This document shows positions 1 to 64,000 of a stretch of DNA of 64,000 nt, piece after piece. The translations under genes and the position numbers were made by a program. Origin of the DNA: an uncultured Acidobacteriota bacterium. GTDB lineage: Bacteria > Acidobacteriota > UBA6911 > CAINFC01. The stretch's first letter is position 1; every line of letters starts with the position of its first letter. The notes beneath the pieces are model-generated. The model ran no database searches. It saw only the letters and a list, made by a program, of their open reading frames with translations, and was not told where the DNA came from. The stretch spans positions 1 to 64,000 of the forward strand of contig CAINFC010000080.1 in the NCBI GenBank assembly GCA_903847975.1, read 5' to 3'.

Positions 1-397
1 CTGTAAGGGCTGCGCAAACACCTGGCATTGCGGGATTTTGCGCAACCCTTTCAGGGTTGTCGCCTGCGGGTGTCCTTACCCGGGGTAGGCGCGAAGCGCG
101 CCAACCCCGGGCTGCGATCCGAAGCCCTTTCAGGGCTTTCCACAACGGAAATCTCCAGACATGGCACTTTTTGCCGGGTTATCATGGGACTTTTTGCCGG
201 GTTATCAGGGAATGACATATTCGCAAAAAAGGAACCCCAAAGGGGTTCCGGTACACAGCCCGGGGCTGCGCAAACACCTGGTATTGCTGGATTTTGCGCA
301 ACCCTATCAGGGCTTTCCCCAACGGAAATCCACAGGTTTGGGACTTTTTTCCGGACCATCCTGCCGGATGAAGGTGCAAAAAAGCCCTAACCGGTTT
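1..397. repeat. Chain of short palindromes (dispersed intergenic repeat, copy 1)
   Basis: No gene is supported in this stretch. It is built from consecutive small hairpins: AACCCT/AGGGTT arms at 44-58, a 15-bp arm pair at 79-93 and 97-111 around a 3-nt loop with one internal mismatch, AGCCCT/AGGGCT near 122-138, and a perfect 8-bp GGAACCCC/GGGGTTCC pair at 231-249. Phrases such as 'gcgcaaacacctgg' and 'ggattttgcgcaacc' occur twice. The inverted complement of much of it reappears at 51955-52260. The open frames here translate the repeat in several frames and are not credible genes. Confidence 0.75.
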
Positions 398-1888
398 TCA
401 GCTCCACAGGCGGTCGTGGGATCTCTTCTGGTCCCACTCCGGCGTGGGTTCGAAGTATCCCTTGGACTCCTTGCTGAGGTGCTTGCGAACCTCTTCCTCG
501 TTCAGCTCAATGCCCAGCCCAGGCGCGTCCAGGGGCACATTGGCAAATCCCTTGGTTACCATCGGCTGGCTGCCTACCATGCGCACCAGGTTGCTCCACC
601 ACGGATTGTCCACGCTGTGGTGCTCGAGGGCCAGGAAATTCTGGGTGGCCGCCGCGCAATGCACGTTGGCCATGAAGCAGATGGGCGACCCGGCCATATG
701 CATGGCCATGGCCACGCCGGCTTCCTCGGCATAGTCGCCGATTCTCTTGGTTTCCCAAAGCCCGCCGGAAGTTCCCAGATCCGGCTGAATGATATCCACG
801 GCGTGAGCATCGATCAGCGGCTTGAACCCTTTGAGCAGGTAGATGTCCTCCCCGGTGCAGGTGGGCGTTTCCAATGCTTCCGTGACCGTTTTCCACTGAT
901 CCGTATAGAACCAGGGCACCATGTCCTCCACCCAGGCCAGGCGGTATTTTTCCATGGTTTTGCCGAAGCGGATGGAATTGTTGATGTCGAAATGCCCGAA
1001 ATGATCGGCGCAGAGCGGCATTTCGTATCCCACCGCGTTGCGGACCTGTTCCACGTACTCGGCCAGTCCCGCCAGCCCCTTCTCCGTAATCTGCACCTGG
1101 GTGAAAGGGTGCAGAGCGTTTCCATAGCCCATGTAATCGCGCAGGTCATACTGCCCGACCGCACCGTCCCAGAATTTGCTGTTGACGATAGCGTCGGGTA
1201 TCTTGCCGACCACGTGAATGCCCAGGTCCATTTTGAGCCAGGTGAAGCCCTGCTCCTCCACTCTTCTTTTCATGGTCACCGCAAAGGTTTTCGGGTCCCG
1301 AGCCCCAGGCGTATCCGCGTAGAGCCGTACCTTGTCCCGGTACCTGCCGCCCAGAAGCTGCCAGGCAGGGACCCCGTAGGCCTTTCCACAGAGATCCCAG
1401 AGGGCAATCTCCACGCCGCAGACTCCGCCCCCCTGGCGGCCGTGGTGTCCGAACTGCCGGATGATTTTGAAAATCATTTCCACGTTGCAGGGATTCAGGC
1501 CCAGGATCCTGCTTTTCAGAAACAGGGCGTAGCGCTCGTCGGCTCCGTCTCTCACTTCGCCAAGCCCGTAGATCCCCTGGTTGGTATCCAGCCGGAGAAG
1601 AGCCTTGCGCCCGCCGCCGTCCCCGAGGACCGCCACGCGCATATCGGTGATCTTAAGATCCGAAGGACTCGAAGCCCGCTGCACTTTCGATGTGGTCTGG
1701 GCTATGGCATCCTCGAAGGAGCACCTGGTCAGACCGGCCAGGCTGATGCCGCCGAGAGCTGCATTCCGGATGAAATGGCGGCGGGCGCTGCCGTCGGCGG
1801 GATCCGGCGCGCTCTTCTTCTCTGTGACCGCCGCTGTTTTTTCCTGCTGCCGAAAGCGCCCGGCCAGCGAATGAAGTATCTTTTTCAT
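398..1888 (-). CDS. Tat-exported mandelate racemase/muconate lactonizing enzyme family protein (enolase superfamily)
   Basis: 496 aa. A twin-arginine signal lies at residues 36-37, after an unusually long N-terminal extension. The enolase-superfamily barrel follows. Visible candidates are the base-side K219-x-D221, metal ligands D295, E321 and E347, D370 and H397, in the usual order and spacing for sugar-acid dehydratases. Family members abstract the proton alpha to a carboxylate with Mg2+ help. The substrate here is unknown, and the K-x-D motif departs from the classical K-x-K. The gene follows the RraA-like gene by 26 bp on the same strand, so the pair probably forms an operon for sugar-acid or oxo-acid catabolism. 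The ATG lies 13 nt after GGAGAG, a rather long spacing. Export to the periplasm is inferred from the Tat motif. Confidence 0.85.
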   Translation of the reverse strand: MKKILHSLAGRFRQQEKTAAVTEKKSAPDPADGSARRHFIRNAALGGISLAGLTRCSFEDAIAQTTSKVQRASSPSDLKITDMRVAVLGDGGGRKALLRLDTNQGIYGLGEVRDGADERYALFLKSRILGLNPCNVEMIFKIIRQFGHHGRQGGGVCGVEIALWDLCGKAYGVPAWQLLGGRYRDKVRLYADTPGARDPKTFAVTMKRRVEEQGFTWLKMDLGIHVVGKIPDAIVNSKFWDGAVGQYDLRDYMGYGNALHPFTQVQITEKGLAGLAEYVEQVRNAVGYEMPLCADHFGHFDINNSIRFGKTMEKYRLAWVEDMVPWFYTDQWKTVTEALETPTCTGEDIYLLKGFKPLIDAHAVDIIQPDLGTSGGLWETKRIGDYAEEAGVAMAMHMAGSPICFMANVHCAAATQNFLALEHHSVDNPWWSNLVRMVGSQPMVTKGFANVPLDAPGLGIELNEEEVRKHLSKESKGYFEPTPEWDQKRSHDRLWS

Positions 1889-1914
1889 GATGGTACTATT
1901 CTCTCCTTTTTTCT

Positions 1915-2850
1915 TTAGTAATTTCTTTCTTTGAGATAATTATCCAGCTCTTCCCGGGTCATCGGCAGCTTCCCCGGATAATTCCGGGCCCAGTCCAGGA
2001 AATCCTTCTTGATTTCGTCCGTCCAGCGGCTGTCGATCTGCCCGGCCAGGTACTTCTTTTCGCGCAGGCGCTGGTGGCCGAACTCGTCGCGCAGGGCGGT
2101 CACTTCGGCGGTCAGCACCAGGTCCTGAAGCAGGTGCGCGGGAATGAAAACCACCCCGTACTTTTTGGCCAGAACAGCATCGCCGGGAAGCACCGTGGCG
2201 CGGCCGATCCGTATGGGAGCGTTGATGGAGGTCAGCATCATCTGAAAGATAAAGGAGGGATGCGCTCCCTTGATCCACCCGTTGAATCCCTTGATTTCCG
2301 ACAGGCCTTCCTGGTCCCGCACCGAGCCGTAAAAAATGACCCCTCGCTGGGATTTGGCGTAGATCGAGTTGCCAAGATTGTCGCCGATGAGCGTTCCGTC
2401 GGCGATTTTGCCGTATCCGTCGGCCACGTACACATCGCCGGGAGTAAGCGTGTCGATAGGCCAGGAGTTGGTCCCGCCCTGCTGGGCGCGGTTTTCCAGT
2501 TTTCCCTGGGCCTTCACCTGGCTCTCCAGATCCGGTCGCAGAGGCATATATTGCGCCGTGACCACACGGCCGGTCATCGCCTCCTCCGGATGGATGATCG
2601 TCCATTCCCCTTCGTACTGGTTCATGTATCCTTTATTGCGCAGGTAGCCCCAGGCTTCCTCCATGGACACGTTTTTCAGCCTTTCCAGCAGCGCATCGGG
2701 AACCTTGGGACGGCCGTCGGCCAGGCGCTCCCCCTTCCATTCCGATGTGAGAGCTTTGATATAATCCGGAGAGGAGCCGACATTCTGACCCCGGCAAAAA
2801 AAACTGGTCAGAAGGAGCAAGGCAATAAAGCAAACCGTTTTCCTGTTCAT
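1915..2850 (-). CDS. RraA-like / HMG-CHA aldolase-fold protein with signal peptide
   Basis: 311 aa. The N-terminus is a hydrophobic signal peptide (residues 1-22). The core carries the RraA/dimethylmenaquinone methyltransferase-like fold signature: 'TPGDVYVADGYG', then a 'IGDNLGNSIYAKSQRG' stretch, then 'GSVRDQEG', whose Arg-Asp pair matches the catalytic pair of 4-hydroxy-4-methyl-2-oxoglutarate/oxaloacetate aldolases. This frame continues upstream as an open frame to 5094, but that part is antisense to the sugar transferase. The ATG at 2850 is chosen because a signal peptide starts there. A secreted RraA-like protein next to an enolase-superfamily dehydratase suggests lyase chemistry on a sugar-acid product. 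RNase regulation is unlikely for an exported protein. Confidence 0.75.
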   Translation of the reverse strand: MNRKTVCFIALLLLTSFFCRGQNVGSSPDYIKALTSEWKGERLADGRPKVPDALLERLKNVSMEEAWGYLRNKGYMNQYEGEWTIIHPEEAMTGRVVTAQYMPLRPDLESQVKAQGKLENRAQQGGTNSWPIDTLTPGDVYVADGYGKIADGTLIGDNLGNSIYAKSQRGVIFYGSVRDQEGLSEIKGFNGWIKGAHPSFIFQMMLTSINAPIRIGRATVLPGDAVLAKKYGVVFIPAHLLQDLVLTAEVTALRDEFGHQRLREKKYLAGQIDSRWTDEIKKDFLDWARNYPGKLPMTREELDNYLKERNY

Positions 2851-2881
2851 AATGTTCTGCTTTCTTAAAAAAAAAAATGAA

Positions 2882-2910
2882 TTGATTGTGGTATCTTCGG
2901 TGAATATTAA
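2882..2910 (+). promoter_or_regulatory. Possible sigma70-type promoter for the SRPBCC gene
   Basis: TTGATT at 2882-2887 and TATTAA at 2905-2910 are separated by 17 nt, about 50 nt upstream of the ATG at 2962. The -10 box is weak, so this is tentative. Confidence 0.35.
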
Positions 2911-2961
2911 TATGGACGAAACTGCTAAAAGTTGCAATACACCATTGAAAAGATATTTGGT

Positions 2962-3426
2962 ATGAGAGTCCTTCAGCGAGATCAGTTCCTGCCCATCCCG
3001 CTCGACCGGGCCTGGGACTTTTTTTCCTCCCCTTTCAACCTGAATGCGGTTACACCCGCAGAAATGTCGTTTGAAATCACCTCCGAAGTGCCGGCAGGAA
3101 TGTATCCGGGCCTGATCATCACCTACCGGATCCGTCCTTTTCTGGGCGTACCTTTCACCTGGTGCACAGAGATCACCCACATCCGGGAACGATGCTACTT
3201 TATTGACGAACAGCGCCTGGGACCCTATCGGATGTGGCATCATGAACACCGTTTTCGAGAGGTGGAAAACGGCGTCCGGATGACCGACCTGCTGCACTAT
3301 GAAATCGGCAAATCCTTCTTCGGATCTCTGGCCGGCGTTCTTTTTGTGCACCGGAGCATATCCCGGATTTTCGACTACCGGGCACGGGCGCTGGAAAGGC
3401 TGTTCGGCCCGGCCCCGATGCCATGA
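2962..3426 (+). CDS. SRPBCC (START-like) family protein
   Basis: 154 aa. The sequence has the pattern of polyketide-cyclase/START-like lipid- or ligand-binding proteins of the COG4276 type: 'LPIPLDRAWDFFSSPFNL' near the N-terminus, then alternating strands ending in a helix. No catalytic residues can be assigned. The frame is open from a TTG at 2932, but the ATG at 2962 aligns better with the family start ('MRVLQRDQFLPIP'). It lies divergently from the RraA-like gene and about 150 bp upstream of the sugar transferase. The partner or ligand is unknown. Confidence 0.7.
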   Translation: MRVLQRDQFLPIPLDRAWDFFSSPFNLNAVTPAEMSFEITSEVPAGMYPGLIITYRIRPFLGVPFTWCTEITHIRERCYFIDEQRLGPYRMWHHEHRFREVENGVRMTDLLHYEIGKSFFGSLAGVLFVHRSISRIFDYRARALERLFGPAPMP

Positions 3427-3441
3427 GGAACTTTTTAACTT

Positions 3442-3470
3442 TTGACTCCGCCCGGGGAAAAGAATAAAAT
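3442..3470 (+). promoter_or_regulatory. Sigma70-type promoter for the sugar transferase gene
   Basis: TTGACT at 3442-3447 and TAAAAT at 3465-3470 with a 17-nt spacer. The predicted start near 3477 would leave a 5' leader of about 95 nt before the ATG at 3574. Confidence 0.6.
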
Positions 3471-3573
3471 CTCCTGACTTTCCAACACAGAAATAGAAAA
3501 AAGAACAGACAATCGTGGTACCTGTTCCGATTGATGCAATGCGCAATTCGCAACCAACGGGAGAAAGACATTC

Positions 3574-5178
3574 ATGTTGTCGGCAGCAAGTCTGAGGCTC
3601 GGGACACGCGCGCGCGGCTATCGCTATCCGATCCTGCGGTCCCGGCACAAATCGGCGATCAGCGTCATTTATTCGATCGCCGAGTTTCGGGAGTTGATCA
3701 CCAAGGAATGCGAAAGGGCCGACCGTTACCGCTCGCGTTTTTCGCTGGCCATTTTTGAAGTCGGAACCGTAGACGAAAGCAGCGTTCTGATCCGCCGGCT
3801 GGTACGGACCATACACCACCGGTTCCGGAATACAGATGACGTGGGTTGGTACCGCGCCGGGCAAATCGGGATCATCCTGCCATTCACTCCCGCGGAAGGC
3901 GCCTGGAAGCTGGCCGAATATGTGAGCAGCGTCATCGCTTCCATCACCGCCCCGCCGGCTTTTTCCATCTTCTCTTATCCGTCCGCCAACTGGCCGGAGC
4001 AAAGGCTTTCCCGGCGGATCTCCTCGTTGGTAGGCATCTCGTTCCTGCTGCGCAGGCTGTATTTCCTTCCGGTACCCAAGGCCGATGAACTGCACGCCAT
4101 GATCGCCCGCGAAAGGGGACGATCCGACCGCAACGGGAATATTTTCAGCCTGATCATTTTCAAGATGGAGAACCTGCCGCCGGGTATCTCCACCCAGCGC
4201 CAGATGCTTCTGGATCTCAATAACCGCCTGCGGGACACGGATGAAATCGGGTGGTTCGACGACCGGCACCTGAGCGCTATATTGCCCTATGCCGCCCGGG
4301 CGGACGCCCAGCGCATTGCCGAGGTCATCTGCCGCCATGTCGGAGTTCAACCCGGCCCGGACTTCTACCTGGTCTACACCTACCCGGACAACTGGTTCCC
4401 GGAGCGCAAGCCTGCCGAACTTGAAATTCCGGAGCCGGTCGCCGCAAAACAGGCCCTGCCCGAGGAGGAGGAAAAAGCCATTCCGGATCTGATGGAAGCC
4501 GAAGCCCAGCCCCCTTCCGATCCCACCGACTCCGCTCAGCAGAACTCCGGGACCTTTTTGTTCCGTCCGGTGCCCCTGTGGAAAAGAGCCCTGGATATCT
4601 TCGGCTCGCTGTTTGCCATTTTTCTGCTTTCCCCGTTTTTCCTGCTGGCCCTGCTGATCATCAAATTTTCCTCCCCCGGGCCGGTGTTTTTCCGCCAGCA
4701 GCGCATCGGCTATATGGGTCGCCCGTTCCGGCTTTTCAAATTCCGCACCATGGAAGTCAACGTGGAAACCAAAACCCACAGCCAGTACATGCGCAAGCTC
4801 ATCGTCGAGGGAAGCGACGGCCTGCCGATGACCAAAATCGAGCACCATCCCGGTATCATCCAAGGCGGGCGGCTGCTGCGCTCCTCCTGCATCGACGAGC
4901 TTCCCCAGCTGTTCAACGTCCTGTTCGGACAGATGAGCCTGGTCGGCCCGCGCCCCTGTTTGCCCTACGAGGCGGGCGAATACCTGCGCTGGCACGCCCG
5001 CCGCTTCGACAGCGTGCCGGGAATGACCGGACTTTGGCAGGTCAAGGGGAAAAACCGGACGACCTTCAAGGAAATGATTCGGCTGGACATCCAATACGCC
5101 TTGCGCCGCTCCTTCTGGCTGGACCTGAAGATTCTGTTCCTGACACCGATCGCCATCCTTCGCCAGATTATGGAATAA
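3574..5178 (+). CDS. Polyprenyl-phosphate sugar-1-phosphate transferase with duplicated N-terminal GGDEF-like module
   Basis: 534 aa. The C-terminal part (about 330-534) is a bacterial sugar transferase of the WbaP/ExoY type: one membrane helix (about 338-363), 'FFRQQRIGY...FKFRTM', then 'GGRLLRSSCIDELPQLFNVL' with the Asp-Glu pair at 441-442, and 'MSLVGPRP'. Such enzymes load the first sugar phosphate onto undecaprenyl phosphate in the inner membrane. The N-terminal 300 residues hold two related modules (about 36-140 and 170-275), each with a 'D-x-x-GW' and 'ILPF/ILPY' stretch resembling degenerate diguanylate-cyclase domains. A Glu/Pro-rich linker (about 277-325) joins the halves. The helix number is lower than in WbaP. 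It is probably the initiating enzyme for the polymer made by the operon at 34438-44421, though the two are 30 kb apart. Confidence 0.85.
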   Translation: MLSAASLRLGTRARGYRYPILRSRHKSAISVIYSIAEFRELITKECERADRYRSRFSLAIFEVGTVDESSVLIRRLVRTIHHRFRNTDDVGWYRAGQIGIILPFTPAEGAWKLAEYVSSVIASITAPPAFSIFSYPSANWPEQRLSRRISSLVGISFLLRRLYFLPVPKADELHAMIARERGRSDRNGNIFSLIIFKMENLPPGISTQRQMLLDLNNRLRDTDEIGWFDDRHLSAILPYAARADAQRIAEVICRHVGVQPGPDFYLVYTYPDNWFPERKPAELEIPEPVAAKQALPEEEEKAIPDLMEAEAQPPSDPTDSAQQNSGTFLFRPVPLWKRALDIFGSLFAIFLLSPFFLLALLIIKFSSPGPVFFRQQRIGYMGRPFRLFKFRTMEVNVETKTHSQYMRKLIVEGSDGLPMTKIEHHPGIIQGGRLLRSSCIDELPQLFNVLFGQMSLVGPRPCLPYEAGEYLRWHARRFDSVPGMTGLWQVKGKNRTTFKEMIRLDIQYALRRSFWLDLKILFLTPIAILRQIME

Positions 5179-5195
5179 CCGCTCAGGAGTTCCCC

Positions 5196-6971
5196 ATGAA
5201 CATCCGGTTCTTTCAACGCAGCCTTTTTGTTTTTTTCCTTCTCGCCCCCTGGATGCTTTCCGCCCAGCCTTCGCCGTCTGCGTCCGGCACCCTCCCGGTC
5301 CAGGTGGAGGCCAACGTGCGGGTCAAAATGCGCGACGGCATATCGCTGCTCTGCGACATCTATCGACCTACCGGACCCGGCCGCTACCCGGTTCTTCTGA
5401 CCCGAACCCCTTACAACCGCAAGGATGCCAGCCAGGGAATGTTTCTTGCCTCCCACGGCTATGTGGTCATCCAGCAGGATACCCGGGGCCGCTTCGGCTC
5501 CGAGGGGGAATTCTACCCCTTCCGCCACGAGGCCGCCGACGGCTACGATACCATCGAATGGGCCGCCGCGCTGCCGTACGCCGACGGCCGGGTCGGAACC
5601 TTCGGCGGCTCCTATGTGGGCGCCACCCAGATGCTGGCCGCCTCCGCAGCCCCGCCCCACCTGGTGGCCATTTTCCCTTATGTGACTGCCGCCGAGTACT
5701 ACGAGGGATGGACCTACGAGGGGGGAGCGCTGATGCAGTGGTTCGCGGAATCCTGGACCGCCGGCTTGATCAACGATACGCTCGGCAAGAAATCGGCCCG
5801 CCTCAGCCGCCCCCTGGCCTGGGCCGAGCAGCTGCCGGTGGATGAATTCCGGATTGCCGCTTTCCCTGCGCCGGACGAACTGGCCCCCTACTTCCGGGAC
5901 TGGGTTCGCCACGAGAGCGACGATGACTACTGGGCCGCGGTGCGGGTTTCGGATCACTACGGGAAAATGAACATCCAGGCCCTGCACGCCGGCGGCTGGC
6001 ACGACATTTTCAGCGGCGGTTCGGTCCGCAATTTTATCGAAATGCAAAAGCAGGCTCCCACCGAAAAGGCGCGCCGGGGGCAGCGCCTGCTCATGGGGCC
6101 CTGGGCGCATGCCGCCACCTCCCCGGAGGGCCGGATCGGAGGGGTCACCTTCGGAACCCAGGCAGTGCTCGACATGAACGACACCATCGTCCGCTGGTAC
6201 GACTACGTGATGAAGGGCAGGCAGAACGAATTCGCCTCCGATGCCCCGGTCCGGATTTTCGTGCTGGGCGAGAACGCCTGGCGCACCGAGCGCGAATTCC
6301 CGCCGGCCCGCGCCGTCCCCACAAGGTATTATCTGCACGCCACTCGCGGTGCCAACTCCGCCTCGGGCGACGGAGCTCTTTCCACCGCTCCTCCGAAACA
6401 GGAAAGGGCCGATGAATTTGAATACGATCCGGCCAGCCCGGTGCGAACCCTCGGCGGAAGACTCTGCTGCGGCGGCCTGGACCCCGGACCCTTCGACCAG
6501 CGCCCGAACGAATCCCGCAGCGACGTGCTGGTTTTTTCCACTCCTCCTCTGGAGCAGGATCTGGAAGTGACCGGATTTGTGACCATGGAGCTGTATGCGG
6601 CCACCTCCGCGGCCGACACCGATTTTACGGCCATGCTGGTGGACGTGGATCCTTCGGGATTCGCCCGCTACCTGGCGGACGGGATCCTTCGCGCGCGCTA
6701 CCGCGAATCGCGTTCCAAAGCCACTCCGATCGAGCCCGGAAAAATCTATGCTTATTCCATCGATCTCTGGGCCACCAGCAATCTTTTCAAAGCCGGCCAC
6801 CGCATACGGGCCTACGTCTCCAGCAGCAATTTCCCCCGGTTCAGCCGGAACCTGAACACCGGGGAAAGCACTTTCGGTTCCTCAAGGATGGTCCGAGCCA
6901 GGCAGACTGTCTACCACGACGCCGCACACCCCTCGGCCCTGATCCTGCCGGTAATTCCAAGACCAAAGTGA
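5196..6971 (+). CDS. CocE/NonD-family alpha/beta hydrolase (X-Pro dipeptidyl-peptidase S15-like)
   Basis: 591 aa. A Sec signal peptide (residues 1-23) precedes an alpha/beta-hydrolase core with the nucleophile motif GGSYVG (Ser139) and a probable catalytic His at 'GGWHD' (H269). A C-terminal jelly-roll domain of the X-Pro peptidase type follows (about 400-591, 'SDVLVFSTPPLEQDLEVTG'). Family members cleave acyl, ester or X-Pro peptide bonds. Substrate cannot be deduced. The ATG at 5196 follows CAGGAG and sits 17 bp after the sugar transferase stop, so the two genes are probably cotranscribed. Confidence 0.88.
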   Translation: MNIRFFQRSLFVFFLLAPWMLSAQPSPSASGTLPVQVEANVRVKMRDGISLLCDIYRPTGPGRYPVLLTRTPYNRKDASQGMFLASHGYVVIQQDTRGRFGSEGEFYPFRHEAADGYDTIEWAAALPYADGRVGTFGGSYVGATQMLAASAAPPHLVAIFPYVTAAEYYEGWTYEGGALMQWFAESWTAGLINDTLGKKSARLSRPLAWAEQLPVDEFRIAAFPAPDELAPYFRDWVRHESDDDYWAAVRVSDHYGKMNIQALHAGGWHDIFSGGSVRNFIEMQKQAPTEKARRGQRLLMGPWAHAATSPEGRIGGVTFGTQAVLDMNDTIVRWYDYVMKGRQNEFASDAPVRIFVLGENAWRTEREFPPARAVPTRYYLHATRGANSASGDGALSTAPPKQERADEFEYDPASPVRTLGGRLCCGGLDPGPFDQRPNESRSDVLVFSTPPLEQDLEVTGFVTMELYAATSAADTDFTAMLVDVDPSGFARYLADGILRARYRESRSKATPIEPGKIYAYSIDLWATSNLFKAGHRIRAYVSSSNFPRFSRNLNTGESTFGSSRMVRARQTVYHDAAHPSALILPVIPRPK

Positions 6972-7272
6972 GTCCTGCGGTTTTCCCCTGGCCGGCAGGA
7001 AACGATGATACCCGTCGGATTCGGAACGAAGAGGAGAGCCTTTTTACACCTGCATCACGCGGGATAATCTCGCAAAAAATCTTTGTTCAGAGTACAAGCT
7101 TTAGCTTGCATAGCACAAGCGGAATTTTGCTTGCCGCACGGAGCCTGAAGGCTGTACTCTAAACGGTTTTCTTTTGTGAGTTTGTTTTGGGGTGTTTTTG
7201 GGACTTATTGCGGTTCTGTCACGCCGGATAGCCCGGCCGGAATATCCGGACGGCTTTTCCTCGCGCAGGCGG
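6972..7272. other. Convergent intergenic region with one cloverleaf-like repeat
   Basis: No gene is seen here. The CocE-type gene and the response-regulator gene end towards each other. The notable content is the element at 7089-7160, preceded by a 'gataatctcgcaaaaaatc' phrase that also precedes the copy near 52301 in a similar form. Confidence 0.6.
7089..7160. repeat. Cloverleaf-like dispersed element, copy 1
   Basis: An 8-nt closing stem AGAGTACA (7089-7096) / TGTACTCT (7153-7160) encloses three hairpins: AAGCT/AGCTT (7096-7107), CAAGC/GCTTG (7116-7120 and 7129-7133) and AGCCT/AGGCT (7142-7146 and 7149-7153). A second full copy is at 52301-52371 and a partial one at 17461-17509. Confidence 0.65.
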
Positions 7273-7932
7273 CTAAGGTTTCTTTCCACTGCCGCCGGCC
7301 GGCTCCTCGAATTCCGGATAAATCGCCTTCAGGCAATTCGGGCACAGACCGTGGCTGAACGACACATTGGCGTGCTCCAGCATGTATTCCTCGAGCTGCG
7401 TCCAGTAACCGTGGTCATCGCGAATTTTTTTGCACTGCGCACAGATGGGCAGCAATCCGGAGAGGACCTTGATTTTGTGGCTGGCTTCCTGCAGTTCCGC
7501 CAGCAGCCTGCGCTGCTGCTCCTGATGGCGAAGCTCCTGCCGGCGAAGTTCGACAACGTTCAGGTTCCGGCGAAGCACTTCAAACAGTCGGGTAAAATCC
7601 ACCGGTTTGAGGACGTAACCGTCAATGCCGATCTCAATAGCATCCATCAGATACTGGGTGTCGCTGTAGGCGGTGGTAATGATCACCGGAGTGTGCGGTC
7701 GGTCTTTCTTTATTTCCCGGGCCATCTGGAGACCGTCCAGATTTGGCATGGTAATGTCCGTCAATACCAGGTCGGGATTCTGTTCCTTGAATGCCTGCAG
7801 GCCGCTTCGACCGTTTTCGGCCAGAAACAGGCGTTCCACGCGGCGCGCCAAAAAGGATCCGATCGCCCCCCGGGTGGTTTCATCGTCTTCCACGTAAAGA
7901 ATGGAGCCCTGAAGTTTGCTATCCGGTTCCAT
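7273..7932 (-). CDS. Response regulator with C-terminal CxxC...CxxC domain
   Basis: 219 aa. Residues 9-125 form a receiver domain with acidic residues at 15-17, phospho-acceptor D59 ('LTDITMP'), the 'TTAY' switch near 87 and K109. A coiled-coil linker of about 30 residues follows. The C-terminal module has 'LLPICAQCKKIRDDHGYW' (C164, C167) and 'FSHGLCPNC' (C197, C200, H194), a conserved zinc-ribbon-like module known at the ends of response regulators and kinases in several phyla, function unknown. There is no DNA-binding output domain. The start overlaps the histidine kinase stop by 14 bp, so the two are translationally coupled and should be partners. Confidence 0.88.
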   Translation of the reverse strand: MEPDSKLQGSILYVEDDETTRGAIGSFLARRVERLFLAENGRSGLQAFKEQNPDLVLTDITMPNLDGLQMAREIKKDRPHTPVIITTAYSDTQYLMDAIEIGIDGYVLKPVDFTRLFEVLRRNLNVVELRRQELRHQEQQRRLLAELQEASHKIKVLSGLLPICAQCKKIRDDHGYWTQLEEYMLEHANVSFSHGLCPNCLKAIYPEFEEPAGGSGKKP

Positions 7933-9454
7933 GGATTACCTCGATTCGGAATTCAGACCCTTCGGGCAAGGGATGCGCCGTCAGAGTCCCCCCCATATTT
8001 TCAATAATGATTTTCGACATGTAGAGACCTAGCCCGGTTCCCTTTCCCGGCTCTTTCGTAGTGAAATAGGGTTCAAAAATCCGGCTGGCAATTTCCTCGG
8101 GAAGTCCTTTGCCGTTATCCAGAACTCGTATTCGTACCCGGTCCCTGAGCTGCTCGATTCGAACGGAAATCCGACCCGACATCCCGGCTTCCATACCCGC
8201 TCTGTGCCTCTTTTCCTCGATGGCATCGCGGGCATTGGTGATCAGGTTGAGGATGACCTGCTTCATCTCGTTTTCATGTCCGAAGATGACGATCTGTCGC
8301 CCGGGCTGGGGATCACAGTCTATAAAGAGATGGATCCGGTGCCGGGTCAGCTGCGTGGAGAGCATCTCTCCAGCCTCCTGCACCACCGATAAGATCCCAA
8401 AAGATGCTTTGGCCTTCTCCGGACGGAAGAAATTCCGGAAATCGTCAATGGTCTTGCTCATGTAACGGATCTGGACCATGGCGCTGGACACACCCTGCTG
8501 CAGGTATTCGACCGGCAGCCGCCCGGTCCGGCCCGCATCCTCCAAATCCTGGACGATGGAAGCGACCGCGTTAAGCGGCTGACGCCACTGGTGGGCAATG
8601 GCCCCGATCATTTCTCCCATGGCTGCCAGCCGCGACTGGTATACCAGCAGACGCTCCTTCTCCAGCCGCAGGGCCATCTCCTGCTCCATACGGCTTTCGG
8701 CCCGCCGCCGCTCGGTGATGTCGCGGGCCGCGGCAAATACTCCCATCACCTGCCCGGACTCATCCTGGTACGTGGAGGCATTGTAAAGTACCGGGGTCAG
8801 CATGCCGGAACGGTGCCGCAGCTCCAGGGCGTAGTCCCGGACCACATTTTCCCGGAAAGCCTGCTGATAACCCTTTCTGGCCTTTTCCGGCTCCGTGAAG
8901 TAATCGGAGAAGTCGGTGCCGATCAACTCTTCCCGCCGGTAGCCGGTCCCCTGCTCGGTGGCATGGTTGGCATCGGTGATCTTGCCGTCGGGCCCGATGG
9001 TCACCAGCGGATCCAGGCTGGCCTCGATCAGCCGCCGGTTATAGGCATTCGCTTTGCGCAAGGCTTCCTCGGCCAGCAGCCGCTCGGTGATGTCGCGGGC
9101 CGCGGCAAACACTCCGATGACCTTCCCTTCTTCGTCCCGGTAGGTGGATGCATTGTAGAGCACGGAGGTGAAGTGCCCGTCCCGGTGGCAAAGGTCCAAG
9201 GGGTAGTCCCGCACCAGTCCTTCGCGAAAAGCCTGCCGGTACCCCGCCCGAGCCTTTTCCGGTTCTGTAAAATAATCGGAAAAATCGGTCCCGATCAGCT
9301 CCTCCCTTCGGCAGCCGGTGATCTGCTCGGTAGCGCTGTTCACATCGGTAATTTTCCCGTCCGGCCCGATGGTAACCAGCGGATCAAGGCTGGCTTCAAT
9401 CAGCCGTCGGTTATAGGCATTTGCGCTGTCCAGGGAATCGGAATTACGCCCCAC
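7919..9454 (-). CDS. PAS-PAS sensor histidine kinase (cytoplasmic)
   Basis: 511 aa. There are two PAS domains (about 13-125 and 136-248) that are almost identical to each other. They are followed by a coiled coil, an H-box 'IGAIAHQWRQPL' (H288) and a HATPase_c domain with N-box 'NLITNARDAIEE', 'DNGKGLP' and 'GTGLGLY'. No membrane helix or receiver domain is present, so a cytoplasmic signal is expected. The frame is open to a GTG at 9541, but that codon lies upstream of a strong promoter at 9488-9516. The GTG at 9454, which follows GGAGGA, is therefore the better start. The kinase overlaps the response regulator gene downstream. Confidence 0.9.
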   Translation of the reverse strand: MGRNSDSLDSANAYNRRLIEASLDPLVTIGPDGKITDVNSATEQITGCRREELIGTDFSDYFTEPEKARAGYRQAFREGLVRDYPLDLCHRDGHFTSVLYNASTYRDEEGKVIGVFAAARDITERLLAEEALRKANAYNRRLIEASLDPLVTIGPDGKITDANHATEQGTGYRREELIGTDFSDYFTEPEKARKGYQQAFRENVVRDYALELRHRSGMLTPVLYNASTYQDESGQVMGVFAAARDITERRRAESRMEQEMALRLEKERLLVYQSRLAAMGEMIGAIAHQWRQPLNAVASIVQDLEDAGRTGRLPVEYLQQGVSSAMVQIRYMSKTIDDFRNFFRPEKAKASFGILSVVQEAGEMLSTQLTRHRIHLFIDCDPQPGRQIVIFGHENEMKQVILNLITNARDAIEEKRHRAGMEAGMSGRISVRIEQLRDRVRIRVLDNGKGLPEEIASRIFEPYFTTKEPGKGTGLGLYMSKIIIENMGGTLTAHPLPEGSEFRIEVIHGTG

Positions 9455-9487
9455 ATCTTCCTCCCGTCGATTGCCGGTGATGTTACT

Positions 9488-9516
9488 ATTGTACGGATTT
9501 CTGCCCCCGGGGTCAA
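9488..9516 (-). promoter_or_regulatory. Sigma70-type promoter for the PAS kinase/response regulator operon
   Basis: Read on the minus strand: TTGACC (9516-9511), a 17-nt spacer, TACAAT (9493-9488). Predicted transcription start is near 9482, about 28 nt upstream of the GTG at 9454. Confidence 0.65.
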
Positions 9517-9574
9517 TAGCTTCCAGCCGTAATAACGACACTGGGGCCGGTGCGCCGCCCGGTGAAAAACCTCA

Positions 9575-9603
9575 TTGACACTTTGCTCCGGACTCTCTAA
9601 AAT
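9575..9603 (+). promoter_or_regulatory. Sigma70-type promoter for the beta-lactamase-fold hydrolase gene
   Basis: TTGACA at 9575-9580, a 17-nt spacer and TAAAAT at 9598-9603, close to consensus. It diverges from the promoter at 9488-9516. Confidence 0.7.
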
Positions 9604-9612
9604 CGCTTTGTC

Positions 9613-9669
9613 ATGAAAACCGGAGAATCTTCCGCCCCGCCATCAAGCGGGAGCACTGCAAGGGACTAA
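9613..9669 (+). CDS. Possible 18-codon leader ORF
   Basis: An ATG three nucleotides after the predicted transcription start (about 9610) opens an 18-codon frame rich in Ser and Gly (begins MKTGESS). It ends at 9669, five nucleotides before the TTG start of the hydrolase. It would be nearly leaderless and might couple translation to the next gene. It may also be chance, since there is no homology evidence. Confidence 0.2.
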   Translation: MKTGESSAPPSSGSTARD

Positions 9670-9673
9670 CAGA

Positions 9674-11284
9674 TTGCGAATTCGGTCATCGACCCACCGA
9701 CTGCACCGAGCGGATAAATCGATCCGGAGCGCATTTTTCCTTCTGTTTTGCCTGCTGAGCCCGACGCGTGCCGAAGAGCGCCAGCCCGTGGCCTGTTTCT
9801 CCGACCCGGACCGAACGGCCCGCCTGAAATCAGCTCTTCCCGAGGTGGAGAGAATTTTTGAATCCTTTCGCTCCCGACAGTCCATTGTCGGGCTGGCCTT
9901 CGGAGTGGTCCTGGATGGCGACCTGGTGCTGTGCCGCGGGCTGGGTTTTCAGGACCGCGCGGCGGAGCGGCCGGTTACCCCCGGCACCTATTTCCGGATC
10001 GCCTCCATGACCAAGAGCTTCACGGCTCTGGCCATTCTCCGGCTGCGCGATGAAGGCAGGCTTTCCCTGGAGGATCCGGTCGCCCGGTGGATTCCGGAAG
10101 CCGCCCGCTGGAGGCCGCCCTACGCCGACACCGCACCGCTTCGGGTGCGGCAGCTCCTGACGCACGGCGCCGGATTTCCGGAAGACAATCCCTGGGGCGA
10201 CCGCCAGCTGAATGTCACCGAGGAGGCCTTCTCCCGCTGGCTGAGGCAGGGCCTCCCTTTTTCCACGGCTCCCGACACGGCCTACGAATATTCCAACTAC
10301 GGATTTGCCCTGCTGGGGCGCATTGTCGCCAAGGCCTCGGGATTAACCTGCCGCGCTTACCTGGAAAGAAAAATCCTGCAGCCGCTGGGGATGCGATCCA
10401 CGACGCTGGAGCCATCCTCCGTGCCGGAAAAGCTGCGGGCTTTGGGCTATCGCCCGTCCGCGGACTCTTTTCAGGAGGAACCGCCTCTGGCCGACGGCGC
10501 CTTCGGACCCATGGGCGGGTTGCTGACCACGGCTGAAGACATGGGGAAGTATGTGGCTTTCCATCTTTCCGCCTGGCCCCCGCGGGACGACCCGGATCCC
10601 GGGCCGGTGCGCCGCAGCTCCCTCCGGGAGATGCAGCGCGCCTGGAGGACAGACTCCTTTTCCGTCCGCCGCACCTCCCCGGAAGAGCCTGTCCGGGCGG
10701 CATCCAGCGGCTATGGTTACGGCCTGCGCATTTCCGCCGATTGCCGCTTCCGCCACATTGTCGGCCACGGCGGCGGCTTGCCGGGATACGGCAGCTATAT
10801 GGTCTGGCTTCCGGAATACGGTGTCGGAATTTTTGCCATGGACAACCTGACCTACGCCAGCCCCCGGGCAGCGTGCGACGAGGTATTCGATTTGCTGCGG
10901 AAAACCGGGGCCCTGCAGCCCCGCCGCCTGCCCGCTTCTCCGGCCTTGGAGCAGGCCCGGAGTTCCCTGCTCCGGCTTTGGGCGCGCTGGGACGATCCGG
11001 AGGCTCGACAGTTGGCCGCGGATAATCTTTTCCTGGATACTCCCGCGGAGGATCGGCGCCTGGAAATCGAAACGATGAAAAAGGAACTCGGCGCCTGCCG
11101 TGCGGACGGAGAGATCCTGGCGGAAAACCTGTTGCGCGGAGCATTTCGCTTATCCTGTGAAAAGGGAGCGGTGCAAATTGTATTCACCCTGGCTCCCACC
11201 CATCCGCCGCGGATTCAGCATCTGCAGATTACCGCGGATTCTTCTTCCCAAACAGCCACGAAGGGGCCCTGCCCGGGCCCCTGA
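9674..11284 (+). CDS. Serine hydrolase of the beta-lactamase / class C penicillin-binding family
   Basis: 536 aa. A signal peptide (about 15-33) precedes a beta-lactamase fold with S111-M-T-K114, Y206-S-N208 and H365-G-G367 standing in for the KTG box. Family members are D-Ala-D-Ala peptidases, esterases or aminopeptidases, and true beta-lactamase activity is unlikely. A C-terminal extension of about 120 residues (from about 415) resembles the small beta-rich tail of Pab87-type peptidases, though I cannot assign it firmly. No ATG is available near the signal peptide, so a TTG at 9674 is used. It heads a same-strand run up to 17333. Confidence 0.85.
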   Translation: MRIRSSTHRLHRADKSIRSAFFLLFCLLSPTRAEERQPVACFSDPDRTARLKSALPEVERIFESFRSRQSIVGLAFGVVLDGDLVLCRGLGFQDRAAERPVTPGTYFRIASMTKSFTALAILRLRDEGRLSLEDPVARWIPEAARWRPPYADTAPLRVRQLLTHGAGFPEDNPWGDRQLNVTEEAFSRWLRQGLPFSTAPDTAYEYSNYGFALLGRIVAKASGLTCRAYLERKILQPLGMRSTTLEPSSVPEKLRALGYRPSADSFQEEPPLADGAFGPMGGLLTTAEDMGKYVAFHLSAWPPRDDPDPGPVRRSSLREMQRAWRTDSFSVRRTSPEEPVRAASSGYGYGLRISADCRFRHIVGHGGGLPGYGSYMVWLPEYGVGIFAMDNLTYASPRAACDEVFDLLRKTGALQPRRLPASPALEQARSSLLRLWARWDDPEARQLAADNLFLDTPAEDRRLEIETMKKELGACRADGEILAENLLRGAFRLSCEKGAVQIVFTLAPTHPPRIQHLQITADSSSQTATKGPCPGP

Positions 11285-11326
11285 TCCTTCCGGATCCTGC
11301 CGTGGACCATTCGGAGACCCATTCCT

Positions 11327-12100
11327 ATGAAAATGAGAACAAACAGTCGCCTGATTCTGATGGCCCTGGCCCTGACGGTGCCCGCGGCCTACCCGCAGAC
11401 CGCCGCTCCGCCGACCGCGGCGCAGAAGCAGGCCGCTGACCTGGCCGCCAAAAGCGCCAAGGCCTGGGAGCCCTTTGCCAAGTCCGGCAGCTGGATGCAG
11501 CGGCACGAAGGATTCCTGGAGCGGGCCAGGCAGGGCAAAGTGGACCTGCTCTTCCTGGGCGATTCCATCACCGACGGGTGGAACAAACAAAAGGAGCTGT
11601 GGGACAGGTATTTCGCTCCCCTGCAGGCCGCTAACTTCGGCATCGGCGGGGACCGCACCGAAAACATCATCTGGCGCCTGAAAAACGGAGAGCTGAACGG
11701 CATCTCTCCCAAGGTGGTCGTCCTGCTGATCGGCACCAACAACACCAGCAAGGGCGATACCCCCAAGGACATCGCCAAAGGCATCCGCGCGATTCTGGAC
11801 ATGATTCGCAAGCAATCGCCGAAGACCAGGGTGCTGCTCCTCGGAGTCTACCCCCGTGGAGAAAAGCCGGGCGAGGAAAGGACGGATCGCTTCCGGGCCA
11901 ACATAACCGCCGTGAATCAGATCCTCTCCCGGTATGACGGGAAGAAGGGAGTTCGATATCTTTATTTCGGCGACCGCTACCTGGCCGCCGGCGGAGTTAT
12001 ACCCAAAACCCTGATGCCCGATTTCCTGCATCTGTCTACAGAAGGGTATCGGATCTGGGCCGACAGTATCCATCCGGTCGTCAAGGAAATGATGCGCTAA
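11327..12100 (+). CDS. SGNH/GDSL hydrolase (PAF-acetylhydrolase-like), secreted
   Basis: 257 aa. A signal peptide occupies residues 1-24. The SGNH blocks are clear: GDS with Ser80, 'GIGGD' near 105-109, 'GTNN' with N138, and D232-x-x-H235. Such enzymes remove acetyl or acyl groups, often from polysaccharides. It lies 42 bp after the beta-lactamase-fold gene and 32 bp before a Tat oxidoreductase, which suggests a shared transcript and a role in deacetylating a carbohydrate. Confidence 0.9.
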   Translation: MKMRTNSRLILMALALTVPAAYPQTAAPPTAAQKQAADLAAKSAKAWEPFAKSGSWMQRHEGFLERARQGKVDLLFLGDSITDGWNKQKELWDRYFAPLQAANFGIGGDRTENIIWRLKNGELNGISPKVVVLLIGTNNTSKGDTPKDIAKGIRAILDMIRKQSPKTRVLLLGVYPRGEKPGEERTDRFRANITAVNQILSRYDGKKGVRYLYFGDRYLAAGGVIPKTLMPDFLHLSTEGYRIWADSIHPVVKEMMR

Positions 12101-12132
12101 AGCGCGAACCGCAGAAAGAAAGGAGGTCCGAC

Positions 12133-13311
12133 ATGATGCTCAACAGAAGAAAGATGCTTACCGGGGTGGCCGCCAGCGCCCTGTCCTATTCCCGCATCGC
12201 GGGAGCCAACGATAAAATCGGGCTGGGGCTGATCGGAGCGGGCGGCCGCGGCCGCTCCGTGATGGAAACCTTCCGCCGCAATGCCGACGTGGAGGTCCGC
12301 GCGGTCTGCGACATCTACGGAGCCCGGGTTTCCGAAGCGCTGCTCAAGGTCCCCTCGGCCCGGGCATTTGCCGAACATGAAAAGCTGCTGGAGATGAAAG
12401 AGGTGGACGCCGTGCTGATCGGCAGCCCGGACCACTGGCACCGGAATCATACCGTCGACGCCATGGCTGCCGGCAAGGATGTGTACTGCGAGAAGCCGCT
12501 CTGCCGTACGATCGACGAAGCCCCGGCCATGGTCCAATCCGCGCGGCGCACCGGCCGCATCTGCCAGATCGGACTGCAGCAGCGCTCGGGAGAAGTTTAT
12601 CTCGAGGCCCGGGAGCGGTTCGTACTGTCCGGTCAGCTCGGCAAAGTCCGCTGGGTGGAATGCGTCTGGAACGACGGCCCCCCTCGCGCCTACACCCGTC
12701 CGGCGTCGGAAAAGCCGGCCGATCTCGACTGGATGCGCTTTCTGGGGCCGGTTCGCTACCGCGACTGGAATCCTCGTACCTATTTCAACTTCCGCGCCTT
12801 CCTGGACTTCAACGGGGGTCGCATGACCGATTTCGGCCACCACTGGCTGGATACGGTTCACATGTTCCTTGGAGAAACCGCGCCCAGTTCCGCGGTGGCC
12901 GCCGGTACGCAGTTTGATGCCCAGGACGGCAAGGACGCCCCGGATATCATTTCCGCCCTTTTCGAATATCCCGATTTTGTCGTATCCTTCCAGTCGGCCA
13001 TCGTCGGCAATCCGCTGCCCTACGGGGTGACCTTCTACGGAGACCAGGGCAAGCTGTTCCTGAACCGGAACAGCTATGTGTTCACCCCTCCGGGAAAAGA
13101 CGCCGAGCCGATCCGCAAGGATTTTCCCGGGGACATCACCGCTTCCCATGTCCGCAACTTCCTGGATTGCTGCCGGTCCCGGGCGCTGCCCAAAGGGGAC
13201 GTCGCCCTGGCTGCCGTTTCGATTCAGCCGCCGCTCCTGGCCGTCCAGTCCTACCTCGAGAAGAGGCGGATGCGCTTCGATGCCGCCCACAACCTGGTTC
13301 TTCCGGAATAG
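12133..13311 (+). CDS. Gfo/Idh/MocA-family oxidoreductase with Tat signal
   Basis: 392 aa. 'NRRKMLT' at the N-terminus is a Tat motif. A Rossmann domain follows with 'LGLIGAGGRG' (about 31-40), the DHWH stretch near 100-103 and the signature E120-K-P122 that holds the catalytic lysine. The C-terminal substrate domain has the usual 'GGRMTDFGHHWLD' stretch. These enzymes oxidise or reduce sugars and cyclitols with NAD(P). The exported members are thought to carry tightly bound cofactor. The start is the ATG at 12133 after AGGAGG. Its neighbours indicate carbohydrate degradation. Confidence 0.9.
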   Translation: MMLNRRKMLTGVAASALSYSRIAGANDKIGLGLIGAGGRGRSVMETFRRNADVEVRAVCDIYGARVSEALLKVPSARAFAEHEKLLEMKEVDAVLIGSPDHWHRNHTVDAMAAGKDVYCEKPLCRTIDEAPAMVQSARRTGRICQIGLQQRSGEVYLEARERFVLSGQLGKVRWVECVWNDGPPRAYTRPASEKPADLDWMRFLGPVRYRDWNPRTYFNFRAFLDFNGGRMTDFGHHWLDTVHMFLGETAPSSAVAAGTQFDAQDGKDAPDIISALFEYPDFVVSFQSAIVGNPLPYGVTFYGDQGKLFLNRNSYVFTPPGKDAEPIRKDFPGDITASHVRNFLDCCRSRALPKGDVALAAVSIQPPLLAVQSYLEKRRMRFDAAHNLVLPE

Positions 13312-13331
13312 GAAACGAAAGGAAAGACACC

Positions 13332-15977
13332 ATGAAATTCGCACTTGCCCTCCTTCTGGTTTTTCCCCTGGCTCTGCCGGCCCAGTCCCCGGACAAGCCC
13401 TTACGTTCGGTGACCGACCCCGGGGTAGTCACCACCCGACAGGCTATCACTCCGGCCGGAGTGCAGACCGTCTTCGACGGCCGGGTCTACGGCGTGGCCT
13501 TCGGCGCCACCGGGAATGAAATCTATGTGCTGACCTCCCGGGGGCGAATCGCAGAAACCAGCTTTTTCCGGATGGACTGGAAAGCCAATCGAGTGCTGCA
13601 GCGCCTGCCGCTCAAGGAAAACCCCGGGCTGCAAGGCCTGCTTTACGACCCGGTCGGCCAGCAGGTTCTGCTCAGCGCCTCTCTCCCGGAAAAAGAAGGG
13701 ACCGATGCCCGGGGCCGCCAGCCTTCGCCCGTGGTGCACCCCGACGGCACGCAGACTTTTGTCGAACTGTCCGGAGGCGCGCGCCTGCTGGCTTTCGGCG
13801 ATTCCGGAATGCGTCGCGTGGCGGAGGGCTTCGGCCATTTCATCGCCGGCGCGCCGGCCGTGGCGGGCCGTGCCAATCCCAAAGGGCAGCGCCTGGCAGT
13901 CGTCCCGCTCATCTACAACAACCAGCTGGCAGTCATCGACCTGAACAGCGGCCGCCTGGTCGGCCGTCCCGATGTGGGGATCGCCCCTTTCGGCGCGGCC
14001 ATCAGCGGCGACGGCACCGCCGCCTACGTCACCAACTGGGGCGGCCGCCTGCCGCGCCCCGGTGACTTGACCGCCCCGACCGGCTTCCAGCCCAATGCCG
14101 ACAAGGTAGTCGTCGATGAACGCGGGATCGCCTCTACCGGCACGGTCAGCCGGGTCGACCTGACCGGTATGAGCGTCACGCATACCATCCCGGTGGAACT
14201 GCACCCCACGGCCGTCCTGTGGGACGAGCCGCACCGGCGCGCTTACGTGGCCAACAGCAACAGCGACTCGATTTCGGTGATTGACACTGCCCAAAACCGG
14301 GTCCTTCACACCCGGACGCTTTCGACGCCGGATCGCCGGGGATTCTCTCCGGGAGCCCTGGCGCTGAGCCCCCGTGGCGACCTTCTTTTTGTGGCCTGCG
14401 GCGGCCTGAATGCCGTGGCGGTCCTGGACACCGGCACGATGGAAGCCCGGGGATACATTCCCACCGGCTGGTACCCGAGCAGCCTGGCGCTCAGCGCGGA
14501 CGGGAGCCAGCTGGCCGTCGGCAGCCTGCTTGGCGCCGGCTCGGGCTGGAAGGACTCTCCGAATCAGCGCTTCGTGCACAGCTACCGGGGCAGCGTCAGC
14601 GTTGTTCCGGTCCCGGACCAGTCCCAGCTCAACAGCTACACCACCGCAGTCTGGGAGAACAGCCGCCTGGCGCCGCCCTCTTCCGGCCCCGCCCCGCGCC
14701 GCACCAACGTGCCACCGGCGGCCATTCCCGAGAAGGCCGGAGAGCCTTCCCTGATCGAGCACGTGGTCTTTATCGTCAAGGAAAACCGCACGTACGACCA
14801 GGTTTTCGGGGACATGAATAAAGGGAATGGAGATCCCTCCCTGGTCCTGTTCGGCGAGGACGTGACCCCCAACCAGCACCGCCTGGCGGACCAGTTCGTT
14901 CTGCTCGACAATTTTTACGCCAGCAGCGGCAACAGCGCCGACGGACACCAGTGGCTTACGCAGGCCAACGAAGTCTCCTACTGCCTGTGGCCGGGTTATG
15001 CCGGGCGCAGCTATCCGTATGACGGCTCGGATCCTATCGCCTACAGCTCCGGAGGCTTCCTCTGGGACGCCGCCCTGAAAATGAAAAAGACCGTCCGGGT
15101 CTTCGGAGAATTTGCCGGAAACATGAACCGGGCCGGCTCCACGTCGCGCGCCCGGCTTTTCGAACGATGGAAAGCAGGCGAAGATTTTTCGAACGAATGG
15201 AGCGTCACCGCCCCGATCGCTCCACTCAACCAGATCCTGGCCCGCAACTATCCGAGCTATTCCACCAACATTCCCGACGTGATCCGCGCACGGCTTTTCC
15301 GGCAGGAATTGAAAAAGTGGGAGACCGAAGGGAAAATGCCCCACCTGGTGATCCTGCAGCTGCCCAGCAATCATACCAGCGGAACCAGCCCGGGGCGGAA
15401 CACGCCCAAGGCCATGGTGGCCGATAATGACCTCGCCCTGGGGCAGATCGTGGAAGCTTTGACCTTGTCGCCCTTCTGGAAAAGGATGGTCATTTTTTCT
15501 GTGGAAGACGATGCCCAGAACGGGGTGGATCACGTGGACGGACATCGCACCGTGGCGCTGGCAATCAGCCCCTATATACGTCGGGGGCACGTGGACTCCA
15601 CCTTTTACGCCCAGCAGAGCATCCTGAAAACCATCGAGCTGATTCTGGGACTGCCGACCCTTTCGCTCTTTGACCTGATTGCCAACGACATGCGCGCCAG
15701 CTTCACCTCCACCCCTGACTTCACGCCCTACCAGTCGGTCGAGCCCCGGCAGTCGCTGCTGGAAATGAATCCGCCGGCCTCCTCCCTCCAGGGCCAGGCC
15801 CGCCGGGACGCCCTGGCTTCGATGAAAATGCGCTTCGACGTGCCCGACGCCGCCCCCACCGAAGCGTTGAACCGGATCCTCTGGCGGCAAATCAAAGGCC
15901 CGCAGGTGCCCTACCCGCAGGTTCGCCAGTCTGTATTTGCGCCGTTTGCCGTGGAGCTGGAGGATGACGAACGTTAA
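13332..15977 (+). CDS. YVTN beta-propeller fused to an acid-phosphatase-like phosphoesterase
   Basis: 881 aa. A signal peptide (1-20) is followed by a seven-bladed YVTN/lactonase-like propeller (about 30-450, 'AYVANSNSDSISVIDT'). From about residue 474 a phosphoesterase domain of the PF04185 type begins ('IEHVVFIVKENRTYDQVFGD'), with 'HQWLTQANE' and 'FSVEDDAQNGVDHVDGHR' later. The combined architecture is known in several environmental phyla, but substrate and role are not established. The open frame extends upstream to 13167 over the preceding gene. The ATG at 13332 with GAAAGGAAAG before it gives the signal peptide. It lies 20 bp after the oxidoreductase. Confidence 0.88.
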   Translation: MKFALALLLVFPLALPAQSPDKPLRSVTDPGVVTTRQAITPAGVQTVFDGRVYGVAFGATGNEIYVLTSRGRIAETSFFRMDWKANRVLQRLPLKENPGLQGLLYDPVGQQVLLSASLPEKEGTDARGRQPSPVVHPDGTQTFVELSGGARLLAFGDSGMRRVAEGFGHFIAGAPAVAGRANPKGQRLAVVPLIYNNQLAVIDLNSGRLVGRPDVGIAPFGAAISGDGTAAYVTNWGGRLPRPGDLTAPTGFQPNADKVVVDERGIASTGTVSRVDLTGMSVTHTIPVELHPTAVLWDEPHRRAYVANSNSDSISVIDTAQNRVLHTRTLSTPDRRGFSPGALALSPRGDLLFVACGGLNAVAVLDTGTMEARGYIPTGWYPSSLALSADGSQLAVGSLLGAGSGWKDSPNQRFVHSYRGSVSVVPVPDQSQLNSYTTAVWENSRLAPPSSGPAPRRTNVPPAAIPEKAGEPSLIEHVVFIVKENRTYDQVFGDMNKGNGDPSLVLFGEDVTPNQHRLADQFVLLDNFYASSGNSADGHQWLTQANEVSYCLWPGYAGRSYPYDGSDPIAYSSGGFLWDAALKMKKTVRVFGEFAGNMNRAGSTSRARLFERWKAGEDFSNEWSVTAPIAPLNQILARNYPSYSTNIPDVIRARLFRQELKKWETEGKMPHLVILQLPSNHTSGTSPGRNTPKAMVADNDLALGQIVEALTLSPFWKRMVIFSVEDDAQNGVDHVDGHRTVALAISPYIRRGHVDSTFYAQQSILKTIELILGLPTLSLFDLIANDMRASFTSTPDFTPYQSVEPRQSLLEMNPPASSLQGQARRDALASMKMRFDVPDAAPTEALNRILWRQIKGPQVPYPQVRQSVFAPFAVELEDDER

Positions 15978-16046
15978 CCGTATTCTTTCCACCCACAAAT
16001 CCCAAACCGTTTCTTCCTTCCCCAATTCGGAACCAAGGAGAGTCCC

Positions 16047-17333
16047 ATGACGGATCCTACAAGACGCCAGCTGCTTTCCGGCGCTTTGGCCGGAGGCACC
16101 GCCCTTTTCCCACACCATGCCGGCCTGGAGGCAGAGCAGGAAAGGCCTTCCCCGGAACTGAAGAGCCGCTACGCCCGGCTCGACGCGGCCCTGCAGCAGC
16201 CGGTTCTCAAGAGGGAGCTTTTCCCCGAACCGGTGGTCATCGAAACCCTGGAACTGCTGCGCCTGGAGAACAGCTTCCTGTGCCGGGTTCGCTCCCGGAG
16301 CGGAGCCGAAGGCCTGTCGGTGGCCCACAGCGGAATGCGCACCCTGTTCCCGATTTTCCTGGAAAACCTGCAGCCCTTCTTCCTGGAGAAAGACGCCCGG
16401 GATCTGGATCGAATCCTGGAGAAGGTCTATATTTACGGTTTCAATTTCCGTTACAACGGCATCTCCCTCGGTCTCCCCCTGGCTACCATCGAGTTCGCCA
16501 TTCTTGACATGCTGGGGAGAATCGCCGGCAAGAGCGTCGGAGAACTGATCGGCAAAATTCACAATCCGGAGGTGGGCGTTTATTGCGCCACCGAATGGCG
16601 CGAAAAGCCGGTGGAGGAGTCGATCGAGCGGATCAAAGGCGCCGTAGCGGAATACGAAGTCCATGCCCTCAAGATCAAAGTGGGGGGGCTGATGTTCATG
16701 ACCCGGGACATGAACGCCGTCGGGCCTCCCGGCAGAACCGAGCGGATGATCCCGCTGGTGCGGAAGACCTTCGGAGATAAAATGGCGCTCTATGCCGACT
16801 CCAACAGCTTTTATTCCGTCGGGGAGGCCATACGTATCGGCCGGCTTCTGGAGGAATACAAGTACCGCTACTTCGAGGAGCCGGTCATGTTCGACCACCT
16901 GGAAGAGATCAAGCAGGTGGCCGACGCCCTTACCCTGCCGATTGCCAACGGGGAGCAGGACTACAGCTTCTACGGCTTCCGCTGGCTGCTGGCTCATGAG
17001 GGACTGGAAATCGTCCAGCCTGACAACTATTATTTCGGCGGACTGATCCGCTCCATGAAAGTGGCGCGTATGGCCCAGGTTTTTGGAAAAACCGTCGTGC
17101 CGCACATGTCGGGAGGCGGACTCGGATTTCTCTACAACATTCACTTCGTCTCCGCGGCTCCCAACGCCGGAGAGCATCACGAATTCAAGGGACTGAAAAC
17201 CCACGTGCGCTACGAGTGCAAAACCTCGCCGCTGCAGGTGAAGGACGGCCGGATCAAAGTGCCGACCGGCCCGGGGTTCGGGGTGGACTTCGATCCGGAA
17301 TGGGTGAAGAAGCACCAGGCCGTGCGGCTGTGA
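16047..17333 (+). CDS. Mandelate racemase/muconate lactonizing enzyme family protein with Tat signal
   Basis: 428 aa. '[13 protein letters not shown]' at residues 6-18 is Tat-like. The barrel domain shows K209-x-K211, metal ligands D251, E277/E278 and E303, D326 and H353, the arrangement of racemases and acid-sugar dehydratases that use a Lys base on one face and a His on the other. The reaction is proton abstraction alpha to a carboxylate. The gene is 69 bp downstream of the propeller protein, with AAGGAG in front of the ATG, and it ends the rightward gene run. A hairpin follows at 17358-17425. Confidence 0.88.
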
Positions 17334-17357
17334 AGCACCGGCACAAAGGCCCGCTTG

Positions 17358-17425
17358 TTTCCTGATCTTCCCGTCTTCCCGTGAAAAGAAGAGGCTCACA
17401 GGAAGGAAGGAAGATCGGGAAGAAA
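17358..17425. terminator. Hairpin repeat in convergent gap (family member A)
   Basis: Left arm 'cctgatcttcccgtcttccc' region (17358-17384) pairs with right arm 'tcacaggaaggaaggaaga' region (17396-17424) around a purine-rich loop. It lies between convergent genes and shares sequence with the hairpins at 22717, 34234, 51849 and 61419. A bidirectional terminator is a reasonable reading. Confidence 0.55.
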
Positions 17426-17460
17426 ATCCGCAACCTTCTCCCAAACGAAAACGGCAGGAA

Positions 17461-17509
17461 GTTCGAGCTTGGCTTGCGCGGCACAAGCGGGGACCCGCTC
17501 GCAGCGCGA
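17461..17509. repeat. Cloverleaf-like dispersed element, partial copy
   Basis: Matches the 5' two thirds of the elements at 7089 and 52301: GAGC/GCTT hairpin, then AAGCGGG/CCCGCTC. The third hairpin and the closing 3' strand are missing, so this copy looks truncated. Confidence 0.45.
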
Positions 17510-17524
17510 CAAAGGAAGAGGCGG

Positions 17525-18313
17525 TCAGCGGACGGCTGGCGATGTGCCCGCTGCCGCCCTTCTCCAGCAGACCGCCACGGCCAGGGAGACGGCCGCGATC
17601 CCCGCCAGGAAAAAAAGATGCATAAGGCTGAGCGCACCCCAGATGGGAATATTGTCGGCGCGCAAGAACTGGACCAGGAACCTTTTGACAAAATACAGCT
17701 CCAGAAAAAGAAGGAAAAGAAAGCCGTCAAACGGATACGTCTTTTCCTGCCTGGTTTTGCCGGCGCCGTATTTTTCCCATCCGAGCAGGACCGCGTAAAT
17801 GGCCAGGTCGGCGGCCATACTCCCGATCTGCGTCGGATAGCGAACCGCCCATACTCCGTCCAGATCCGGCATCTTCAGGGCCACACAGGAATTCGACGTG
17901 GCTCCGCCGCAGCAGCCCGCCGCCAGGCATCCCAGCCGGCCGACGGCCAGGCCCAGGGGAACCGGAAGGCCGCCCAGGTCGAAGGCCCGTCCGATCGGGA
18001 TTCCATGGCGCCGCAGATAAATCCAGGCCAGGGGAAGCGTCACCAGCAGTCCCCCGATCACGCGGATCGACCGGTGCCAGACGAACCTGCCGGTCGCCAC
18101 CCATTCGGCCAGGGTCTGCACCAGGCCGGGAGCGATCGATCCCAGAAATAATCCGCAGATTACCAGAATCATGGCCCGCCCGAGAACCTGCGGCGGATGG
18201 GGCAGACGGGAAACCCGCGCAAAGCCATAGCAACCGATGATCCAATACATCAGCGCATACATCAGCGCATAAGTATTGACGGTCAGCGACCCGAAGTGCA
18301 GAAAGGGCAGCAC
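17525..18313 (-). CDS. Prolipoprotein diacylglyceryl transferase-family membrane protein (Lgt-like)
   Basis: 262 aa, about seven membrane segments. It carries the Lgt-type block 'GRLGCLAAGCCGG' (about 125-140) and a later 'RYPTQIGSM' that corresponds to the H-P-T-Q-L region. The cysteine-rich version of the block is typical of divergent Lgt paralogues, so housekeeping lipoprotein modification is possible but not certain. A GTG at 18313 is the start with only a weak ribosome site. The gene is 40 bp downstream of an uncharacterised lipoprotein gene on the same strand, suggesting that the lipoprotein could be its client. Confidence 0.75.
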   Translation of the reverse strand: MLPFLHFGSLTVNTYALMYALMYWIIGCYGFARVSRLPHPPQVLGRAMILVICGLFLGSIAPGLVQTLAEWVATGRFVWHRSIRVIGGLLVTLPLAWIYLRRHGIPIGRAFDLGGLPVPLGLAVGRLGCLAAGCCGGATSNSCVALKMPDLDGVWAVRYPTQIGSMAADLAIYAVLLGWEKYGAGKTRQEKTYPFDGFLFLLFLELYFVKRFLVQFLRADNIPIWGALSLMHLFFLAGIAAVSLAVAVCWRRAAAGTSPAVR

Positions 18314-18352
18314 GACAGAAGTTCACCGGCCCATGGATGGACGGACAACGCC

Positions 18353-19990
18353 TCAGCGCTGAATCAGCGGCAGAAAGAGCGAGTAGTACAAAGGCGGCGG
18401 AGCCACCCAGCTTCCCACCCAGAGGAGATTGGTCGCCGAAGCGCTGACCGCCGCATCGTCGCTCTTGACCGCCGTGAGGGTTACGTTGTAGGCCCCGGAA
18501 GCCGTACCCGCCGGGACCGTGCCCACCAGCCAGACGGTCTCGTTTCCCTTCGTCAAGTAGGTCGCCAGGATGGGAGCGGACTTGTTCGGCGCGCTGTAGG
18601 TTCCCTGGCATAAGCTCCAGGTCATACTGATTGCGGAATGGATATTGAAATTGACCCCGATAAAGGATGCGTAATTGGTCGACATATGAATCGCGATCTG
18701 CACTTCCTTGGGCGGCAGGATGTCCCACTCCATGCCCGGGCTCATAGCAATGGTACCGGCTTGATTATCCACCACCAGGCTATGGGTCTGCGGGCCCAGG
18801 CAGGTGATGCCCGTGGAGGCCGCAGCGGCGAAGGGCAGCAGTGCGGAAAGCGACGACTGGGCGAAGGGAGGAGGATTCAAACCCTCCTGGCATAGATAAA
18901 TGGGCACCTCCTTGCCCTTGCCATCCAGGTCCGCCGGCAGACGGAACTGGTAGGACCAATCGGTGTAATTCATGCTGGCGGGACAGGATGCTTTCGGCTC
19001 GGTGGATATGCCGAAAGTCACCCACTGCTCCCCGGAGGCGGAAGGAAGCTTGTTCTCCGCATAGGTCATTCTTTCCGGCCGCATCTCCATGGGAATCGGA
19101 CCGACTATATTTTGCTGAAAAGTCGGCTGATAGCCGTGCAGCCCCAAGGCCCCCCCGTAGGTATTATTCGGGAAAAGAATCGGCACGGGGAAAGAATTGT
19201 TGCCTCCGCCCACCGGGGTCACCGGCACGCGCATGGCAACGAACACCGCCTTGGATTGCAGCCAGTCGGTGATTTGCTGGCAAAGGGTTGTGGTCATGGT
19301 GTTGACACCGGTGTAGTCGATCCAACGCTCCAGGTTGAGCGTATTTACCGTGGCGGCGGCCTTTTTTTCCGTCGGATCGGATCGGGGCGCAACAACAGCC
19401 GAAACGGAACCAGCCGCCGCGGCAGAAGGGTTCTGCAGCGTAGTCACCAGGCTGGTGAAGCTACTCCCCAGAGTGGAATTCAGGTACTGTACCGTTTCCG
19501 TCACCTTCATGGACGTCATGCCCGGGGTCAGCAAGGGCATTTTAAACTGCAGCGGAACGGATCCGGTGGGATTGAGGAAAACAAACGGAGGGCCTCCCGC
19601 CTGGGGCTGCAGAGCCGGATTGGTAAATGCAAAGCTGCTGGCATCCGGGGGCGGGAAAAAGATCAGCTGGTTCGGCGCGCCTCCCGTCCACCCCAGAATC
19701 CGGCTCACCACCGCTCCGGGCGCCGTGGCGGCTGCCTCCGGCCCGGAACGGGCAGCCGACGGCTGGCTGATCGTGGCCTGCCCCCCGGGAGGAGTCACCG
19801 GGGTTTCCGTATTGCAGGTGATATTGGACCCGCCGCTCGGATTGCCGCACCCGTTGGTCTGGGGCTTCTCCCCGCAGGCAGTCACCGAAAGGTAGGAAAA
19901 GATTCCGAACACCAGGATCGCCAGGCTGCTCCAGACCTGCGCCATGGCGTCCCGAAAGCGATTTTGTAGGATTCTCTGCCGCATTGCCAT
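18353..19990 (-). CDS. Uncharacterised large lipoprotein
   Basis: 545 aa. A membrane-spanning signal (about 21-36) ends in a lipobox V-T-A-C with Cys39, so the mature protein would be lipid anchored. The next 60 residues are low complexity (Gly, Pro, Thr, Ala). The rest is rich in beta-forming residues, Asn, Thr and Pro, without a domain I recognise; cysteines occur scattered through it. The tail 'YNVTLTAVKSDDAAVSA' resembles the last strands of an Ig-like domain. The ATG at 19990 has a good AAGGAGG 9 nt upstream. It may be cotranscribed with the Lgt-like gene downstream. Confidence 0.75.
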   Translation of the reverse strand: MAMRQRILQNRFRDAMAQVWSSLAILVFGIFSYLSVTACGEKPQTNGCGNPSGGSNITCNTETPVTPPGGQATISQPSAARSGPEAAATAPGAVVSRILGWTGGAPNQLIFFPPPDASSFAFTNPALQPQAGGPPFVFLNPTGSVPLQFKMPLLTPGMTSMKVTETVQYLNSTLGSSFTSLVTTLQNPSAAAAGSVSAVVAPRSDPTEKKAAATVNTLNLERWIDYTGVNTMTTTLCQQITDWLQSKAVFVAMRVPVTPVGGGNNSFPVPILFPNNTYGGALGLHGYQPTFQQNIVGPIPMEMRPERMTYAENKLPSASGEQWVTFGISTEPKASCPASMNYTDWSYQFRLPADLDGKGKEVPIYLCQEGLNPPPFAQSSLSALLPFAAAASTGITCLGPQTHSLVVDNQAGTIAMSPGMEWDILPPKEVQIAIHMSTNYASFIGVNFNIHSAISMTWSLCQGTYSAPNKSAPILATYLTKGNETVWLVGTVPAGTASGAYNVTLTAVKSDDAAVSASATNLLWVGSWVAPPPLYYSLFLPLIQR

Positions 19991-20042
19991 ACTGATTTCC
20001 CTCCTTGCCCGTCATCCCGCACAATGGTTCGCCGGTAAGCCA

Positions 20043-20073
20043 ATTATAACCCGGTTGGAGCACCTTCTTGCAA
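20043..20073 (-). promoter_or_regulatory. Possible overlapping divergent promoters
   Basis: The self-complementary hexamer TTGCAA at 20068-20073 could serve as a -35 box in both directions. On the minus strand TATAAT (20048-20043) follows after 19 nt, for the lipoprotein gene. On the plus strand GAAAAT follows after 17 nt (20091-20096), for the GH127 gene. Neither is close to ideal. Confidence 0.35.
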
Positions 20074-20133
20074 ATTGCTTTCCGTGGTGAGAAAATCAGG
20101 TCTTCACTCGTCTAATCCTTGAGGTCCGATTCT

Positions 20134-22575
20134 ATGAAATGGAACCGAAGAAACCTGATTGCCTGTTCGGGAAAAGTCGGAGCGACTGCGCTGGCATCCT
20201 TCCCCTCCCTGAAGACTGCCCTGGCCATTGCCGGAGCCAACCCGAGCGCGGAATTCCGCGTGGTGGCCGGCGCGGACCGCGTGGTCATGACCAATGGCAT
20301 GACATACCTTAACGCCTGGGCCGGTTACGGCGAGCCGCCGCGCAGCGATCGACGTCCGGCCAGGAACGCGGCACCATCCCCTGCTCCGCCGGCACCCGCC
20401 GGGAATGTCCTCTTTGCCTGGAGCAAAGTGTCCGGCCCGGGCGAGGTTGTTTTTTCCAGGCCCGCCTCGGCGGCAACCACGGCCACATTTTCCACTCCGG
20501 GCGTTTATATTCTTCAGGTCTCCGCTGCCGGCGGAGAGGCCAAAGGAACCTCCCGCCTGGAAGTCAAGGTCGAGCCTCCTCCTCCGGAAAGTTCCCTCTT
20601 GCCGGTCGACACCCGCCCCTACCGGGTGACGGGCACCTTCTGGGGCCCGCGCGTCAAAGCGCTGATCACCTCCTGGATTCCGCACTGCATTGCCCAGATC
20701 AACCGCACGGATATTCCGGCGCGGCAGGGCGACGGAGGCATCGACAATTTTGTGGAGGCGGCCAAGGCGCTGCGCGGGGAAGCCCATGCACCCCACAAGG
20801 GATACGTCTTCTCGAATGCCTGGGTTCACCAGACCGTGGAGTCCATCTGTCTGGCGCTGATGGTCGACCCCCAGGGAGACGCAGAAATCGCTGCCGCCCA
20901 GGAGCAGATGCGCAGCACGCTCGAGGACTGGATTCCGAAGATCCTGGCTGCGCAGGAGCCGGACGGGTACCTGCACACCGCCTTTACCCTTCGCGCCAAG
21001 TCTCCCGCCAGCGGCTTCCCGGCAGGAAACCGCGAGCCCTGGACCCGCCGCTGGTCGGCCGCGGGGCGCGCCAACCATGAGGGTTACGTGGCCGGTTACT
21101 TCCTCGAATCGGCCATCAACCATTACCAGCTGACTCGGGGGAAAGACCTTCGGCTGTACCGTGCCGCCAGAAAGCTGGCCGACTGCTGGGCGGATCACAT
21201 CGGTCCGGCCCCCAAGCAGGAATGGTTCGACGGGCACCAGGAGATGGAGCAGGCCCTGGTCCGCTTCGGCCGGTTTGTCAATGAAGTCGAAAAGAAACCG
21301 GGTGAAAAAGCCGGCCCGGGTGACCGCTACATCTCCCTGGCGAAGTTTCTGCTGGACTGCCGGAACGGAGGCACGGAATACGACCAGAGCCATTTGCCGG
21401 TCCAGCAGCAATACGAGGCAGTCGGGCATGCCGTCCGGGCCGTCTACACCTACTCGGCGATGGCGGATGTCGCCGTGGAGACGCACGATGTCGATTACCA
21501 GAGCGCGGTGAAATCTCTTTGGGACAACCTCGTGCACCGCAAGTACTATCTGACCGGAGGCGTAGGCAGTGGCGAAACTTCGGAGGGCTTCGGCCCGAAT
21601 TACTCCCTGCGCAACAGCGGTTACTGCGAGGCCTGCTCCAGCTGCGGCGAGATTTTCTTCCAGTGGAAGCTCCACCTGGCCTATCACCAGGCGCATTTTG
21701 CCGATCTCTACGAGCAGACGCTTTACAACGCCCTGTACGGCTCCCTGGACCTGGCAGGCAGGAATTTCTATTATGTCAATCCCCTGGATGAAAACCAGCC
21801 GCGGACGCCATGGCATGTCTGCCCCTGCTGCGTGGGCAACATCCCCCGGACGCTGCTGATGCTTCCCACCTGGACCTATTCAAAATCTCCACAGGGGTTT
21901 TATGTCAACCTGTATGCCGGAAGCCGCGCGGACCTCGGCCCGGTGGCCGGGACCGATGTCGAAGTGGTCCAGGAAACCAACTATCCCTGGGAAGGCAAGG
22001 TTCGGATTCTGATTTATCCGAAGGATTCCAGGAAGTTTTCCGTCTATGTCCGCTCCCCGCAAAGAGATGTCAGCCAGCTTTACCGTGCTTCGCCGAAAGC
22101 GGACGGCCTCCTTCGGCTCGCCGTCAACGGGAAAATATGGAAAGCGGCACCCGTCGATGGCTACGTCCGCATAGACCGTTTATGGAAGAGCGGAGACCGG
22201 ATCGAACTGGAACTCCCCCTCCCCATTCAGCGGATTTATGCCAGCGACAAAATCGTATCGGGTGAGAATCTGCCTTCTCCTACCCGGGACAAAGTGGCTC
22301 TTCGCGTCGGCCCGCTGGTTTACAATTTCGAAAAGGTAGACCAGGATATACAGTCCTCTCTTGCGCCCGGCGCCAGACTCGACCTGGAATGGCGCGGCGA
22401 CCTGCTGCAAGGGGTGAATGTCATCAAGGGCCGTCTGGAGGGCGGGGCGCCCATGCTGGCGATCCCTTATTATGCCCGCAGCAACCGCAATCCGCCGGTG
22501 GCTCCGGATCGGAATACGGGCAGCGACCGGACTCCGACGACGACGACGGCTGTGGTCTGGTTAAGGGAAAAGTAG
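20134..22575 (+). CDS. Glycoside hydrolase family 127-like (DUF1680) protein with PKD-like N-terminal domain and Tat signal
   Basis: 813 aa. 'NRRNLIACSGKVGATALA' at residues 4-21 is a Tat signal. Residues about 37-150 form a PKD/Ig-like beta domain ('AWSKVSGPGEVVFS... FSTPGVYILQVSA'). The remainder is the alpha/alpha-barrel of DUF1680. In characterised beta-L-arabinofuranosidases a Zn2+ site of Glu and three Cys includes the nucleophile Cys. Here E499, C501, C565 and C566 match that set, and E484 fits the acid/base. It probably releases L-arabinofuranose or a similar sugar from plant or bacterial glycans in the periplasm. The start at 20134 is the ATG giving the Tat signal. Confidence 0.88.
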   Translation: MKWNRRNLIACSGKVGATALASFPSLKTALAIAGANPSAEFRVVAGADRVVMTNGMTYLNAWAGYGEPPRSDRRPARNAAPSPAPPAPAGNVLFAWSKVSGPGEVVFSRPASAATTATFSTPGVYILQVSAAGGEAKGTSRLEVKVEPPPPESSLLPVDTRPYRVTGTFWGPRVKALITSWIPHCIAQINRTDIPARQGDGGIDNFVEAAKALRGEAHAPHKGYVFSNAWVHQTVESICLALMVDPQGDAEIAAAQEQMRSTLEDWIPKILAAQEPDGYLHTAFTLRAKSPASGFPAGNREPWTRRWSAAGRANHEGYVAGYFLESAINHYQLTRGKDLRLYRAARKLADCWADHIGPAPKQEWFDGHQEMEQALVRFGRFVNEVEKKPGEKAGPGDRYISLAKFLLDCRNGGTEYDQSHLPVQQQYEAVGHAVRAVYTYSAMADVAVETHDVDYQSAVKSLWDNLVHRKYYLTGGVGSGETSEGFGPNYSLRNSGYCEACSSCGEIFFQWKLHLAYHQAHFADLYEQTLYNALYGSLDLAGRNFYYVNPLDENQPRTPWHVCPCCVGNIPRTLLMLPTWTYSKSPQGFYVNLYAGSRADLGPVAGTDVEVVQETNYPWEGKVRILIYPKDSRKFSVYVRSPQRDVSQLYRASPKADGLLRLAVNGKIWKAAPVDGYVRIDRLWKSGDRIELELPLPIQRIYASDKIVSGENLPSPTRDKVALRVGPLVYNFEKVDQDIQSSLAPGARLDLEWRGDLLQGVNVIKGRLEGGAPMLAIPYYARSNRNPPVAPDRNTGSDRTPTTTTAVVWLREK

Positions 22576-22716
22576 ATTGTTGCGCATAGGTTTCGTTTGT
22601 GACCCATCTTCGATTCTGGCAGGGTTTCGGTTTCGTAACGCCTTCTTTGTTTTCGATCGCCATTGCGAAATAAGATCGGGAACCTGTAACGACACGACTG
22701 CATATGACGAATGGCT

Positions 22717-22796
22717 TCTTTCTTCCTTCCGGATCTTCCCGTCTTCCTGCGAAAAGAAAAGGCTTACAGGAAGAGAGGAAGAGCGGGAAGAAAGGC
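22717..22796. repeat. Hairpin repeat (family member B)
   Basis: Left arm 'cttccggatcttcccgtctt' region (22720-22750) pairs imperfectly with 'ttacaggaagagaggaaga' region (22764-22795). It belongs to the same sequence family as the hairpins in four convergent gaps, but here it follows the GH127 gene in a tandem arrangement. Confidence 0.5.
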
Positions 22797-23023
22797 GAAA
22801 AGGCTGGTCGAAAGAAGACGGTTACTTTTTACCGGACCATCCTGCCTGATGGTTTCGCAAAAGTCATCTTTCCCCCCGGAAAAAGCCGAGGGCCAAAGGC
22901 CCGGCACATAATAGCCTGGAGTGGAGCGTAACGCAGCCCCAGGCTATTATGTCAGCAGACCTTCAGACTGCCTTGCAAAATACAAATCCTTAACGGCACA
23001 AAAGCATCTTCCTCCTGCCTGGC

Positions 23024-23041
23024 GGGTGATCCATATCACCT
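23024..23041. promoter_or_regulatory. CRP/FNR-family-like operator
   Basis: GGTGA-N6-TCACC at 23025-23040 is a perfect inverted repeat with the half-site geometry of the CRP/FNR family (TGTGA-N6-TCACA). It lies about 115 bp upstream of the predicted start of the sensor operon. Confidence 0.4.
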
Positions 23042-23112
23042 TTCCTTCATCCAATACGATCATAATTGCACCGAAATAGCCGATAAAATATAGGTATTTC
23101 CCCAATAGGGTA

Positions 23113-23142
23113 TCGACACAGGATGGCAATCCGGGATACAAT
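23113..23142 (+). promoter_or_regulatory. Sigma70-type promoter for the binding protein/hybrid kinase operon
   Basis: TCGACA at 23113-23118, an 18-nt spacer and TACAAT at 23137-23142, with the predicted start near 23149, some 40 nt upstream of the coding start. Confidence 0.5.
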
Positions 23143-23189
23143 AAGAGGGTTGCACCCAGTCGATCGGGGCGCGGGAAAGTTGGGTGGCG

Positions 23190-24467
23190 ATGACACGCAA
23201 AGTGCTACTTGCCGGAATACTTCTTCTTATGGTCCTGATCGCCGGTCCATGGACTCTTCAATATTACCAGGGTCAATGGGCAGAACCGGCGATCCGGGTC
23301 GGCATTCTTCACTCCCTTTCGGGAACCATGGCCTTCAGCGAGCGCAGCGTGGTGGATGCCACCATTCTGGCTGTCGAGGAGCTCAATGAAGGGGGGGGCC
23401 TGCTTGGCCGGAAAGTAGAGCCGGTCATCGCCGACGGGAAGTCAGACTGGCCGACTTTTTCAAGGGAAGCTGCCCGGCTGATCGATACGGAAAAGGTCAG
23501 CGTGCTTTTCGGATGCTGGACTTCGGCCAGCCGCAAAACGATCCTGCCCATCCTCGAAAGTAGAAACCACCTCCTCTTTTACCCGGTTCAGTACGAAGGG
23601 CTGGAGCAATCCCCCAACATCGTCTATACCGGCGCCTCCCCCAACCAGCAGATCATTCCGGCCGTCAAGTGGGCCTTTGACCATCTCGGCCGGCGCTTTT
23701 TCCTGGTCGGCTCCGATTATGTCTTCCCCCGGACAGCCAATGCCATAATCCGGGCGCAGGCCAGCGCCCTTCAGGCGGAGATCGTCGGCGAAGAATACGC
23801 CATCCTGGGAAGCACCAACATGACGGACATCGTTGGAAGGATTGCCGCGGTGCGTCCCTCCGTCATTCTCAACACGCTCAACGGCGACAGCAACCTAGCT
23901 TTTTTCCGGGCTCTTCGGGCTGCAGGAATCCGCCCGGAACAGATTCCCACCATTTCTTTCAGTATCGGGGAAAATGAGATACAGAGCATGGATCCGCCTT
24001 CCCTGGCCGGTGACTACACCGCCTGGAACTACTTTCAAAGCATTCCCGGCGAAGAAAATACCCGCTTCGTCGCCCGCTTCCGGAAAAGATTTGGCGACCA
24101 GCGCGTGCTCAGCGATCCGATGGAATCAGCCTATACCGGAGTGCACATCTGGGCCCGGGCAGCAGAAGAGGCCAAGTCGGATCAACCCTCCCGGGTGCGT
24201 ATTTTTTTACCCAAACAGCACCTGATCGCCCCCCAGGGGAACGTATTCATGGACCGCCGGAATCAGCACGCCTGGAAAACCGCCCGGATCGGGAAAATCC
24301 TTCCAAGCGGGCAGATGGAAATCGTCTGGACATCGGAACGGCCCATACGGCCGGTTCCTTTTCCTTATCTGCGCCCCCCGGCGCAATGGGCGCAGTTTCT
24401 TTCGGCGCTTTATCGAAGCTGGGGAAATCAATGGGCCAATCCCGGCAAGGCGGCCGCTCATGATTAG
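23190..24467 (+). CDS. Periplasmic urea/amide-type binding protein used as sensor subunit
   Basis: 425 aa. After an N-terminal membrane segment, the protein follows the UrtA/AmiC family of type I periplasmic binding proteins: 'IRVGILHSLSGTMA', 'LLGRKVEPVIADG', 'VLFGCWTSASRKTILP', 'LLFYPVQYEG' and 'ITAP/LIAPQGNV' near the end. No ABC permease or ATPase genes are adjacent. Its last codons overlap the ATG of the hybrid histidine kinase by 8 bp, so it is probably a ligand-binding accessory to that kinase. A run of eight G lies inside the gene near 23391. GTG at 23184 is an alternative start. Confidence 0.85.
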   Translation: MTRKVLLAGILLLMVLIAGPWTLQYYQGQWAEPAIRVGILHSLSGTMAFSERSVVDATILAVEELNEGGGLLGRKVEPVIADGKSDWPTFSREAARLIDTEKVSVLFGCWTSASRKTILPILESRNHLLFYPVQYEGLEQSPNIVYTGASPNQQIIPAVKWAFDHLGRRFFLVGSDYVFPRTANAIIRAQASALQAEIVGEEYAILGSTNMTDIVGRIAAVRPSVILNTLNGDSNLAFFRALRAAGIRPEQIPTISFSIGENEIQSMDPPSLAGDYTAWNYFQSIPGEENTRFVARFRKRFGDQRVLSDPMESAYTGVHIWARAAEEAKSDQPSRVRIFLPKQHLIAPQGNVFMDRRNQHAWKTARIGKILPSGQMEIVWTSERPIRPVPFPYLRPPAQWAQFLSALYRSWGNQWANPGKAAAHD

Positions 24468-27219
24468 GCTGCCGGCTGTTTTGCTGCGTCCCCGGCTCTC
24501 GGTGCAATTCGCAGCCTGGATGTTTGTCGCCTCCCTGGTCCCATTGGGAGCCATTTTTGTCACCTACCGGATTGCCCGGGAGGAAATTCATCAGCGGGCA
24601 CTGGTGCAGATGACGGCCATTTCGGACAATCACGCCAACGCCATCGAAAACTATGCCGAAGGGCGGATCCGCGATGTTACCGGTACGGGCCTGAATTCCC
24701 TGATTGCCGGGATCATGGCGGAGCACAGCGGCAATCCGCTGCCGGCCGGAAAGAGGGATTCCGTTCACAGCGAGCTGGACCGGAGGATCGGGCCGTTCCT
24801 GGCGGACCAGGTGCAGATGAAAGGATACGGGGATTGCCTGCTGATCGATCTGCAAGGAGAGGTGCATTTCGTTCTGAAGCAAAAGTCGCTCCTGGGAACC
24901 AACCTTCCGGACGGACCATTGCGGAATTCTCCCCTGGCCCGGATTTTCAGCGAAGCCCTGACATTGCTGGAAATCGGCATCTCCGACTTCGAGGTTTTTT
25001 CTCCGGCCGGCCGGCCGGCGGCCTTCGTGGCGGCCCCGCTGCTTCATGAAGGTGTGGCTACCGGCGTTCTGGCCCTGGAATTCGACAATCAGGACATTTA
25101 TGCAACGGTGAACGATCTGACCGGACTGGGGGAGACGGGTGAAATAATCATCGCCTCCCGGGTCGGGGACCGGGCCTTATTTCTGGCCCCCACCCGCCAT
25201 GATCCGCAGGCCGCCTTTCAAAGGAGCGTTCTGCTGGAGGAGGACCATTCCGGAGTCAGGCTGGCGGTTCTGGGAAATCGGGGTGTGGGACTGTTCGATG
25301 ATTACCGGGGCAGGAAGGTTTACGCCGCCTGGCAGTACCTCCCTTCCTTCCGATGGGGCATGGTGACCAAAATCGATGCGGACGAGGTTCTGGCGCCCCT
25401 GGCCAACATGCGGCGGCTGGGCCTTTATTCCGCCCTGATCTGCCTGGCCCTGGTTACCGTAATCGCCCTGATTCTGGCCCAATCCATCCTTCTGCCTCTC
25501 GAAGAGCTGGTCAAAGGAACCGACCGGATCCGAACCCAGGACTTTTCGGCCCGGCTGCCGGAAGAAGGTCCTCCGGAAATTGTCACCCTCAGCAAGGCTC
25601 TGAATCGCGCCGCAGACGAACTGCAGCGCTCCTATACGCTTTTAAGAAAGGAAATAGCCGAGCACCAGCAGTCGGAAAAGAACCTGCGCGAGCAAAAGGA
25701 GCAGCACACCCTGATTCTGCAGACCGCGATGGACGGCTTTCTGCGGCTCGACTGCCAGGGCCGGCTTCTGGAAGCCAATCGCGCCTATTGTCTCATGAGC
25801 GGCTACTCCATGGAGGAGCTGCGGACCCTGCAACTGTCGGACATGGAGGACACCGAGTCCCCGTTGGAAACGCAGCGTCACGCCCAAAGAATCATCGATC
25901 TGGAAGAGGACTTTTTTGAAACGCGGCATCGTCGTAAAGACGGAAGCATTTACGATGTGGAAGTCAGCGTTCAGTTCAAGGCCTCGGAAGGCGGGTGGTT
26001 TGCGGCGTTTATCCGCGACATCAGCAAGCGAAAGCGTGCGGAGGAATCCAGGGAAAAGCTGGAGGCCGTCAACCGTCAACTTCAGAAATCGGACAGCCTG
26101 AACCGCATGGCCGGGGCGATTGCCCACCACTTCAACAACAAACTACAGGCGGTGAGCCTGAGCCTGGAGATGGCCATCGAGGAACTGGCGGCACCGCGGG
26201 GGACACCGCAGGAGTTTCTGCAGGAGGCCACGCGGGCCGCGCACGAGGCCTCCGAGGTGAGTTCCCTGATGCTGACCTACCTGGGGCAGTCGCATCCGGA
26301 GTGCCGGCGGATCAGCCTTTCCGAGGTCTGCCAAAAGAGCCTGCCCATCCTCCTGGCGGCACTTCCCAAGAATGTGGTGCTGAAAACCGATTTCCCCGCG
26401 GAAGGCCCTTTCATTCTCTCCAACGCCAACCAGATACAGCAGGTTTTGACCAACCTGGTGACCAATGCCTGGGAAGCAGTAGCCGGACGACAGGGCTTCC
26501 TCTCCATCCGCGTCGCCACGGTCCCGTCTTCGGCGATTCATCCCAGCCGTCTCTTTCCGCCGGAATCTGCCGTCAGCGCGCCTTTTTATGCCTGCCTCGA
26601 GGTAAAGGACAGCGGATGCGGGATGGAAGAAGCGGAGATGGACCGCATTTTCGATCCGTTCTACTCCAGCAAGTTTCCCGGTCGAGGCATGGGATTAGCC
26701 GTCGTCATCGGTATCGTGCGCAGCCACGAGGGGATGGTCGCCGTGGAAAGCCGGCCGGAGCTTGGCAGCGCCTTCCGGGTTTATTTTCCTTTGGCGGAAG
26801 CGCCCCCGGCACAGAAAGACCAGGACAAAGCCGACATTGTACCCCTGACGGACGCCGGGGCCATGCTCCTGGTGGAGGACGATGACATGGTCAAGGAGTC
26901 TACGGAAACCATGCTCAGGCATCTGGGATTTACGATATTTTCCGCCAGGAACGGGGAAGAAGCGGTGGAGGTGTTTCGCCTCCATTCCCAAAGCATCCGC
27001 TGGGTACTCTGCGACCTGGAAATGCCGATAATGGATGGCTGGGACACAATGGCAGCGCTGAGGCAGATGGCGCCCGGCATCCCGTTCATCCTGTCCAGCG
27101 GTTATCCTCCGGACGGCAACGACGGCGAGGGGCGCGTCGAACAGCCGCAAGCCTTCCTGCGCAAGCCCTTCGGCTGCGATCAGCTGCTGGCGGCCTTCCG
27201 GTCCATCGGGCCTTTTTAA
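24460..27219 (+). CDS. Membrane hybrid sensor histidine kinase (dCache-HAMP-PAS-HisKA-HATPase-REC)
   Basis: 919 aa. One membrane helix (about 16-36), a periplasmic dCache-like sensor (about 40-315), a second helix (about 320-343), a HAMP region with 'LPLEELVKGTDRI', a PAS domain (about 415-530), a DHp helix with 'RMAGAIAHHFNNKLQ' (H556), a HATPase_c domain with 'NLVTNAWEA' and 'GRGMGLA', and a C-terminal receiver with D852 and K902. It overlaps the binding-protein gene, which probably delivers the signal. No DNA-binding partner is adjacent. The histidine region closely resembles that of the kinase at 52494. The gene overlaps the convergent oxidoreductase gene by 4 bp. Confidence 0.9.
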   Translation: MIRLPAVLLRPRLSVQFAAWMFVASLVPLGAIFVTYRIAREEIHQRALVQMTAISDNHANAIENYAEGRIRDVTGTGLNSLIAGIMAEHSGNPLPAGKRDSVHSELDRRIGPFLADQVQMKGYGDCLLIDLQGEVHFVLKQKSLLGTNLPDGPLRNSPLARIFSEALTLLEIGISDFEVFSPAGRPAAFVAAPLLHEGVATGVLALEFDNQDIYATVNDLTGLGETGEIIIASRVGDRALFLAPTRHDPQAAFQRSVLLEEDHSGVRLAVLGNRGVGLFDDYRGRKVYAAWQYLPSFRWGMVTKIDADEVLAPLANMRRLGLYSALICLALVTVIALILAQSILLPLEELVKGTDRIRTQDFSARLPEEGPPEIVTLSKALNRAADELQRSYTLLRKEIAEHQQSEKNLREQKEQHTLILQTAMDGFLRLDCQGRLLEANRAYCLMSGYSMEELRTLQLSDMEDTESPLETQRHAQRIIDLEEDFFETRHRRKDGSIYDVEVSVQFKASEGGWFAAFIRDISKRKRAEESREKLEAVNRQLQKSDSLNRMAGAIAHHFNNKLQAVSLSLEMAIEELAAPRGTPQEFLQEATRAAHEASEVSSLMLTYLGQSHPECRRISLSEVCQKSLPILLAALPKNVVLKTDFPAEGPFILSNANQIQQVLTNLVTNAWEAVAGRQGFLSIRVATVPSSAIHPSRLFPPESAVSAPFYACLEVKDSGCGMEEAEMDRIFDPFYSSKFPGRGMGLAVVIGIVRSHEGMVAVESRPELGSAFRVYFPLAEAPPAQKDQDKADIVPLTDAGAMLLVEDDDMVKESTETMLRHLGFTIFSARNGEEAVEVFRLHSQSIRWVLCDLEMPIMDGWDTMAALRQMAPGIPFILSSGYPPDGNDGEGRVEQPQAFLRKPFGCDQLLAAFRSIGPF

Positions 27220-28598
27220 AGCTTCCAGGGGGTGCGCATCGGCTGGTCCAGCATCCGGTTGGCTTCCTCATCGTTCGGAAACTTTTCCTGCAGAGGGTCC
27301 CAGCGTACTTTGCGCCTGAGCCGCATGGCGATGTTGGCTGCATGACAGAGGCTGGCGGTGCGATGCCCGATTTCCACGGAGGCAACCGGGCTCTGCCGCG
27401 AGCGGATGCAATCGATGAAATTGCGCACATGGTCGGGAATATGATACCGGCTGGCATCCTCCTTGCGGTCCGGATTGCTCACCGGCAGATGGATTTCATT
27501 CGGTCCGATCACCGATTTCTGCAGTGACTCCGGCGAAGTCTTCACCCCTCCGTAGCCGTACTCGACCCAGCCTTCCGTTCCTTCAAACCGGGTTCCGAAC
27601 CCGGTCCTGGTGGTGGCACAGATCAGCTCTTCCCCGCCGGCATAAAGCGCCCGGAAGCTCACCCGGGTGGCCGTATTGAAAAAATACCCTTTCGGCGGCC
27701 ATTCCGATCCCTGGTCTTCGAATTCGACCGGTCCGCCGCCATCCATGCCCAGCGCCCACTGGGCCAGATCATTGGAATGCGCTCCGAAGTTGGTGGTCTG
27801 CCCCCCGGAGTAGTCCAGGTTAAACCGGAACCGGTAGAGACAGCGGTCCTTGTGGTAGGGAACGCTGGGGGCCGGTCCCAGCCACATGCCGTAGTCGAAC
27901 CCGTCCGGGACCGGCATCGGCTGCCAGTTCGGACCCGGATCGACGGCATTCTGCTCCGCCACCTGGGTCAGAATCCTTCTCACTTTGCCGATCCGGCCGT
28001 TGCGAACCAGCTCGCAGGCAAACCGGCCCAGGGGGCTGGAGCGGTAATGGCTGCCGGTCTGCAGGACGCGCTGGTGCTTCCGAACGGCCTGCACCATGGC
28101 CTGCCCCTGGCGGATGGTCAGGGACAGAGGCTTTTCGCAGTATATGTCCTTGCCGGATTGCGCCGCCATGACCGTCATAATCGCGTGCCAGTGATCGGGC
28201 ACCACGATCGCCACCGCATCAATATCCTTGCGGGAGAGCAGCTCGCGAAAGTCGCGGTAGGCATCACAGCCCTGGAAGGCTCCGGACTGCTTTTTCCCGG
28301 CATAATACGTATTTACTTTCTCCTGCGCCGGCTTGCGACCCAGATATTGTTCCGGGGTCTTGTAGCCGTAGCTGGCGGTGTTCACATCGCAGACCGCCAC
28401 GACCTGCACGTCTTCCTGCTGCAGAAAGGCGGGCAGATCAATGGTGCTTTGATTGCCGTTGCCGATAAACCCTACGGTGATGCGGTTTCCGGGAGCGTTG
28501 GCCCCCCGGACCGAGGAAGGAACGATTTGGGGGGCGCCCAGGGCCGTCCCCAGGGCGGACGCCTTTTGCAGGAAATTTCGTCGTGAGGTTGCATTCAT
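27216..28598 (-). CDS. Gfo/Idh/MocA-family oxidoreductase with Tat signal
   Basis: 460 aa. 'SRRNFLQKASALG' at 5-17 is a textbook Tat motif. Rossmann 'TVGFIGNGNQS' lies near 41-51, 'VPDHWH' near 133-138 and E155-K-P157 with the catalytic lysine. The C-terminal half has 'SGGQTTNFGAHSNDLAQW'. It probably oxidises a sugar or sugar alcohol in the periplasm. AAGGAG lies 7 nt before the ATG at 28598, which is therefore preferred over the ATG at 28616. The stop codon overlaps that of the hybrid kinase on the other strand. Confidence 0.9.
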   Translation of the reverse strand: MNATSRRNFLQKASALGTALGAPQIVPSSVRGANAPGNRITVGFIGNGNQSTIDLPAFLQQEDVQVVAVCDVNTASYGYKTPEQYLGRKPAQEKVNTYYAGKKQSGAFQGCDAYRDFRELLSRKDIDAVAIVVPDHWHAIMTVMAAQSGKDIYCEKPLSLTIRQGQAMVQAVRKHQRVLQTGSHYRSSPLGRFACELVRNGRIGKVRRILTQVAEQNAVDPGPNWQPMPVPDGFDYGMWLGPAPSVPYHKDRCLYRFRFNLDYSGGQTTNFGAHSNDLAQWALGMDGGGPVEFEDQGSEWPPKGYFFNTATRVSFRALYAGGEELICATTRTGFGTRFEGTEGWVEYGYGGVKTSPESLQKSVIGPNEIHLPVSNPDRKEDASRYHIPDHVRNFIDCIRSRQSPVASVEIGHRTASLCHAANIAMRLRRKVRWDPLQEKFPNDEEANRMLDQPMRTPWKL

Positions 28599-28658
28599 CG
28601 GTAACTCCTTGTCCATTAAGGGTTAGGGACCCAATGCCTTCCGTGTTCACTCCCAGCG

Positions 28659-28687
28659 ATTGTACCGGGCGGGCTGCCGGGAGTCAA
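28659..28687 (-). promoter_or_regulatory. Sigma70-type promoter for the Tat oxidoreductase gene at 27216
   Basis: Minus strand: TTGACT (28687-28682), 17-nt spacer, TACAAT (28664-28659). Predicted leader of about 55 nt before the ATG at 28598. Confidence 0.65.
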
Positions 28688-28712
28688 TAGGAGTCGAAAG
28701 GAGAGGAAGAAT

Positions 28713-30305
28713 TTACCGGCAGCCGGCATTCCCGGCGGATGGCAAGGCAAAAAAGCTGATGCTGGCCGGCTCCACCCGGACGCGTCCCGCACTTGTCCGG
28801 CTCCCCTCAATCGAGGGTAGTTCATCCTTTTCCTGCAGCTTCAGTTCCCTGCCGTTCAGATCCGCACGAGTGCCCAGCAGGTCCGGGGCCGTCAGCGTAT
28901 ACCGCTCCGACGATCCGGGCAGATCCAGCTCCTGTGCCGCATCGCGGCTGGTGTTGATCGCCAGCAGAGCGACGCCCCCCGGATGGTCCCGCAGGCAATG
29001 AGCATAGAGGTGCAAGCCTCCTGCCGGGACCGCTCCCGGGTCCAGCACTCTCCGATCCATCAATCGCCGCCAGAGCAACGCCGCCCAGTAGTTGGGTCGG
29101 GGAGTCATGCTCTCCTCGTCGATCAGGCCGTAGTCGCTGGCCGCCAGGGTGTTGTGGGCCACCACCTGTACGCCGCGCCGGGCCAGTCGGCCCAGTTGAT
29201 CCAGGTAGCGGAAGCTGTCCAGGAAGCTGGAGGCCCAAAGGTTGCCGCCGCAGGCGGTTTCGGCGGTTTCCGTGATCCACATCGGCTTGCCCGGCTCGTA
29301 CTGGTCGCGCAGCGCCCGGTAGAAAGCCTCCTCGCGCTCGGTGCGCGACAGCCATTCTTCCGACAGGGCGGTCTCCGGACTGGATTGGGGAGCGGCCGCC
29401 AGGATGGCGCAGCGCTTCGAAACCGCTCCGTAAAAATGGTAGGAAAAGGCATCCAGGCCTCGGCCGGATGCGGCCATCAGATCCGACGTCCGGATGGAAT
29501 TCCAGGACGAGGCCATCCCCCCTTCGCCCACCGAGCCCGGACCCAGAATCATCATGGCGGGCAGGTTTTTTCGGGCAAAGGCCAGGAATACGGCAAAGTC
29601 TTTTCCGTACGCAGCGGCATCATACCCTTTGGGGGCCCCACCCATGGCCGCAAAGTTCGGCTCGTTAAACATCTCCGCCGCCGCAATTTCCCCGCCGATG
29701 GACCTCGTGAAATCGACCAGCTTCCGGGCTTCTGCCGGCGTCCAAACCCCGCTGGCATCCCGGACCCCGGGGCTGATGGCAAAGGAGGTGACAATCCGGG
29801 CGTCGGCCAAACGCGAGAAGTCGACCACACCGCGCCATTGACTGCGGGTCAGCACTCCTCCGAAACCTGCGGGAGGAGCGGCGGGTGGCGGATCGTCGCT
29901 ATCGTGGAAGTAGGTGGAGTTGGCCCATATTCCGCTGACCCGCACATAAGCCGGCCCCAGCGATCCCGCCAGCTTGCGCAGCCGTGCGTTTCGCAGATCG
30001 ATCGGCGGGCGCTGCAGGAACAACCGGGGATCGAGCCCCGGGGCCCCTCCGCCCGTCGGGCGGGCGGTCGGGACGGCCGCCGCTTCCGCTTTGCCATACG
30101 GGGCCCAGAAACGCCCGCCGGTCACTTCCACCATCTCGATATTGTAGGACTGGTACCTCGGGTCCACCGTCCCCATGACCTTCATCGTTTCCGGCGACAC
30201 TTTCACCGGATCGGCACCGCGGGCGGCCGCCGCCGCCAGCAGGCCGAGCAGCAGGGCGGTCAGGCTGCTCTTGGTAAGTTCGCACATCCGTATTCTTTTT
30301 CTCAT
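28713..30305 (-). CDS. GH79-like (heparanase/glucuronidase-type) secreted protein
   Basis: 530 aa. A signal peptide (about 10-31) leads into a TIM-barrel of the clan A retaining type. 'AEMFNEPNF' supplies the acid/base E215 after Asn214, and 'MWITETAE' supplies the probable nucleophile E346. A C-terminal beta domain (about 430-530) completes the GH79/GH39-like layout. Candidate substrates are glucuronides, but GH39 or an unclassified family is also possible. The ATG at 30305 follows AGGAGG at ideal spacing. Its neighbour downstream on the same strand is the Tat oxidoreductase with its own promoter. Confidence 0.75.
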   Translation of the reverse strand: MRKRIRMCELTKSSLTALLLGLLAAAAARGADPVKVSPETMKVMGTVDPRYQSYNIEMVEVTGGRFWAPYGKAEAAAVPTARPTGGGAPGLDPRLFLQRPPIDLRNARLRKLAGSLGPAYVRVSGIWANSTYFHDSDDPPPAAPPAGFGGVLTRSQWRGVVDFSRLADARIVTSFAISPGVRDASGVWTPAEARKLVDFTRSIGGEIAAAEMFNEPNFAAMGGAPKGYDAAAYGKDFAVFLAFARKNLPAMMILGPGSVGEGGMASSWNSIRTSDLMAASGRGLDAFSYHFYGAVSKRCAILAAAPQSSPETALSEEWLSRTEREEAFYRALRDQYEPGKPMWITETAETACGGNLWASSFLDSFRYLDQLGRLARRGVQVVAHNTLAASDYGLIDEESMTPRPNYWAALLWRRLMDRRVLDPGAVPAGGLHLYAHCLRDHPGGVALLAINTSRDAAQELDLPGSSERYTLTAPDLLGTRADLNGRELKLQEKDELPSIEGSRTSAGRVRVEPASISFFALPSAGNAGCR

Positions 30306-30368
30306 CTTTCCTCCTGGATAAATCACCCCGTTCCCCTTCCTTCCGCTTCCGCAGGAAATCCAGCCGAT

Positions 30369-30398
30369 TTGCCTAGCCATATTCCATATTGATATGAT
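30369..30398 (+). promoter_or_regulatory. Possible promoter for the metal transporter gene
   Basis: TTGCCT at 30369-30374, 18-nt spacer, TATGAT at 30393-30398, about 40 nt before the start codon. Confidence 0.4.
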
Positions 30399-30442
30399 AT
30401 GCACGTAAGCCGCCGTGGGCGGCAGAAGAAAGGAAACCGTCT

Positions 30443-31192
30443 TTGTTGAATCATGAATTGTTGATGATCGCCGGAACCGCTGCGGGTCTGGGACTGTTCC
30501 ATACAGCCATCGGGCCGGACCACTACCTTCCCTTTATCGTCATCGCCCGGGCGCGCCGCTGGTCGAAAACCAAAACGGTCGTGATCACCCTGCTGAGCGG
30601 GCTGGGGCATATCCTCAGCTCGGTGGCCATCGGCCTGGTGGGTATCGCTCTCGGAATCGCGGTAACCCGCCTGGAGTGGGTGGAGTCGGTCCGCGGCGAT
30701 CTTGCCGCCTGGCTGCTGATCGCCTTCGGACTGGCCTACACCGCCTGGGGCCTGCGCCGCGCTTTCCGGCAGAATTCCCACAGCCACCCTCACCCCCATT
30801 TATCCTTTCACCAGCACCCGGACCTGGCCCGGTCAAGGGAATCCCACAGCCACGAGCATGTTCACGAAAACGAGCACGCCCACCCTCACGTCGAGGAGGG
30901 CCAAGGATTTCAGCTGACCCCCTGGGTGCTCTTCACCATTTTTGTATTCGGCCCTTGCGAACCGCTGATTCCCCTGGTCATGTACCCTGCCGCCAAGCAC
31001 CATATAGCCGGCGCCATGCTGGTGGCGGCCGTTTTTGGCCTGGTGACGCTGGCCACGATGATGGCCGCAGTCCTGCTGGGCCTTTACGGCCTGAGCCTGG
31101 TTTCTTTTACCCGGATCGAAAGATATTCGCACGCGCTGGCCGGTGCCGCCATCCTGCTCTGCGGTCTTTCCATCGTTTTTCTTGGCCTCTAG
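30443..31192 (+). CDS. Nickel/cobalt transporter-like (NicO/UreH-type) membrane protein with His-rich loop
   Basis: 249 aa, about six membrane helices. 'GLFHTAIGPDHYLP' in helix 1 is the H-x4-DH motif of NicO/NiCoT-related exporters, and 'LLSGLGHILSS' follows in helix 2. Between helices 3 and 4 lies a loop of about 40 residues that is roughly one third His (about 112-148), consistent with binding Ni2+ or Co2+. A 'FVFGPCEPLIPLV' stretch resembles the UreH/DsbD-like superfamily. The TTG at 30443 follows AAGGAAA. It stands alone between two divergent or convergent neighbours, so metal homeostasis independent of the sugar genes is likely. Confidence 0.8.
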   Translation: MLNHELLMIAGTAAGLGLFHTAIGPDHYLPFIVIARARRWSKTKTVVITLLSGLGHILSSVAIGLVGIALGIAVTRLEWVESVRGDLAAWLLIAFGLAYTAWGLRRAFRQNSHSHPHPHLSFHQHPDLARSRESHSHEHVHENEHAHPHVEEGQGFQLTPWVLFTIFVFGPCEPLIPLVMYPAAKHHIAGAMLVAAVFGLVTLATMMAAVLLGLYGLSLVSFTRIERYSHALAGAAILLCGLSIVFLGL

Positions 31193-31201
31193 GCCGACCC
31201 C

Positions 31202-32521
31202 TCAGTCAAAGAAGCCGCGATCCTCTTCCGACAGCCGCTTCCGGGCCTCGGCCACCCGGAAGCTCACACCGATCCCCGGACGGTCCCAGACATCGATGAA
31301 TCCCTGCCGGACGATGGGGTTGGGCAGACCTTCCACGATGTCGTACCACCACTCCGGATTTCCCACCGGATATTCGAAGGCGATGTAGTTTTGCGGCATG
31401 GCCGCAGCCACCTGTACGTGAGCCGCCAGGCCGATGAGGCCGTCGAAAATGCCGTGGGGCGCCATCAGGATTCCGTGCAGGTCGGCATACTCGGCGATCC
31501 ACTTCAGTTCGGCAATTCCGCCGACATCTTCCGGGTCGGGCCCGACCACATTGACCGCCTGCCGTTCGATCAGCTCCTTGAAATTCTGCCGCAGATAGAT
31601 CTGCTCCCCGGTGTGGATCGGCACCGAGGTGCTCTGGGTCACTTCGCGGTATACGTCGGCGTTGACGTAGGGAACGTAATCCCCGGTAATCAGGTCCTCC
31701 AGCCAGGTCAGGTGCAGCGGTTCGACTGCCTTGGCAAAGGCGATGGCGTCTTTGACCGCCCACCCGGGGCCGCAGTCCAGAGCCAGGCCGATCGAGTCCC
31801 CCAGAACGTTTTTCATGGCCTCCACGCAGGCGATCACATATTTCAGACCGCGCTCGGTCATCAGGCCGCGGTTGGGATGGGACGCCCCGCTCCGCGGCTC
31901 GTCGTACCAGGAGTTGGGTACCTGGTTCATCATCGGCATGTTGTGGAACCCGACCGCCTGCTTGATCAGGGTAAAGCCTTCCTTGGCCTCCTTCATTTTG
32001 GCCATGTTTTCGGCGTAATCTTTGGGGGTGTACCCCGTCATGGGAAAGCGCACTCCCCCGTTGTAAACCCGCACGCGATCCCGGATCTTACCTCCCAGCA
32101 GCTTGTAAACCGGCAAGCCGGCCACCTGTCCGGCAATATCCCAGAGCGCGATTTCAATGGCGCTCACCGCAGACCCCCAAGGCTTGAAAGCGCCCAGCCG
32201 GCGGATCTTGAGCATGACCCGCTCCACGTCGGTGGGATTTTCCCCGAGAAGGTAGTCCTTGTAAAACAGCACCATGGGCTTAAGATACGGCTTGGACGAT
32301 TCCGCCTGCCCGTACCCGCTGATGCCCTGGTCGGTCACGATGCGGACCGTCGGGTTTTTTCCGATCACCGCACAGCGCAAGTCGGTTATCTTGATGTTCA
32401 GACGCCCGGCCGCAGATTTCTGCGGGGCGAATCCGGTATCCCGCGTCTGCCCGGAAAGAAGAGGGATGGTGGCCAGACCGGACAAGGCGCCAAGAAAGGA
32501 TCGTCGCGCGCGATTCAGCAT
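31202..32521 (-). CDS. Mandelate racemase/muconate lactonizing enzyme family protein with Tat signal
   Basis: 439 aa. 'RARRSFLGALSGLATI' at residues 4-19 is a Tat motif. The capping and barrel domains show K187 at the base position, metal ligands D249, E275 and E306, and H356 ('MAPHGIFDG'), as in the D-galactonate/D-mannonate dehydratase branch. A sugar-acid dehydration is expected but the substrate is unknown. AGGGAGC precedes the ATG at 32521; the longer open frame to 32620 runs through the promoter and is not used. It is convergent with the metal transporter gene (10-bp gap). Confidence 0.88.
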   Translation of the reverse strand: MLNRARRSFLGALSGLATIPLLSGQTRDTGFAPQKSAAGRLNIKITDLRCAVIGKNPTVRIVTDQGISGYGQAESSKPYLKPMVLFYKDYLLGENPTDVERVMLKIRRLGAFKPWGSAVSAIEIALWDIAGQVAGLPVYKLLGGKIRDRVRVYNGGVRFPMTGYTPKDYAENMAKMKEAKEGFTLIKQAVGFHNMPMMNQVPNSWYDEPRSGASHPNRGLMTERGLKYVIACVEAMKNVLGDSIGLALDCGPGWAVKDAIAFAKAVEPLHLTWLEDLITGDYVPYVNADVYREVTQSTSVPIHTGEQIYLRQNFKELIERQAVNVVGPDPEDVGGIAELKWIAEYADLHGILMAPHGIFDGLIGLAAHVQVAAAMPQNYIAFEYPVGNPEWWYDIVEGLPNPIVRQGFIDVWDRPGIGVSFRVAEARKRLSEEDRGFFD

Positions 32522-32590
32522 AGGAAGCTCCCTTCGGCAAATAGAGAATATAATCTGTATTGTCTGAAAATGAATCGGAATTGAGCTGGG

Positions 32591-32620
32591 ATTATACTTT
32601 CGCTTTTCATGCCCGGTCAA
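32591..32620 (-). promoter_or_regulatory. Sigma70-type promoter for the enolase-superfamily gene at 31202
   Basis: Minus strand: TTGACC (32620-32615), 18-nt spacer, consensus TATAAT (32596-32591). This supports the ATG at 32521 with a leader of about 64 nt. Confidence 0.65.
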
Positions 32621-32798
32621 CCGTTTTTGTGGCCCGGCAGCCCGTTTCCCCCGTCCGGTTTCTCCCTCGGTTTCTGCACATTTGCCCTTGATTAATCCGG
32701 ATTTCCGCTATATTCTCGTTCCGGGAACGCTAATGCTGTATCCCCTGGCCTTTCGCGAAGGTGAATTTATTTTAAACGTATTTTTGTGAGGTACATCT

Positions 32799-34202
32799 AT
32801 GGATGAAATGAAAAAGGAAAAGACAGCCGTGGATATCTCCCGACGCAATTTCGTTGGCGGGGTAGCTGCCGCCACCGGAATCATGGTTGTCCCCCGGCAC
32901 GTGCTGGGAGGCACGGGCTATACCGCCCCCAGCGACAAGCTGAACATCGCTACCGTCGGCCTGGGAATGGGCGCCAGCAACACCCGGGCCTGCGAAGCGG
33001 AAAACATCGTCGCTCTCTGCGATGTCGACGAAAAGAAAGCCGCCCCGGTATTCGCCAAGTACCCGAACGCCAAGCCCTACAAGGATTATCGGGTCATGCT
33101 GGAAAAGCAGAAGGATATTGATGCGGTGATCATCGCCACCCCGGACCACATGCACGGCGTGGTGACCATGGCCGCCATGGCCCTGGGCAAGCATGTCTAT
33201 ACCCAGAAGCCGCTCACCCGGACCATCTGGGAGGCCCGGATGCTTACCGAAGCCGCCAAGAAGTACCCCAAAGTGGTTACCCAGATGGGCAACCAGGGCC
33301 ACTCGGGAGAAGGGGTGCGACTCATGGAGGAGTGGATTGCCGCCGGCGCCATCGGCAAGGTGAGAGAAGTGCACTCCTGGACCAACCGGCCGATCTGGCC
33401 GCAGGGGATGCCGCGGCCTACCGATACGCCTCCGGTACCCGCCGGCCTGGACTGGGACCTCTGGATCGGGTGCGCGCCCATGCGCCCCTACAGCCCGGCC
33501 TACCATCCATTCAGCTGGCGCTCCTGGTGGGATTTCGGCGGCGGCGCTCTGGCCGACATGGCCTGTCATGTGATGGATGCCTGCTACACCACGCTGCACC
33601 TGGGCTATCCCACCAGTGTGGAAGCCACCATTGCCTACCAGTTTTCCCCGCCGCCTCCGGGAGGCCGCGGTTACGGACAGCGCGGCCAGTACCACGACAG
33701 CTTCCCGATGGCCAGCACGGTTCACTACACCTTCCCGGCCAGAAGCAGCAAGTACCCGGCCATGACCTATCACTGGTACGACGGCGGTATTCTGCCCATG
33801 CGCCCCGAGGATCTCGAGCTCACCCGCAAGCTGCCGGAGAGCGGGACGATCTTTATAGGGGAAAAAGGCAAGATCATGTGCGAGACCTATTCCGAGAGCC
33901 CGCGCATTATCCCCGAAACCAAGATGAAGGCCTGGATGGCCAAAAAGCCCAAGAAATGGCTGACCCGCGTTCCGGGAGGCAAGCATGAGCAGAACTGGAT
34001 CGATGCATGCAAAGGGAAGACCAAGGCGGTTTCCAGCTTTGATTATGCCGGTCCTTTCAGCGAGACCGTGCTGCTCGGCAACCTGGCCGTCTGGTTCCCC
34101 GGCCAGAAGCTCATGTGGGACGGACCGAATATGAAAGTCACCAACTTCGAGGAAGCCAACGAACTGGTCAAGCCCAAGTTCCGCCAGGGCTGGAACATGT
34201 AA
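32799..34202 (+). CDS. Gfo/Idh/MocA-family oxidoreductase with Tat signal
   Basis: 467 aa. '[14 protein letters not shown]' at 14-27 is a Tat motif. The Rossmann stretch is '[10 protein letters not shown]' (51-60), followed by 'TPDHMHG' (114-120) and Q136-K-P138, where the usual Glu before the catalytic Lys-Pro is replaced by Gln. The substrate domain has '[17 protein letters not shown]'. It is probably a periplasmic sugar or cyclitol dehydrogenase. It diverges from the enolase-superfamily gene at 31202 across a 277-bp gap, and 'ttgattaatccgg...tatatt' near 32688-32714 could be its promoter with a short spacer. Confidence 0.9.
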
Positions 34203-34233
34203 CATGTAATCGGACTCCGCATCTTCCGCCTCG

Positions 34234-34301
34234 CTTCCCGGCCTTCCCCGTCTTCCTGTGATCCTTTTTTCTTTTCACAGGAAGACGGGAAGATCGGGAA
34301 G
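34234..34301. terminator. Hairpin repeat in convergent gap (family member C)
   Basis: Near-perfect 27-bp stem: left arm 34234-34261 and right arm 34275-34301, separated by a T-rich loop 'tccttttttctttt'. Between convergent genes, so likely a terminator working on both strands. Confidence 0.65.
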
Positions 34302-34437
34302 AATCCCTAAAGCCGGAACTTCCGGTAAAAAGTCTCCATTCCCCGGGGCAAGTCCCTGGTCCTCGCTTTTCCTCCCGGACTTCTTTCCTTCCTGGGATCC
34401 TTATCTTTTCACCGGGGCCAGCGGATGACGCTGCCGC

Positions 34438-36150
34438 TCAGGGCACTTCGCCGATCTGCGCCAGTCCGGATTGCCAGAAGCCCTTCAGGAAATCGGCGCG
34501 CCCGGATTTGATCGCCGTATCCCCCGTCGCCCGGGACATATCCAGATCGGCAATCAACACCTCCTCCTCCAGCATGGACGCCTCCCGCATCAGGTTTCCC
34601 CCGGGATCGACAATCCGGCTCTGGCCATGGCTCCCTTCCATCTGCGGCTGCAGCCGCTGGGGCGCATTGGCATGCACGATGTAGACGTTGTTTTCCACCG
34701 CACGCGCCTGCACCTGAGCACGGTAGGGATCCATCTTGGACTCCGCCCGGATCCCCGACTCCCAGCTGATGTAAAAAACCAGCCGGGCGCCCTTCATCAC
34801 CGGAAGCCGAACCAGCTCCGGATAGCGGGAGTCGTGGCAGATGATCAGCGAACAGACGATATCGTCGACCCGGAAGACCGCCAGGCGGTTTCCGGCCCTG
34901 GCCCATGGCATATCTCCGCCCACCAGCTGGATCTTGGCCTGCCGGTAGATCCGCTCCCCCTTCGGGCTGATCACCAGGGCGGTATTATGGCGCTGCCCGT
35001 CGATAAACGCGGGCGTTCCTATAACAGCGTAAATCCGGTTGTCGCGACAGGAAGCGGCAATTTCCTCCTCAGCGGCCAGAAGTTCTTTTTCGGTGTAGCG
35101 CTCGATCTCATCTTTATAATAGCCGGTCAGGATGCACTCCGGGAATACCGCCACGCGCACCCGCTGCCTCGCGCATTGCGCCAGGTAGGCCTGAATCCGG
35201 CGTACATTCTCCGCCAGGGAATGACCGGAAATCATTTGCACCGCGGCCACGCGGATCCGGTCCGGGCGGCTTTCGCGCTGGTTTCTCTGCTCCCGGGCCA
35301 GCGGCCCGGCAAAAGCTTCCGGTCGCCGCAGCCGCATGCCGTCCCAGTTGCCCTGCATGATCCGCACGTCGGTGATCGCCACTCCTTCCGCCGCCTGGTT
35401 GACCAGGACCCCTCCCCGGTGGTCCGTAATCAGGCTTTGCTCCGGGTGGCAGAAGACCATACCGGCCCCGTTTTCCCGGGCCCGGGTGCGCATCATAATG
35501 TCATTCCATTCGCCGCGGCTTCCGTAGCTGGGCGCCACGATGAACCGCGCGCCGTCGACCGCCAGGGCACGGGCTACTTCCGGAACCTGGCGCTCATAGC
35601 AGATCATCATGCCCATCCGGCCGAATTCGGTGTCGAACGCCTTGATCTCCCATCCCGGGTGGTAAAAGCCGGGATCGAAATAGTCTTCCGCCAGGTGCGT
35701 TTTCCGGTGGTTGTGCAGTACCTGCCCGTCGGGCCCGACCCACATGGCGGAGCCGTAAATCAGGCCGCCCTCTCTTTCCGAGTAGCCGAATACCAGGTGG
35801 ACCTTCAGCTCCCGGGCCAGGGCCCGGATTTTCGAAACATAAGGCCCCTCCCGGGTTTCGGAAATATCGAAAAAGCGCCGGTCGATCTGCGGACGATCCT
35901 TGCTGCGCAGCACTTCATTAATCAGGTATCCTTCCAGAATGCCTTCGGGAGCCACCAGAATTCGGGCTCCCTGGCCCGCGGCCTGCCGGCACATCGCTTC
36001 CAGCTTTTTCCAGTTGGACTCCTTGTCCCACTTGACCGGGACAAAGGAAATGCTCGCCAGGCGAACCGTCTTGAATTCAGCGGGCTCCTGACCCGGACAA
36101 ACCACTCCGCTCGCCAGCAGCAGCAGGAGAATGCGCGCCCATGCCTTCAT
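34438..36150 (-). CDS. Tandem double nitrilase-superfamily hydrolase, secreted
   Basis: 570 aa with a signal peptide (1-20) and two complete carbon-nitrogen hydrolase domains. Domain 1 (about 28-270) has E69, K150 and C184 ('MMICYERQ'). Domain 2 (about 297-560) has E338, K406 and C438 ('IICHDSRY'). Both Glu-Lys-Cys triads are intact, so both halves may be active on amides or nitriles. This is the last gene of the minus-strand glycan operon, 24 bp after the glycosyltransferase gene. A role in amide removal or amide transfer on an exported glycan is possible but speculative. Confidence 0.85.
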   Translation of the reverse strand: MKAWARILLLLLASGVVCPGQEPAEFKTVRLASISFVPVKWDKESNWKKLEAMCRQAAGQGARILVAPEGILEGYLINEVLRSKDRPQIDRRFFDISETREGPYVSKIRALARELKVHLVFGYSEREGGLIYGSAMWVGPDGQVLHNHRKTHLAEDYFDPGFYHPGWEIKAFDTEFGRMGMMICYERQVPEVARALAVDGARFIVAPSYGSRGEWNDIMMRTRARENGAGMVFCHPEQSLITDHRGGVLVNQAAEGVAITDVRIMQGNWDGMRLRRPEAFAGPLAREQRNQRESRPDRIRVAAVQMISGHSLAENVRRIQAYLAQCARQRVRVAVFPECILTGYYKDEIERYTEKELLAAEEEIAASCRDNRIYAVIGTPAFIDGQRHNTALVISPKGERIYRQAKIQLVGGDMPWARAGNRLAVFRVDDIVCSLIICHDSRYPELVRLPVMKGARLVFYISWESGIRAESKMDPYRAQVQARAVENNVYIVHANAPQRLQPQMEGSHGQSRIVDPGGNLMREASMLEEEVLIADLDMSRATGDTAIKSGRADFLKGFWQSGLAQIGEVP

Positions 36151-36174
36151 AATTTCACCCCTTCCTGGTTTCCT

Positions 36175-38490
36175 TCATCGCCTGGCCTGAATCATTTTCC
36201 GGTATAACGACTCCAGCCGCCCCGCGGCCGCTTCCCAGCTATACTTTTCCACCGCCACCCGCCGCCCGGCGGCCCCGAGGTGGCGGCGGAGCTCTTCATC
36301 CCGGAACAGAACACCGATCCCGGCGGCCATTTCCGCCGGTGTGTCGGCCAGCCACACATTTTCCCCGTGAACCGCCGGCAATCCGGCGCAGGCCAGCCGC
36401 GTGGCCAGAACCGGACGCTGCATGGCCCAGGCTTCCAGAATTTTTCCGCGAATGCCGACTCCCAGCCGCAAGGGGACGACATAAACCGATGCCCGCAGCA
36501 GATGGGGCCTCAGGTCCTCGACGTAGCCGGTCACCGTGATTTTCCCCGACCGGGCCAGGGCGCTGATCTCCCCGGGAGGGCTGGACCCGACAATCGACAG
36601 CCGGACCTCGGGAAATTCCTTTTCCACCAGGGGAAAAACTTCCCGGCAAAAGAAAAGCATGGCTTCGCAGTTGGGATGATGGTTGAAGGAACCCACAAAA
36701 ACCAGGCGGTGCGGCTCTTCGGCCATTGGACAGCAGGCCGGGTCGAAATGCTCCAGATCCACTCCGGTGGGGATGACCTCCAGCCGCCGGCTGTCCATCA
36801 GCCCGGCAAAAAACCCGGCGTCCTTGGGCGTCATGCATATCACTGCGTCCGGCCGGCTCATCAGACGAATTTCCCGGTGCATGACCTGCATGTAGTTGTA
36901 AAACCAGAACACCTTCTGCAGCCAGTTGGGCCGTATGCGGGCCTGAAGACGGCAGGCCGCATAGTTCACCTCATGCTCCGTCAGAATTTGCGGGATCGGA
37001 CAACCGTCGAGAATATAGGCGGCCATCTGCGCATATTCGTAATGAATCAGGTCGAAGCTCTCCTTTTCCAGCTCTTCCAGCAGAGCGCGCCGGAAAGGTG
37101 TGGAGTAAAAGGCGTCGAAAGGCTCGTAAATAAAAAGGCTCCGGATGTAGTCCGGGTCCCGGCGCAGGACCCGCACCGATGCGCAGAACTCCCGCAGGGG
37201 CTCCGCCCGTTCCAATTCCGCCGGGCTCTCGGCAAAGGTCAGCACCGAAACCTTGTGGCGGCGGGCCATCCGCCGGATCAGGTGGAACATGCGCCCCGCG
37301 CCGGCATGGTGCCCGAGGTGCGGAAGGTAGGCGGTAACCATCAGGATCCGGAGGGGCATCCCCTCTCCCGGAGATTTTTTGCTGGGATCGTAATAAAAGC
37401 GGTATCGCTCCTCCAGCTCGCGAAAAATCTCCCGTTCCCTGCGGGCCGGAGCCGGCTCCTGGCGGCGAAGAAGCAGGACCTGCGGCAGGAGGCGCAGGGC
37501 CTGGGCCAAAGCCGGCGCGCATTCGCTGCCGCGGCCCAGCAGAATCCGCATCCAGCAGGCGGGAAAAACCAGGCCGTGCCACAGCAGGTTTTTCCAGTCG
37601 TGAAGGTTCACCCAGGCGAAAAGGAGCTGGTTCCGCAGGATCAGCACTTCCAGGTCGCGGGCAGCGAAGCGCCGGGCACTGGAGGCCCGGTGCTCGTGGT
37701 GCACCCGGCTCCGGGGCGCAAAAAGAACTTTCCAGCCGCGTTTCCATGCCCGGAACGAAAGGTCGGTATCCTCCACGTAGCAGGGTGAGTAAAGCTCGCG
37801 GAGCCCGCCCAGGGCCAGGTACTTTTCGCGATGAAAGGCGCTGGAACCGCCCCCGGCGTAAAAAATAGGCACGTAGCCCCGCTGCTCATCCCACTCCTGC
37901 GGCGGCTGGTGAGCGAAGGAAAACCATCCGCGGCGCAGGAAAGCGGCCGTTTTCCCGGTCTCCTCTCTCGGCCGGGCGGGATCCAGGAAATCGACCTGGG
38001 AACTGACGGCGAACGTGTCTTCGTCGAACCCTTCCAGGAGGGGGCGCAGGAAGTCCGGCTCCACCCGCATGTCGTTGTTGAGCAGCACCACGAACGGATG
38101 GCCGGCCAGCTCCACGCCGTGGTTGTTGCCCTTCGAAAAGCCCATGTTTTCCGGCAGGGAAACCAGCTTCACCTCCGGGAAGTTGCCCCGGACAAAAGAG
38201 ACGCTGTCGTCCGAGCTGCCGTTGTCGACCACGATGATTTCATGTTCGCCGTGGTCGCTGCGAACCGCCTCGACCACCGAAGGCAGGTTTTCTTCGAGCA
38301 GACGGCGCCCGTTCCAGTTCAGGATGATGATGCTGGCCCGCCGCTCGTGCCGTTCGGGAAGAGGCCTGCTCCCGGCAGACACCACGGGCCGCCGCCTCCC
38401 TTCCAGGAGGCGGCCGGCCAGAACCAGGATCCATGCCGGCACGAACAGCGCCAGCGAGGCGACACCCAGCAGGAACCGAATCACGCTCAT
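36175..38490 (-). CDS. Bifunctional glycosyltransferase: GT2 domain fused to GT4-type domain
   Basis: 771 aa. After an N-terminal hydrophobic segment (about 3-25), a GT2 domain (about 52-300) shows 'SIIILNWNG', 'VVDNGSSDDS', 'LLNNDMRV' at the DxD position and 'YVEDTDLSFRAW'. From about residue 375 a GT4/GT1-type domain follows with 'GAGRMFHLIRRMA', 'TEHEVNY', 'VIPTGVDLEHFDP', 'VFVGSFNHHPN' and a C-terminal Rossmann half. The enzyme probably adds two sugars in succession at the cytoplasmic face of the membrane. The ATG at 38490 has GGAGAG upstream and is preferred to the TTG at 38532 that overlaps the ATPase gene. Confidence 0.88.
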   Translation of the reverse strand: MSVIRFLLGVASLALFVPAWILVLAGRLLEGRRRPVVSAGSRPLPERHERRASIIILNWNGRRLLEENLPSVVEAVRSDHGEHEIIVVDNGSSDDSVSFVRGNFPEVKLVSLPENMGFSKGNNHGVELAGHPFVVLLNNDMRVEPDFLRPLLEGFDEDTFAVSSQVDFLDPARPREETGKTAAFLRRGWFSFAHQPPQEWDEQRGYVPIFYAGGGSSAFHREKYLALGGLRELYSPCYVEDTDLSFRAWKRGWKVLFAPRSRVHHEHRASSARRFAARDLEVLILRNQLLFAWVNLHDWKNLLWHGLVFPACWMRILLGRGSECAPALAQALRLLPQVLLLRRQEPAPARREREIFRELEERYRFYYDPSKKSPGEGMPLRILMVTAYLPHLGHHAGAGRMFHLIRRMARRHKVSVLTFAESPAELERAEPLREFCASVRVLRRDPDYIRSLFIYEPFDAFYSTPFRRALLEELEKESFDLIHYEYAQMAAYILDGCPIPQILTEHEVNYAACRLQARIRPNWLQKVFWFYNYMQVMHREIRLMSRPDAVICMTPKDAGFFAGLMDSRRLEVIPTGVDLEHFDPACCPMAEEPHRLVFVGSFNHHPNCEAMLFFCREVFPLVEKEFPEVRLSIVGSSPPGEISALARSGKITVTGYVEDLRPHLLRASVYVVPLRLGVGIRGKILEAWAMQRPVLATRLACAGLPAVHGENVWLADTPAEMAAGIGVLFRDEELRRHLGAAGRRVAVEKYSWEAAAGRLESLYRKMIQARR

Positions 38491-38518
38491 AGCCTGGCTC
38501 TCTCCGTCGATTCCGGTT

Positions 38519-39814
38519 TCATTCCCGGGCAACTCCTTCCTCCACCCGGTGCCGCAGGGCAGCCGGCATCCGGAACATGCCGTAGACCAACCGGGAGCTC
38601 TGAATGGTGAAATGCAGCGCGTTGTCCACCCAATCGCACATTTCGTGCTTCAGCAGGGCCCCCTGGGCCACCGCCGGAGAAAGGGTATAGGCACCCGGGG
38701 CCAGGTGCGGCAGCTGCAGCAGGAAGTCCACGGTGCACACCTGCCCGGGCCGGCCGGGGGGCAGCGGGTAATCTTCATGCAACGTGTTGGTGGCCGAAAT
38801 CTCCACACCCAGCCGGTCCCGCAGGGTAAAACCGACGATCGGACGGGGCAGCTCGGCCCGGTAACGAACGCTGATCCGCACCCGGGCGGCTTCTCCGGTG
38901 AAAAGTTCGCGGCGCGCGCGCCCGAGCGGGTCCATCAGCTCTACCCCCAGAACCTCCGCCCGGCCGTCGCCAAAGCGGTGATCCATGGCCGGAAGGCCGA
39001 TGACGGGTGCCAGCTGGGGATCCGGCTCTTCCGGCTCCGCATCCGCGGATGGATCCAGGGAATTTTCTTCGCCCTGCTCCTGCTGGCGGGCGAAAATCAG
39101 GGCCCGGTATCGCTGAACCACGGCGTCCGGCCGGTCGTCCATGATCATCCGGCCATGGTCCAGAAGGATGCACCTCTGGCAGAACCGGGTGACCGCCGAA
39201 AGGTCATGGGTGACCAGCAGGATGGTGACTCCATCCTGCCGCAGACGGTGAATGCGGTGCAGGCAGCGCTGCTGAAAAAGGAGGTCTCCGACCGCCAGGG
39301 CCTCGTCCACCAGCAGGATTTCAGGGTCCACATGGATGGCCACGGAAAATGCCAGCCGCATGAACATCCCCGAGGAGTAGGTCTTGACCGGCTGCTCCAG
39401 GAAAGGGCCGATATCGGCGAAGCGGACGATATCGGCGAAGCGGCCGTCCATCTGGCTTTTGCTCAGCCCCATGATGGCCCCGTTCATGTACACGTTGTCG
39501 CGCCCGGAAAATTCCGGATTAAAGCCGGCGCCCAGTTCCAGCAGGGCGGATACCTTGCCGCGAACGAACAGATCGCCCCCGGTCTGGCCGAGCGTACCGG
39601 CGACAATCTGCAGGAGCGTGCTCTTCCCCGAGCCGTTCTGCCCGATGACTCCGACGGAGCTGGCTCGCGGCACTTCCAGGCTGATATCCCGCAGAGCCCA
39701 GAATTCATCGGTCCGGTGCTTGCGGCGGGTCACGATTTCCAGAAATTTATCGGATGGCCTCCGGTAAACCGGATAGCATTTCGACAGGTGCACAGCCGAA
39801 AGAACCGCGCTCAT
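38519..39814 (-). CDS. wzt: Polysaccharide ABC transporter ATP-binding protein with C-terminal Wzt-type carbohydrate-binding domain
   Basis: 431 aa. Walker A 'GQNGSGKST' (58-66), signature 'YSSGM' (146-150), Walker B 'ILLVDEALAVGD' (about 166-177) and switch His203 are present. A linker rich in Glu and Pro (about 230-255) leads to a beta-sandwich (about 265-400) in the position of the O-antigen-end-recognition domain of Wzt proteins, which suggests that a chemically capped chain is selected for export. The start overlaps the stop of the permease gene by 4 bp (ATGA). Confidence 0.9.
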   Translation of the reverse strand: MSAVLSAVHLSKCYPVYRRPSDKFLEIVTRRKHRTDEFWALRDISLEVPRASSVGVIGQNGSGKSTLLQIVAGTLGQTGGDLFVRGKVSALLELGAGFNPEFSGRDNVYMNGAIMGLSKSQMDGRFADIVRFADIGPFLEQPVKTYSSGMFMRLAFSVAIHVDPEILLVDEALAVGDLLFQQRCLHRIHRLRQDGVTILLVTHDLSAVTRFCQRCILLDHGRMIMDDRPDAVVQRYRALIFARQQEQGEENSLDPSADAEPEEPDPQLAPVIGLPAMDHRFGDGRAEVLGVELMDPLGRARRELFTGEAARVRISVRYRAELPRPIVGFTLRDRLGVEISATNTLHEDYPLPPGRPGQVCTVDFLLQLPHLAPGAYTLSPAVAQGALLKHEMCDWVDNALHFTIQSSRLVYGMFRMPAALRHRVEEGVARE

Positions 39815-40623
39815 AGCACATCGGAGAATTCGCGCTTGCCGACGCGAAACACCGCTCCTCCTAAAATAAAGATCGCCAGGGACACCAGGAATCCCTGCAG
39901 CAGCGCGGCCGGGTCCGGACTTCGGCCCTGCAGCAGGCAGGCCCGATACCCGTCCACCACCACCGACATCGGGTTGAATTGGGCCAGAGGCCGCAGCCGC
40001 TCGGGAAGCATGTCCAGGGTGTAAAAAATCGGTGTAAACCAGAACCAGAGAGTCATAACCACCTGGAGAACCTGCGCGGTATCCCGCAGAAATACCTGCA
40101 GCGTGGCCACCAGCCACCCCAGGCCCAGGGAGAACAAAAACAGGATGATCCAAAGCAGCGGCAGCAGCAGAACCCTCCCGTACAGCCCCTGACTCCACGC
40201 CAGGGCCAGGAGCAGAATACCGAGCCCGATCCAGTGGGCCACCAGGTTGGCCAGAAACAGGGACAGCGGAACCATCTCCACCGGAAACTTGGTTTTCTTC
40301 ACCAGGTTGGCGTAGTCGATCACCATGTTGACCGACCGGATCACGGTGTCCTGAAAGAGAAGCCAGGGAAGAATCCCGCAAAAAAGAAACAGGGCGAAGC
40401 TGTCCGTTCCGGTCTTCACCAGGGCCTTCTGCCGGAGGACCACCGAGAAAACAAAGGTGTAGGTAAAGAGCAGCATCAGCGGGTGGATGACTGCCCAGAA
40501 AAAGCCCATCAGGGATCCGATGTAGCGGCTTTTCAGATCGCGCACCACCAGGTTCCGAAGCAGATTCCTCTGCAGCAGCAGCTTGCGGAGGAAATTTTGG
40601 CAGATCGTCCAGGCATCCCGCAT
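39811..40623 (-). CDS. wzm: Polysaccharide ABC transporter permease (ABC-2 type)
   Basis: 270 aa, six predicted membrane helices. The N-terminal amphipathic stretch 'NLVVRDLKSRYIGSLMGFFWAV' precedes helix 1, and 'LPERLRPLAQFNPM' is the typical ABC-2 loop near the C-terminus. Together with the ATPase at 38519 it forms a Wzm/Wzt exporter moving undecaprenyl-linked polysaccharide across the inner membrane. It overlaps the ATPase by 4 bp and follows the DUF1972 glycosyltransferase gene by 10 bp. Confidence 0.9.
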   Translation of the reverse strand: MRDAWTICQNFLRKLLLQRNLLRNLVVRDLKSRYIGSLMGFFWAVIHPLMLLFTYTFVFSVVLRQKALVKTGTDSFALFLFCGILPWLLFQDTVIRSVNMVIDYANLVKKTKFPVEMVPLSLFLANLVAHWIGLGILLLALAWSQGLYGRVLLLPLLWIILFLFSLGLGWLVATLQVFLRDTAQVLQVVMTLWFWFTPIFYTLDMLPERLRPLAQFNPMSVVVDGYRACLLQGRSPDPAALLQGFLVSLAIFILGGAVFRVGKREFSDVL

Positions 40624-40633
40624 GTTGTTCCTT

Positions 40634-41776
40634 CTACCGGGAAGCCGTGTTCCCTGCCGGAGCCTTGCCGGGAATGTCCTTCCGCCGGCGGAGCGACTGA
40701 AAGATCCGCTCGTAGGAGGTGGTTACCGTCTCCCAGTTGTAACGGCTGGCCACCCGCAGCCGGGCCGATTCTCCTTTGGCTTCGCGCAGCCGCGGGTCTC
40801 CCTCCGTCTCCCGCATGATGCGGGCCAGGTCGGCGGCATCGTTTTTCCGGTAAAAAAATCCCGTTTCCCCCAGGACTTCCCGGTTTTCCGGCGTATCGTT
40901 GGCCAGAACCATATTGCCATAGCCCATGCCCTCCACCAGGGCCGGGTGCGTACCGCCCACTTCCGTAGCCTGAAGGTAGGCCCAGGCCCGGGCCTGCAGG
41001 GCATGATACTCCTTTCCGTACACCGCGCCGGTAAAGTGAACCCCTTCCCCGGCATAGCTCCTCAGCCAGTCGATATAGGATCGGGCATAGGGCGCATCGC
41101 CGACAAGGAGCAGCGGCAGCCGGCTTCCGGAACGGCGGTGGGCTTCGAGGACCACATGGGCATTATTTTCGGGCTCCAGCCGGCTGACGTAAAGATAGTA
41201 GCCGCGCGGGGCAATGCCCAGCGAACCGAGCAGCCTGCTTTCTTCCGTTTCCAGGCGGCTGAATCCATAAGGGATGCACTCGGTTTCCTGGCGATGCTCC
41301 CGGCGGTAATATTCCTGAATCACGCCGGCATCGGAAATCAGCCGGTCGGCCAGCCAGATGGAAAGGAATTCCGAGAGGCGATACCAGCCCCTGCCGAGCG
41401 GCCCCCATTTCTGGCGCTGACGCTCGATGCCGTCCAGGTTCAGCAGGGAAGGGATACCGCCCAGGTGCAGGACCGCGCAGCAGAATCCGTTGGCCGCGTT
41501 GCAGATCAGAATGGCGTCAAACGGCTGAAACATGGCCCACAGCGCCGACAGCAGAGAGTGGACCGGGGTGTCCAGATACTTATGGCGGATGGTGGGCAGG
41601 ATTTTGAGCTGTACGCCGCGGTACTCCTTTCTTTTTTCCGATGCATAGTGCGATCGGCAGAACACCGTTACCGTATGGCCGCGCTCCACCAGGCGAACGG
41701 CGAGCTCTTCTGCGAAGGTTTCAAATCCTCCGTAGTTGGCTGGGATGCCCCGTGTTCCCAAAATACCAAGCTTCAT
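40634..41776 (-). CDS. GT4-family glycosyltransferase with DUF1972 N-terminus
   Basis: 380 aa. 'MKLGILGTRGIPANYGGFETFAEELA' at the N-terminus is characteristic of the DUF1972 rhamnosyltransferase-like branch of GT4. Later blocks are 'LLNLDGIERQRQKWG' and 'YVSRLEPENN', then 'EVGGTHPALVEGMGYGN' with the E-x7-E nucleotide-sugar motif. Homologues transfer rhamnose or a related sugar during surface polysaccharide assembly. It lies within the minus-strand operon between the small membrane protein and the exporter. Confidence 0.88.
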   Translation of the reverse strand: MKLGILGTRGIPANYGGFETFAEELAVRLVERGHTVTVFCRSHYASEKRKEYRGVQLKILPTIRHKYLDTPVHSLLSALWAMFQPFDAILICNAANGFCCAVLHLGGIPSLLNLDGIERQRQKWGPLGRGWYRLSEFLSIWLADRLISDAGVIQEYYRREHRQETECIPYGFSRLETEESRLLGSLGIAPRGYYLYVSRLEPENNAHVVLEAHRRSGSRLPLLLVGDAPYARSYIDWLRSYAGEGVHFTGAVYGKEYHALQARAWAYLQATEVGGTHPALVEGMGYGNMVLANDTPENREVLGETGFFYRKNDAADLARIMRETEGDPRLREAKGESARLRVASRYNWETVTTSYERIFQSLRRRKDIPGKAPAGNTASR

Positions 41777-41837
41777 AAATCACACGGCCCGCTGCCCTCA
41801 GAGCCGGCGGGATCGCCGCAACCGTTGCGTCTTCCCT

Positions 41838-42041
41838 TCAGGAATCGCTCCGCTCCCGGCCGCCGGTTCGACCGGCGGAGCGCTCCATCCAGACGGGAGT
41901 AACCAGGAACCAGAGCACGGCCAGGATCAGCAGGACGCTCTTGGCCTGGTCGAGCGGGATCTGATCGACAAAAAAAAGCAGAGAAGCCAGGAGCGATCCC
42001 AGCAGGGAAAGCCAGGAAACAAGGGGAGCGATCCGTATCAT
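41838..42041 (-). CDS. Small two-helix membrane protein coupled to the NCS1 permease
   Basis: 67 aa with two hydrophobic segments (about 7-25 and 35-52) separated by a short acidic loop, and a basic, polar C-terminus. Its ATG overlaps the stop codon of the NCS1 permease by 4 bp, which indicates translational coupling. No family was recognised. It may stabilise or regulate the permease, as small subunits of other transporters do. Confidence 0.65.
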   Translation of the reverse strand: MIRIAPLVSWLSLLGSLLASLLFFVDQIPLDQAKSVLLILAVLWFLVTPVWMERSAGRTGGRERSDS

Positions 42042-43450
42042 CCGATGCCCTCCGACGGCCGGCCGCCCGGCCGCGACTTTCGCTGCATGGCCAAGCTCAG
42101 CAGCAGGTAAAGAAGGGAGGCCAGGAACCACCCGGGCAGGCCCACAAAATATATCTGGATGTTCCCCCGGAGAACCAGCAGCGCGGAAGCGGCCACCGTG
42201 ACAAGCCAAGACAGTCCGGCCGCCCAGTTGACGCTCCGTCCGGTTGCCTCGCAGTAGTACTTCTGCATGCCCAGCCGGTCGACCACCCAGAAGTCGACGA
42301 AGACCACCGCGCCCATGGGCATAAGAATCATGCCCCAGAGAGCCACGAAATCCAGCAGGCGCATGGTAACCAGAGGGAAAATGGCGGTGAGGCTGGCCGT
42401 CAGTCCCACCGCAAAAGTCACCCAGAACCGTGAAGACCGGGGAATGATGGCCTGAAATGCCAGCCCGGCGCGATACAGGGTAGGGTTGGCCGTCGTCCAT
42501 CCGGCGGCGATGACGCAAAGCAGTCCGGCGATCCCGCAGGCCCGGAAGGCCAATGGCCCGGGCAGAACCGCCGTATTGGCGGGATTCTCGTGCAGCTGCA
42601 GGGCAAAAAGGATGGAGGCGGTGATCCAGGCCATGTAGTGGCCGACGAACATGCCGGCAGCCGATGCAAGCCCGTACCACGACTTTCGCGCAAAGCGGAA
42701 CAGGGTCAGGTCGGCCATTCCGATGTGCCACGCCATGTTGCAGAACCAGGCGAAAAACATAGTGTGCCAGAAGGTGAACTTGGTTTGACCGTCCAGCGGG
42801 TCCCCCCCCTTCCAGATCACCTCCTGCGCCAGGTTCCAGAATTCTCCCGGCGACTTCATTCCCAGCTCGTGCAGCCCGATGATACCGAAGGCGATAAAGA
42901 TCACCACCATCCACGGTACGGCGATGTTGGCAAAGCGTGCGACGGACTTGTACCCCAGGGCAGCAATGAGCGAAAAAAGTAAGCCCATGACCAATACCCC
43001 GAGCACCCAGCCCCAGCTGTTGGGCAGCAGATCATTGAGCCCCGGCATCCGGAACCGGAACCACACCCCGAGGGCGGTAGTGGAAACAGTGATCATGGCA
43101 CCGGCCAGGAAGGAGAACATAACTCCGTTGGCCACGTTGTAGACGGTCACCAGCCTTCGGCCGCAGATTTTTTCGAGCTGGTAATACAGAGTCATTCGGG
43201 CCCGGGTGGCAATCGGAGCGGTCAGCAGCGTCCAGCTAAGCACCGCGAGGATGTTGCCCAGCAGCAGGCCGAACAGCATGTCAAAGGCGCTGACACCTCC
43301 GGCGATGAACAGCGGCCCGATCATCAGTTCGGTGCCGGCCACGTGTTCCCCGGCGAATTGCCCGACATAGCTTTTCAGGCCGAGGCGCCCTTCTTCCGGC
43401 ACCGGCTCCCGCTCGTATTCTCCGGTTGTCCTGTGCTGCGCTTCCGCCAT
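42038..43450 (-). CDS. NCS1-family permease (cytosine/purine/allantoin type)
   Basis: 470 aa, about 12 membrane helices. The start 'VGQFAGEHVAGTELMIGPLFIAGG', the 'VPWMVVIFIAFGIIGL' helix and 'MLFAWFCNMAWHIGMADLT' region fit the NCS1 (CodB/Mhp1-like) fold, but conserved residues for a particular substrate cannot be fixed. The ATG at 43450 is 2 bp after the epimerase stop and keeps the gene in the operon. A nucleobase-type permease within a polysaccharide operon is unusual. Confidence 0.85.
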   Translation of the reverse strand: MAEAQHRTTGEYEREPVPEEGRLGLKSYVGQFAGEHVAGTELMIGPLFIAGGVSAFDMLFGLLLGNILAVLSWTLLTAPIATRARMTLYYQLEKICGRRLVTVYNVANGVMFSFLAGAMITVSTTALGVWFRFRMPGLNDLLPNSWGWVLGVLVMGLLFSLIAALGYKSVARFANIAVPWMVVIFIAFGIIGLHELGMKSPGEFWNLAQEVIWKGGDPLDGQTKFTFWHTMFFAWFCNMAWHIGMADLTLFRFARKSWYGLASAAGMFVGHYMAWITASILFALQLHENPANTAVLPGPLAFRACGIAGLLCVIAAGWTTANPTLYRAGLAFQAIIPRSSRFWVTFAVGLTASLTAIFPLVTMRLLDFVALWGMILMPMGAVVFVDFWVVDRLGMQKYYCEATGRSVNWAAGLSWLVTVAASALLVLRGNIQIYFVGLPGWFLASLLYLLLSLAMQRKSRPGGRPSEGIG

Positions 43451-43452
43451 GG

Positions 43453-44421
43453 CTACTCTGTCCGGGCTTCCCCCTGGAACCACTGTACCGTCCGCTCCAA
43501 TCCTTCCGTAAAGCTCACCTCGGACCGAAAGCCGAGTATCTGCTCCGCTTTCTTCACCTGGGCCGAGGAAAAGCGCACGTCGCCGGGCCTTGCCGGAGCA
43601 TATTCGGCCGGCAGGGATGTCCCCAGAATGCCATTCAGTATAGTCACCAGTTCATTCAGAGAGTGGCTCCGGCCGGTGCCGATATTGTAAATTTCCCCGA
43701 AACCCCGCTCGGCCTTCATGGCCGCCAGTTTGGCGGAAACGATATCTCCCACGTAAATGAAATCGCGGGTCTGGGCTCCATCGCCGAAAACCATCGGCCG
43801 CTGGCCGTTTCGCAAACGCTGGATAAATTTCGGGATGACGGCGGCATAGTCCGATGCGGGATCCTGCCTGGGGCCGAAGACGTTGAAAAAGCGAAGGCAG
43901 ATGGTTTTCAGCCCGTACAGCGAATAAAAAAGCTGCGCATACTGCTCCCCGGCCGCTTTGTGAGCCGCATAAGGCGAAAGACAGCGGTTCGGCATGTCTT
44001 CCACTTTGGGCAGCGCTTCCGAATCCCCGTAAATGGCGCAGGAAGAGGCAAATACCACCCGCGGCACCTCCATGTTTCTGGCCGCCAGAAACGTGTTCAG
44101 CGTCCCGGTGACGTTGACGTCGTGGCAGGGCAGGGGCTCGCGTACCGACTGTTCCACCGATGGGATCGCCGCCAGATGAAATACCCCCGCCGCCCCGCGG
44201 AACTCATTTTGCAGCAGTCCCAGATCGCGGATATCCCCGCGGGTGACCGCCAGGCGATCTCCGTAGGCAGATTGCAGGGGACGCAGGTTTTCTTCCCGGC
44301 CCGTGGAAAAATTATCAATGACCTTCACCCCGGCTCCCTGCTGCAGCAATGAGGCCACAAGGTTGGAGCCGATAAAGCCGGCTCCACCGGTAACGACATA
44401 AAAATTGATCCTCTCTTCCAT
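43453..44421 (-). CDS. NAD-dependent epimerase/dehydratase (UDP-glucose 4-epimerase-like)
   Basis: 322 aa, an extended SDR enzyme. 'VVTGGAGFIGSNL' binds NAD; the active site is Ser of 'SSCAIYG' with Y-x3-K in 'SPYAAHK'. 'LRFFNVFGPRQDP' is typical of GalE/WbpP-like epimerases of UDP-GlcNAc or UDP-glucose. It leads the minus-strand glycan operon and probably supplies a nucleotide sugar. An open frame continues upstream to 44556, but the ATG at 44421 fits the family start. Confidence 0.88.
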   Translation of the reverse strand: MEERINFYVVTGGAGFIGSNLVASLLQQGAGVKVIDNFSTGREENLRPLQSAYGDRLAVTRGDIRDLGLLQNEFRGAAGVFHLAAIPSVEQSVREPLPCHDVNVTGTLNTFLAARNMEVPRVVFASSCAIYGDSEALPKVEDMPNRCLSPYAAHKAAGEQYAQLFYSLYGLKTICLRFFNVFGPRQDPASDYAAVIPKFIQRLRNGQRPMVFGDGAQTRDFIYVGDIVSAKLAAMKAERGFGEIYNIGTGRSHSLNELVTILNGILGTSLPAEYAPARPGDVRFSSAQVKKAEQILGFRSEVSFTEGLERTVQWFQGEARTE

Positions 44422-44588
44422 CCGTTTTGCCGTCCTGTCGGGTCTACGCCCGTAAAAAAGGAAATTGTTATCCCGAGATCCAGCATTGTACCTTTTTTTA
44501 TGCCGTAACGTCGCCCCCATTCCCCGGTCGACCGGAAAAAATCTTTGTTTTCTCACGCCATCCAGGTTGACCCGTCCTCAGACCCTTG

Positions 44589-44621
44589 CCCGTGGCAGGC
44601 GCGAAGCGCGCCTGCCACGGG
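44589..44621. repeat. Perfect 15-bp hairpin (dispersed palindrome)
   Basis: CCCGTGGCAGGCGCG and its exact complement flank a 3-nt loop AAG. The same design, with different stem bases that still pair, occurs at 79-111 and 52048-52080. There is no T-run, so it is not a classical terminator. Confidence 0.7.
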
Positions 44622-45067
44622 CTGCGTGCACCTCCATCCTCCTTGATAGCTTCGCAAAATGTCGAAATTTCATTTTTGTTCTGCCGTCCCTTACGTGACT
44701 TGCGTGTGTGCCGCTGGGGACGAAATAGCGGAAATCGTACCGTTATACTCCGGCTTTGCCTTGCCTGGCCTCGCGCAAACCGGCATGGGATTATGATTTC
44801 AAGGCATAGTCCCATCGGGACGGCAGAACCGGACGAAAAAACGATTTTTGCGAAGCTGTCCACCTTGATAATCTCGTAAAAAGGTTGTGCCGGGCGCCTT
44901 CAGGAAGAAGCCATTATTGAACTCCCAACAGGTTTCGTCTGCAAGATGGTTGCAGATCGAACCCCAGAGGCGGAAGAACTCGTGAACTCTGCTGATCCGG
45001 GGGAAAGGTTACGAATACGGTTATTTCGCTATCGCTGCCGAAGGTTCGTTTTGCCGGGCCTTCCATC

Positions 45068-45096
45068 TTAACATCCGGCCGAGGATCGAGTATTAT
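45068..45096 (+). promoter_or_regulatory. Sigma70-type promoter for leuS
   Basis: TTAACA at 45068-45073, 17-nt spacer, TATTAT at 45091-45096, giving a short leader of about 30 nt. Confidence 0.6.
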
Positions 45097-45132
45097 CTAT
45101 GTTTTTTTCGCGAGGACCAAAGGCAGCTGATT

Positions 45133-47616
45133 ATGCAAGATAAGTTTTACCCGTTCAGGGAAATCGAGCCCAAGTGGCAGAAGCGCTGGGAGGAGGAGAA
45201 GCTTTTCGAGGTAAGGGAGGACTCCAACCGCAAAAAATACTATGTACTGGAAATGTTTCCCTACCCTTCCGGCCGCATCCACATGGGCCATGTCCGCAAC
45301 TATTCCCTGGGGGATGCCTATGCCCGTTTCATGCATATGCGCGGCTTCAATACCCTGCACCCCTTCGGCTATGATGCCTTTGGCATGCCTGCGGAAAATG
45401 CCGCCATCAAAATGGGGATCCATCCCGCCAAATGGACCCTGAACAACATCGGGGTCATGCGCAGCCAGCTGGACAAGCTGGGCTACAGCTACGACTGGAG
45501 CCGCGAGGTCACCACCTGTCTGCCCGATTATTACCGCTGGAACCAGTGGTTTTTCATCCGGCTTTTCGAAAAAGGACTGGCCTACCGCAAGCTCAGCAAG
45601 GTCAACTGGTGCAACCAGTGCCAGACGGTTCTGGCCAACGAGCAGGCGGCCGGCGGGAGATGCTGGCGCGACGATTCCCTGGTGGTGCAAAAAGAACTCA
45701 ACCAGTGGTTTTTCAAGATTACCGACTACGCGGAAGAGCTGCTGCAGGACACCGATCAACTGGCGGACGGATGGCCGGAGCGGGTTCTGGCCATGCAGAA
45801 GAACTGGATCGGCAAGTCGCAGGGAGCCACGGTGCAGTTTCCCATCGAGGGCTCCTCGCTGCAGCTGACGATTTTCACCACCCGGATCGACACCATTTAC
45901 GGAGCCACTTCGATTATCCTTTCTCCGGACCATCCGATGCTGTCGCAGCTCGACATGCCCACCGATGCACGGCTTCATCTGGGGGAATTCCGCAACCGGC
46001 TGCGCCAGGGGTCCTCGAGCGAGAAGGAAACCCACTCCCAGGAAAAAGAGGGCCTGTTTACCGGCGTCTATGCGGTCAATCCGTTCACCGAAGAAAAAAT
46101 CCCGGTCTGGATCGCCAACTTCGTGCTGATGGAATACGGGACGGGCGCCATTATGGCCGTGCCCGGACACGACCAGCGGGATTACGAGTTTTCCTCCAAA
46201 TACGGGCTGGAAATCCGGCCGGTGATTTTTCCCGCGGACGGCAGCCCTCTCCCTTCCGGCCTGGCCTATGAAGAATACGGCGTTCTCCGGAACAGCGGGC
46301 CGTTTTCGGGTCTGACCTCCGAGCAGGCGCTCTGCGACATGAGCGAATATGCCGGCCAAAAGGGCTTCGGAACCGCTACCACCACCTACCGCTTGCGGGA
46401 CTGGGGCATTTCGCGGCAGCGGTTCTGGGGGACCCCGATCCCCATGATCCACTGCCCCGGCTGCGGCGTCGTGCCGGTCCCCTTCGAACAGCTGCCGGTC
46501 CTGCTTCCCGACACCAGCGAGATCCAGACCACGGGCGGCTCTCCTCTGGCCATGATGGAATCGTTCGTCCAGACCACCTGTCCCTGCTGTACAGGCCCCG
46601 CTCTGCGGGAGACGGACACCATGGACACCTTTGTCGACTCCAGCTGGTATATGTTCCGCTACCTGGATGCCCGCAATGACACCCTGCCTTTCCGCCGGGA
46701 GAAAGCGGATTACTGGTTGCCGGTGGACATGTACATCGGCGGGATCACCCATGCCGTTCTGCACCTGATTTACATGCGCTTCTTCGCCAAGGCCATGAGA
46801 GACCTCGGGCTGACCGGCCTGGATGAACCGGTTGCGAGACTGTTCACCCAGGGGATGGTGCTCAAGGACGGTTCCGCCATGTCGAAATCGCGCGGCAACG
46901 TGGTCGATCCGGATGACATGATCCGGGAGTACGGAGCGGATGCCATACGCCTCTTCATTCTCTTCGCCGCTCCGCCGGAGCGGGACATGGAATGGAGCCA
47001 GAGCGGCATCGACGGCTGCTCCCGTTTTTTGAACCGCCTTTACTCCCTGACCAGCCGCTTTGCGCCGACCCTGCCGGGCAGCGCCGCAGCATTCGATCCC
47101 GCCGAACTTCCGGAGAGCAGCCGCGCCCTGCTGCGGAAAACGCACCAGACCATTCACCGCGTGACCCTGGATCTGGGCGAGCGCATGCATTACAACACCG
47201 TGGTTTCCTCGGTCATGGAGCTGTTCAACGCCATCGGCGATTACGTGACCGCCCGGGGCGAGGACTGGCCAGGCGACAGCCTGCTGCGCTTTTCCCTGGA
47301 AACCACGCTCCAGCTTCTGTCGCCGCTCACCCCGCACATCACCGACGAACTCTGGGAGCGGCTGGGACACGGCACCTGCCTGATCCAGGAATCCTGGCCG
47401 GCATATGATCCCGCGCTCGGCGCCGAGGATGAAGTGGAAGTCGTGATCCAGATCTGCGGCAAGATCCGGTCCAAAATCCTGGTGGCGCGAGGCAGGAGCC
47501 AGGAGGAGCTGCAGCAGCTGGCCCTGGCCGACCCCGCCGTGCAAAAGCACATCGCCGGCAAGGCGCTGCGCAAATGTATCATCGTGCCGGACCGCCTGGT
47601 CAACCTGGTGGTCTAG
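45133..47616 (+). CDS. leuS: Leucyl-tRNA synthetase
   Basis: 827 aa, class I synthetase that charges tRNA-Leu. 'HMGH' at 50-53 is the HIGH box. The CP1 editing domain (about 220-420) shows 'FTTRIDTIYGATSI'. A zinc-binding region 'CPGCGVVPVP' (about 440) and the signature AMSKS near 582-586, a common variant of KMSKS, are present. The anticodon-binding domain and C-terminal domain follow. It opens a cluster with lptE and holA, and the short spacings suggest one transcript. Confidence 0.97.
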   Translation: MQDKFYPFREIEPKWQKRWEEEKLFEVREDSNRKKYYVLEMFPYPSGRIHMGHVRNYSLGDAYARFMHMRGFNTLHPFGYDAFGMPAENAAIKMGIHPAKWTLNNIGVMRSQLDKLGYSYDWSREVTTCLPDYYRWNQWFFIRLFEKGLAYRKLSKVNWCNQCQTVLANEQAAGGRCWRDDSLVVQKELNQWFFKITDYAEELLQDTDQLADGWPERVLAMQKNWIGKSQGATVQFPIEGSSLQLTIFTTRIDTIYGATSIILSPDHPMLSQLDMPTDARLHLGEFRNRLRQGSSSEKETHSQEKEGLFTGVYAVNPFTEEKIPVWIANFVLMEYGTGAIMAVPGHDQRDYEFSSKYGLEIRPVIFPADGSPLPSGLAYEEYGVLRNSGPFSGLTSEQALCDMSEYAGQKGFGTATTTYRLRDWGISRQRFWGTPIPMIHCPGCGVVPVPFEQLPVLLPDTSEIQTTGGSPLAMMESFVQTTCPCCTGPALRETDTMDTFVDSSWYMFRYLDARNDTLPFRREKADYWLPVDMYIGGITHAVLHLIYMRFFAKAMRDLGLTGLDEPVARLFTQGMVLKDGSAMSKSRGNVVDPDDMIREYGADAIRLFILFAAPPERDMEWSQSGIDGCSRFLNRLYSLTSRFAPTLPGSAAAFDPAELPESSRALLRKTHQTIHRVTLDLGERMHYNTVVSSVMELFNAIGDYVTARGEDWPGDSLLRFSLETTLQLLSPLTPHITDELWERLGHGTCLIQESWPAYDPALGAEDEVEVVIQICGKIRSKILVARGRSQEELQQLALADPAVQKHIAGKALRKCIIVPDRLVNLVV

Positions 47617-47642
47617 GCGTTGGCAACAAAAAACAAAATAGG

Positions 47643-48218
47643 ATGAGCCGCTTCCGGATAGGATCTGTCAAAGGGAAACCGGCGCCGCGCCGGAGCGCGT
47701 TTTCCTCCTGGCTGCTTCTGTGGAGCCTGGCCTTTGCCGGCTGCGGCTATCATCTGGCCGGCCGGCCGCCCGGAACCCCGGACGCCATACGCACCTTCTG
47801 CATCCTTCCGCTGAAGAACAGGACCACGATTCCGCGCGTGGAGCAGATTCTGACCCGCGGGCTGGTGGAGCAGTTTTCGGAGCGCAGCGCCATGACGGTC
47901 ACTTCGGAAAGAGCCGGAGCCGATGCCGTACTGGAAGCGGAAGTGACGGGCATCAGCGCTACGCCGATCCTTTACGGAAAGGAAGGATTTGCCAATACCT
48001 ACCTGGTGACCATCTGGACCTCGGTGCGCATCACCCGCAGCAAGGACGGCAAGGTGATTTTCGAAAATCCTTCGTTCCAGTTCCGCGACCAATACCTGAT
48101 CAACAGCGACATCCGCAATTTTTTCCCGGAACAGAACGTGACCATGGAACGGATGGCCCGCGACTTTGCCTCCTCGATTGCCGCCGCCTTCCGGGAGACG
48201 CAGCATGAAATCCGGTAA
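47643..48218 (+). CDS. lptE: LPS assembly lipoprotein LptE
   Basis: 191 aa. The signal peptide ends in a lipobox F-A-G-C with Cys34, and the following 'GYHLAGRPP' is the family hallmark ('GYxL'). The rest has the two-strand/two-helix LptE pattern. LptE plugs the LptD barrel that inserts LPS into the outer membrane. This supports a diderm cell. The ATG at 47643 is used because the frame upstream runs into leuS. leuS-lptE-holA is a common order in diderm bacteria. Confidence 0.88.
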   Translation: MSRFRIGSVKGKPAPRRSAFSSWLLLWSLAFAGCGYHLAGRPPGTPDAIRTFCILPLKNRTTIPRVEQILTRGLVEQFSERSAMTVTSERAGADAVLEAEVTGISATPILYGKEGFANTYLVTIWTSVRITRSKDGKVIFENPSFQFRDQYLINSDIRNFFPEQNVTMERMARDFASSIAAAFRETQHEIR

Positions 48219-48300
48219 GCAGTCGCCCATCGGCAGGCGATGTTTTGCCACCTGAACACCCCTCCGCTCCGGAAACCGCCCGTATACGAGAATCGCAGAA

Positions 48301-49350
48301 ATGAATTATTCCCAGTTTTTAGCGGTGTTCCCGCGTTCCGAACCGTCGAAGGTATACCTCTTTGCCGGACCGGAACTCTACTGGCACCGCCAGGGGCGCC
48401 GGGAAATCCTGAACCGCTTTGTGCCCGAGGCCGCCCGGGAACTCAATTATGCCCGGTACGGCGACTCTGCCGAGGATCTGCAGCGCGGGTTGTCTCTGGC
48501 CTTGACCCGGCCGCTGGGATGGGAACACCGGGTGGTGGTCCTGCAGGGGCCCGCACTGGCTCATCCGGATGCCGTGCAGCGCATCGAGCTCTTTTGCCGG
48601 GCCTCAACCACACGCAATATTCTCATCCTGGAAATGGAAAAAACGGGGAGCAGGAGCCCGAAGGAAAGCGACAAGCGCACCGCCAGGACCATCGAAGAGG
48701 TTGTCAAAGAAAACGGCATGGTCATCGAGTGCCCGCTGCTCAAGCCGGCGGAAAAGAAGCAGTGGGTGCAGGAATTTGCCAAACAGCAAGGTTACGTCAT
48801 GGACTTCACCGCGGTCTCCACGGCGGCGGAACGAGCCGGAGCCACACTTTCCGAAATGGCCAACCAGATGGAAAAGATGTTTGACTGGGCCGGGGACCGA
48901 AAGCGAATTTCCGCCGGGGACGTAGAGACCGTTCTCCCGCCGGATCCGGACCTCAAGCTTTTCGAAATTTCCAATGCCCTGGCCGAAGGAAATGCCCGCA
49001 AAGCGCTGCTTGCCGTCGACAAGCTGCTGCTGGAGGGGGAGTTTCCCCTGGTGCTTCTGGCGGTGGCCACCGGACTGGTTCGAAAATGGGTCGCTGCCAG
49101 GGAGATGCTCCGGGAGGGCATCCCCGCCCAGACCGTCGGAAAGCGACTGGAAATTCCGGATTTCAAGCTGGACAGCCTGATTTCCCTCGTCAGGCGCCTG
49201 CCGGCAGAGCAGCTCAGGGAAGCTCATGATGCCTGTATCCAAGCCGACTTTCTCTGCAAATTCAGCCCGGTTCCCGACCGGCTTCACCTGGAAAGGCTGA
49301 TTCTGCAAATCGCCGCCATGGTCCGCATGGCCACCCCCCGATCCCGCTGA
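48301..49350 (+). CDS. holA: DNA polymerase III subunit delta
   Basis: 349 aa, the clamp-loader subunit that opens the sliding clamp. The N-terminal RecA-like domain ('VYLFAGPELYWHRQGRREIL'), the 'RNILILEMEKTGS' stretch and the helical C-terminal collar with 'LEISNALAEGNARKALLAVDKLLLEGEFPLVLLAVAT' match HolA. Position after lptE is the usual location. Sequence is divergent, as normal for this subunit. Confidence 0.88.
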   Translation: MNYSQFLAVFPRSEPSKVYLFAGPELYWHRQGRREILNRFVPEAARELNYARYGDSAEDLQRGLSLALTRPLGWEHRVVVLQGPALAHPDAVQRIELFCRASTTRNILILEMEKTGSRSPKESDKRTARTIEEVVKENGMVIECPLLKPAEKKQWVQEFAKQQGYVMDFTAVSTAAERAGATLSEMANQMEKMFDWAGDRKRISAGDVETVLPPDPDLKLFEISNALAEGNARKALLAVDKLLLEGEFPLVLLAVATGLVRKWVAAREMLREGIPAQTVGKRLEIPDFKLDSLISLVRRLPAEQLREAHDACIQADFLCKFSPVPDRLHLERLILQIAAMVRMATPRSR

Positions 49351-49426
49351 ATTTCCCTTGCGGATCATGCAATAACAACAACAACATCATCATCATCATC
49401 CTTATTAATTTCTTGAAATGGTTTTT

Positions 49427-50344
49427 ATGAAACACCTCATCGACATTCACCCCCTCTCCCCGCAGGACATCTGGCACATCTTTCACACCGCTGCGGAGAT
49501 CAAGAGGGCTCCCCTGAAATTCCGGAATGCCTTATCGGGAAAAACCCTGGGCATGATCTTTCAGAAAGCCTCGACCCGCACCCGGGTCAGCTTCGAAGTC
49601 GGCATTTACCAGCTGGGAGGCATCGGCCTGTACCTGAGCGCCAATGACCTGCAGATCGGACGCGGAGAGCCGATCTCCGATACCGCCCGGGTTCTCTCCC
49701 GATACCTGGACGGGATTATGGCCCGGGTGTTTGATCACCAGCAGCTGATCGACCTGGCCTCCTTCGGCTCCATTCCGGTGATCAACGGATTGAGCGACCT
49801 GTCTCACCCCTGCCAGGCCCTGGCAGACTACTTCACCATCTGGGAGAAAAAAGGAAGCCTGGAGCGCCTCAAGGTCGCCTATGTAGGCGACGGGAACAAC
49901 ATGGCCCATTCCCTGCTGGAAGCCGCGGCCAAACTGGGAATTCACTTCGCCAGCGCCAATCCCTCCGCCTACCGTATGAAGGACGACATCGTTTCCGCAG
50001 CCCGGGGCGAAGCCGAAAAGACCGGAGCACAGATCACCCTGACTCAGGATCCCGTGGAGGCCGTGAAGGATGCCGATATCGTCTACACCGACGTCTGGGC
50101 TTCCATGGGGCAGGAATCCGAGTCGGAAAAGAGAAGAATGGCTTTCCGGGGCTTCCAGGTCAGCCGGGAGCTGATGAACCATGCCAGCCCGGACTGCCGC
50201 TTCATGCACTGCCTGCCGGCTCACCGGGAAGAGGAGGTTACCGGCGAAGTCCTGGAGTCTGACCGCTCCATCGTTTTCGATCAGGCCGAGAACCGGCTCC
50301 ATGTACAAAAAGCCATCATGCTCCTTTTAATGCAAAACCAATAG
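49427..50344 (+). CDS. argF: Ornithine carbamoyltransferase (or close transcarbamylase)
   Basis: 305 aa. The carbamoyl-phosphate site is S-T-R-T-R (49-53), followed by 'DGIMARVFDHQ', 'HPCQALADY' and the ornithine-side 'HCLPAHREEEV'. It forms citrulline from ornithine and carbamoyl phosphate in arginine synthesis. No other arginine genes are near, so N-acetylornithine transcarbamylase cannot be fully excluded. The upstream ATG at 49418 is an alternative start. The gap before it carries repeated AAC and ATC triplets (49375-49400). Confidence 0.9.
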   Translation: MKHLIDIHPLSPQDIWHIFHTAAEIKRAPLKFRNALSGKTLGMIFQKASTRTRVSFEVGIYQLGGIGLYLSANDLQIGRGEPISDTARVLSRYLDGIMARVFDHQQLIDLASFGSIPVINGLSDLSHPCQALADYFTIWEKKGSLERLKVAYVGDGNNMAHSLLEAAAKLGIHFASANPSAYRMKDDIVSAARGEAEKTGAQITLTQDPVEAVKDADIVYTDVWASMGQESESEKRRMAFRGFQVSRELMNHASPDCRFMHCLPAHREEEVTGEVLESDRSIVFDQAENRLHVQKAIMLLLMQNQ

Positions 50345-50372
50345 TCATCCGAATCCACTGCGGAGAACTGCC

Positions 50373-51686
50373 ATGTCCCAATCCAATCCTTCCGGCCTCA
50401 CCCGCCGGTCTCTTCTTAAAACCGTATCGGCCGGCGCCGGGCTGGCCGCCGTTTCCTCTGCGCCGGTGACGCCGCTCTTCGGCGGAGTGGCCCCCAGCGA
50501 GCGGATCACGCTGGGCTTTATCGGCATCGGCAAGATGAACAGCTCCCACCTCGAGGCCTTTTCCCGCGAGGAGGACGTAGAGATCCTGGCCCTTTGCGAC
50601 GTGGAGAGCGAGCGCCTGGACCGGGGCCGCGATATCGTATCGGCCGCCTACCAGAAGGCAGGCCGGCCCGGCAAGAGCGCCTCCTGGCGTCCGGACGCCT
50701 ACCGGGACTTTCGCGACCTCCTGGCGCGCGCCGATATCGACGCGGTCGTCATCGCCACGCCGGACCACTGGCACGCCATTACTTCCATCTGCGCCTGCCG
50801 GGCCGGCAAGGACGTGTATTGTGAAAAGCCCCTGGCCAACAGCATCGGCGAAGCCCGCGCCATGGTGGAAGCGGCGGCCCGCTACGGTCGCGTTTTTCAG
50901 ACCGGCAGCATGCAGCGCTCCGACCGCACCTTCCGCTTCGCGTGCGAGCTGGCCCGGAACGGACGATTGGGGCAGATCCATACCGTACACGTCAACGTGG
51001 GCGGGCCTCCGCAGGACTGCTTCCTTGCGGCCGAGCCCTGTCCGCGGACGCTGGACTGGAATTTGTGGCTGGGACCCGCTCCGGAACGTCCGTACCATTC
51101 CCTGCTCTGCCCTATGGACAACTGGAAGGTTTTCCCCGCCTGGCGCGATTACCGGGAATTCGGGGGAGGCGGAATGACCGACTGGGGCGCGCACCACTTC
51201 GACATTGCCCAATGGGGGCTGGGTATGGATACCAGCGGACCGGTCGAAATCATCCCCCCGGAGCTAAGCGACAAAAAGCTTCTGGCGTACCGCTACGCCA
51301 ACGGCGTCACCATGTATCACGGCGGCGCGCCGGATGGGGTAGGCACCGAGTTTATCGGCACCCGCGGCCGGGTAGGCGTCAATCGAAGCGGATTTCTGAA
51401 GTGCGATCCGCCCCAACTGCGCGCCGAAATCATCCGGCCGCAGGATATCCAGCTGTACGCCAGCGCGGAGCACCGTCGCGACTGGCTGGAGTGTATCAAA
51501 AAACGGAGTGTCCCGATCTGCCCGGCGGAGACCGGCTGCCGGTCCGTAACCGTCTGCCATCTTGGCAACATCGCCTACCAGCTCAAGAGAACCCTGCGGT
51601 GGGATCCGGTGCAGGAGAAGTTCATTGGCGACGAAAAGGCTAATCAGCTGATCCATCGCCCCTTCCGCAGCCCCTGGACGCTCTGA
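50373..51686 (+). CDS. Gfo/Idh/MocA-family oxidoreductase with Tat signal
   Basis: 437 aa. 'LTRRSLLKTVSAGAG' at 9-23 is a Tat motif; 'TLGFIGIGKMN' (about 46-56), 'TPDHWHA' (129-135) and E151-K-P153 identify the family. The substrate domain has 'GGGGMTDWGAHHFDIAQW', closely similar to the protein at 27216. A periplasmic sugar or cyclitol dehydrogenase is expected. It lies 28 bp after the transcarbamylase gene, probably by chance rather than shared function. Confidence 0.9.
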   Translation: MSQSNPSGLTRRSLLKTVSAGAGLAAVSSAPVTPLFGGVAPSERITLGFIGIGKMNSSHLEAFSREEDVEILALCDVESERLDRGRDIVSAAYQKAGRPGKSASWRPDAYRDFRDLLARADIDAVVIATPDHWHAITSICACRAGKDVYCEKPLANSIGEARAMVEAAARYGRVFQTGSMQRSDRTFRFACELARNGRLGQIHTVHVNVGGPPQDCFLAAEPCPRTLDWNLWLGPAPERPYHSLLCPMDNWKVFPAWRDYREFGGGGMTDWGAHHFDIAQWGLGMDTSGPVEIIPPELSDKKLLAYRYANGVTMYHGGAPDGVGTEFIGTRGRVGVNRSGFLKCDPPQLRAEIIRPQDIQLYASAEHRRDWLECIKKRSVPICPAETGCRSVTVCHLGNIAYQLKRTLRWDPVQEKFIGDEKANQLIHRPFRSPWTL

Positions 51687-51693
51687 CCGCCAG

Positions 51694-51770
51694 GCGCTTC
51701 CTCCCGTACCTCCTTCTTCCCGGGAGGGGAAAGAGGATTTCCCCACGAAGCAAGGAGGCACGGGAGACGC
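51694..51770. terminator. Large two-level hairpin after the Tat oxidoreductase gene
   Basis: An outer stem pairs 51701-51715 with 51752-51766 (14 of 15 bp), and inside it lies a perfect 7-bp stem GGGGAAA/TTTCCCC (51726-51732 and 51738-51744). It begins 8 bp after the stop codon at 51686. A terminator or 3'-stabilising structure is likely. Confidence 0.5.
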
Positions 51771-51848
51771 CCGGATTGCCCGGGTGCCATTCCTGATAAT
51801 CCGGTAAAAAGGCCCTCTCCCCATCCGAAATAGCCGGACGGCCTTATT

Positions 51849-51929
51849 CTTCCTTCCTGACCTTCCCCTCTTCCTGTGAAATGATTGGGGCTTACAGGAA
51901 AAAAGGAAGAGCGGGGAGAAAGGCGGAAG
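51849..51929. terminator. Hairpin repeat in convergent gap (family member D)
   Basis: Left arm 'cttcctgaccttcccctctt' region (51849-51878) with right arm 'cttacaggaaaaaaggaaga' region (51891-51929). Same family as 17358, 22717, 34234 and 61419, here with weaker pairing in the middle. Confidence 0.5.
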
Positions 51930-51954
51930 GGCCTGTCGTCAGCAGGCGTGGACT

Positions 51955-52260
51955 TCTTACCGGTTTACCATTCCTTATGGCCCGGCAGAAAGTCCCACAC
52001 CTTCGAATTTCCGTTGGGGAAAGCCCTTATAGGGCTTTGGAACACAGCCCGGGGTTGGCGCGCTTCGCGCCTACCCCGGGTAGCGACACCCGCAGGCAAC
52101 AACCCTGTAAGGGTTGCGCAAAATCCAGCCATGCCAGGTGTTTACGCAGACCAAACAGGGCTGATTTTCAAACAAATCCGCATACCCGGGGTAGCGCCTG
52201 CGGCGCAACCCCGGGCTATGTTCCGGTACCCCTTTGGGGTTCCAGAATTTTTACGAACCT
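51955..52260. repeat. Chain of short palindromes (dispersed intergenic repeat, copy 2)
   Basis: Inverted counterpart of the repeat at 1-397. Units include AAGCCCT/AGGGCTT (about 52021-52038), CCCGGGGT...ACCCCGGG with a CTT loop at 52048-52080, AACCCT/AGGGTT (near 52100-52117), a nested CCCGGGGT/GCGCC stem at 52185-52215 and GGTACCCC/GGGGTTCC near 52225-52243. Confidence 0.7.
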
Positions 52261-52300
52261 GGCTTTTTCGGATAGCTTCGCAAAAAGTCTTCTTCGTTGA

Positions 52301-52371
52301 GAGTTCAAGCTTTAGCGTGCGTGGCACAAGCGGAATCCCGCTTGCAGCGCGCAGCCTATAAGGCTGAACTC
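52301..52371. repeat. Cloverleaf-like dispersed element, copy 2
   Basis: Closing stem GAGTTCA (52301-52307) with TGAACTC (52365-52371). Inside are CAAGC.. with a 'tttagcgtgc' partner, AAGCGG/CCGCTT near 52327-52344 and AGCC(TATA)AGGCT near 52353-52365. Relative to 7089-7160 the closing stem has swapped paired bases (A-T for T-A), which keeps pairing. Confidence 0.65.
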
Positions 52372-52493
52372 AAAAAAACGGCTTTCGTTTGTTGGTTTGT
52401 TTGCAGGGTTTCCGTGAGAACCCGCGATTTAATGCAGCTTCATCCTCACGGAGAGGGAGTGGCACCCGAACAGCCGCCGGGTTGGCCGGCAGA

Positions 52494-54659
52494 TCAGTGG
52501 GCGGTGCGGTTGCCGCCGTTACAGCCCTGCAAAGCAAGGCAAATTGCCTCCCAGAGCTGCTCCCGACGGTAGGGTTTGCTCAGGTAGGCATGGGGCTCTT
52601 CATGATCGATGCCTTCCATCATCTGCAGCTTGCTGTATCCGCTGCTGAGGATGACCGGAATTTCGGGAGCCAGTTCCCGCAACGCGGCCAGGGTCTCCCA
52701 GCCGTTCATGCGCGGCATAGTAAGATCGCACAGTACCAGCCGGATAAGATCCTGGTGCCGCAGGAAAAGCTCGATCGCCTCCACCCCGTCGCGGGAGGAA
52801 ATGACAGTGAAGCCCAGCTGGTTCAGCATGCCGGAGGCCACTTCCCGAACGCGGGGCTCATCCTCTACCAGCAGCACGGTTCCGCTTCTGCCGACGTCGT
52901 TTGACCCGTGCTTCTTTTCCATGGATGCCGTAGCTTCCCGGACGGCCACCGGCAGGTAGACGCGGAAAGTACTTCCCTGGTCCGGCTGGCTCATAACCGT
53001 GATGCAGCCTTTGTAGGACCGCACGATTCCCAATACCACCGCCAGCCCCATTCCTCGCCCGGGGGATTTCAGAGAGAAGAAGGGGTCGAAAAGGTTTTCC
53101 ATTTCCTTCTCGGGGATGCCGCATCCCTCGTCCCGGACTTCCAGGCAGGCATAGGAATCATAGGTCGGCTGCCAGTTTCCCGGAAATCGTCGGCTTTCGG
53201 AAATAGCGCCGGGAGCCGCCGTGCTGATGGATATGCGCAGGACGCCGTGACTGTTCTGGTAGGCTTCCCAGGCATTGATGAGCAGGTTGGTCATTACCTG
53301 CTGGATCTGCACGGCATTGGCGTGGACCACCGGACCGGGATTCGGAAAGAAGACTTCAGCGGCAAGATTTTTGGGGAGTGCGGCTTTAAAGATGGACAGG
53401 GTCCGCCGGCAGGACTCGACGAGGTCCAGGTATTCCAACGTTTCATGCGTTTTCCCGAGATAAGTGACCAGAGAACAGCTTACTTCGGAAATCCTTGTGG
53501 CCGCCTTGATGGCATCCCGTAAAAACCCGGGAGCGCCTTTGTCGGTCTGATCCAAGTCATCCATTGCCATTTCCAGGCTCCCGATGACAACCTGCAGCTG
53601 ATTATTATAGTGATGGGCAATGGCTCCCGCCATCCGGTCCAGACTTTCGCTTTTCTGCAGTTGTCGATTCATGAGTTCCATCTTCTCTTTGGCCGCTTCC
53701 ATATTCCGGCGTTGCAGTGCCAGCCCTACGCTGGCACTTATTTCTTCCACGAATTGAATCCTCTCGCGGTTGAGCATACCCGCGCGGCGATCGCACAGCT
53801 GGAGCAGACCGATGACCTCTCCTCCCACCTGAATCGGCACCAGAACCATCGAGCGGAATCCCTCCTTCAGGCATCGGTTTCTGGGTTTCACTCTCCGGCC
53901 TCCGTGGGCGGGAATTTCCGGCAGGCTGGATAAATCGTTGGTCCAGAAGCTGCCACCCGGCGTGAAGCAGGACCCTTCGGGCTCGATCCGGCCGGATAGG
54001 ACCAGCCCACAGGTGCACTCCAAAGGGCTGGTATCGGCCTCTGCACAAACCATGCTATCCAGGGTCGGGTTTATCAGGGAGTTCTCCTGAAGCAGAAAAT
54101 CCTCGGAAAAACCGTCATGAGCGGAATAAGGAAAATCGTCACCTTCGCGCAGGCGAACCCCAACAGCCTCCGCTGCGGATTCCGCCTTGATGGCTGCGAT
54201 AATCCTGGAGATTGCCTCTTTCCACGCAATCGGTTCATTCAGAATTCCCAGAATACTGGCTGTAAGCGCCTGACGCCGCTCGGCCTGCTTATAAACGGTA
54301 ACATCCTGGATCGTCTCCACGACGCCCAGGGTTTTTTCTTTTTCATCCTTGATCGGCACTGCCTGGATCAGCAGAGATGCCTGATCCGACGGCAGGGGGT
54401 GGAGGCAGGCGACGGTCATCTCGGCCCGGCACGGTATTCCGGTCTGGAAAGCCTTGCGAACCGGAAGCATGGTTTCCCCCATCTCCCGGACCAGGGCAGG
54501 TAACTCTTTCCCTGCTGCGCTTCCCGGTTGGATGGGATCATCCTGGAAGGCCTTATTTTTCCAGATCCTGCCTTGCCTTTCATCATGAAAAGCAATATGA
54601 ACCGGGGCATGATCCAGAATTTTCAACTTCATTTCATCGTGGATCAGCTCATTTTTCAA
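52494..54659 (-). CDS. Cytoplasmic hybrid histidine kinase (PAS-GAF-HisKA-HATPase-REC)
   Basis: 721 aa without membrane helices. A PAS-like domain (about 10-125), a GAF domain (about 130-317, 'FRSMVLVPIQVGGEVIGLL'), a DHp helix with 'RMAGAIAHHYNNQLQ' (H349), a HATPase_c domain ('NLLINAWEA', 'GRGMGLA') and a C-terminal receiver with 'VLCDLTMPRMNGW'. The histidine-to-receiver part is closely related to the kinase at 24460. The TTG at 54659 follows GGGAGG. It lies 173 bp downstream of the CHAT gene on the same strand; a consensus TATAAT at 54712-54707 may start a separate transcript. Confidence 0.88.
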   Translation of the reverse strand: MKNELIHDEMKLKILDHAPVHIAFHDERQGRIWKNKAFQDDPIQPGSAAGKELPALVREMGETMLPVRKAFQTGIPCRAEMTVACLHPLPSDQASLLIQAVPIKDEKEKTLGVVETIQDVTVYKQAERRQALTASILGILNEPIAWKEAISRIIAAIKAESAAEAVGVRLREGDDFPYSAHDGFSEDFLLQENSLINPTLDSMVCAEADTSPLECTCGLVLSGRIEPEGSCFTPGGSFWTNDLSSLPEIPAHGGRRVKPRNRCLKEGFRSMVLVPIQVGGEVIGLLQLCDRRAGMLNRERIQFVEEISASVGLALQRRNMEAAKEKMELMNRQLQKSESLDRMAGAIAHHYNNQLQVVIGSLEMAMDDLDQTDKGAPGFLRDAIKAATRISEVSCSLVTYLGKTHETLEYLDLVESCRRTLSIFKAALPKNLAAEVFFPNPGPVVHANAVQIQQVMTNLLINAWEAYQNSHGVLRISISTAAPGAISESRRFPGNWQPTYDSYACLEVRDEGCGIPEKEMENLFDPFFSLKSPGRGMGLAVVLGIVRSYKGCITVMSQPDQGSTFRVYLPVAVREATASMEKKHGSNDVGRSGTVLLVEDEPRVREVASGMLNQLGFTVISSRDGVEAIELFLRHQDLIRLVLCDLTMPRMNGWETLAALRELAPEIPVILSSGYSKLQMMEGIDHEEPHAYLSKPYRREQLWEAICLALQGCNGGNRTAH

Positions 54660-54832
54660 ACTGTTATCCTCCCTTCCTGCAACAGGGTACCGGGAACCTC
54701 GATGGCATTATAAAGTGTTGGTTTCCTATGCGAAAAGGGACAAATATGGTCAAAGTCAGACAGACAAACCCGGACAAATCCGGACAGGGGAAGGAATGGG
54801 TGAAGCCGATGTGCGGGCAAATGCCTCGGGGG

Positions 54833-57406
54833 TTACTCCCCGTAAAGCACGAATCCTCCCCAGAAAAAGGGGTGGAGCAGGCCCTGTTTCTGGAGGCGCA
54901 GTTTGGCACGCCGCAGCGATTCCGAGGGAGGGAATTTCTTTTTGACCAGAAAATAATAGAAATGTTTCATCAGATCCATGGTGCTTTCGTCGCTTACTTC
55001 CCACAGGCTGACGAGAACTGCAGGAGTACCGGCATACATCACCGCCCGGGTCAGGCCGGTGACACCCTCTCCCGGTTCGATTTTCCCCTTGCCGGTTTCG
55101 CATGCGGAAAGCACCACCAGACGGGCGTTCCAGTCCAGATGCATGAACTCCGGCAGCTCCAGGAATCCATCCTCGTCATCCCCGGGCCGGCGGGTGAGTG
55201 CCAGGGCCTGGTTTTCGCCGTCCCGCAGGCCATGGCAGGCGAAGTGAACGTACCTGTAGTTCTTCATTTCCGGTGCTTTGGCCGCTTTTTCTGTGGCAGC
55301 ATCCTGCAGGAAGATCCGCGGAGGCGGATTTTTTCCTGAGCGAAAAATCTGCCCGATCGCTCTTATTTCGTTGGCGGTTGCCGGCAGCCGGGGCAGAGAA
55401 CCCATCTGCGCTTGCCAGCGGCTCTCCCGCACAAAAGGGCTATCGGGCCCGGCTTCCGGAGTAACGGATCGACTCCGGACGTCGCCGGCCGGCGACATCC
55501 CCGGAGAATAAGCCGGATCGCCGAACCCGACAAAAGTCCCCTCCGGGGCCATTTCCTTCCCGAATCTTCGCAACAGGGCCAGAATGCTGGCGCTTTGTAT
55601 GTAGCGGATGTTGCGTGTTTCCGCCAGGTAGACCGTATGACCTTTCCTGATCCCTGCGGGGATGGCTTCCAGCGGGATCCGGGATAAAATTCCGTCCGGT
55701 ACCAGAATCAGGGTGCTTCCCTGCCGCAGGCTTCCTTCCCAGGGAGAAAAAAGGGCATCATACAGCCGCTTCCCCGTTTCGGTTGTGCTTCGTCGTGTGC
55801 GGATCAGCTCCAGGAACCGCTCGCCATCGTTTTCCAGATCGGCTTTGGTCCGATTGATTTTCTGTGCCTCGATCCCTTCCCGGCGGATCAGAAAAACATA
55901 ACTGGCTTTTTCGGAAAGGAAAAACTCCACCAGCACCTCGCCCGGCTGCAACACCTGATTCCTCAGTTCGCTGACGGCGACCGGCTGCGGATAATGAACC
56001 GAGGCAAAGCGCGGAGACTGCAGGCGTATGGCCTCCTCCAGGCGATTCATTTCCGCTTCCACCGACTTTCTTTGCTCGGCGAGCTGTTCCGGTTTAGGGG
56101 CACTGCCTTCGGCGGTACTTTTCGCCAGGGCCCGGGACAGGCCTGCATATTCCCGGTAGAGAGACTCCAGCTGTCCTACGTATTTTTCTTCCCGGCTGGC
56201 GGCGGATGTTCCTTTGCCGGCGGAGAGCTGGTCCAGAAATCCGCGGGCTTTCATCGCTTCCACGATCCGGAATCCCTGCTCGCTCAGGCCGTGCTCCAGG
56301 AAAAGATGGACGGCTTCTTCATAGCGCCGGTAGATCTTCTCCAGGAATTTTTTTTTCAAATCCGGCTGCCGGGAATGAGTCCGGACAATTTCCATGCGGT
56401 AAATCGTAGACTCTACCAGGGACCCGACCTCGGCTGTTTTTCCCAGACGGCAGAGCACCTTGGCTTTGTTGAGCATGCTGTAGGCGACCGACTCCGGGGC
56501 CCCCAGCCTCTCGTGCAGGGCCAGGGCCCGGTCGTACATGTCCAGAGCTCCGTCCAGATCACCGGTTTCGAAGCAGATATCGCCCCGGGCCCGCCATACG
56601 AGGCCTTGTCCCATCAGCGACTGCCCCTTTTCAAAATAAGGCATGGCCCGATCCAGCATTTCCCTGGACGACGGGTAGTCCCGCGTTACAAAACGGATAT
56701 TGGCGATGCTCCGCCAGACATTTCCCTGCCCGAGCGGAAAGTCCGCTTTGTCGAAGAGAGGCAGGGCCGCGGTGTACATGGCGACGGCCCGGTCATAATC
56801 CCGCTTCGAGAAATAGTAATCGCCTCTGGCCAGCCAGACCTGTGCCTGTCCCCGATGATTTTCCGACTTTTCCAGAAGGCCCAGAGCCTGATCGAACAAC
56901 TTCATTGCCGACTCATTGTCTCCGGATCGAATGCAGATCAGACCTTTGGTCAGCAAACTGTCTCCCTGTCCTTTGATAGCGCCGGACTCTGCATAGATTG
57001 CCAGTGCCCGGTCCCCCATGGCCATTGCCAGGGCGTGATCTCCAGACTGAAGGAAGGCATCGGACTTTCGCAGGAAGATTTCAGCCTGCTCCAGCCGGCT
57101 GCCGGCGGCTTCGAAAAGAGCCAGAGCCTGGTCATACGCCGCGATGGCAGCCTCATTGCTTCCTTCGACAACGAATTGGTTCGCCTCCTGCCGCAGGGAT
57201 CCGGCGCGCCGAAGCAGGTCCTCCTGCCGCGGGATTTCCTGGTCCTTCCTCTCGGCCGCAACCTCTTTATTCAGTTTCCAGACCCCGCCCTCTCCTGCTG
57301 TGGCGGGAAAGAAAAAAAAGGATAAACAGAACAGCCGGGTGTAAAAACCAAAGGTTCGGAGGTGGACACGCGCAACCCAGTCCGTTTTCGAAATTATTAC
57401 AGCCAT
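54833..57406 (-). CDS. TPR-CHAT caspase-like protease
   Basis: 857 aa. A hydrophobic segment near 20-37 may be a signal peptide. Residues about 55-330 are tetratricopeptide repeats (recurring 'ALAMYDRALALHE' type units), then a coiled region (about 380-470). The C-terminal CHAT domain (about 560-857) belongs to the caspase/separase clan: His725 in 'VHFACHGL' and Cys769 in 'VLSACETGKG' form the expected dyad, and 'GGFVLYG' closes the domain. TPR-CHAT proteins act as signal-gated proteases, and the cyanobacterial ones often neighbour CHASE2 proteins. It faces the FHA/kinase/FecR-like operon across 186 bp. The ATG at 57406 has no clear ribosome site. Confidence 0.9.
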   Translation of the reverse strand: MAVIISKTDWVARVHLRTFGFYTRLFCLSFFFFPATAGEGGVWKLNKEVAAERKDQEIPRQEDLLRRAGSLRQEANQFVVEGSNEAAIAAYDQALALFEAAGSRLEQAEIFLRKSDAFLQSGDHALAMAMGDRALAIYAESGAIKGQGDSLLTKGLICIRSGDNESAMKLFDQALGLLEKSENHRGQAQVWLARGDYYFSKRDYDRAVAMYTAALPLFDKADFPLGQGNVWRSIANIRFVTRDYPSSREMLDRAMPYFEKGQSLMGQGLVWRARGDICFETGDLDGALDMYDRALALHERLGAPESVAYSMLNKAKVLCRLGKTAEVGSLVESTIYRMEIVRTHSRQPDLKKKFLEKIYRRYEEAVHLFLEHGLSEQGFRIVEAMKARGFLDQLSAGKGTSAASREEKYVGQLESLYREYAGLSRALAKSTAEGSAPKPEQLAEQRKSVEAEMNRLEEAIRLQSPRFASVHYPQPVAVSELRNQVLQPGEVLVEFFLSEKASYVFLIRREGIEAQKINRTKADLENDGERFLELIRTRRSTTETGKRLYDALFSPWEGSLRQGSTLILVPDGILSRIPLEAIPAGIRKGHTVYLAETRNIRYIQSASILALLRRFGKEMAPEGTFVGFGDPAYSPGMSPAGDVRSRSVTPEAGPDSPFVRESRWQAQMGSLPRLPATANEIRAIGQIFRSGKNPPPRIFLQDAATEKAAKAPEMKNYRYVHFACHGLRDGENQALALTRRPGDDEDGFLELPEFMHLDWNARLVVLSACETGKGKIEPGEGVTGLTRAVMYAGTPAVLVSLWEVSDESTMDLMKHFYYFLVKKKFPPSESLRRAKLRLQKQGLLHPFFWGGFVLYGE

Positions 57407-57592
57407 GATATGGTATTAGGATTCTTTTTTTTCCAAAAATGCAATGCTTTTAATGGGAAAATGGGATCTGGATCACAAAAAGATAAGAAATTCAATCAGG
57501 AACGGCATTATTCGGACAAAATATCCCACAGCGGACTTCTCTTGCAACCGGTCTGTCGAAAGATCGACATTTAACACTTTGCTCAGGATTTT

Positions 57593-58150
57593 ATGGAAAG
57601 AAGAAAACTGGACAATTGGAAACAGATTGCCGCCTTTCTGGGATGCAGCGAGCGGACTGCCAAACGCTATCAGTTGAAGGGACTTCCGGTTCATTATGTC
57701 GCCGGGCACCAGTTGCAGAGGGTTTATGCCTACACGGACGAGATTACCGCCTGGATCGGATTCGAGCAAAGGAATCATGCCATGCTGCCGGTAATGGATG
57801 GAGACCAGGAAAAGGAGGTTTTGCCGGATCCCGCTCTGGCGCCCTACTGCCTGGTGGGTATCGGGGGAAAACCAAAAGGCAGAATCATTCCTCTGGAGCA
57901 CGCGGCAACCAGAGTCGGGAGAGAATCGGACAATCATATCGTCCTGACGGAAACGGATGTCAGCCGCCATCATGCGCTTTTGCTCTTTGAGGGCGGGCGC
58001 TTCCAGGTTCGGGACCTGAAGAGCAAGAACGGCACATTTGTCAACAGCCGTCGAATGGAAGAAATGAAAATAAGCGTTGGGGACCGGGTCCGCTTCGGCG
58101 ATGCGGCGGAGTTCCTTCTCCAGGACATTCATTCCACCGAAACCTGCTGA
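57593..58150 (+). CDS. Winged-HTH DNA-binding domain fused to an FHA phosphopeptide-binding domain
   Basis: 185 aa. Residues 1-58 ('LDNWKQIAAFLGCSERTAKRYQ ... VYAYTDEITAWI') match the excisionase/MerR-like winged helix common in Acidobacteriota. Residues 86-176 form an FHA domain with G109-R110, S124-R-H126 and N146-G-T148, the phosphothreonine-binding set. It could bind DNA and report phosphorylation by the kinase encoded next. AGGA lies 4-5 nt before the ATG. It starts 186 bp from the CHAT start on the other strand, and the following kinase begins 19 bp after its stop. Confidence 0.85.
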   Translation: MERRKLDNWKQIAAFLGCSERTAKRYQLKGLPVHYVAGHQLQRVYAYTDEITAWIGFEQRNHAMLPVMDGDQEKEVLPDPALAPYCLVGIGGKPKGRIIPLEHAATRVGRESDNHIVLTETDVSRHHALLLFEGGRFQVRDLKSKNGTFVNSRRMEEMKISVGDRVRFGDAAEFLLQDIHSTETC

Positions 58151-58169
58151 CCGGCCTCAAGATTTTCAA

Positions 58170-60371
58170 ATGCTGGAGCAGCCCGGCAGGAAATTCGCTC
58201 ACCCGGAAAGCGTTGAGAAGTCCTCTTTCGAAGGGGAAGAACTTCTTGGTTCGCTGATAGGATCGCGCTATCGCCTGGAGAAACTTCTGGGCGGCGGGGG
58301 CATGGGAAAGGTTTTCCTGGCAAGGCATGTGGATCTTCATAAAACCTTCGCCCTGAAGCTGATTTCAGCCCGGGTCCGGGACAGGCCCGAAGCGGTATCC
58401 CGCTTTCAGACGGAGGCGCTTTCTCTGGGGCGGTTGGACCATGCCGGTATAGTTCGGGTTTCCGACTACGGACTGGATCCCGGCCTCGGGAACCTGCCCT
58501 ACCTGGTGATGGAGTATCTCCCGGGAAAAACCCTGGGGACCCTGCTGGAAGGAGGTCCGCCTGCCTGGAACCAGGCGCTCGCCATTCTGATGTCCGTTGC
58601 GGAGGCAATGGATTTTGCCCATGAAAACGGGATCATCCACCGGGACCTGAAGCCGGCCAATATTTTCATCATGAATCAGGAGAAGGGACCTCCCGCCGTC
58701 AAAATCGTAGATTTCGGGCTGGCCAGGATCCTGGATTCAGATTCGGAACCGGATATTGTGCCAGCGGATTCGGACACGGCCAAAGCAGGATTTGTGGAAG
58801 GGGTCCATGCGGACTTCCTGGGCTGGCGGGCCGGGGAAAGCCCGGAGGATACGGAAGGAACACGGACGGCGGAAAGTCCGCTTTCCCGCCCGGCGGATAT
58901 GTCCGGAGATAAGCTGTCCTGGTGTGGAACGTTTCTGGGAACGCCGCAATACCTCGCCCCGGAAGTGGTGTCCCAGAAAGGCGGTTCCGCGGCAGACATG
59001 TATGCTTTCGGGCTGATCGCCTTCGAACTGCTGACCGGAAAGCGGCCGTTTTCCGGAAATGCCGCCGAACTGATCCGGCAGCACCTCTGCTGCCGGCCGC
59101 CGGCCCCTTCGTCGGTCTGCGCTCATTTTCCTCCGGAAGCGGACCGCTGCATTCTGGATGCCCTGCAAAAGGATCCTGCGCTGCGTCCGCACCAGGCCAA
59201 ACCCCTGGTTGCCGCGCTGGAAAAGGCTTTTCGACGCCAGGAGGAGGAGCGAATCCGTAAAAAGGCTCTGCCCTGCCACCTGGCTCTCTCCCTGCTGCTG
59301 GTGATTCTCTTTTTCATCGGCGGAAAACTCTTCCGCGGGCTTCCGCTGTCGGAGTGGATGGAAAATCAGTTTTTTGACTGGGCCGGGCAGTTTAAGCGGC
59401 TGGAACCCCTGGATCCGAGAATCGTCCTGACCCTGGTTCCGGAGGAGTTCTGGACACAGACGGATAATCTGGATGCCGAGAGGTTTTCACAGACCGTCGA
59501 GGCGATTTTCGCCGCGGATGCTGCCGCTGTGTCGGTCGACCTGATTCTCCCGGAACGGTTCAGCCGGGCACCCGGATTCGCGCGCCTCATTCTTCGCCAC
59601 GGAGAACGGATACGGCTCTCCAGGATGTTTCTGGAGGATGGACGGATGAAAGGCATGGAGTGCGTTCAGGGTCTGATTGCCTCCGCCCTGGGTCTGGACC
59701 GGCTGGACCGCCTGTTCTGCTACGTCAATGTCCAGGCGGACGGGGACGGAATCGTCCGAAGATACCGCCTGCGGATACGGGATCAGAGCGGCCGGTTTCA
59801 TGAATCCCTGGGTCTGGGAAGCACCCGGCTGCTGGCGCCCGCGGTCCGCACGATGGATCTCGAGGGAGAAGGGATTCAATGGCTGAATCCGGGTTTGGAA
59901 TGGAGCCGCCGGATGGTTCCCTGGGAGCAGTTGGAGGGGCTGCTGGAACGCGATCCCGCTAATTTCCGCGGCACTTTGGTTTTTATCGGCGGCAAATCGG
60001 AATACCAGGAGGATGTCCTCCGCTTGCCTCCTCGGCCCGGCCTGCCTGCGAGCCTGCCAGGCCTGGCGATTCATGCCAATATCACCGATGGGCTTCTGCA
60101 CGGGCGGACCATTCAGCCGCTGAATTCATTGCGGGTCTGGCTCTTGCTTGGATGCTGGCCAATGCTTTGCTCTCTGGGGATCCTGCGCCGCTGGCTCGGC
60201 GGGTGGTTTTTGGGGGTTGCAATCTTCTCTCCACTTGGGTATATAATTACTACATTATCAGGTTTTGTGTTTTTCAACATGGCGATGGTAACGGTTGCGC
60301 CTGTCTGTGCAACCATGTCTGTTTGCGTAACCGCCTTCTTTTTTCGTCAAAAGCCCGTGACAAGGTTTTGA
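58170..60371 (+). CDS. Transmembrane serine/threonine protein kinase with extracytoplasmic CHASE2 sensor
   Basis: 733 aa. Kinase domain about 34-350: glycine loop 'LGGGGMGKV' (40-48), K63, catalytic H157-R-D159, D181-F-G183 and APE (263-265). The segment between DFG and APE is 80 residues, about 50 longer than usual, and is acidic and Ser/Thr-rich. One membrane helix (about 370-387) leads to a CHASE2 domain (about 388-650) and three further C-terminal helices (about 652-725), the standard CHASE2 topology. The kinase likely phosphorylates Thr sites read by the FHA protein and perhaps the CHAT protein. The upstream ATG at 58077 would overlap the FHA gene by 74 bp and is less likely. Confidence 0.88.
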   Translation: MLEQPGRKFAHPESVEKSSFEGEELLGSLIGSRYRLEKLLGGGGMGKVFLARHVDLHKTFALKLISARVRDRPEAVSRFQTEALSLGRLDHAGIVRVSDYGLDPGLGNLPYLVMEYLPGKTLGTLLEGGPPAWNQALAILMSVAEAMDFAHENGIIHRDLKPANIFIMNQEKGPPAVKIVDFGLARILDSDSEPDIVPADSDTAKAGFVEGVHADFLGWRAGESPEDTEGTRTAESPLSRPADMSGDKLSWCGTFLGTPQYLAPEVVSQKGGSAADMYAFGLIAFELLTGKRPFSGNAAELIRQHLCCRPPAPSSVCAHFPPEADRCILDALQKDPALRPHQAKPLVAALEKAFRRQEEERIRKKALPCHLALSLLLVILFFIGGKLFRGLPLSEWMENQFFDWAGQFKRLEPLDPRIVLTLVPEEFWTQTDNLDAERFSQTVEAIFAADAAAVSVDLILPERFSRAPGFARLILRHGERIRLSRMFLEDGRMKGMECVQGLIASALGLDRLDRLFCYVNVQADGDGIVRRYRLRIRDQSGRFHESLGLGSTRLLAPAVRTMDLEGEGIQWLNPGLEWSRRMVPWEQLEGLLERDPANFRGTLVFIGGKSEYQEDVLRLPPRPGLPASLPGLAIHANITDGLLHGRTIQPLNSLRVWLLLGCWPMLCSLGILRRWLGGWFLGVAIFSPLGYIITTLSGFVFFNMAMVTVAPVCATMSVCVTAFFFRQKPVTRF

Positions 60372-60400
60372 CGGTTTACGTCCCTGCGTGGGGGGGGGCA

Positions 60401-61270
60401 ATGAAAATCGGGCATCGGATTGCTCTTTTAATCGTTCTGGTTTCTTCTTTTCTGCCTGCGGCTGAATTGCGGGCTGCGGAACGTCGCGATCCATTGGGTT
60501 TGGTCTGCTTTCTTTCCGGGAAAGTCCAGATGAAATTCACGCTGGGAAAGGTGACCCAAATGAAGCTATACGATGCCGTCGAGGATGGGACGGAGATAAC
60601 CGCAGGGAAAGGGGCCCTGGTAAAGATAATCCTTTTTAGCGGGGAAACCTATCAATCTTCCGGCCCGTTCCGGCTGTCGGTCAGGAAAGGAGCCATTCAT
60701 GCCTTGCGGGGTCGTCTGGAGCAAATGGCTCCGGTACATATCATGCCCCAGGTGGCCTTGACCGGACAACAGGAATTACCGGGACGACAGATGGCTGCCT
60801 CCCGCGTGCGGGGGATCGGGCCATGGATAATGCCCTGCGACCAGGCGGAATTCTCCTTGCCACAGGCGGAAAAAGGAGGAAAATATTATGTCCTGCTTAC
60901 CGATTCCATGGGGGTGGAAGTGGTCTCTCTGCAATCGGACGGACCGGAAATCACGATTCCGGCAGGAGCGCTGGTTCCCGGGAAGGAATATTCCCTGACT
61001 GCCTGGTGGCGGAAAGAGCACGCGGAAAAAACTTTGATTTCCAAAGCCAGGCTGCAGACAATTCGGGACGAGGATGCACGGGCGAGAAAGGATCTGCAGG
61101 AAATCTACAGAACCCGGGGGGAAGTGGCGGTTCTTCTTTTGGCTGCGGAGTTCGACCGCGTATTGGGCCTGCACCGTTTTGCACGGCAGGAATATGAGGA
61201 GGCCTTAAGCCGCTACCCGGATAATCCCGCCCTGCAGGGTGCCTCCGCCCGCTTTACGGTGCAGGAATAG
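60401..61270 (+). CDS. FecR-like secreted protein
   Basis: 289 aa with a signal peptide (1-23). The first 120 residues read as a FecR-like beta domain ('GLVCFLSGKVQMKF ... DGTEITAGKGALVKIILFSG ... VRKGAIHALRG'). The next part resembles the DUF928-type proteins that cluster with CHAT and CHASE2 genes in cyanobacteria ('CDQAEFSLPQAEKGGKYYVLL'), and the C-terminus (about 245-285) looks like a TPR unit ('EYEEALSRYPDNPAL'). It follows the kinase by 29 bp. A run of nine G lies just before the ATG. The protein probably works outside the membrane with the CHASE2 domain. Confidence 0.75.
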   Translation: MKIGHRIALLIVLVSSFLPAAELRAAERRDPLGLVCFLSGKVQMKFTLGKVTQMKLYDAVEDGTEITAGKGALVKIILFSGETYQSSGPFRLSVRKGAIHALRGRLEQMAPVHIMPQVALTGQQELPGRQMAASRVRGIGPWIMPCDQAEFSLPQAEKGGKYYVLLTDSMGVEVVSLQSDGPEITIPAGALVPGKEYSLTAWWRKEHAEKTLISKARLQTIRDEDARARKDLQEIYRTRGEVAVLLLAAEFDRVLGLHRFARQEYEEALSRYPDNPALQGASARFTVQE

Positions 61271-61600
61271 GCGGGACCTGACCTGTTCCGGCAGACGGGT
61301 GGGGTAATTCGGAAGATCCGCAGGAAGAAGTTCGCAAAATGTCCCGACTTTGCCGGTTCATCAGGGAGGATGGAGCCGTATCAGGGCCATCACGTCCGCC
61401 GGCAACAGGCCCTTCCGCTTTTCTTCCCGCTCTTTCTTTCTTCCTGTAAGGTCTTTTTTTCACAGGAAGACGGGAAGATCAGGAAGGCAAAAAGGACCCA
61501 TCCGTCTATTTCGGATGGGGAGGCGGACCTTTACCCAAGCGGTTGGGTGGCCCCGGGGGAAGGCCTTGCTTCCTCTTCGGCTGAAGCCTGCTGCAAACGG
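61271..61600. other. Convergent intergenic region with hairpin repeat
   Basis: No gene. It includes the hairpin at 61419-61487 and a 'ttcgcaaaatgtcccgac' phrase shared with the other intergenic repeats. Confidence 0.6.
61419..61487. terminator. Hairpin repeat in convergent gap (family member E)
   Basis: Left arm 'ttcttcccgctctttctttc' region (61419-61448) with right arm 'cacaggaagacgggaagatc' region (61461-61487), loop 'aaggtctttttttt'-like with a T-run. Between convergent genes; probable bidirectional terminator. Confidence 0.6.
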
Positions 61601-62170
61601 CTATGCGGATTGCTTGTCTTCGGCCGCTGTTCTGCGAACCGGGCAAGGCATCCGGATATCCGGTGCCAGCTTCTTTTCCCAATAGGGACGCAGCAAACGG
61701 GACAGCTGGTTCAGCCTGTCGTGGAGCTGGATCTTGTCTTCCGAGGTTAGCGGGGCGAAGACTTCATCGAAAAAGCGCGCAATCTCCGGAACCAGGTTCT
61801 CCATGAACTCGATTCCCAGGGGTGTCAGCTCCGTCAGGCGCTTCCGGCGATCGCCTGCATGCTCCCTGCGGGCGACCAGCCCCTTTTTTACCAGACCTTC
61901 CACCAGGCCGGTGACATTGGCGGGGCTGACCATCAGCAGCTCTCCCAGCTCTCCCTGAAGGTAGCCTTGTTCCTGCCGCAGATAGAGAACTTTCAGAACT
62001 TCCATCGACTGCGGCGTGATTCCCGATTTGGAAAAGGCGCGGTCCATGACCGAAAAAAGGATGTGATAGGCGTTGGACAAAGCGGCAACCATTTTTACGC
62101 TGGAGTGGTCCAGGCGCGGAAATCGCTCTTTGAACCTCAGGTTGATGGCTTCGGTGCAGGTATCCGTCAT
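61601..62170 (-). CDS. MarR-family transcriptional regulator
   Basis: 189 aa. A winged-helix region ('TPQSMEVLKVLYLRQ...LGELLMVSPANVTGLVEGLVKKGLVARRE') with the wing 'AGDRRKRLTELTPLG' is characteristic of MarR. GAGG precedes the ATG at 62170. It is 50 bp downstream of the NodT-type channel gene on the same strand, so it probably controls the efflux operon to which it belongs. Confidence 0.9.
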   Translation of the reverse strand: MTDTCTEAINLRFKERFPRLDHSSVKMVAALSNAYHILFSVMDRAFSKSGITPQSMEVLKVLYLRQEQGYLQGELGELLMVSPANVTGLVEGLVKKGLVARREHAGDRRKRLTELTPLGIEFMENLVPEIARFFDEVFAPLTSEDKIQLHDRLNQLSRLLRPYWEKKLAPDIRMPCPVRRTAAEDKQSA

Positions 62171-62220
62171 GGTTGCCTCTTTTCTTCGATTATGCAGTTC
62201 CGGATGGTTCGGATCCGCCG

Positions 62221-63690
62221 TCAGTTTTTGACGGTACCCTGTGCCGTGGCCGCCGCATCCTTGGTCATGGAAGAAGGCAAAGGTGCCTTTTCGGTAATTC
62301 CGCCCCCTCCGAGTGTTTTGTAAAGCGTCACACGGTTCGCCAGCCGCTGGGTGCGTAAAGCAAGCAGGCCCTGCTGGGCGGAGTAGAGCGACCGCTGGGC
62401 CACCAAAACCCCGAGATAACCGTCGATTCCCTGGTCGTAGCGGGCCTGGGAGAGGCGGAAGGCTGCTTCCAGGTCGCTCACCAGTGCCTGCTGGGCGTTG
62501 AGCTGGGCGGCGAGCGAGGAGCGCAGCGTCAAAGCATCGCTGACCTCGCGGAAGGCGGTCTGGATGGCTTTCTCATAGGCGGCCACCGCCAGGTCGCGAT
62601 CGGTTTCCATGGCTTGATAGTTGGCTTTCCGAAGCCCGGCGTCGAACAGCGGCAGAGCCGCCTGGGGAGCGAAGCTCCAGGTGGCGGATCCCGGGGTAAA
62701 CAGGTTGGTCAGATCGCTGCTGGCTAATCCCGCTGCGGCGGTCAGGGAAATGCGCGGAAAGAAGCTGGCCCGGGCCACAGCGATATTGGCATAGGCGGCC
62801 TTGAGCTGATGTTCCGCCATGGCGATATCCGGCCGCTGCAGGAGAACGTCCGAAGCCAGCCGGGGGGCTATCTCCTTGCCTTCCACTACCCTGTTCAGCT
62901 CGGTGGGCATCATCTCGCCCGCCACCGGGGCGCCCGCCAGCAGCTGTATGGCATTTTCATCCAGTCGTATCTGCCCGGTGTACCGGGCGATATCGGCCTG
63001 CGAGGCATCCACCAGGGCACGCGCCTGACGGACATCCAGTTCGGACCGCATTCCCGTTTCCGCGATGCGCCGGATGAGATCGTAGCTGGCCTGCTGGACT
63101 TCCAGCGTAGCCTGGGCCAGCTGCAGATACTCGCGATCGGCCGCCAGCGCCAGGCAGGCCTGAGCAATAGCGGCAACCAGCGAAATCTGCGTGGCCGACC
63201 GGGCCTGCTCCGTGGCCAGGTACTGCTCGAGAATGCCCGCTTTCAGGCTGCGGATCCTTCCGAAAAGGTCAAGCTCCCAGGAAGCCATACTCAATCCGAC
63301 TCTGTAATCGGCTACGGTCGAGGCTCGGTCGTTGGAGGAAAGATTCCTGGGAATCCGGTAGCCCTCGCCCGTGGCGGCAGCATTCAGTTGGGGAACCCGT
63401 TCGGCGCTCTGGATGCGGTATAGTTCTTCCACTTTCTGAATATGCAGGGCCGCCATCCGCAGGTCTCTGTTCTGGGCCAGAGCCAGCTCGATGAGGCCTC
63501 GCAGCTTCGCGTCGGCAAAGAACTCTTTCCACCCGACTTCCGCAGCCGAAGGGGTGTCGGCGGCAGGAGTGGCTTCGGCTTCCGGCCAGGCTGCGGGGAC
63601 CGGCATTTTGGGACGGGAGTACTCCTGGGTCCGCGGGCAGCCGCACATCAGGAGCGACAAAACAAGAAGAGGAATCAGTTTTTTAATCAT
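62221..63690 (-). CDS. RND efflux outer-membrane lipoprotein (NodT/OprM family)
   Basis: 489 aa. A signal peptide ending at Cys18 ('LMCGC') indicates lipidation. The body is two tandem helical/beta repeats of the TolC-like factor ('ALAQNRDLRMAALHIQKVEELY', then 'PDIAMAEHQLKAAYANIAVARASFFPRISLTA'). It forms the channel through the outer membrane for the RND pump. GGAGGA lies 8 nt before the ATG, 1 bp after the pump stop codon. Confidence 0.93.
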   Translation of the reverse strand: MIKKLIPLLVLSLLMCGCPRTQEYSRPKMPVPAAWPEAEATPAADTPSAAEVGWKEFFADAKLRGLIELALAQNRDLRMAALHIQKVEELYRIQSAERVPQLNAAATGEGYRIPRNLSSNDRASTVADYRVGLSMASWELDLFGRIRSLKAGILEQYLATEQARSATQISLVAAIAQACLALAADREYLQLAQATLEVQQASYDLIRRIAETGMRSELDVRQARALVDASQADIARYTGQIRLDENAIQLLAGAPVAGEMMPTELNRVVEGKEIAPRLASDVLLQRPDIAMAEHQLKAAYANIAVARASFFPRISLTAAAGLASSDLTNLFTPGSATWSFAPQAALPLFDAGLRKANYQAMETDRDLAVAAYEKAIQTAFREVSDALTLRSSLAAQLNAQQALVSDLEAAFRLSQARYDQGIDGYLGVLVAQRSLYSAQQGLLALRTQRLANRVTLYKTLGGGGITEKAPLPSSMTKDAAATAQGTVKN

Positions 63691-63691
63691 T

Positions 63692-64000
63692 TTAATGTTC
63701 CTCCGGCAACGGCCTGGTTTCCGGACCGGGCGGCACGGGAGCCCCGCGATGCTTCCGGCCGAAAATCTGCATGATGGTCACAAAAAACAGGGGAATGAAG
63801 AAAATGGCCAGGAAGGTTGCGGTGATCATTCCGCCGAGAACGCTGGTGCCGATGGCCTGCTGGGCGCCGGCTCCGGCACCCTTGGCCATGGCCAGCGGCA
63901 GAACGCCGAAGCCGAAGGCCAGCGAGGTCATGACGATCGGCCGCAGCCGGAGCTTGGCTGCTTCCAGGGTGGCCTCCAGGAGCCCGGTGCCCTGTTCCAT
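63692..64000 (-). CDS. RND efflux pump inner-membrane subunit, C-terminal end (partial)
   Basis: The last 102 residues of an AcrB-like HAE1 transporter. '[19 protein letters not shown]' and '[34 protein letters not shown]' are the conserved final helices. The gene continues beyond the right edge of the window, so the start is not visible. It is the first visible gene of the pump-channel-MarR operon. Confidence 0.9.

Follow-up and report, generated by a model that had tools for sequence, protein, structure and literature searches.

The two-module gene and its transferase domain

The window, i.e. the whole stretch of 64,000 nucleotides that was analysed (positions 1 to 64,000 of contig CAINFC010000080.1, from an uncultured Acidobacteriota bacterium), carries at positions 3574-5178, on the forward strand, a gene for a sugar transferase that is preceded on the same chain by two GGDEF-like modules. 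The gene is an open frame of 534 codons that starts with ATG, with the sequence GGGAG located 11-15 nt before the start, and it encodes a protein of 534 residues.

The catalytic part of the protein is a monotopic phosphoglycosyl transferase (PGT) domain (Bac_transf, PF02397), located at positions 4576-5163 of the forward strand (about residues 335-530) and recognised by Pfam, by sequence and by predicted fold; the match to PF02397 (residues 337-529; E 6.1e-57; 192.5 bits against a cut-off of 27) identifies the protein as a monotopic PGT. Sequence comparison gives WbaP and PglC as the relatives of this domain with solved structures, and the best Foldseek matches of the full-length model are PglC, WbaP and GGDEF structures, with unrelated folds occurring lower in the list. 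The pair Asp441-Glu442 (positions 4894-4899, forward strand) is among the invariant columns of a 61-row alignment, and we take it to be the catalytic dyad of monotopic PGTs; judged from its sequence, the PGT domain is complete, this pair included, and transferase activity is predicted. The domain departs from the NDPRIT stretch. An earlier note on this DNA had placed a sugar transferase at 3574-4500: the identity stands and the interval does not, as it spans only the N-terminal 309 residues and leaves the transferase domain outside.

Scores against WbaP and WcaJ amount to 184.1 of 403 bits and 190.6 of 410.75 bits, respectively, and both matches cover the C-terminal part of the window protein only; a Pfam scan of the protein has returned no match to PF13727. 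Before the transferase, no stretch of 19 residues exceeds 1.6 on the Kyte-Doolittle scale, the highest value being 1.44 at residues 149-167, between the modules. The window protein is a monotopic PGT by these features, but not one of the large (WbaP/WcaJ) type, i.e. it is without the N-terminal membrane bundle and the DUF.

Two related modules of GGDEF ancestry

Both modules are located on the forward strand. Module 1 (positions 3679-3999, residues 36-142) is assigned as a degenerate GGDEF from its AF2 model, from Foldseek and VIA comparisons and from its alignment to PDB 3ign, while module 2 (positions 4081-4392, residues 170-273) is assigned from its similarity to module 1 and from the full-length AF2 model. 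That the N-terminal half contains two related modules, as had been claimed from two peptides starting at residues 89 and 224, is confirmed by their direct comparison: the modules align without gaps over 108 columns at 27% identity (BLASTP E 7e-19, single comparison), and their Smith-Waterman score of 148 is reached by none of 2000 shuffled sequences (mean 25.3, sd 4.3).

The two modules resemble each other more than they resemble any of 56 other module sequences (some of them present under two identifiers), with which they score at most 103 and 94, respectively, so that a tandem duplication fits better than the fusion of a stand-alone module to a PGT-linked module, an origin that we have considered and do not favour; of 42 canonical GGDEFs, one reaches a score of 117 with module 1. 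The module sequence that matches module 1 best, among those compared, is a stand-alone protein of 173 residues (L010:1444-1962), which lies over the Pfam cut-offs for GGDEF and PelD_GGDEF and reads RSGEAEF at the RYGGDEF position.

Profile searches place the modules near the limit of recognition. The N-terminus of the window protein matches Pfam GGDEF (PF00990) with E 0.046 and 13.9 bits, below the curated cut-off of 23.8; each module searched alone has no Pfam match, a profile scan of the protein gives no GAF or PelD_GGDEF match, and the match to DgcR (E 0.0028) falls far under the DgcR cut-off. The protein matches PDB 3ign, a c-di-GMP complex according to its title, with E 0.0016. Every one of the nine PDB sequences that a profile of 63 family modules retrieves at E<=0.01 is named GGDEF or diguanylate cyclase; Pfam GGDEF itself is detected at E<=0.01 in 8 of these 63 modules (best 9.7e-4).

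The predicted structures point the same way. The AF2 model of module 1 (residues 27-156) has a mean pLDDT of 76, and 48 of the 50 Foldseek matches listed for it are GGDEF or diguanylate cyclase entries, WspR, PleD and PelD (4dn0, 4eu0) included; the remaining two are 8wcn (ImcA), whose title is silent on GGDEF. In VIA alignments, module 1 reaches Z values as high as 12.7, with 122 residues aligned at 3.0 A. The full-length AF2 model is weaker (mean pLDDT 69.3, pTM 0.49), with module 2 at about 78-88, most of the transferase confident and module 1 poor (about 55-70). From the profile search and the modelled fold, the modules are degenerate GGDEF homologues that lie below the Pfam cut-off; the GGDEF likeness proposed in the earlier note has therefore survived both the fold prediction and the profile search.

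A mostly acidobacterial family of module-bearing transferases

A second protein of this kind, with one module and 409 residues, is encoded in the same genome, on contig C17. The profile search was extended across 396 genomes of the phylum, and in a scan of named genomes the best 80 of 167 relatives were kept, which gave 77 loci. Complete frames with one module and a transferase account for 73 of these loci (L068 and L101 with only part of the transferase); the other four comprise two module-transferase frames cut by the contig end and two modules alone, one of which is cut. Going by the titles of their records, 70 of the 77 loci belong to Acidobacteria groups, five to Rokubacteria, one to Syntrophobacteraceae and one to Deltaproteobacteria. 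The cultured members of the family include Silvibacterium bohemicum (L110). The window protein is the only two-module frame among the matches listed for the 396 genomes, and two-module chains are absent from the 77 loci.

The family has also been approached from the transferase side. Among 120 genomes of one Acidobacteriota family, 40 carry a transferase that matches the family PGT profile at E<=1e-80, in 42 places; 30 of these places were read, and a module is present in 29, the remaining frame being cut. A wider draw of 149 genomes yielded 30 PGT loci (two frames short, one not read). The module is present in four of them, where no hydrophobic segment precedes the catalytic domain, whereas the 23 long module-free frames have two to five such segments; a segment of this kind is likewise absent from 70 of 71 family frames. 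These contrasting architectures indicate that the module replaces the membrane bundle and the DUF of the large PGTs. The earlier proposal that the modules stand in place of the membrane region of WbaP-like proteins holds for the window protein as well, because no stretch above 1.6 precedes its transferase, compared with the two to five segments of conventional PGTs of the same phylum.

A branch in the tree of 73 transferase domains (90/95; it is not starred, and the bootstrap is not settled) has all 25 conventional domains on one side. The PGT of the window falls on the module side, at the end of an exceptionally long branch (1.94), which makes its exact place unsure. Within a mostly Acidobacteriota family that has little annotation, the window protein is thus a divergent member with two modules; in locus L104, for example, Bac_transf is the only Pfam family at E<=0.001. 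A further architecture has been seen in L080:4405-7032, where an aspartokinase-like part (AA_kinase and ACT) precedes the module and the PGT in one open frame; G467 has a frame of the same length (876 residues), perhaps from the same genome.

Loss of the active site and retention of I-site residues

Our comparison of the motif positions is based on 35 modules, unweighted for relatedness, i.e. 29 and 4 that were found by a PGT-domain profile and the two of the window; the profile was built from the window and 14 loci of the 77-locus scan, and the incomplete row of L193 was left out. I-site counts from the 77 loci were discarded as circular, because the pattern used in that scan, R[ED]TD[LVI]xGW, itself contains RxxD. 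As a canonical control, we have used 43 GGDEF loci from among the best-scoring ones (15 from the window's own genome and 28 from the phylum), in 42 of which the motif is recognisable.

At the GG(D/E)EF position, module 1 reads RAGQI (positions 3853-3867, forward strand), beginning nine residues after R85, which is the canonical GGDEF spacing, and module 2 reads DDRHL (positions 4258-4272, forward strand), as located by alignment to module 1 and to canonical GGDEFs. The GGDEF residues are indeed missing, as had been noticed before, and by its motifs the window protein is not an active diguanylate cyclase. The loss extends to the whole set: the first G, the E and the F of GG(D/E)EF occur in 0 of 35 modules and the second G in 1 of 35, while the K, N and D of FKxxND occur in 0 of 35 each. 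Among the residues that are nearly invariant in canonical GGDEFs (41 or 42 of 42), no more than one module retains any of the following: the K, N and D of FKxxND, the G and H that come next, and the GG, the E and the F of GG(D/E)EF. The first metal-binding Asp, a D in 42 of 42 canonical GGDEFs, is still a D in 21 of the 35 modules (E and K in the two of the window), so that not every catalytic residue has gone from the family.

The secondary I-site is putatively represented by R48 in module 1 (positions 3715-3717, forward strand), which is the R of ExxRxxR and aligns with an R of 3ign and of canonical GGDEFs, and by R183 in module 2 (positions 4120-4122, forward strand), located through the alignments of the two modules with each other and with canonical GGDEFs. 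We tentatively take both residues to correspond to PleD R313, having counted along PleD and along the VIA range (model residue 2 being PleD 293, if ungapped), and having compared the canonical alignment. The RxxD motif of the primary I-site is R85-N-T-D88 in module 1 (positions 3826-3837, forward strand), aligned with the RxxD of 3ign, and R220-D-T-D223 in module 2 (positions 4231-4242, forward strand), aligned to module 1 and to canonical GGDEFs; the spacing between RxxD and the GGDEF position is the proper one in both modules of the window and, overall, in 35 of 35.

The R313-equivalent is an arginine in 25 of 42 canonical GGDEFs, compared with 35 of 35 modules; the corresponding counts for the R and the D of RxxD (equivalent to R359 and D362) are 39 and 40 of 42, compared with 35 of 35 modules for each. 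The full RxxD is present in 38 of the 42 canonical GGDEFs of the same genome and phylum (and in 18 of 18 of a smaller, earlier set that was biased towards the modules); its retention in the modules is therefore partly inheritance, and its value as proof of c-di-GMP binding, for which we had considered it, is weakened. The argument that we retain is a shift in conservation as read from the alignments, chiefly at the R313 position. At the R390 position, K or R occurs in 31 of 35 modules and H in two, with Y116 and V251 in those of the window (by alignment and counting); the window modules are thus without the further basic residue seen as R390 in PleD and R402 in PelD. These positions complete the four I-site residues R313, R359, D362 and R390 given in PMC7288161, and alanine variants of Bacillus cereus PelD, the equivalent R395 included, are described in the available text of PMC7112168 as giving no detectable heats with c-di-GMP. 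The proposed binding of c-di-GMP by the modules gains support from the joint retention of RxxD and the R313-equivalent after the loss of the active site.

Other positions are fixed as well. The E and the second R of ExxRxxR are invariant in 35 of 35 modules, and a new G-W before the GGDEF turn replaces the canonical residues (G in 35 of 35, W in 34 of 35), from which it follows that constraints unrelated to the I-site exist. Such constraints would be expected if the modules were structural only, i.e. if the GGDEF fold served, free of ligand, for dimerisation or as a scaffold that holds the active PGT dimer together, and salt bridges were formed by the invariant E, R, R, R and D; the DUF of WbaP stabilises its dimer, according to the available text of PMC10942596. 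However, the fixed residues include the I-site set, in which the R313-equivalent has become universal and the R390 position is basic in most modules, and we regard a purely structural role as rather unlikely.

The I-site pattern also bears on the identity of the ligand, which could be another nucleotide, such as GTP, UMP or 3',3'-cGAMP. UMP is the ligand of the WbaP DUF in PMC10942596, and GTP binding by a degenerate GGDEF is mentioned in a review (PMC7288161); yet the modules have lost the K, N and D of FKxxND together with the GG and have kept RxxD, an argument that does not touch cGAMP. We hold a ligand of this kind to be very improbable.

Gene neighbourhoods

The genomic context has been examined in the 51 family loci that have at least 3 kb on both sides. 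In 49 of them, a same-strand homologue of at least one of six L104 neighbours is present, these being Wza, Wzc, CpsD, a Gfo/Idh oxidoreductase, a hexapeptide transferase and a DegT aminotransferase; the names are supported by Pfam, except for Wzc, which was named by eye, with no family over the cut-off, and CpsD corresponds to a ParA/AAA match. The single-module paralogue of contig C17 is flanked by a gene for polysaccharide export and by a Gfo/Idh gene, and a PilZ gene (PF07238, E 6.9e-7) occurs upstream of its operon. At E<=1e-10, the genome of the window contains 15 matches to GGDEF and one to EAL.

Several further genes have been observed near the family. PilZ-like genes occur near module-PGT genes in L194 (6927-7286), L085, L088, L064, L069, L072 and L081, the last four having been found with a profile that was built from the genes of the first three. 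NusG-like genes (L104:306-935 and others) are located within 3 kb of the module-PGT gene, on the same strand, in 17 of the 51 loci. Another PGT of the genome concerned (L197:2411-6926, a frame of 444 residues) lies near genes for a SpoIIE-type phosphatase and a STAS protein, which suggests another kind of signal control.

In L031, L035, L044, L243 and L094, the gene immediately upstream of the module-PGT gene encodes a stand-alone module of 142-191 residues; in L055, L056, L057, L077 and L080, a stand-alone module is encoded elsewhere in the locus. This arrangement is what would be seen if the modules were docking sites for a protein partner, which could be an active diguanylate cyclase or the stand-alone module from the same operon. 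However, only 6 of 77 loci have an additional stand-alone module next to the module-PGT (L094 included, and many loci being short), and such pairing would leave the I-site pattern unexplained; docking thus appears quite improbable to us as the main role of the modules.

The window gene itself has enolase-like, RraA-like and peptidase S15-like neighbours, the last of which starts shortly downstream, at position 5196; its near neighbours are not polysaccharide genes, and we have dropped the operon argument for this gene. Glycosyltransferases, an ABC ATPase with a Wzt_C domain and an NAD-dependent epimerase are encoded on the reverse strand at positions 36175-44556 of the window, probably as an ABC-transporter-dependent polysaccharide cluster, which is too distant to count as context of the gene.

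These neighbours raise the question of whether the window gene is a drifting paralogue, the modules and transferase of which have left the function of the family, a reading that is compatible with the other, family-level ones. Its long branch, the loss of the R390-equivalent in both modules, the departure from the NDPRIT stretch and the missing polysaccharide genes would all agree with drift, as would the presence of the single-module paralogue of C17 beside export and oxidoreductase genes. The gene has nevertheless kept its full-length open frame, the GGGAG before its start, the Asp-Glu pair and, in both modules, RxxD and the R313-equivalent, and we consider drift away from the family function to be unlikely.

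Comparison with known systems

PelD of Pseudomonas and Bacillus cereus resembles the window protein in having a dead GGDEF with RxxD and a link to polysaccharide, in addition to the structural matches of module 1 to 4dn0 and 4eu0. PelD has transmembrane helices and a GAF domain, according to the available text of PMC8461298, and the window protein has neither; PelD belongs to Pel synthesis, whereas the family module is fused to a sugar transferase, and the window modules, unlike PelD, are without the third I-site residue. By the features compared, the window protein is not PelD, but it may work like PelD. BcsE, which has a C-terminal dead GGDEF-like domain and acts in polysaccharide control (PMC8461298), is a protein of the cellulose system and not a PGT.

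Among the transferases, the large monotopic PGTs WbaP, WcaJ and EpsZ share the catalytic domain and, by inference from context, the same step; the window protein differs from them in having GGDEF-like modules and in lacking both PF13727 and hydrophobic segments before the PGT. The small monotopic PGT PglC, one of the best Foldseek matches of the full-length model, shares the catalytic domain as well, but consists of this domain only, as described in PMC12802240, without modules. The same source describes the signal-dependent control of an initiating PGT in Myxococcus xanthus, where EpsZ is acted on by a separate response regulator, EpsW; in the family, the GGDEF-like module is fused to the transferase.

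Both parts of the protein are of known kinds, and what is new, within the literature searched, is their combination: we have found no paper there that joins a PGT with a GGDEF. A survey of PGT architecture (O'Toole et al. 2021, PNAS), which lies outside that search, deals with regulatory domains on PGTs, as cited in PMC12802240, and may mention such fusions.

Proposed mechanism and its meaning

We propose, with a probability of somewhat under 0.6, that the window protein is an initiating sugar-1-phosphate transferase that is regulated by a pair of catalytically dead GGDEF modules acting as an I-site receptor of c-di-GMP. Computation has given the predicted fold, the pattern of conserved residues and the neighbourhoods of the genes, while the binding, the sign of its effect and the coupling to the transferase are what we infer from them. 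As in PelD, the I-site of the modules would take up c-di-GMP or a similar cyclic dinucleotide; binding would alter the arrangement or the dimerisation of the PGT and would thereby switch the first committed step in the synthesis of a surface polysaccharide. The module would thus act much as the UMP-binding DUF does in WbaP, the place of which it takes, and the tandem modules of the window protein could form both faces of the site within one molecule.

Parts of this mechanism have precedents in the available texts of the sources cited. The dead GGDEF of PelD receives c-di-GMP by way of RxxD and is required for biofilm that depends on polysaccharide (PMC7112168), and PopA is a further I-site receptor with a degenerate GGDEF (PMC12564702). 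Binding of UMP by the DUF of WbaP suggests that nucleotide binding and regulation of the enzyme are both possible for a domain in that place (PMC10942596), and the control of EpsZ by EpsW shows that signals can act on the PGT that initiates synthesis (PMC12802240). Against the mechanism, as far as the window protein is concerned, stand Y116 and V251 at the R390 position, the branch length and the neighbours that are not polysaccharide genes. The overall interpretation of the earlier note, in which the modules could still bind c-di-GMP or a partner and control the initiation of surface polymer synthesis, is partly supported.

Extended to the family, the proposal would define a third class of initiating transferases, in which c-di-GMP acts directly through a fused, dead GGDEF that bears an I-site, with the window protein as the tandem version that has its site on one chain; the odds of this wider reading seem to us evenly balanced. 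The class would then be common in Acidobacteriota and present in a few other phyla.

Post-translational control of Wzx/Wzy-type pathways is incompletely understood, and c-di-GMP control is well known for synthase-dependent pathways, as summarised in the available text of PMC12802240. If the proposal is true, a PGT with a built-in I-site module directly links the Wzx/Wzy-type pathways with c-di-GMP control, and a likely role is found for a domain that Pfam mostly misses and that occurs in operons of a soil-rich phylum. The start of polymer synthesis may thus be switched by c-di-GMP across a whole family of mostly soil bacteria.
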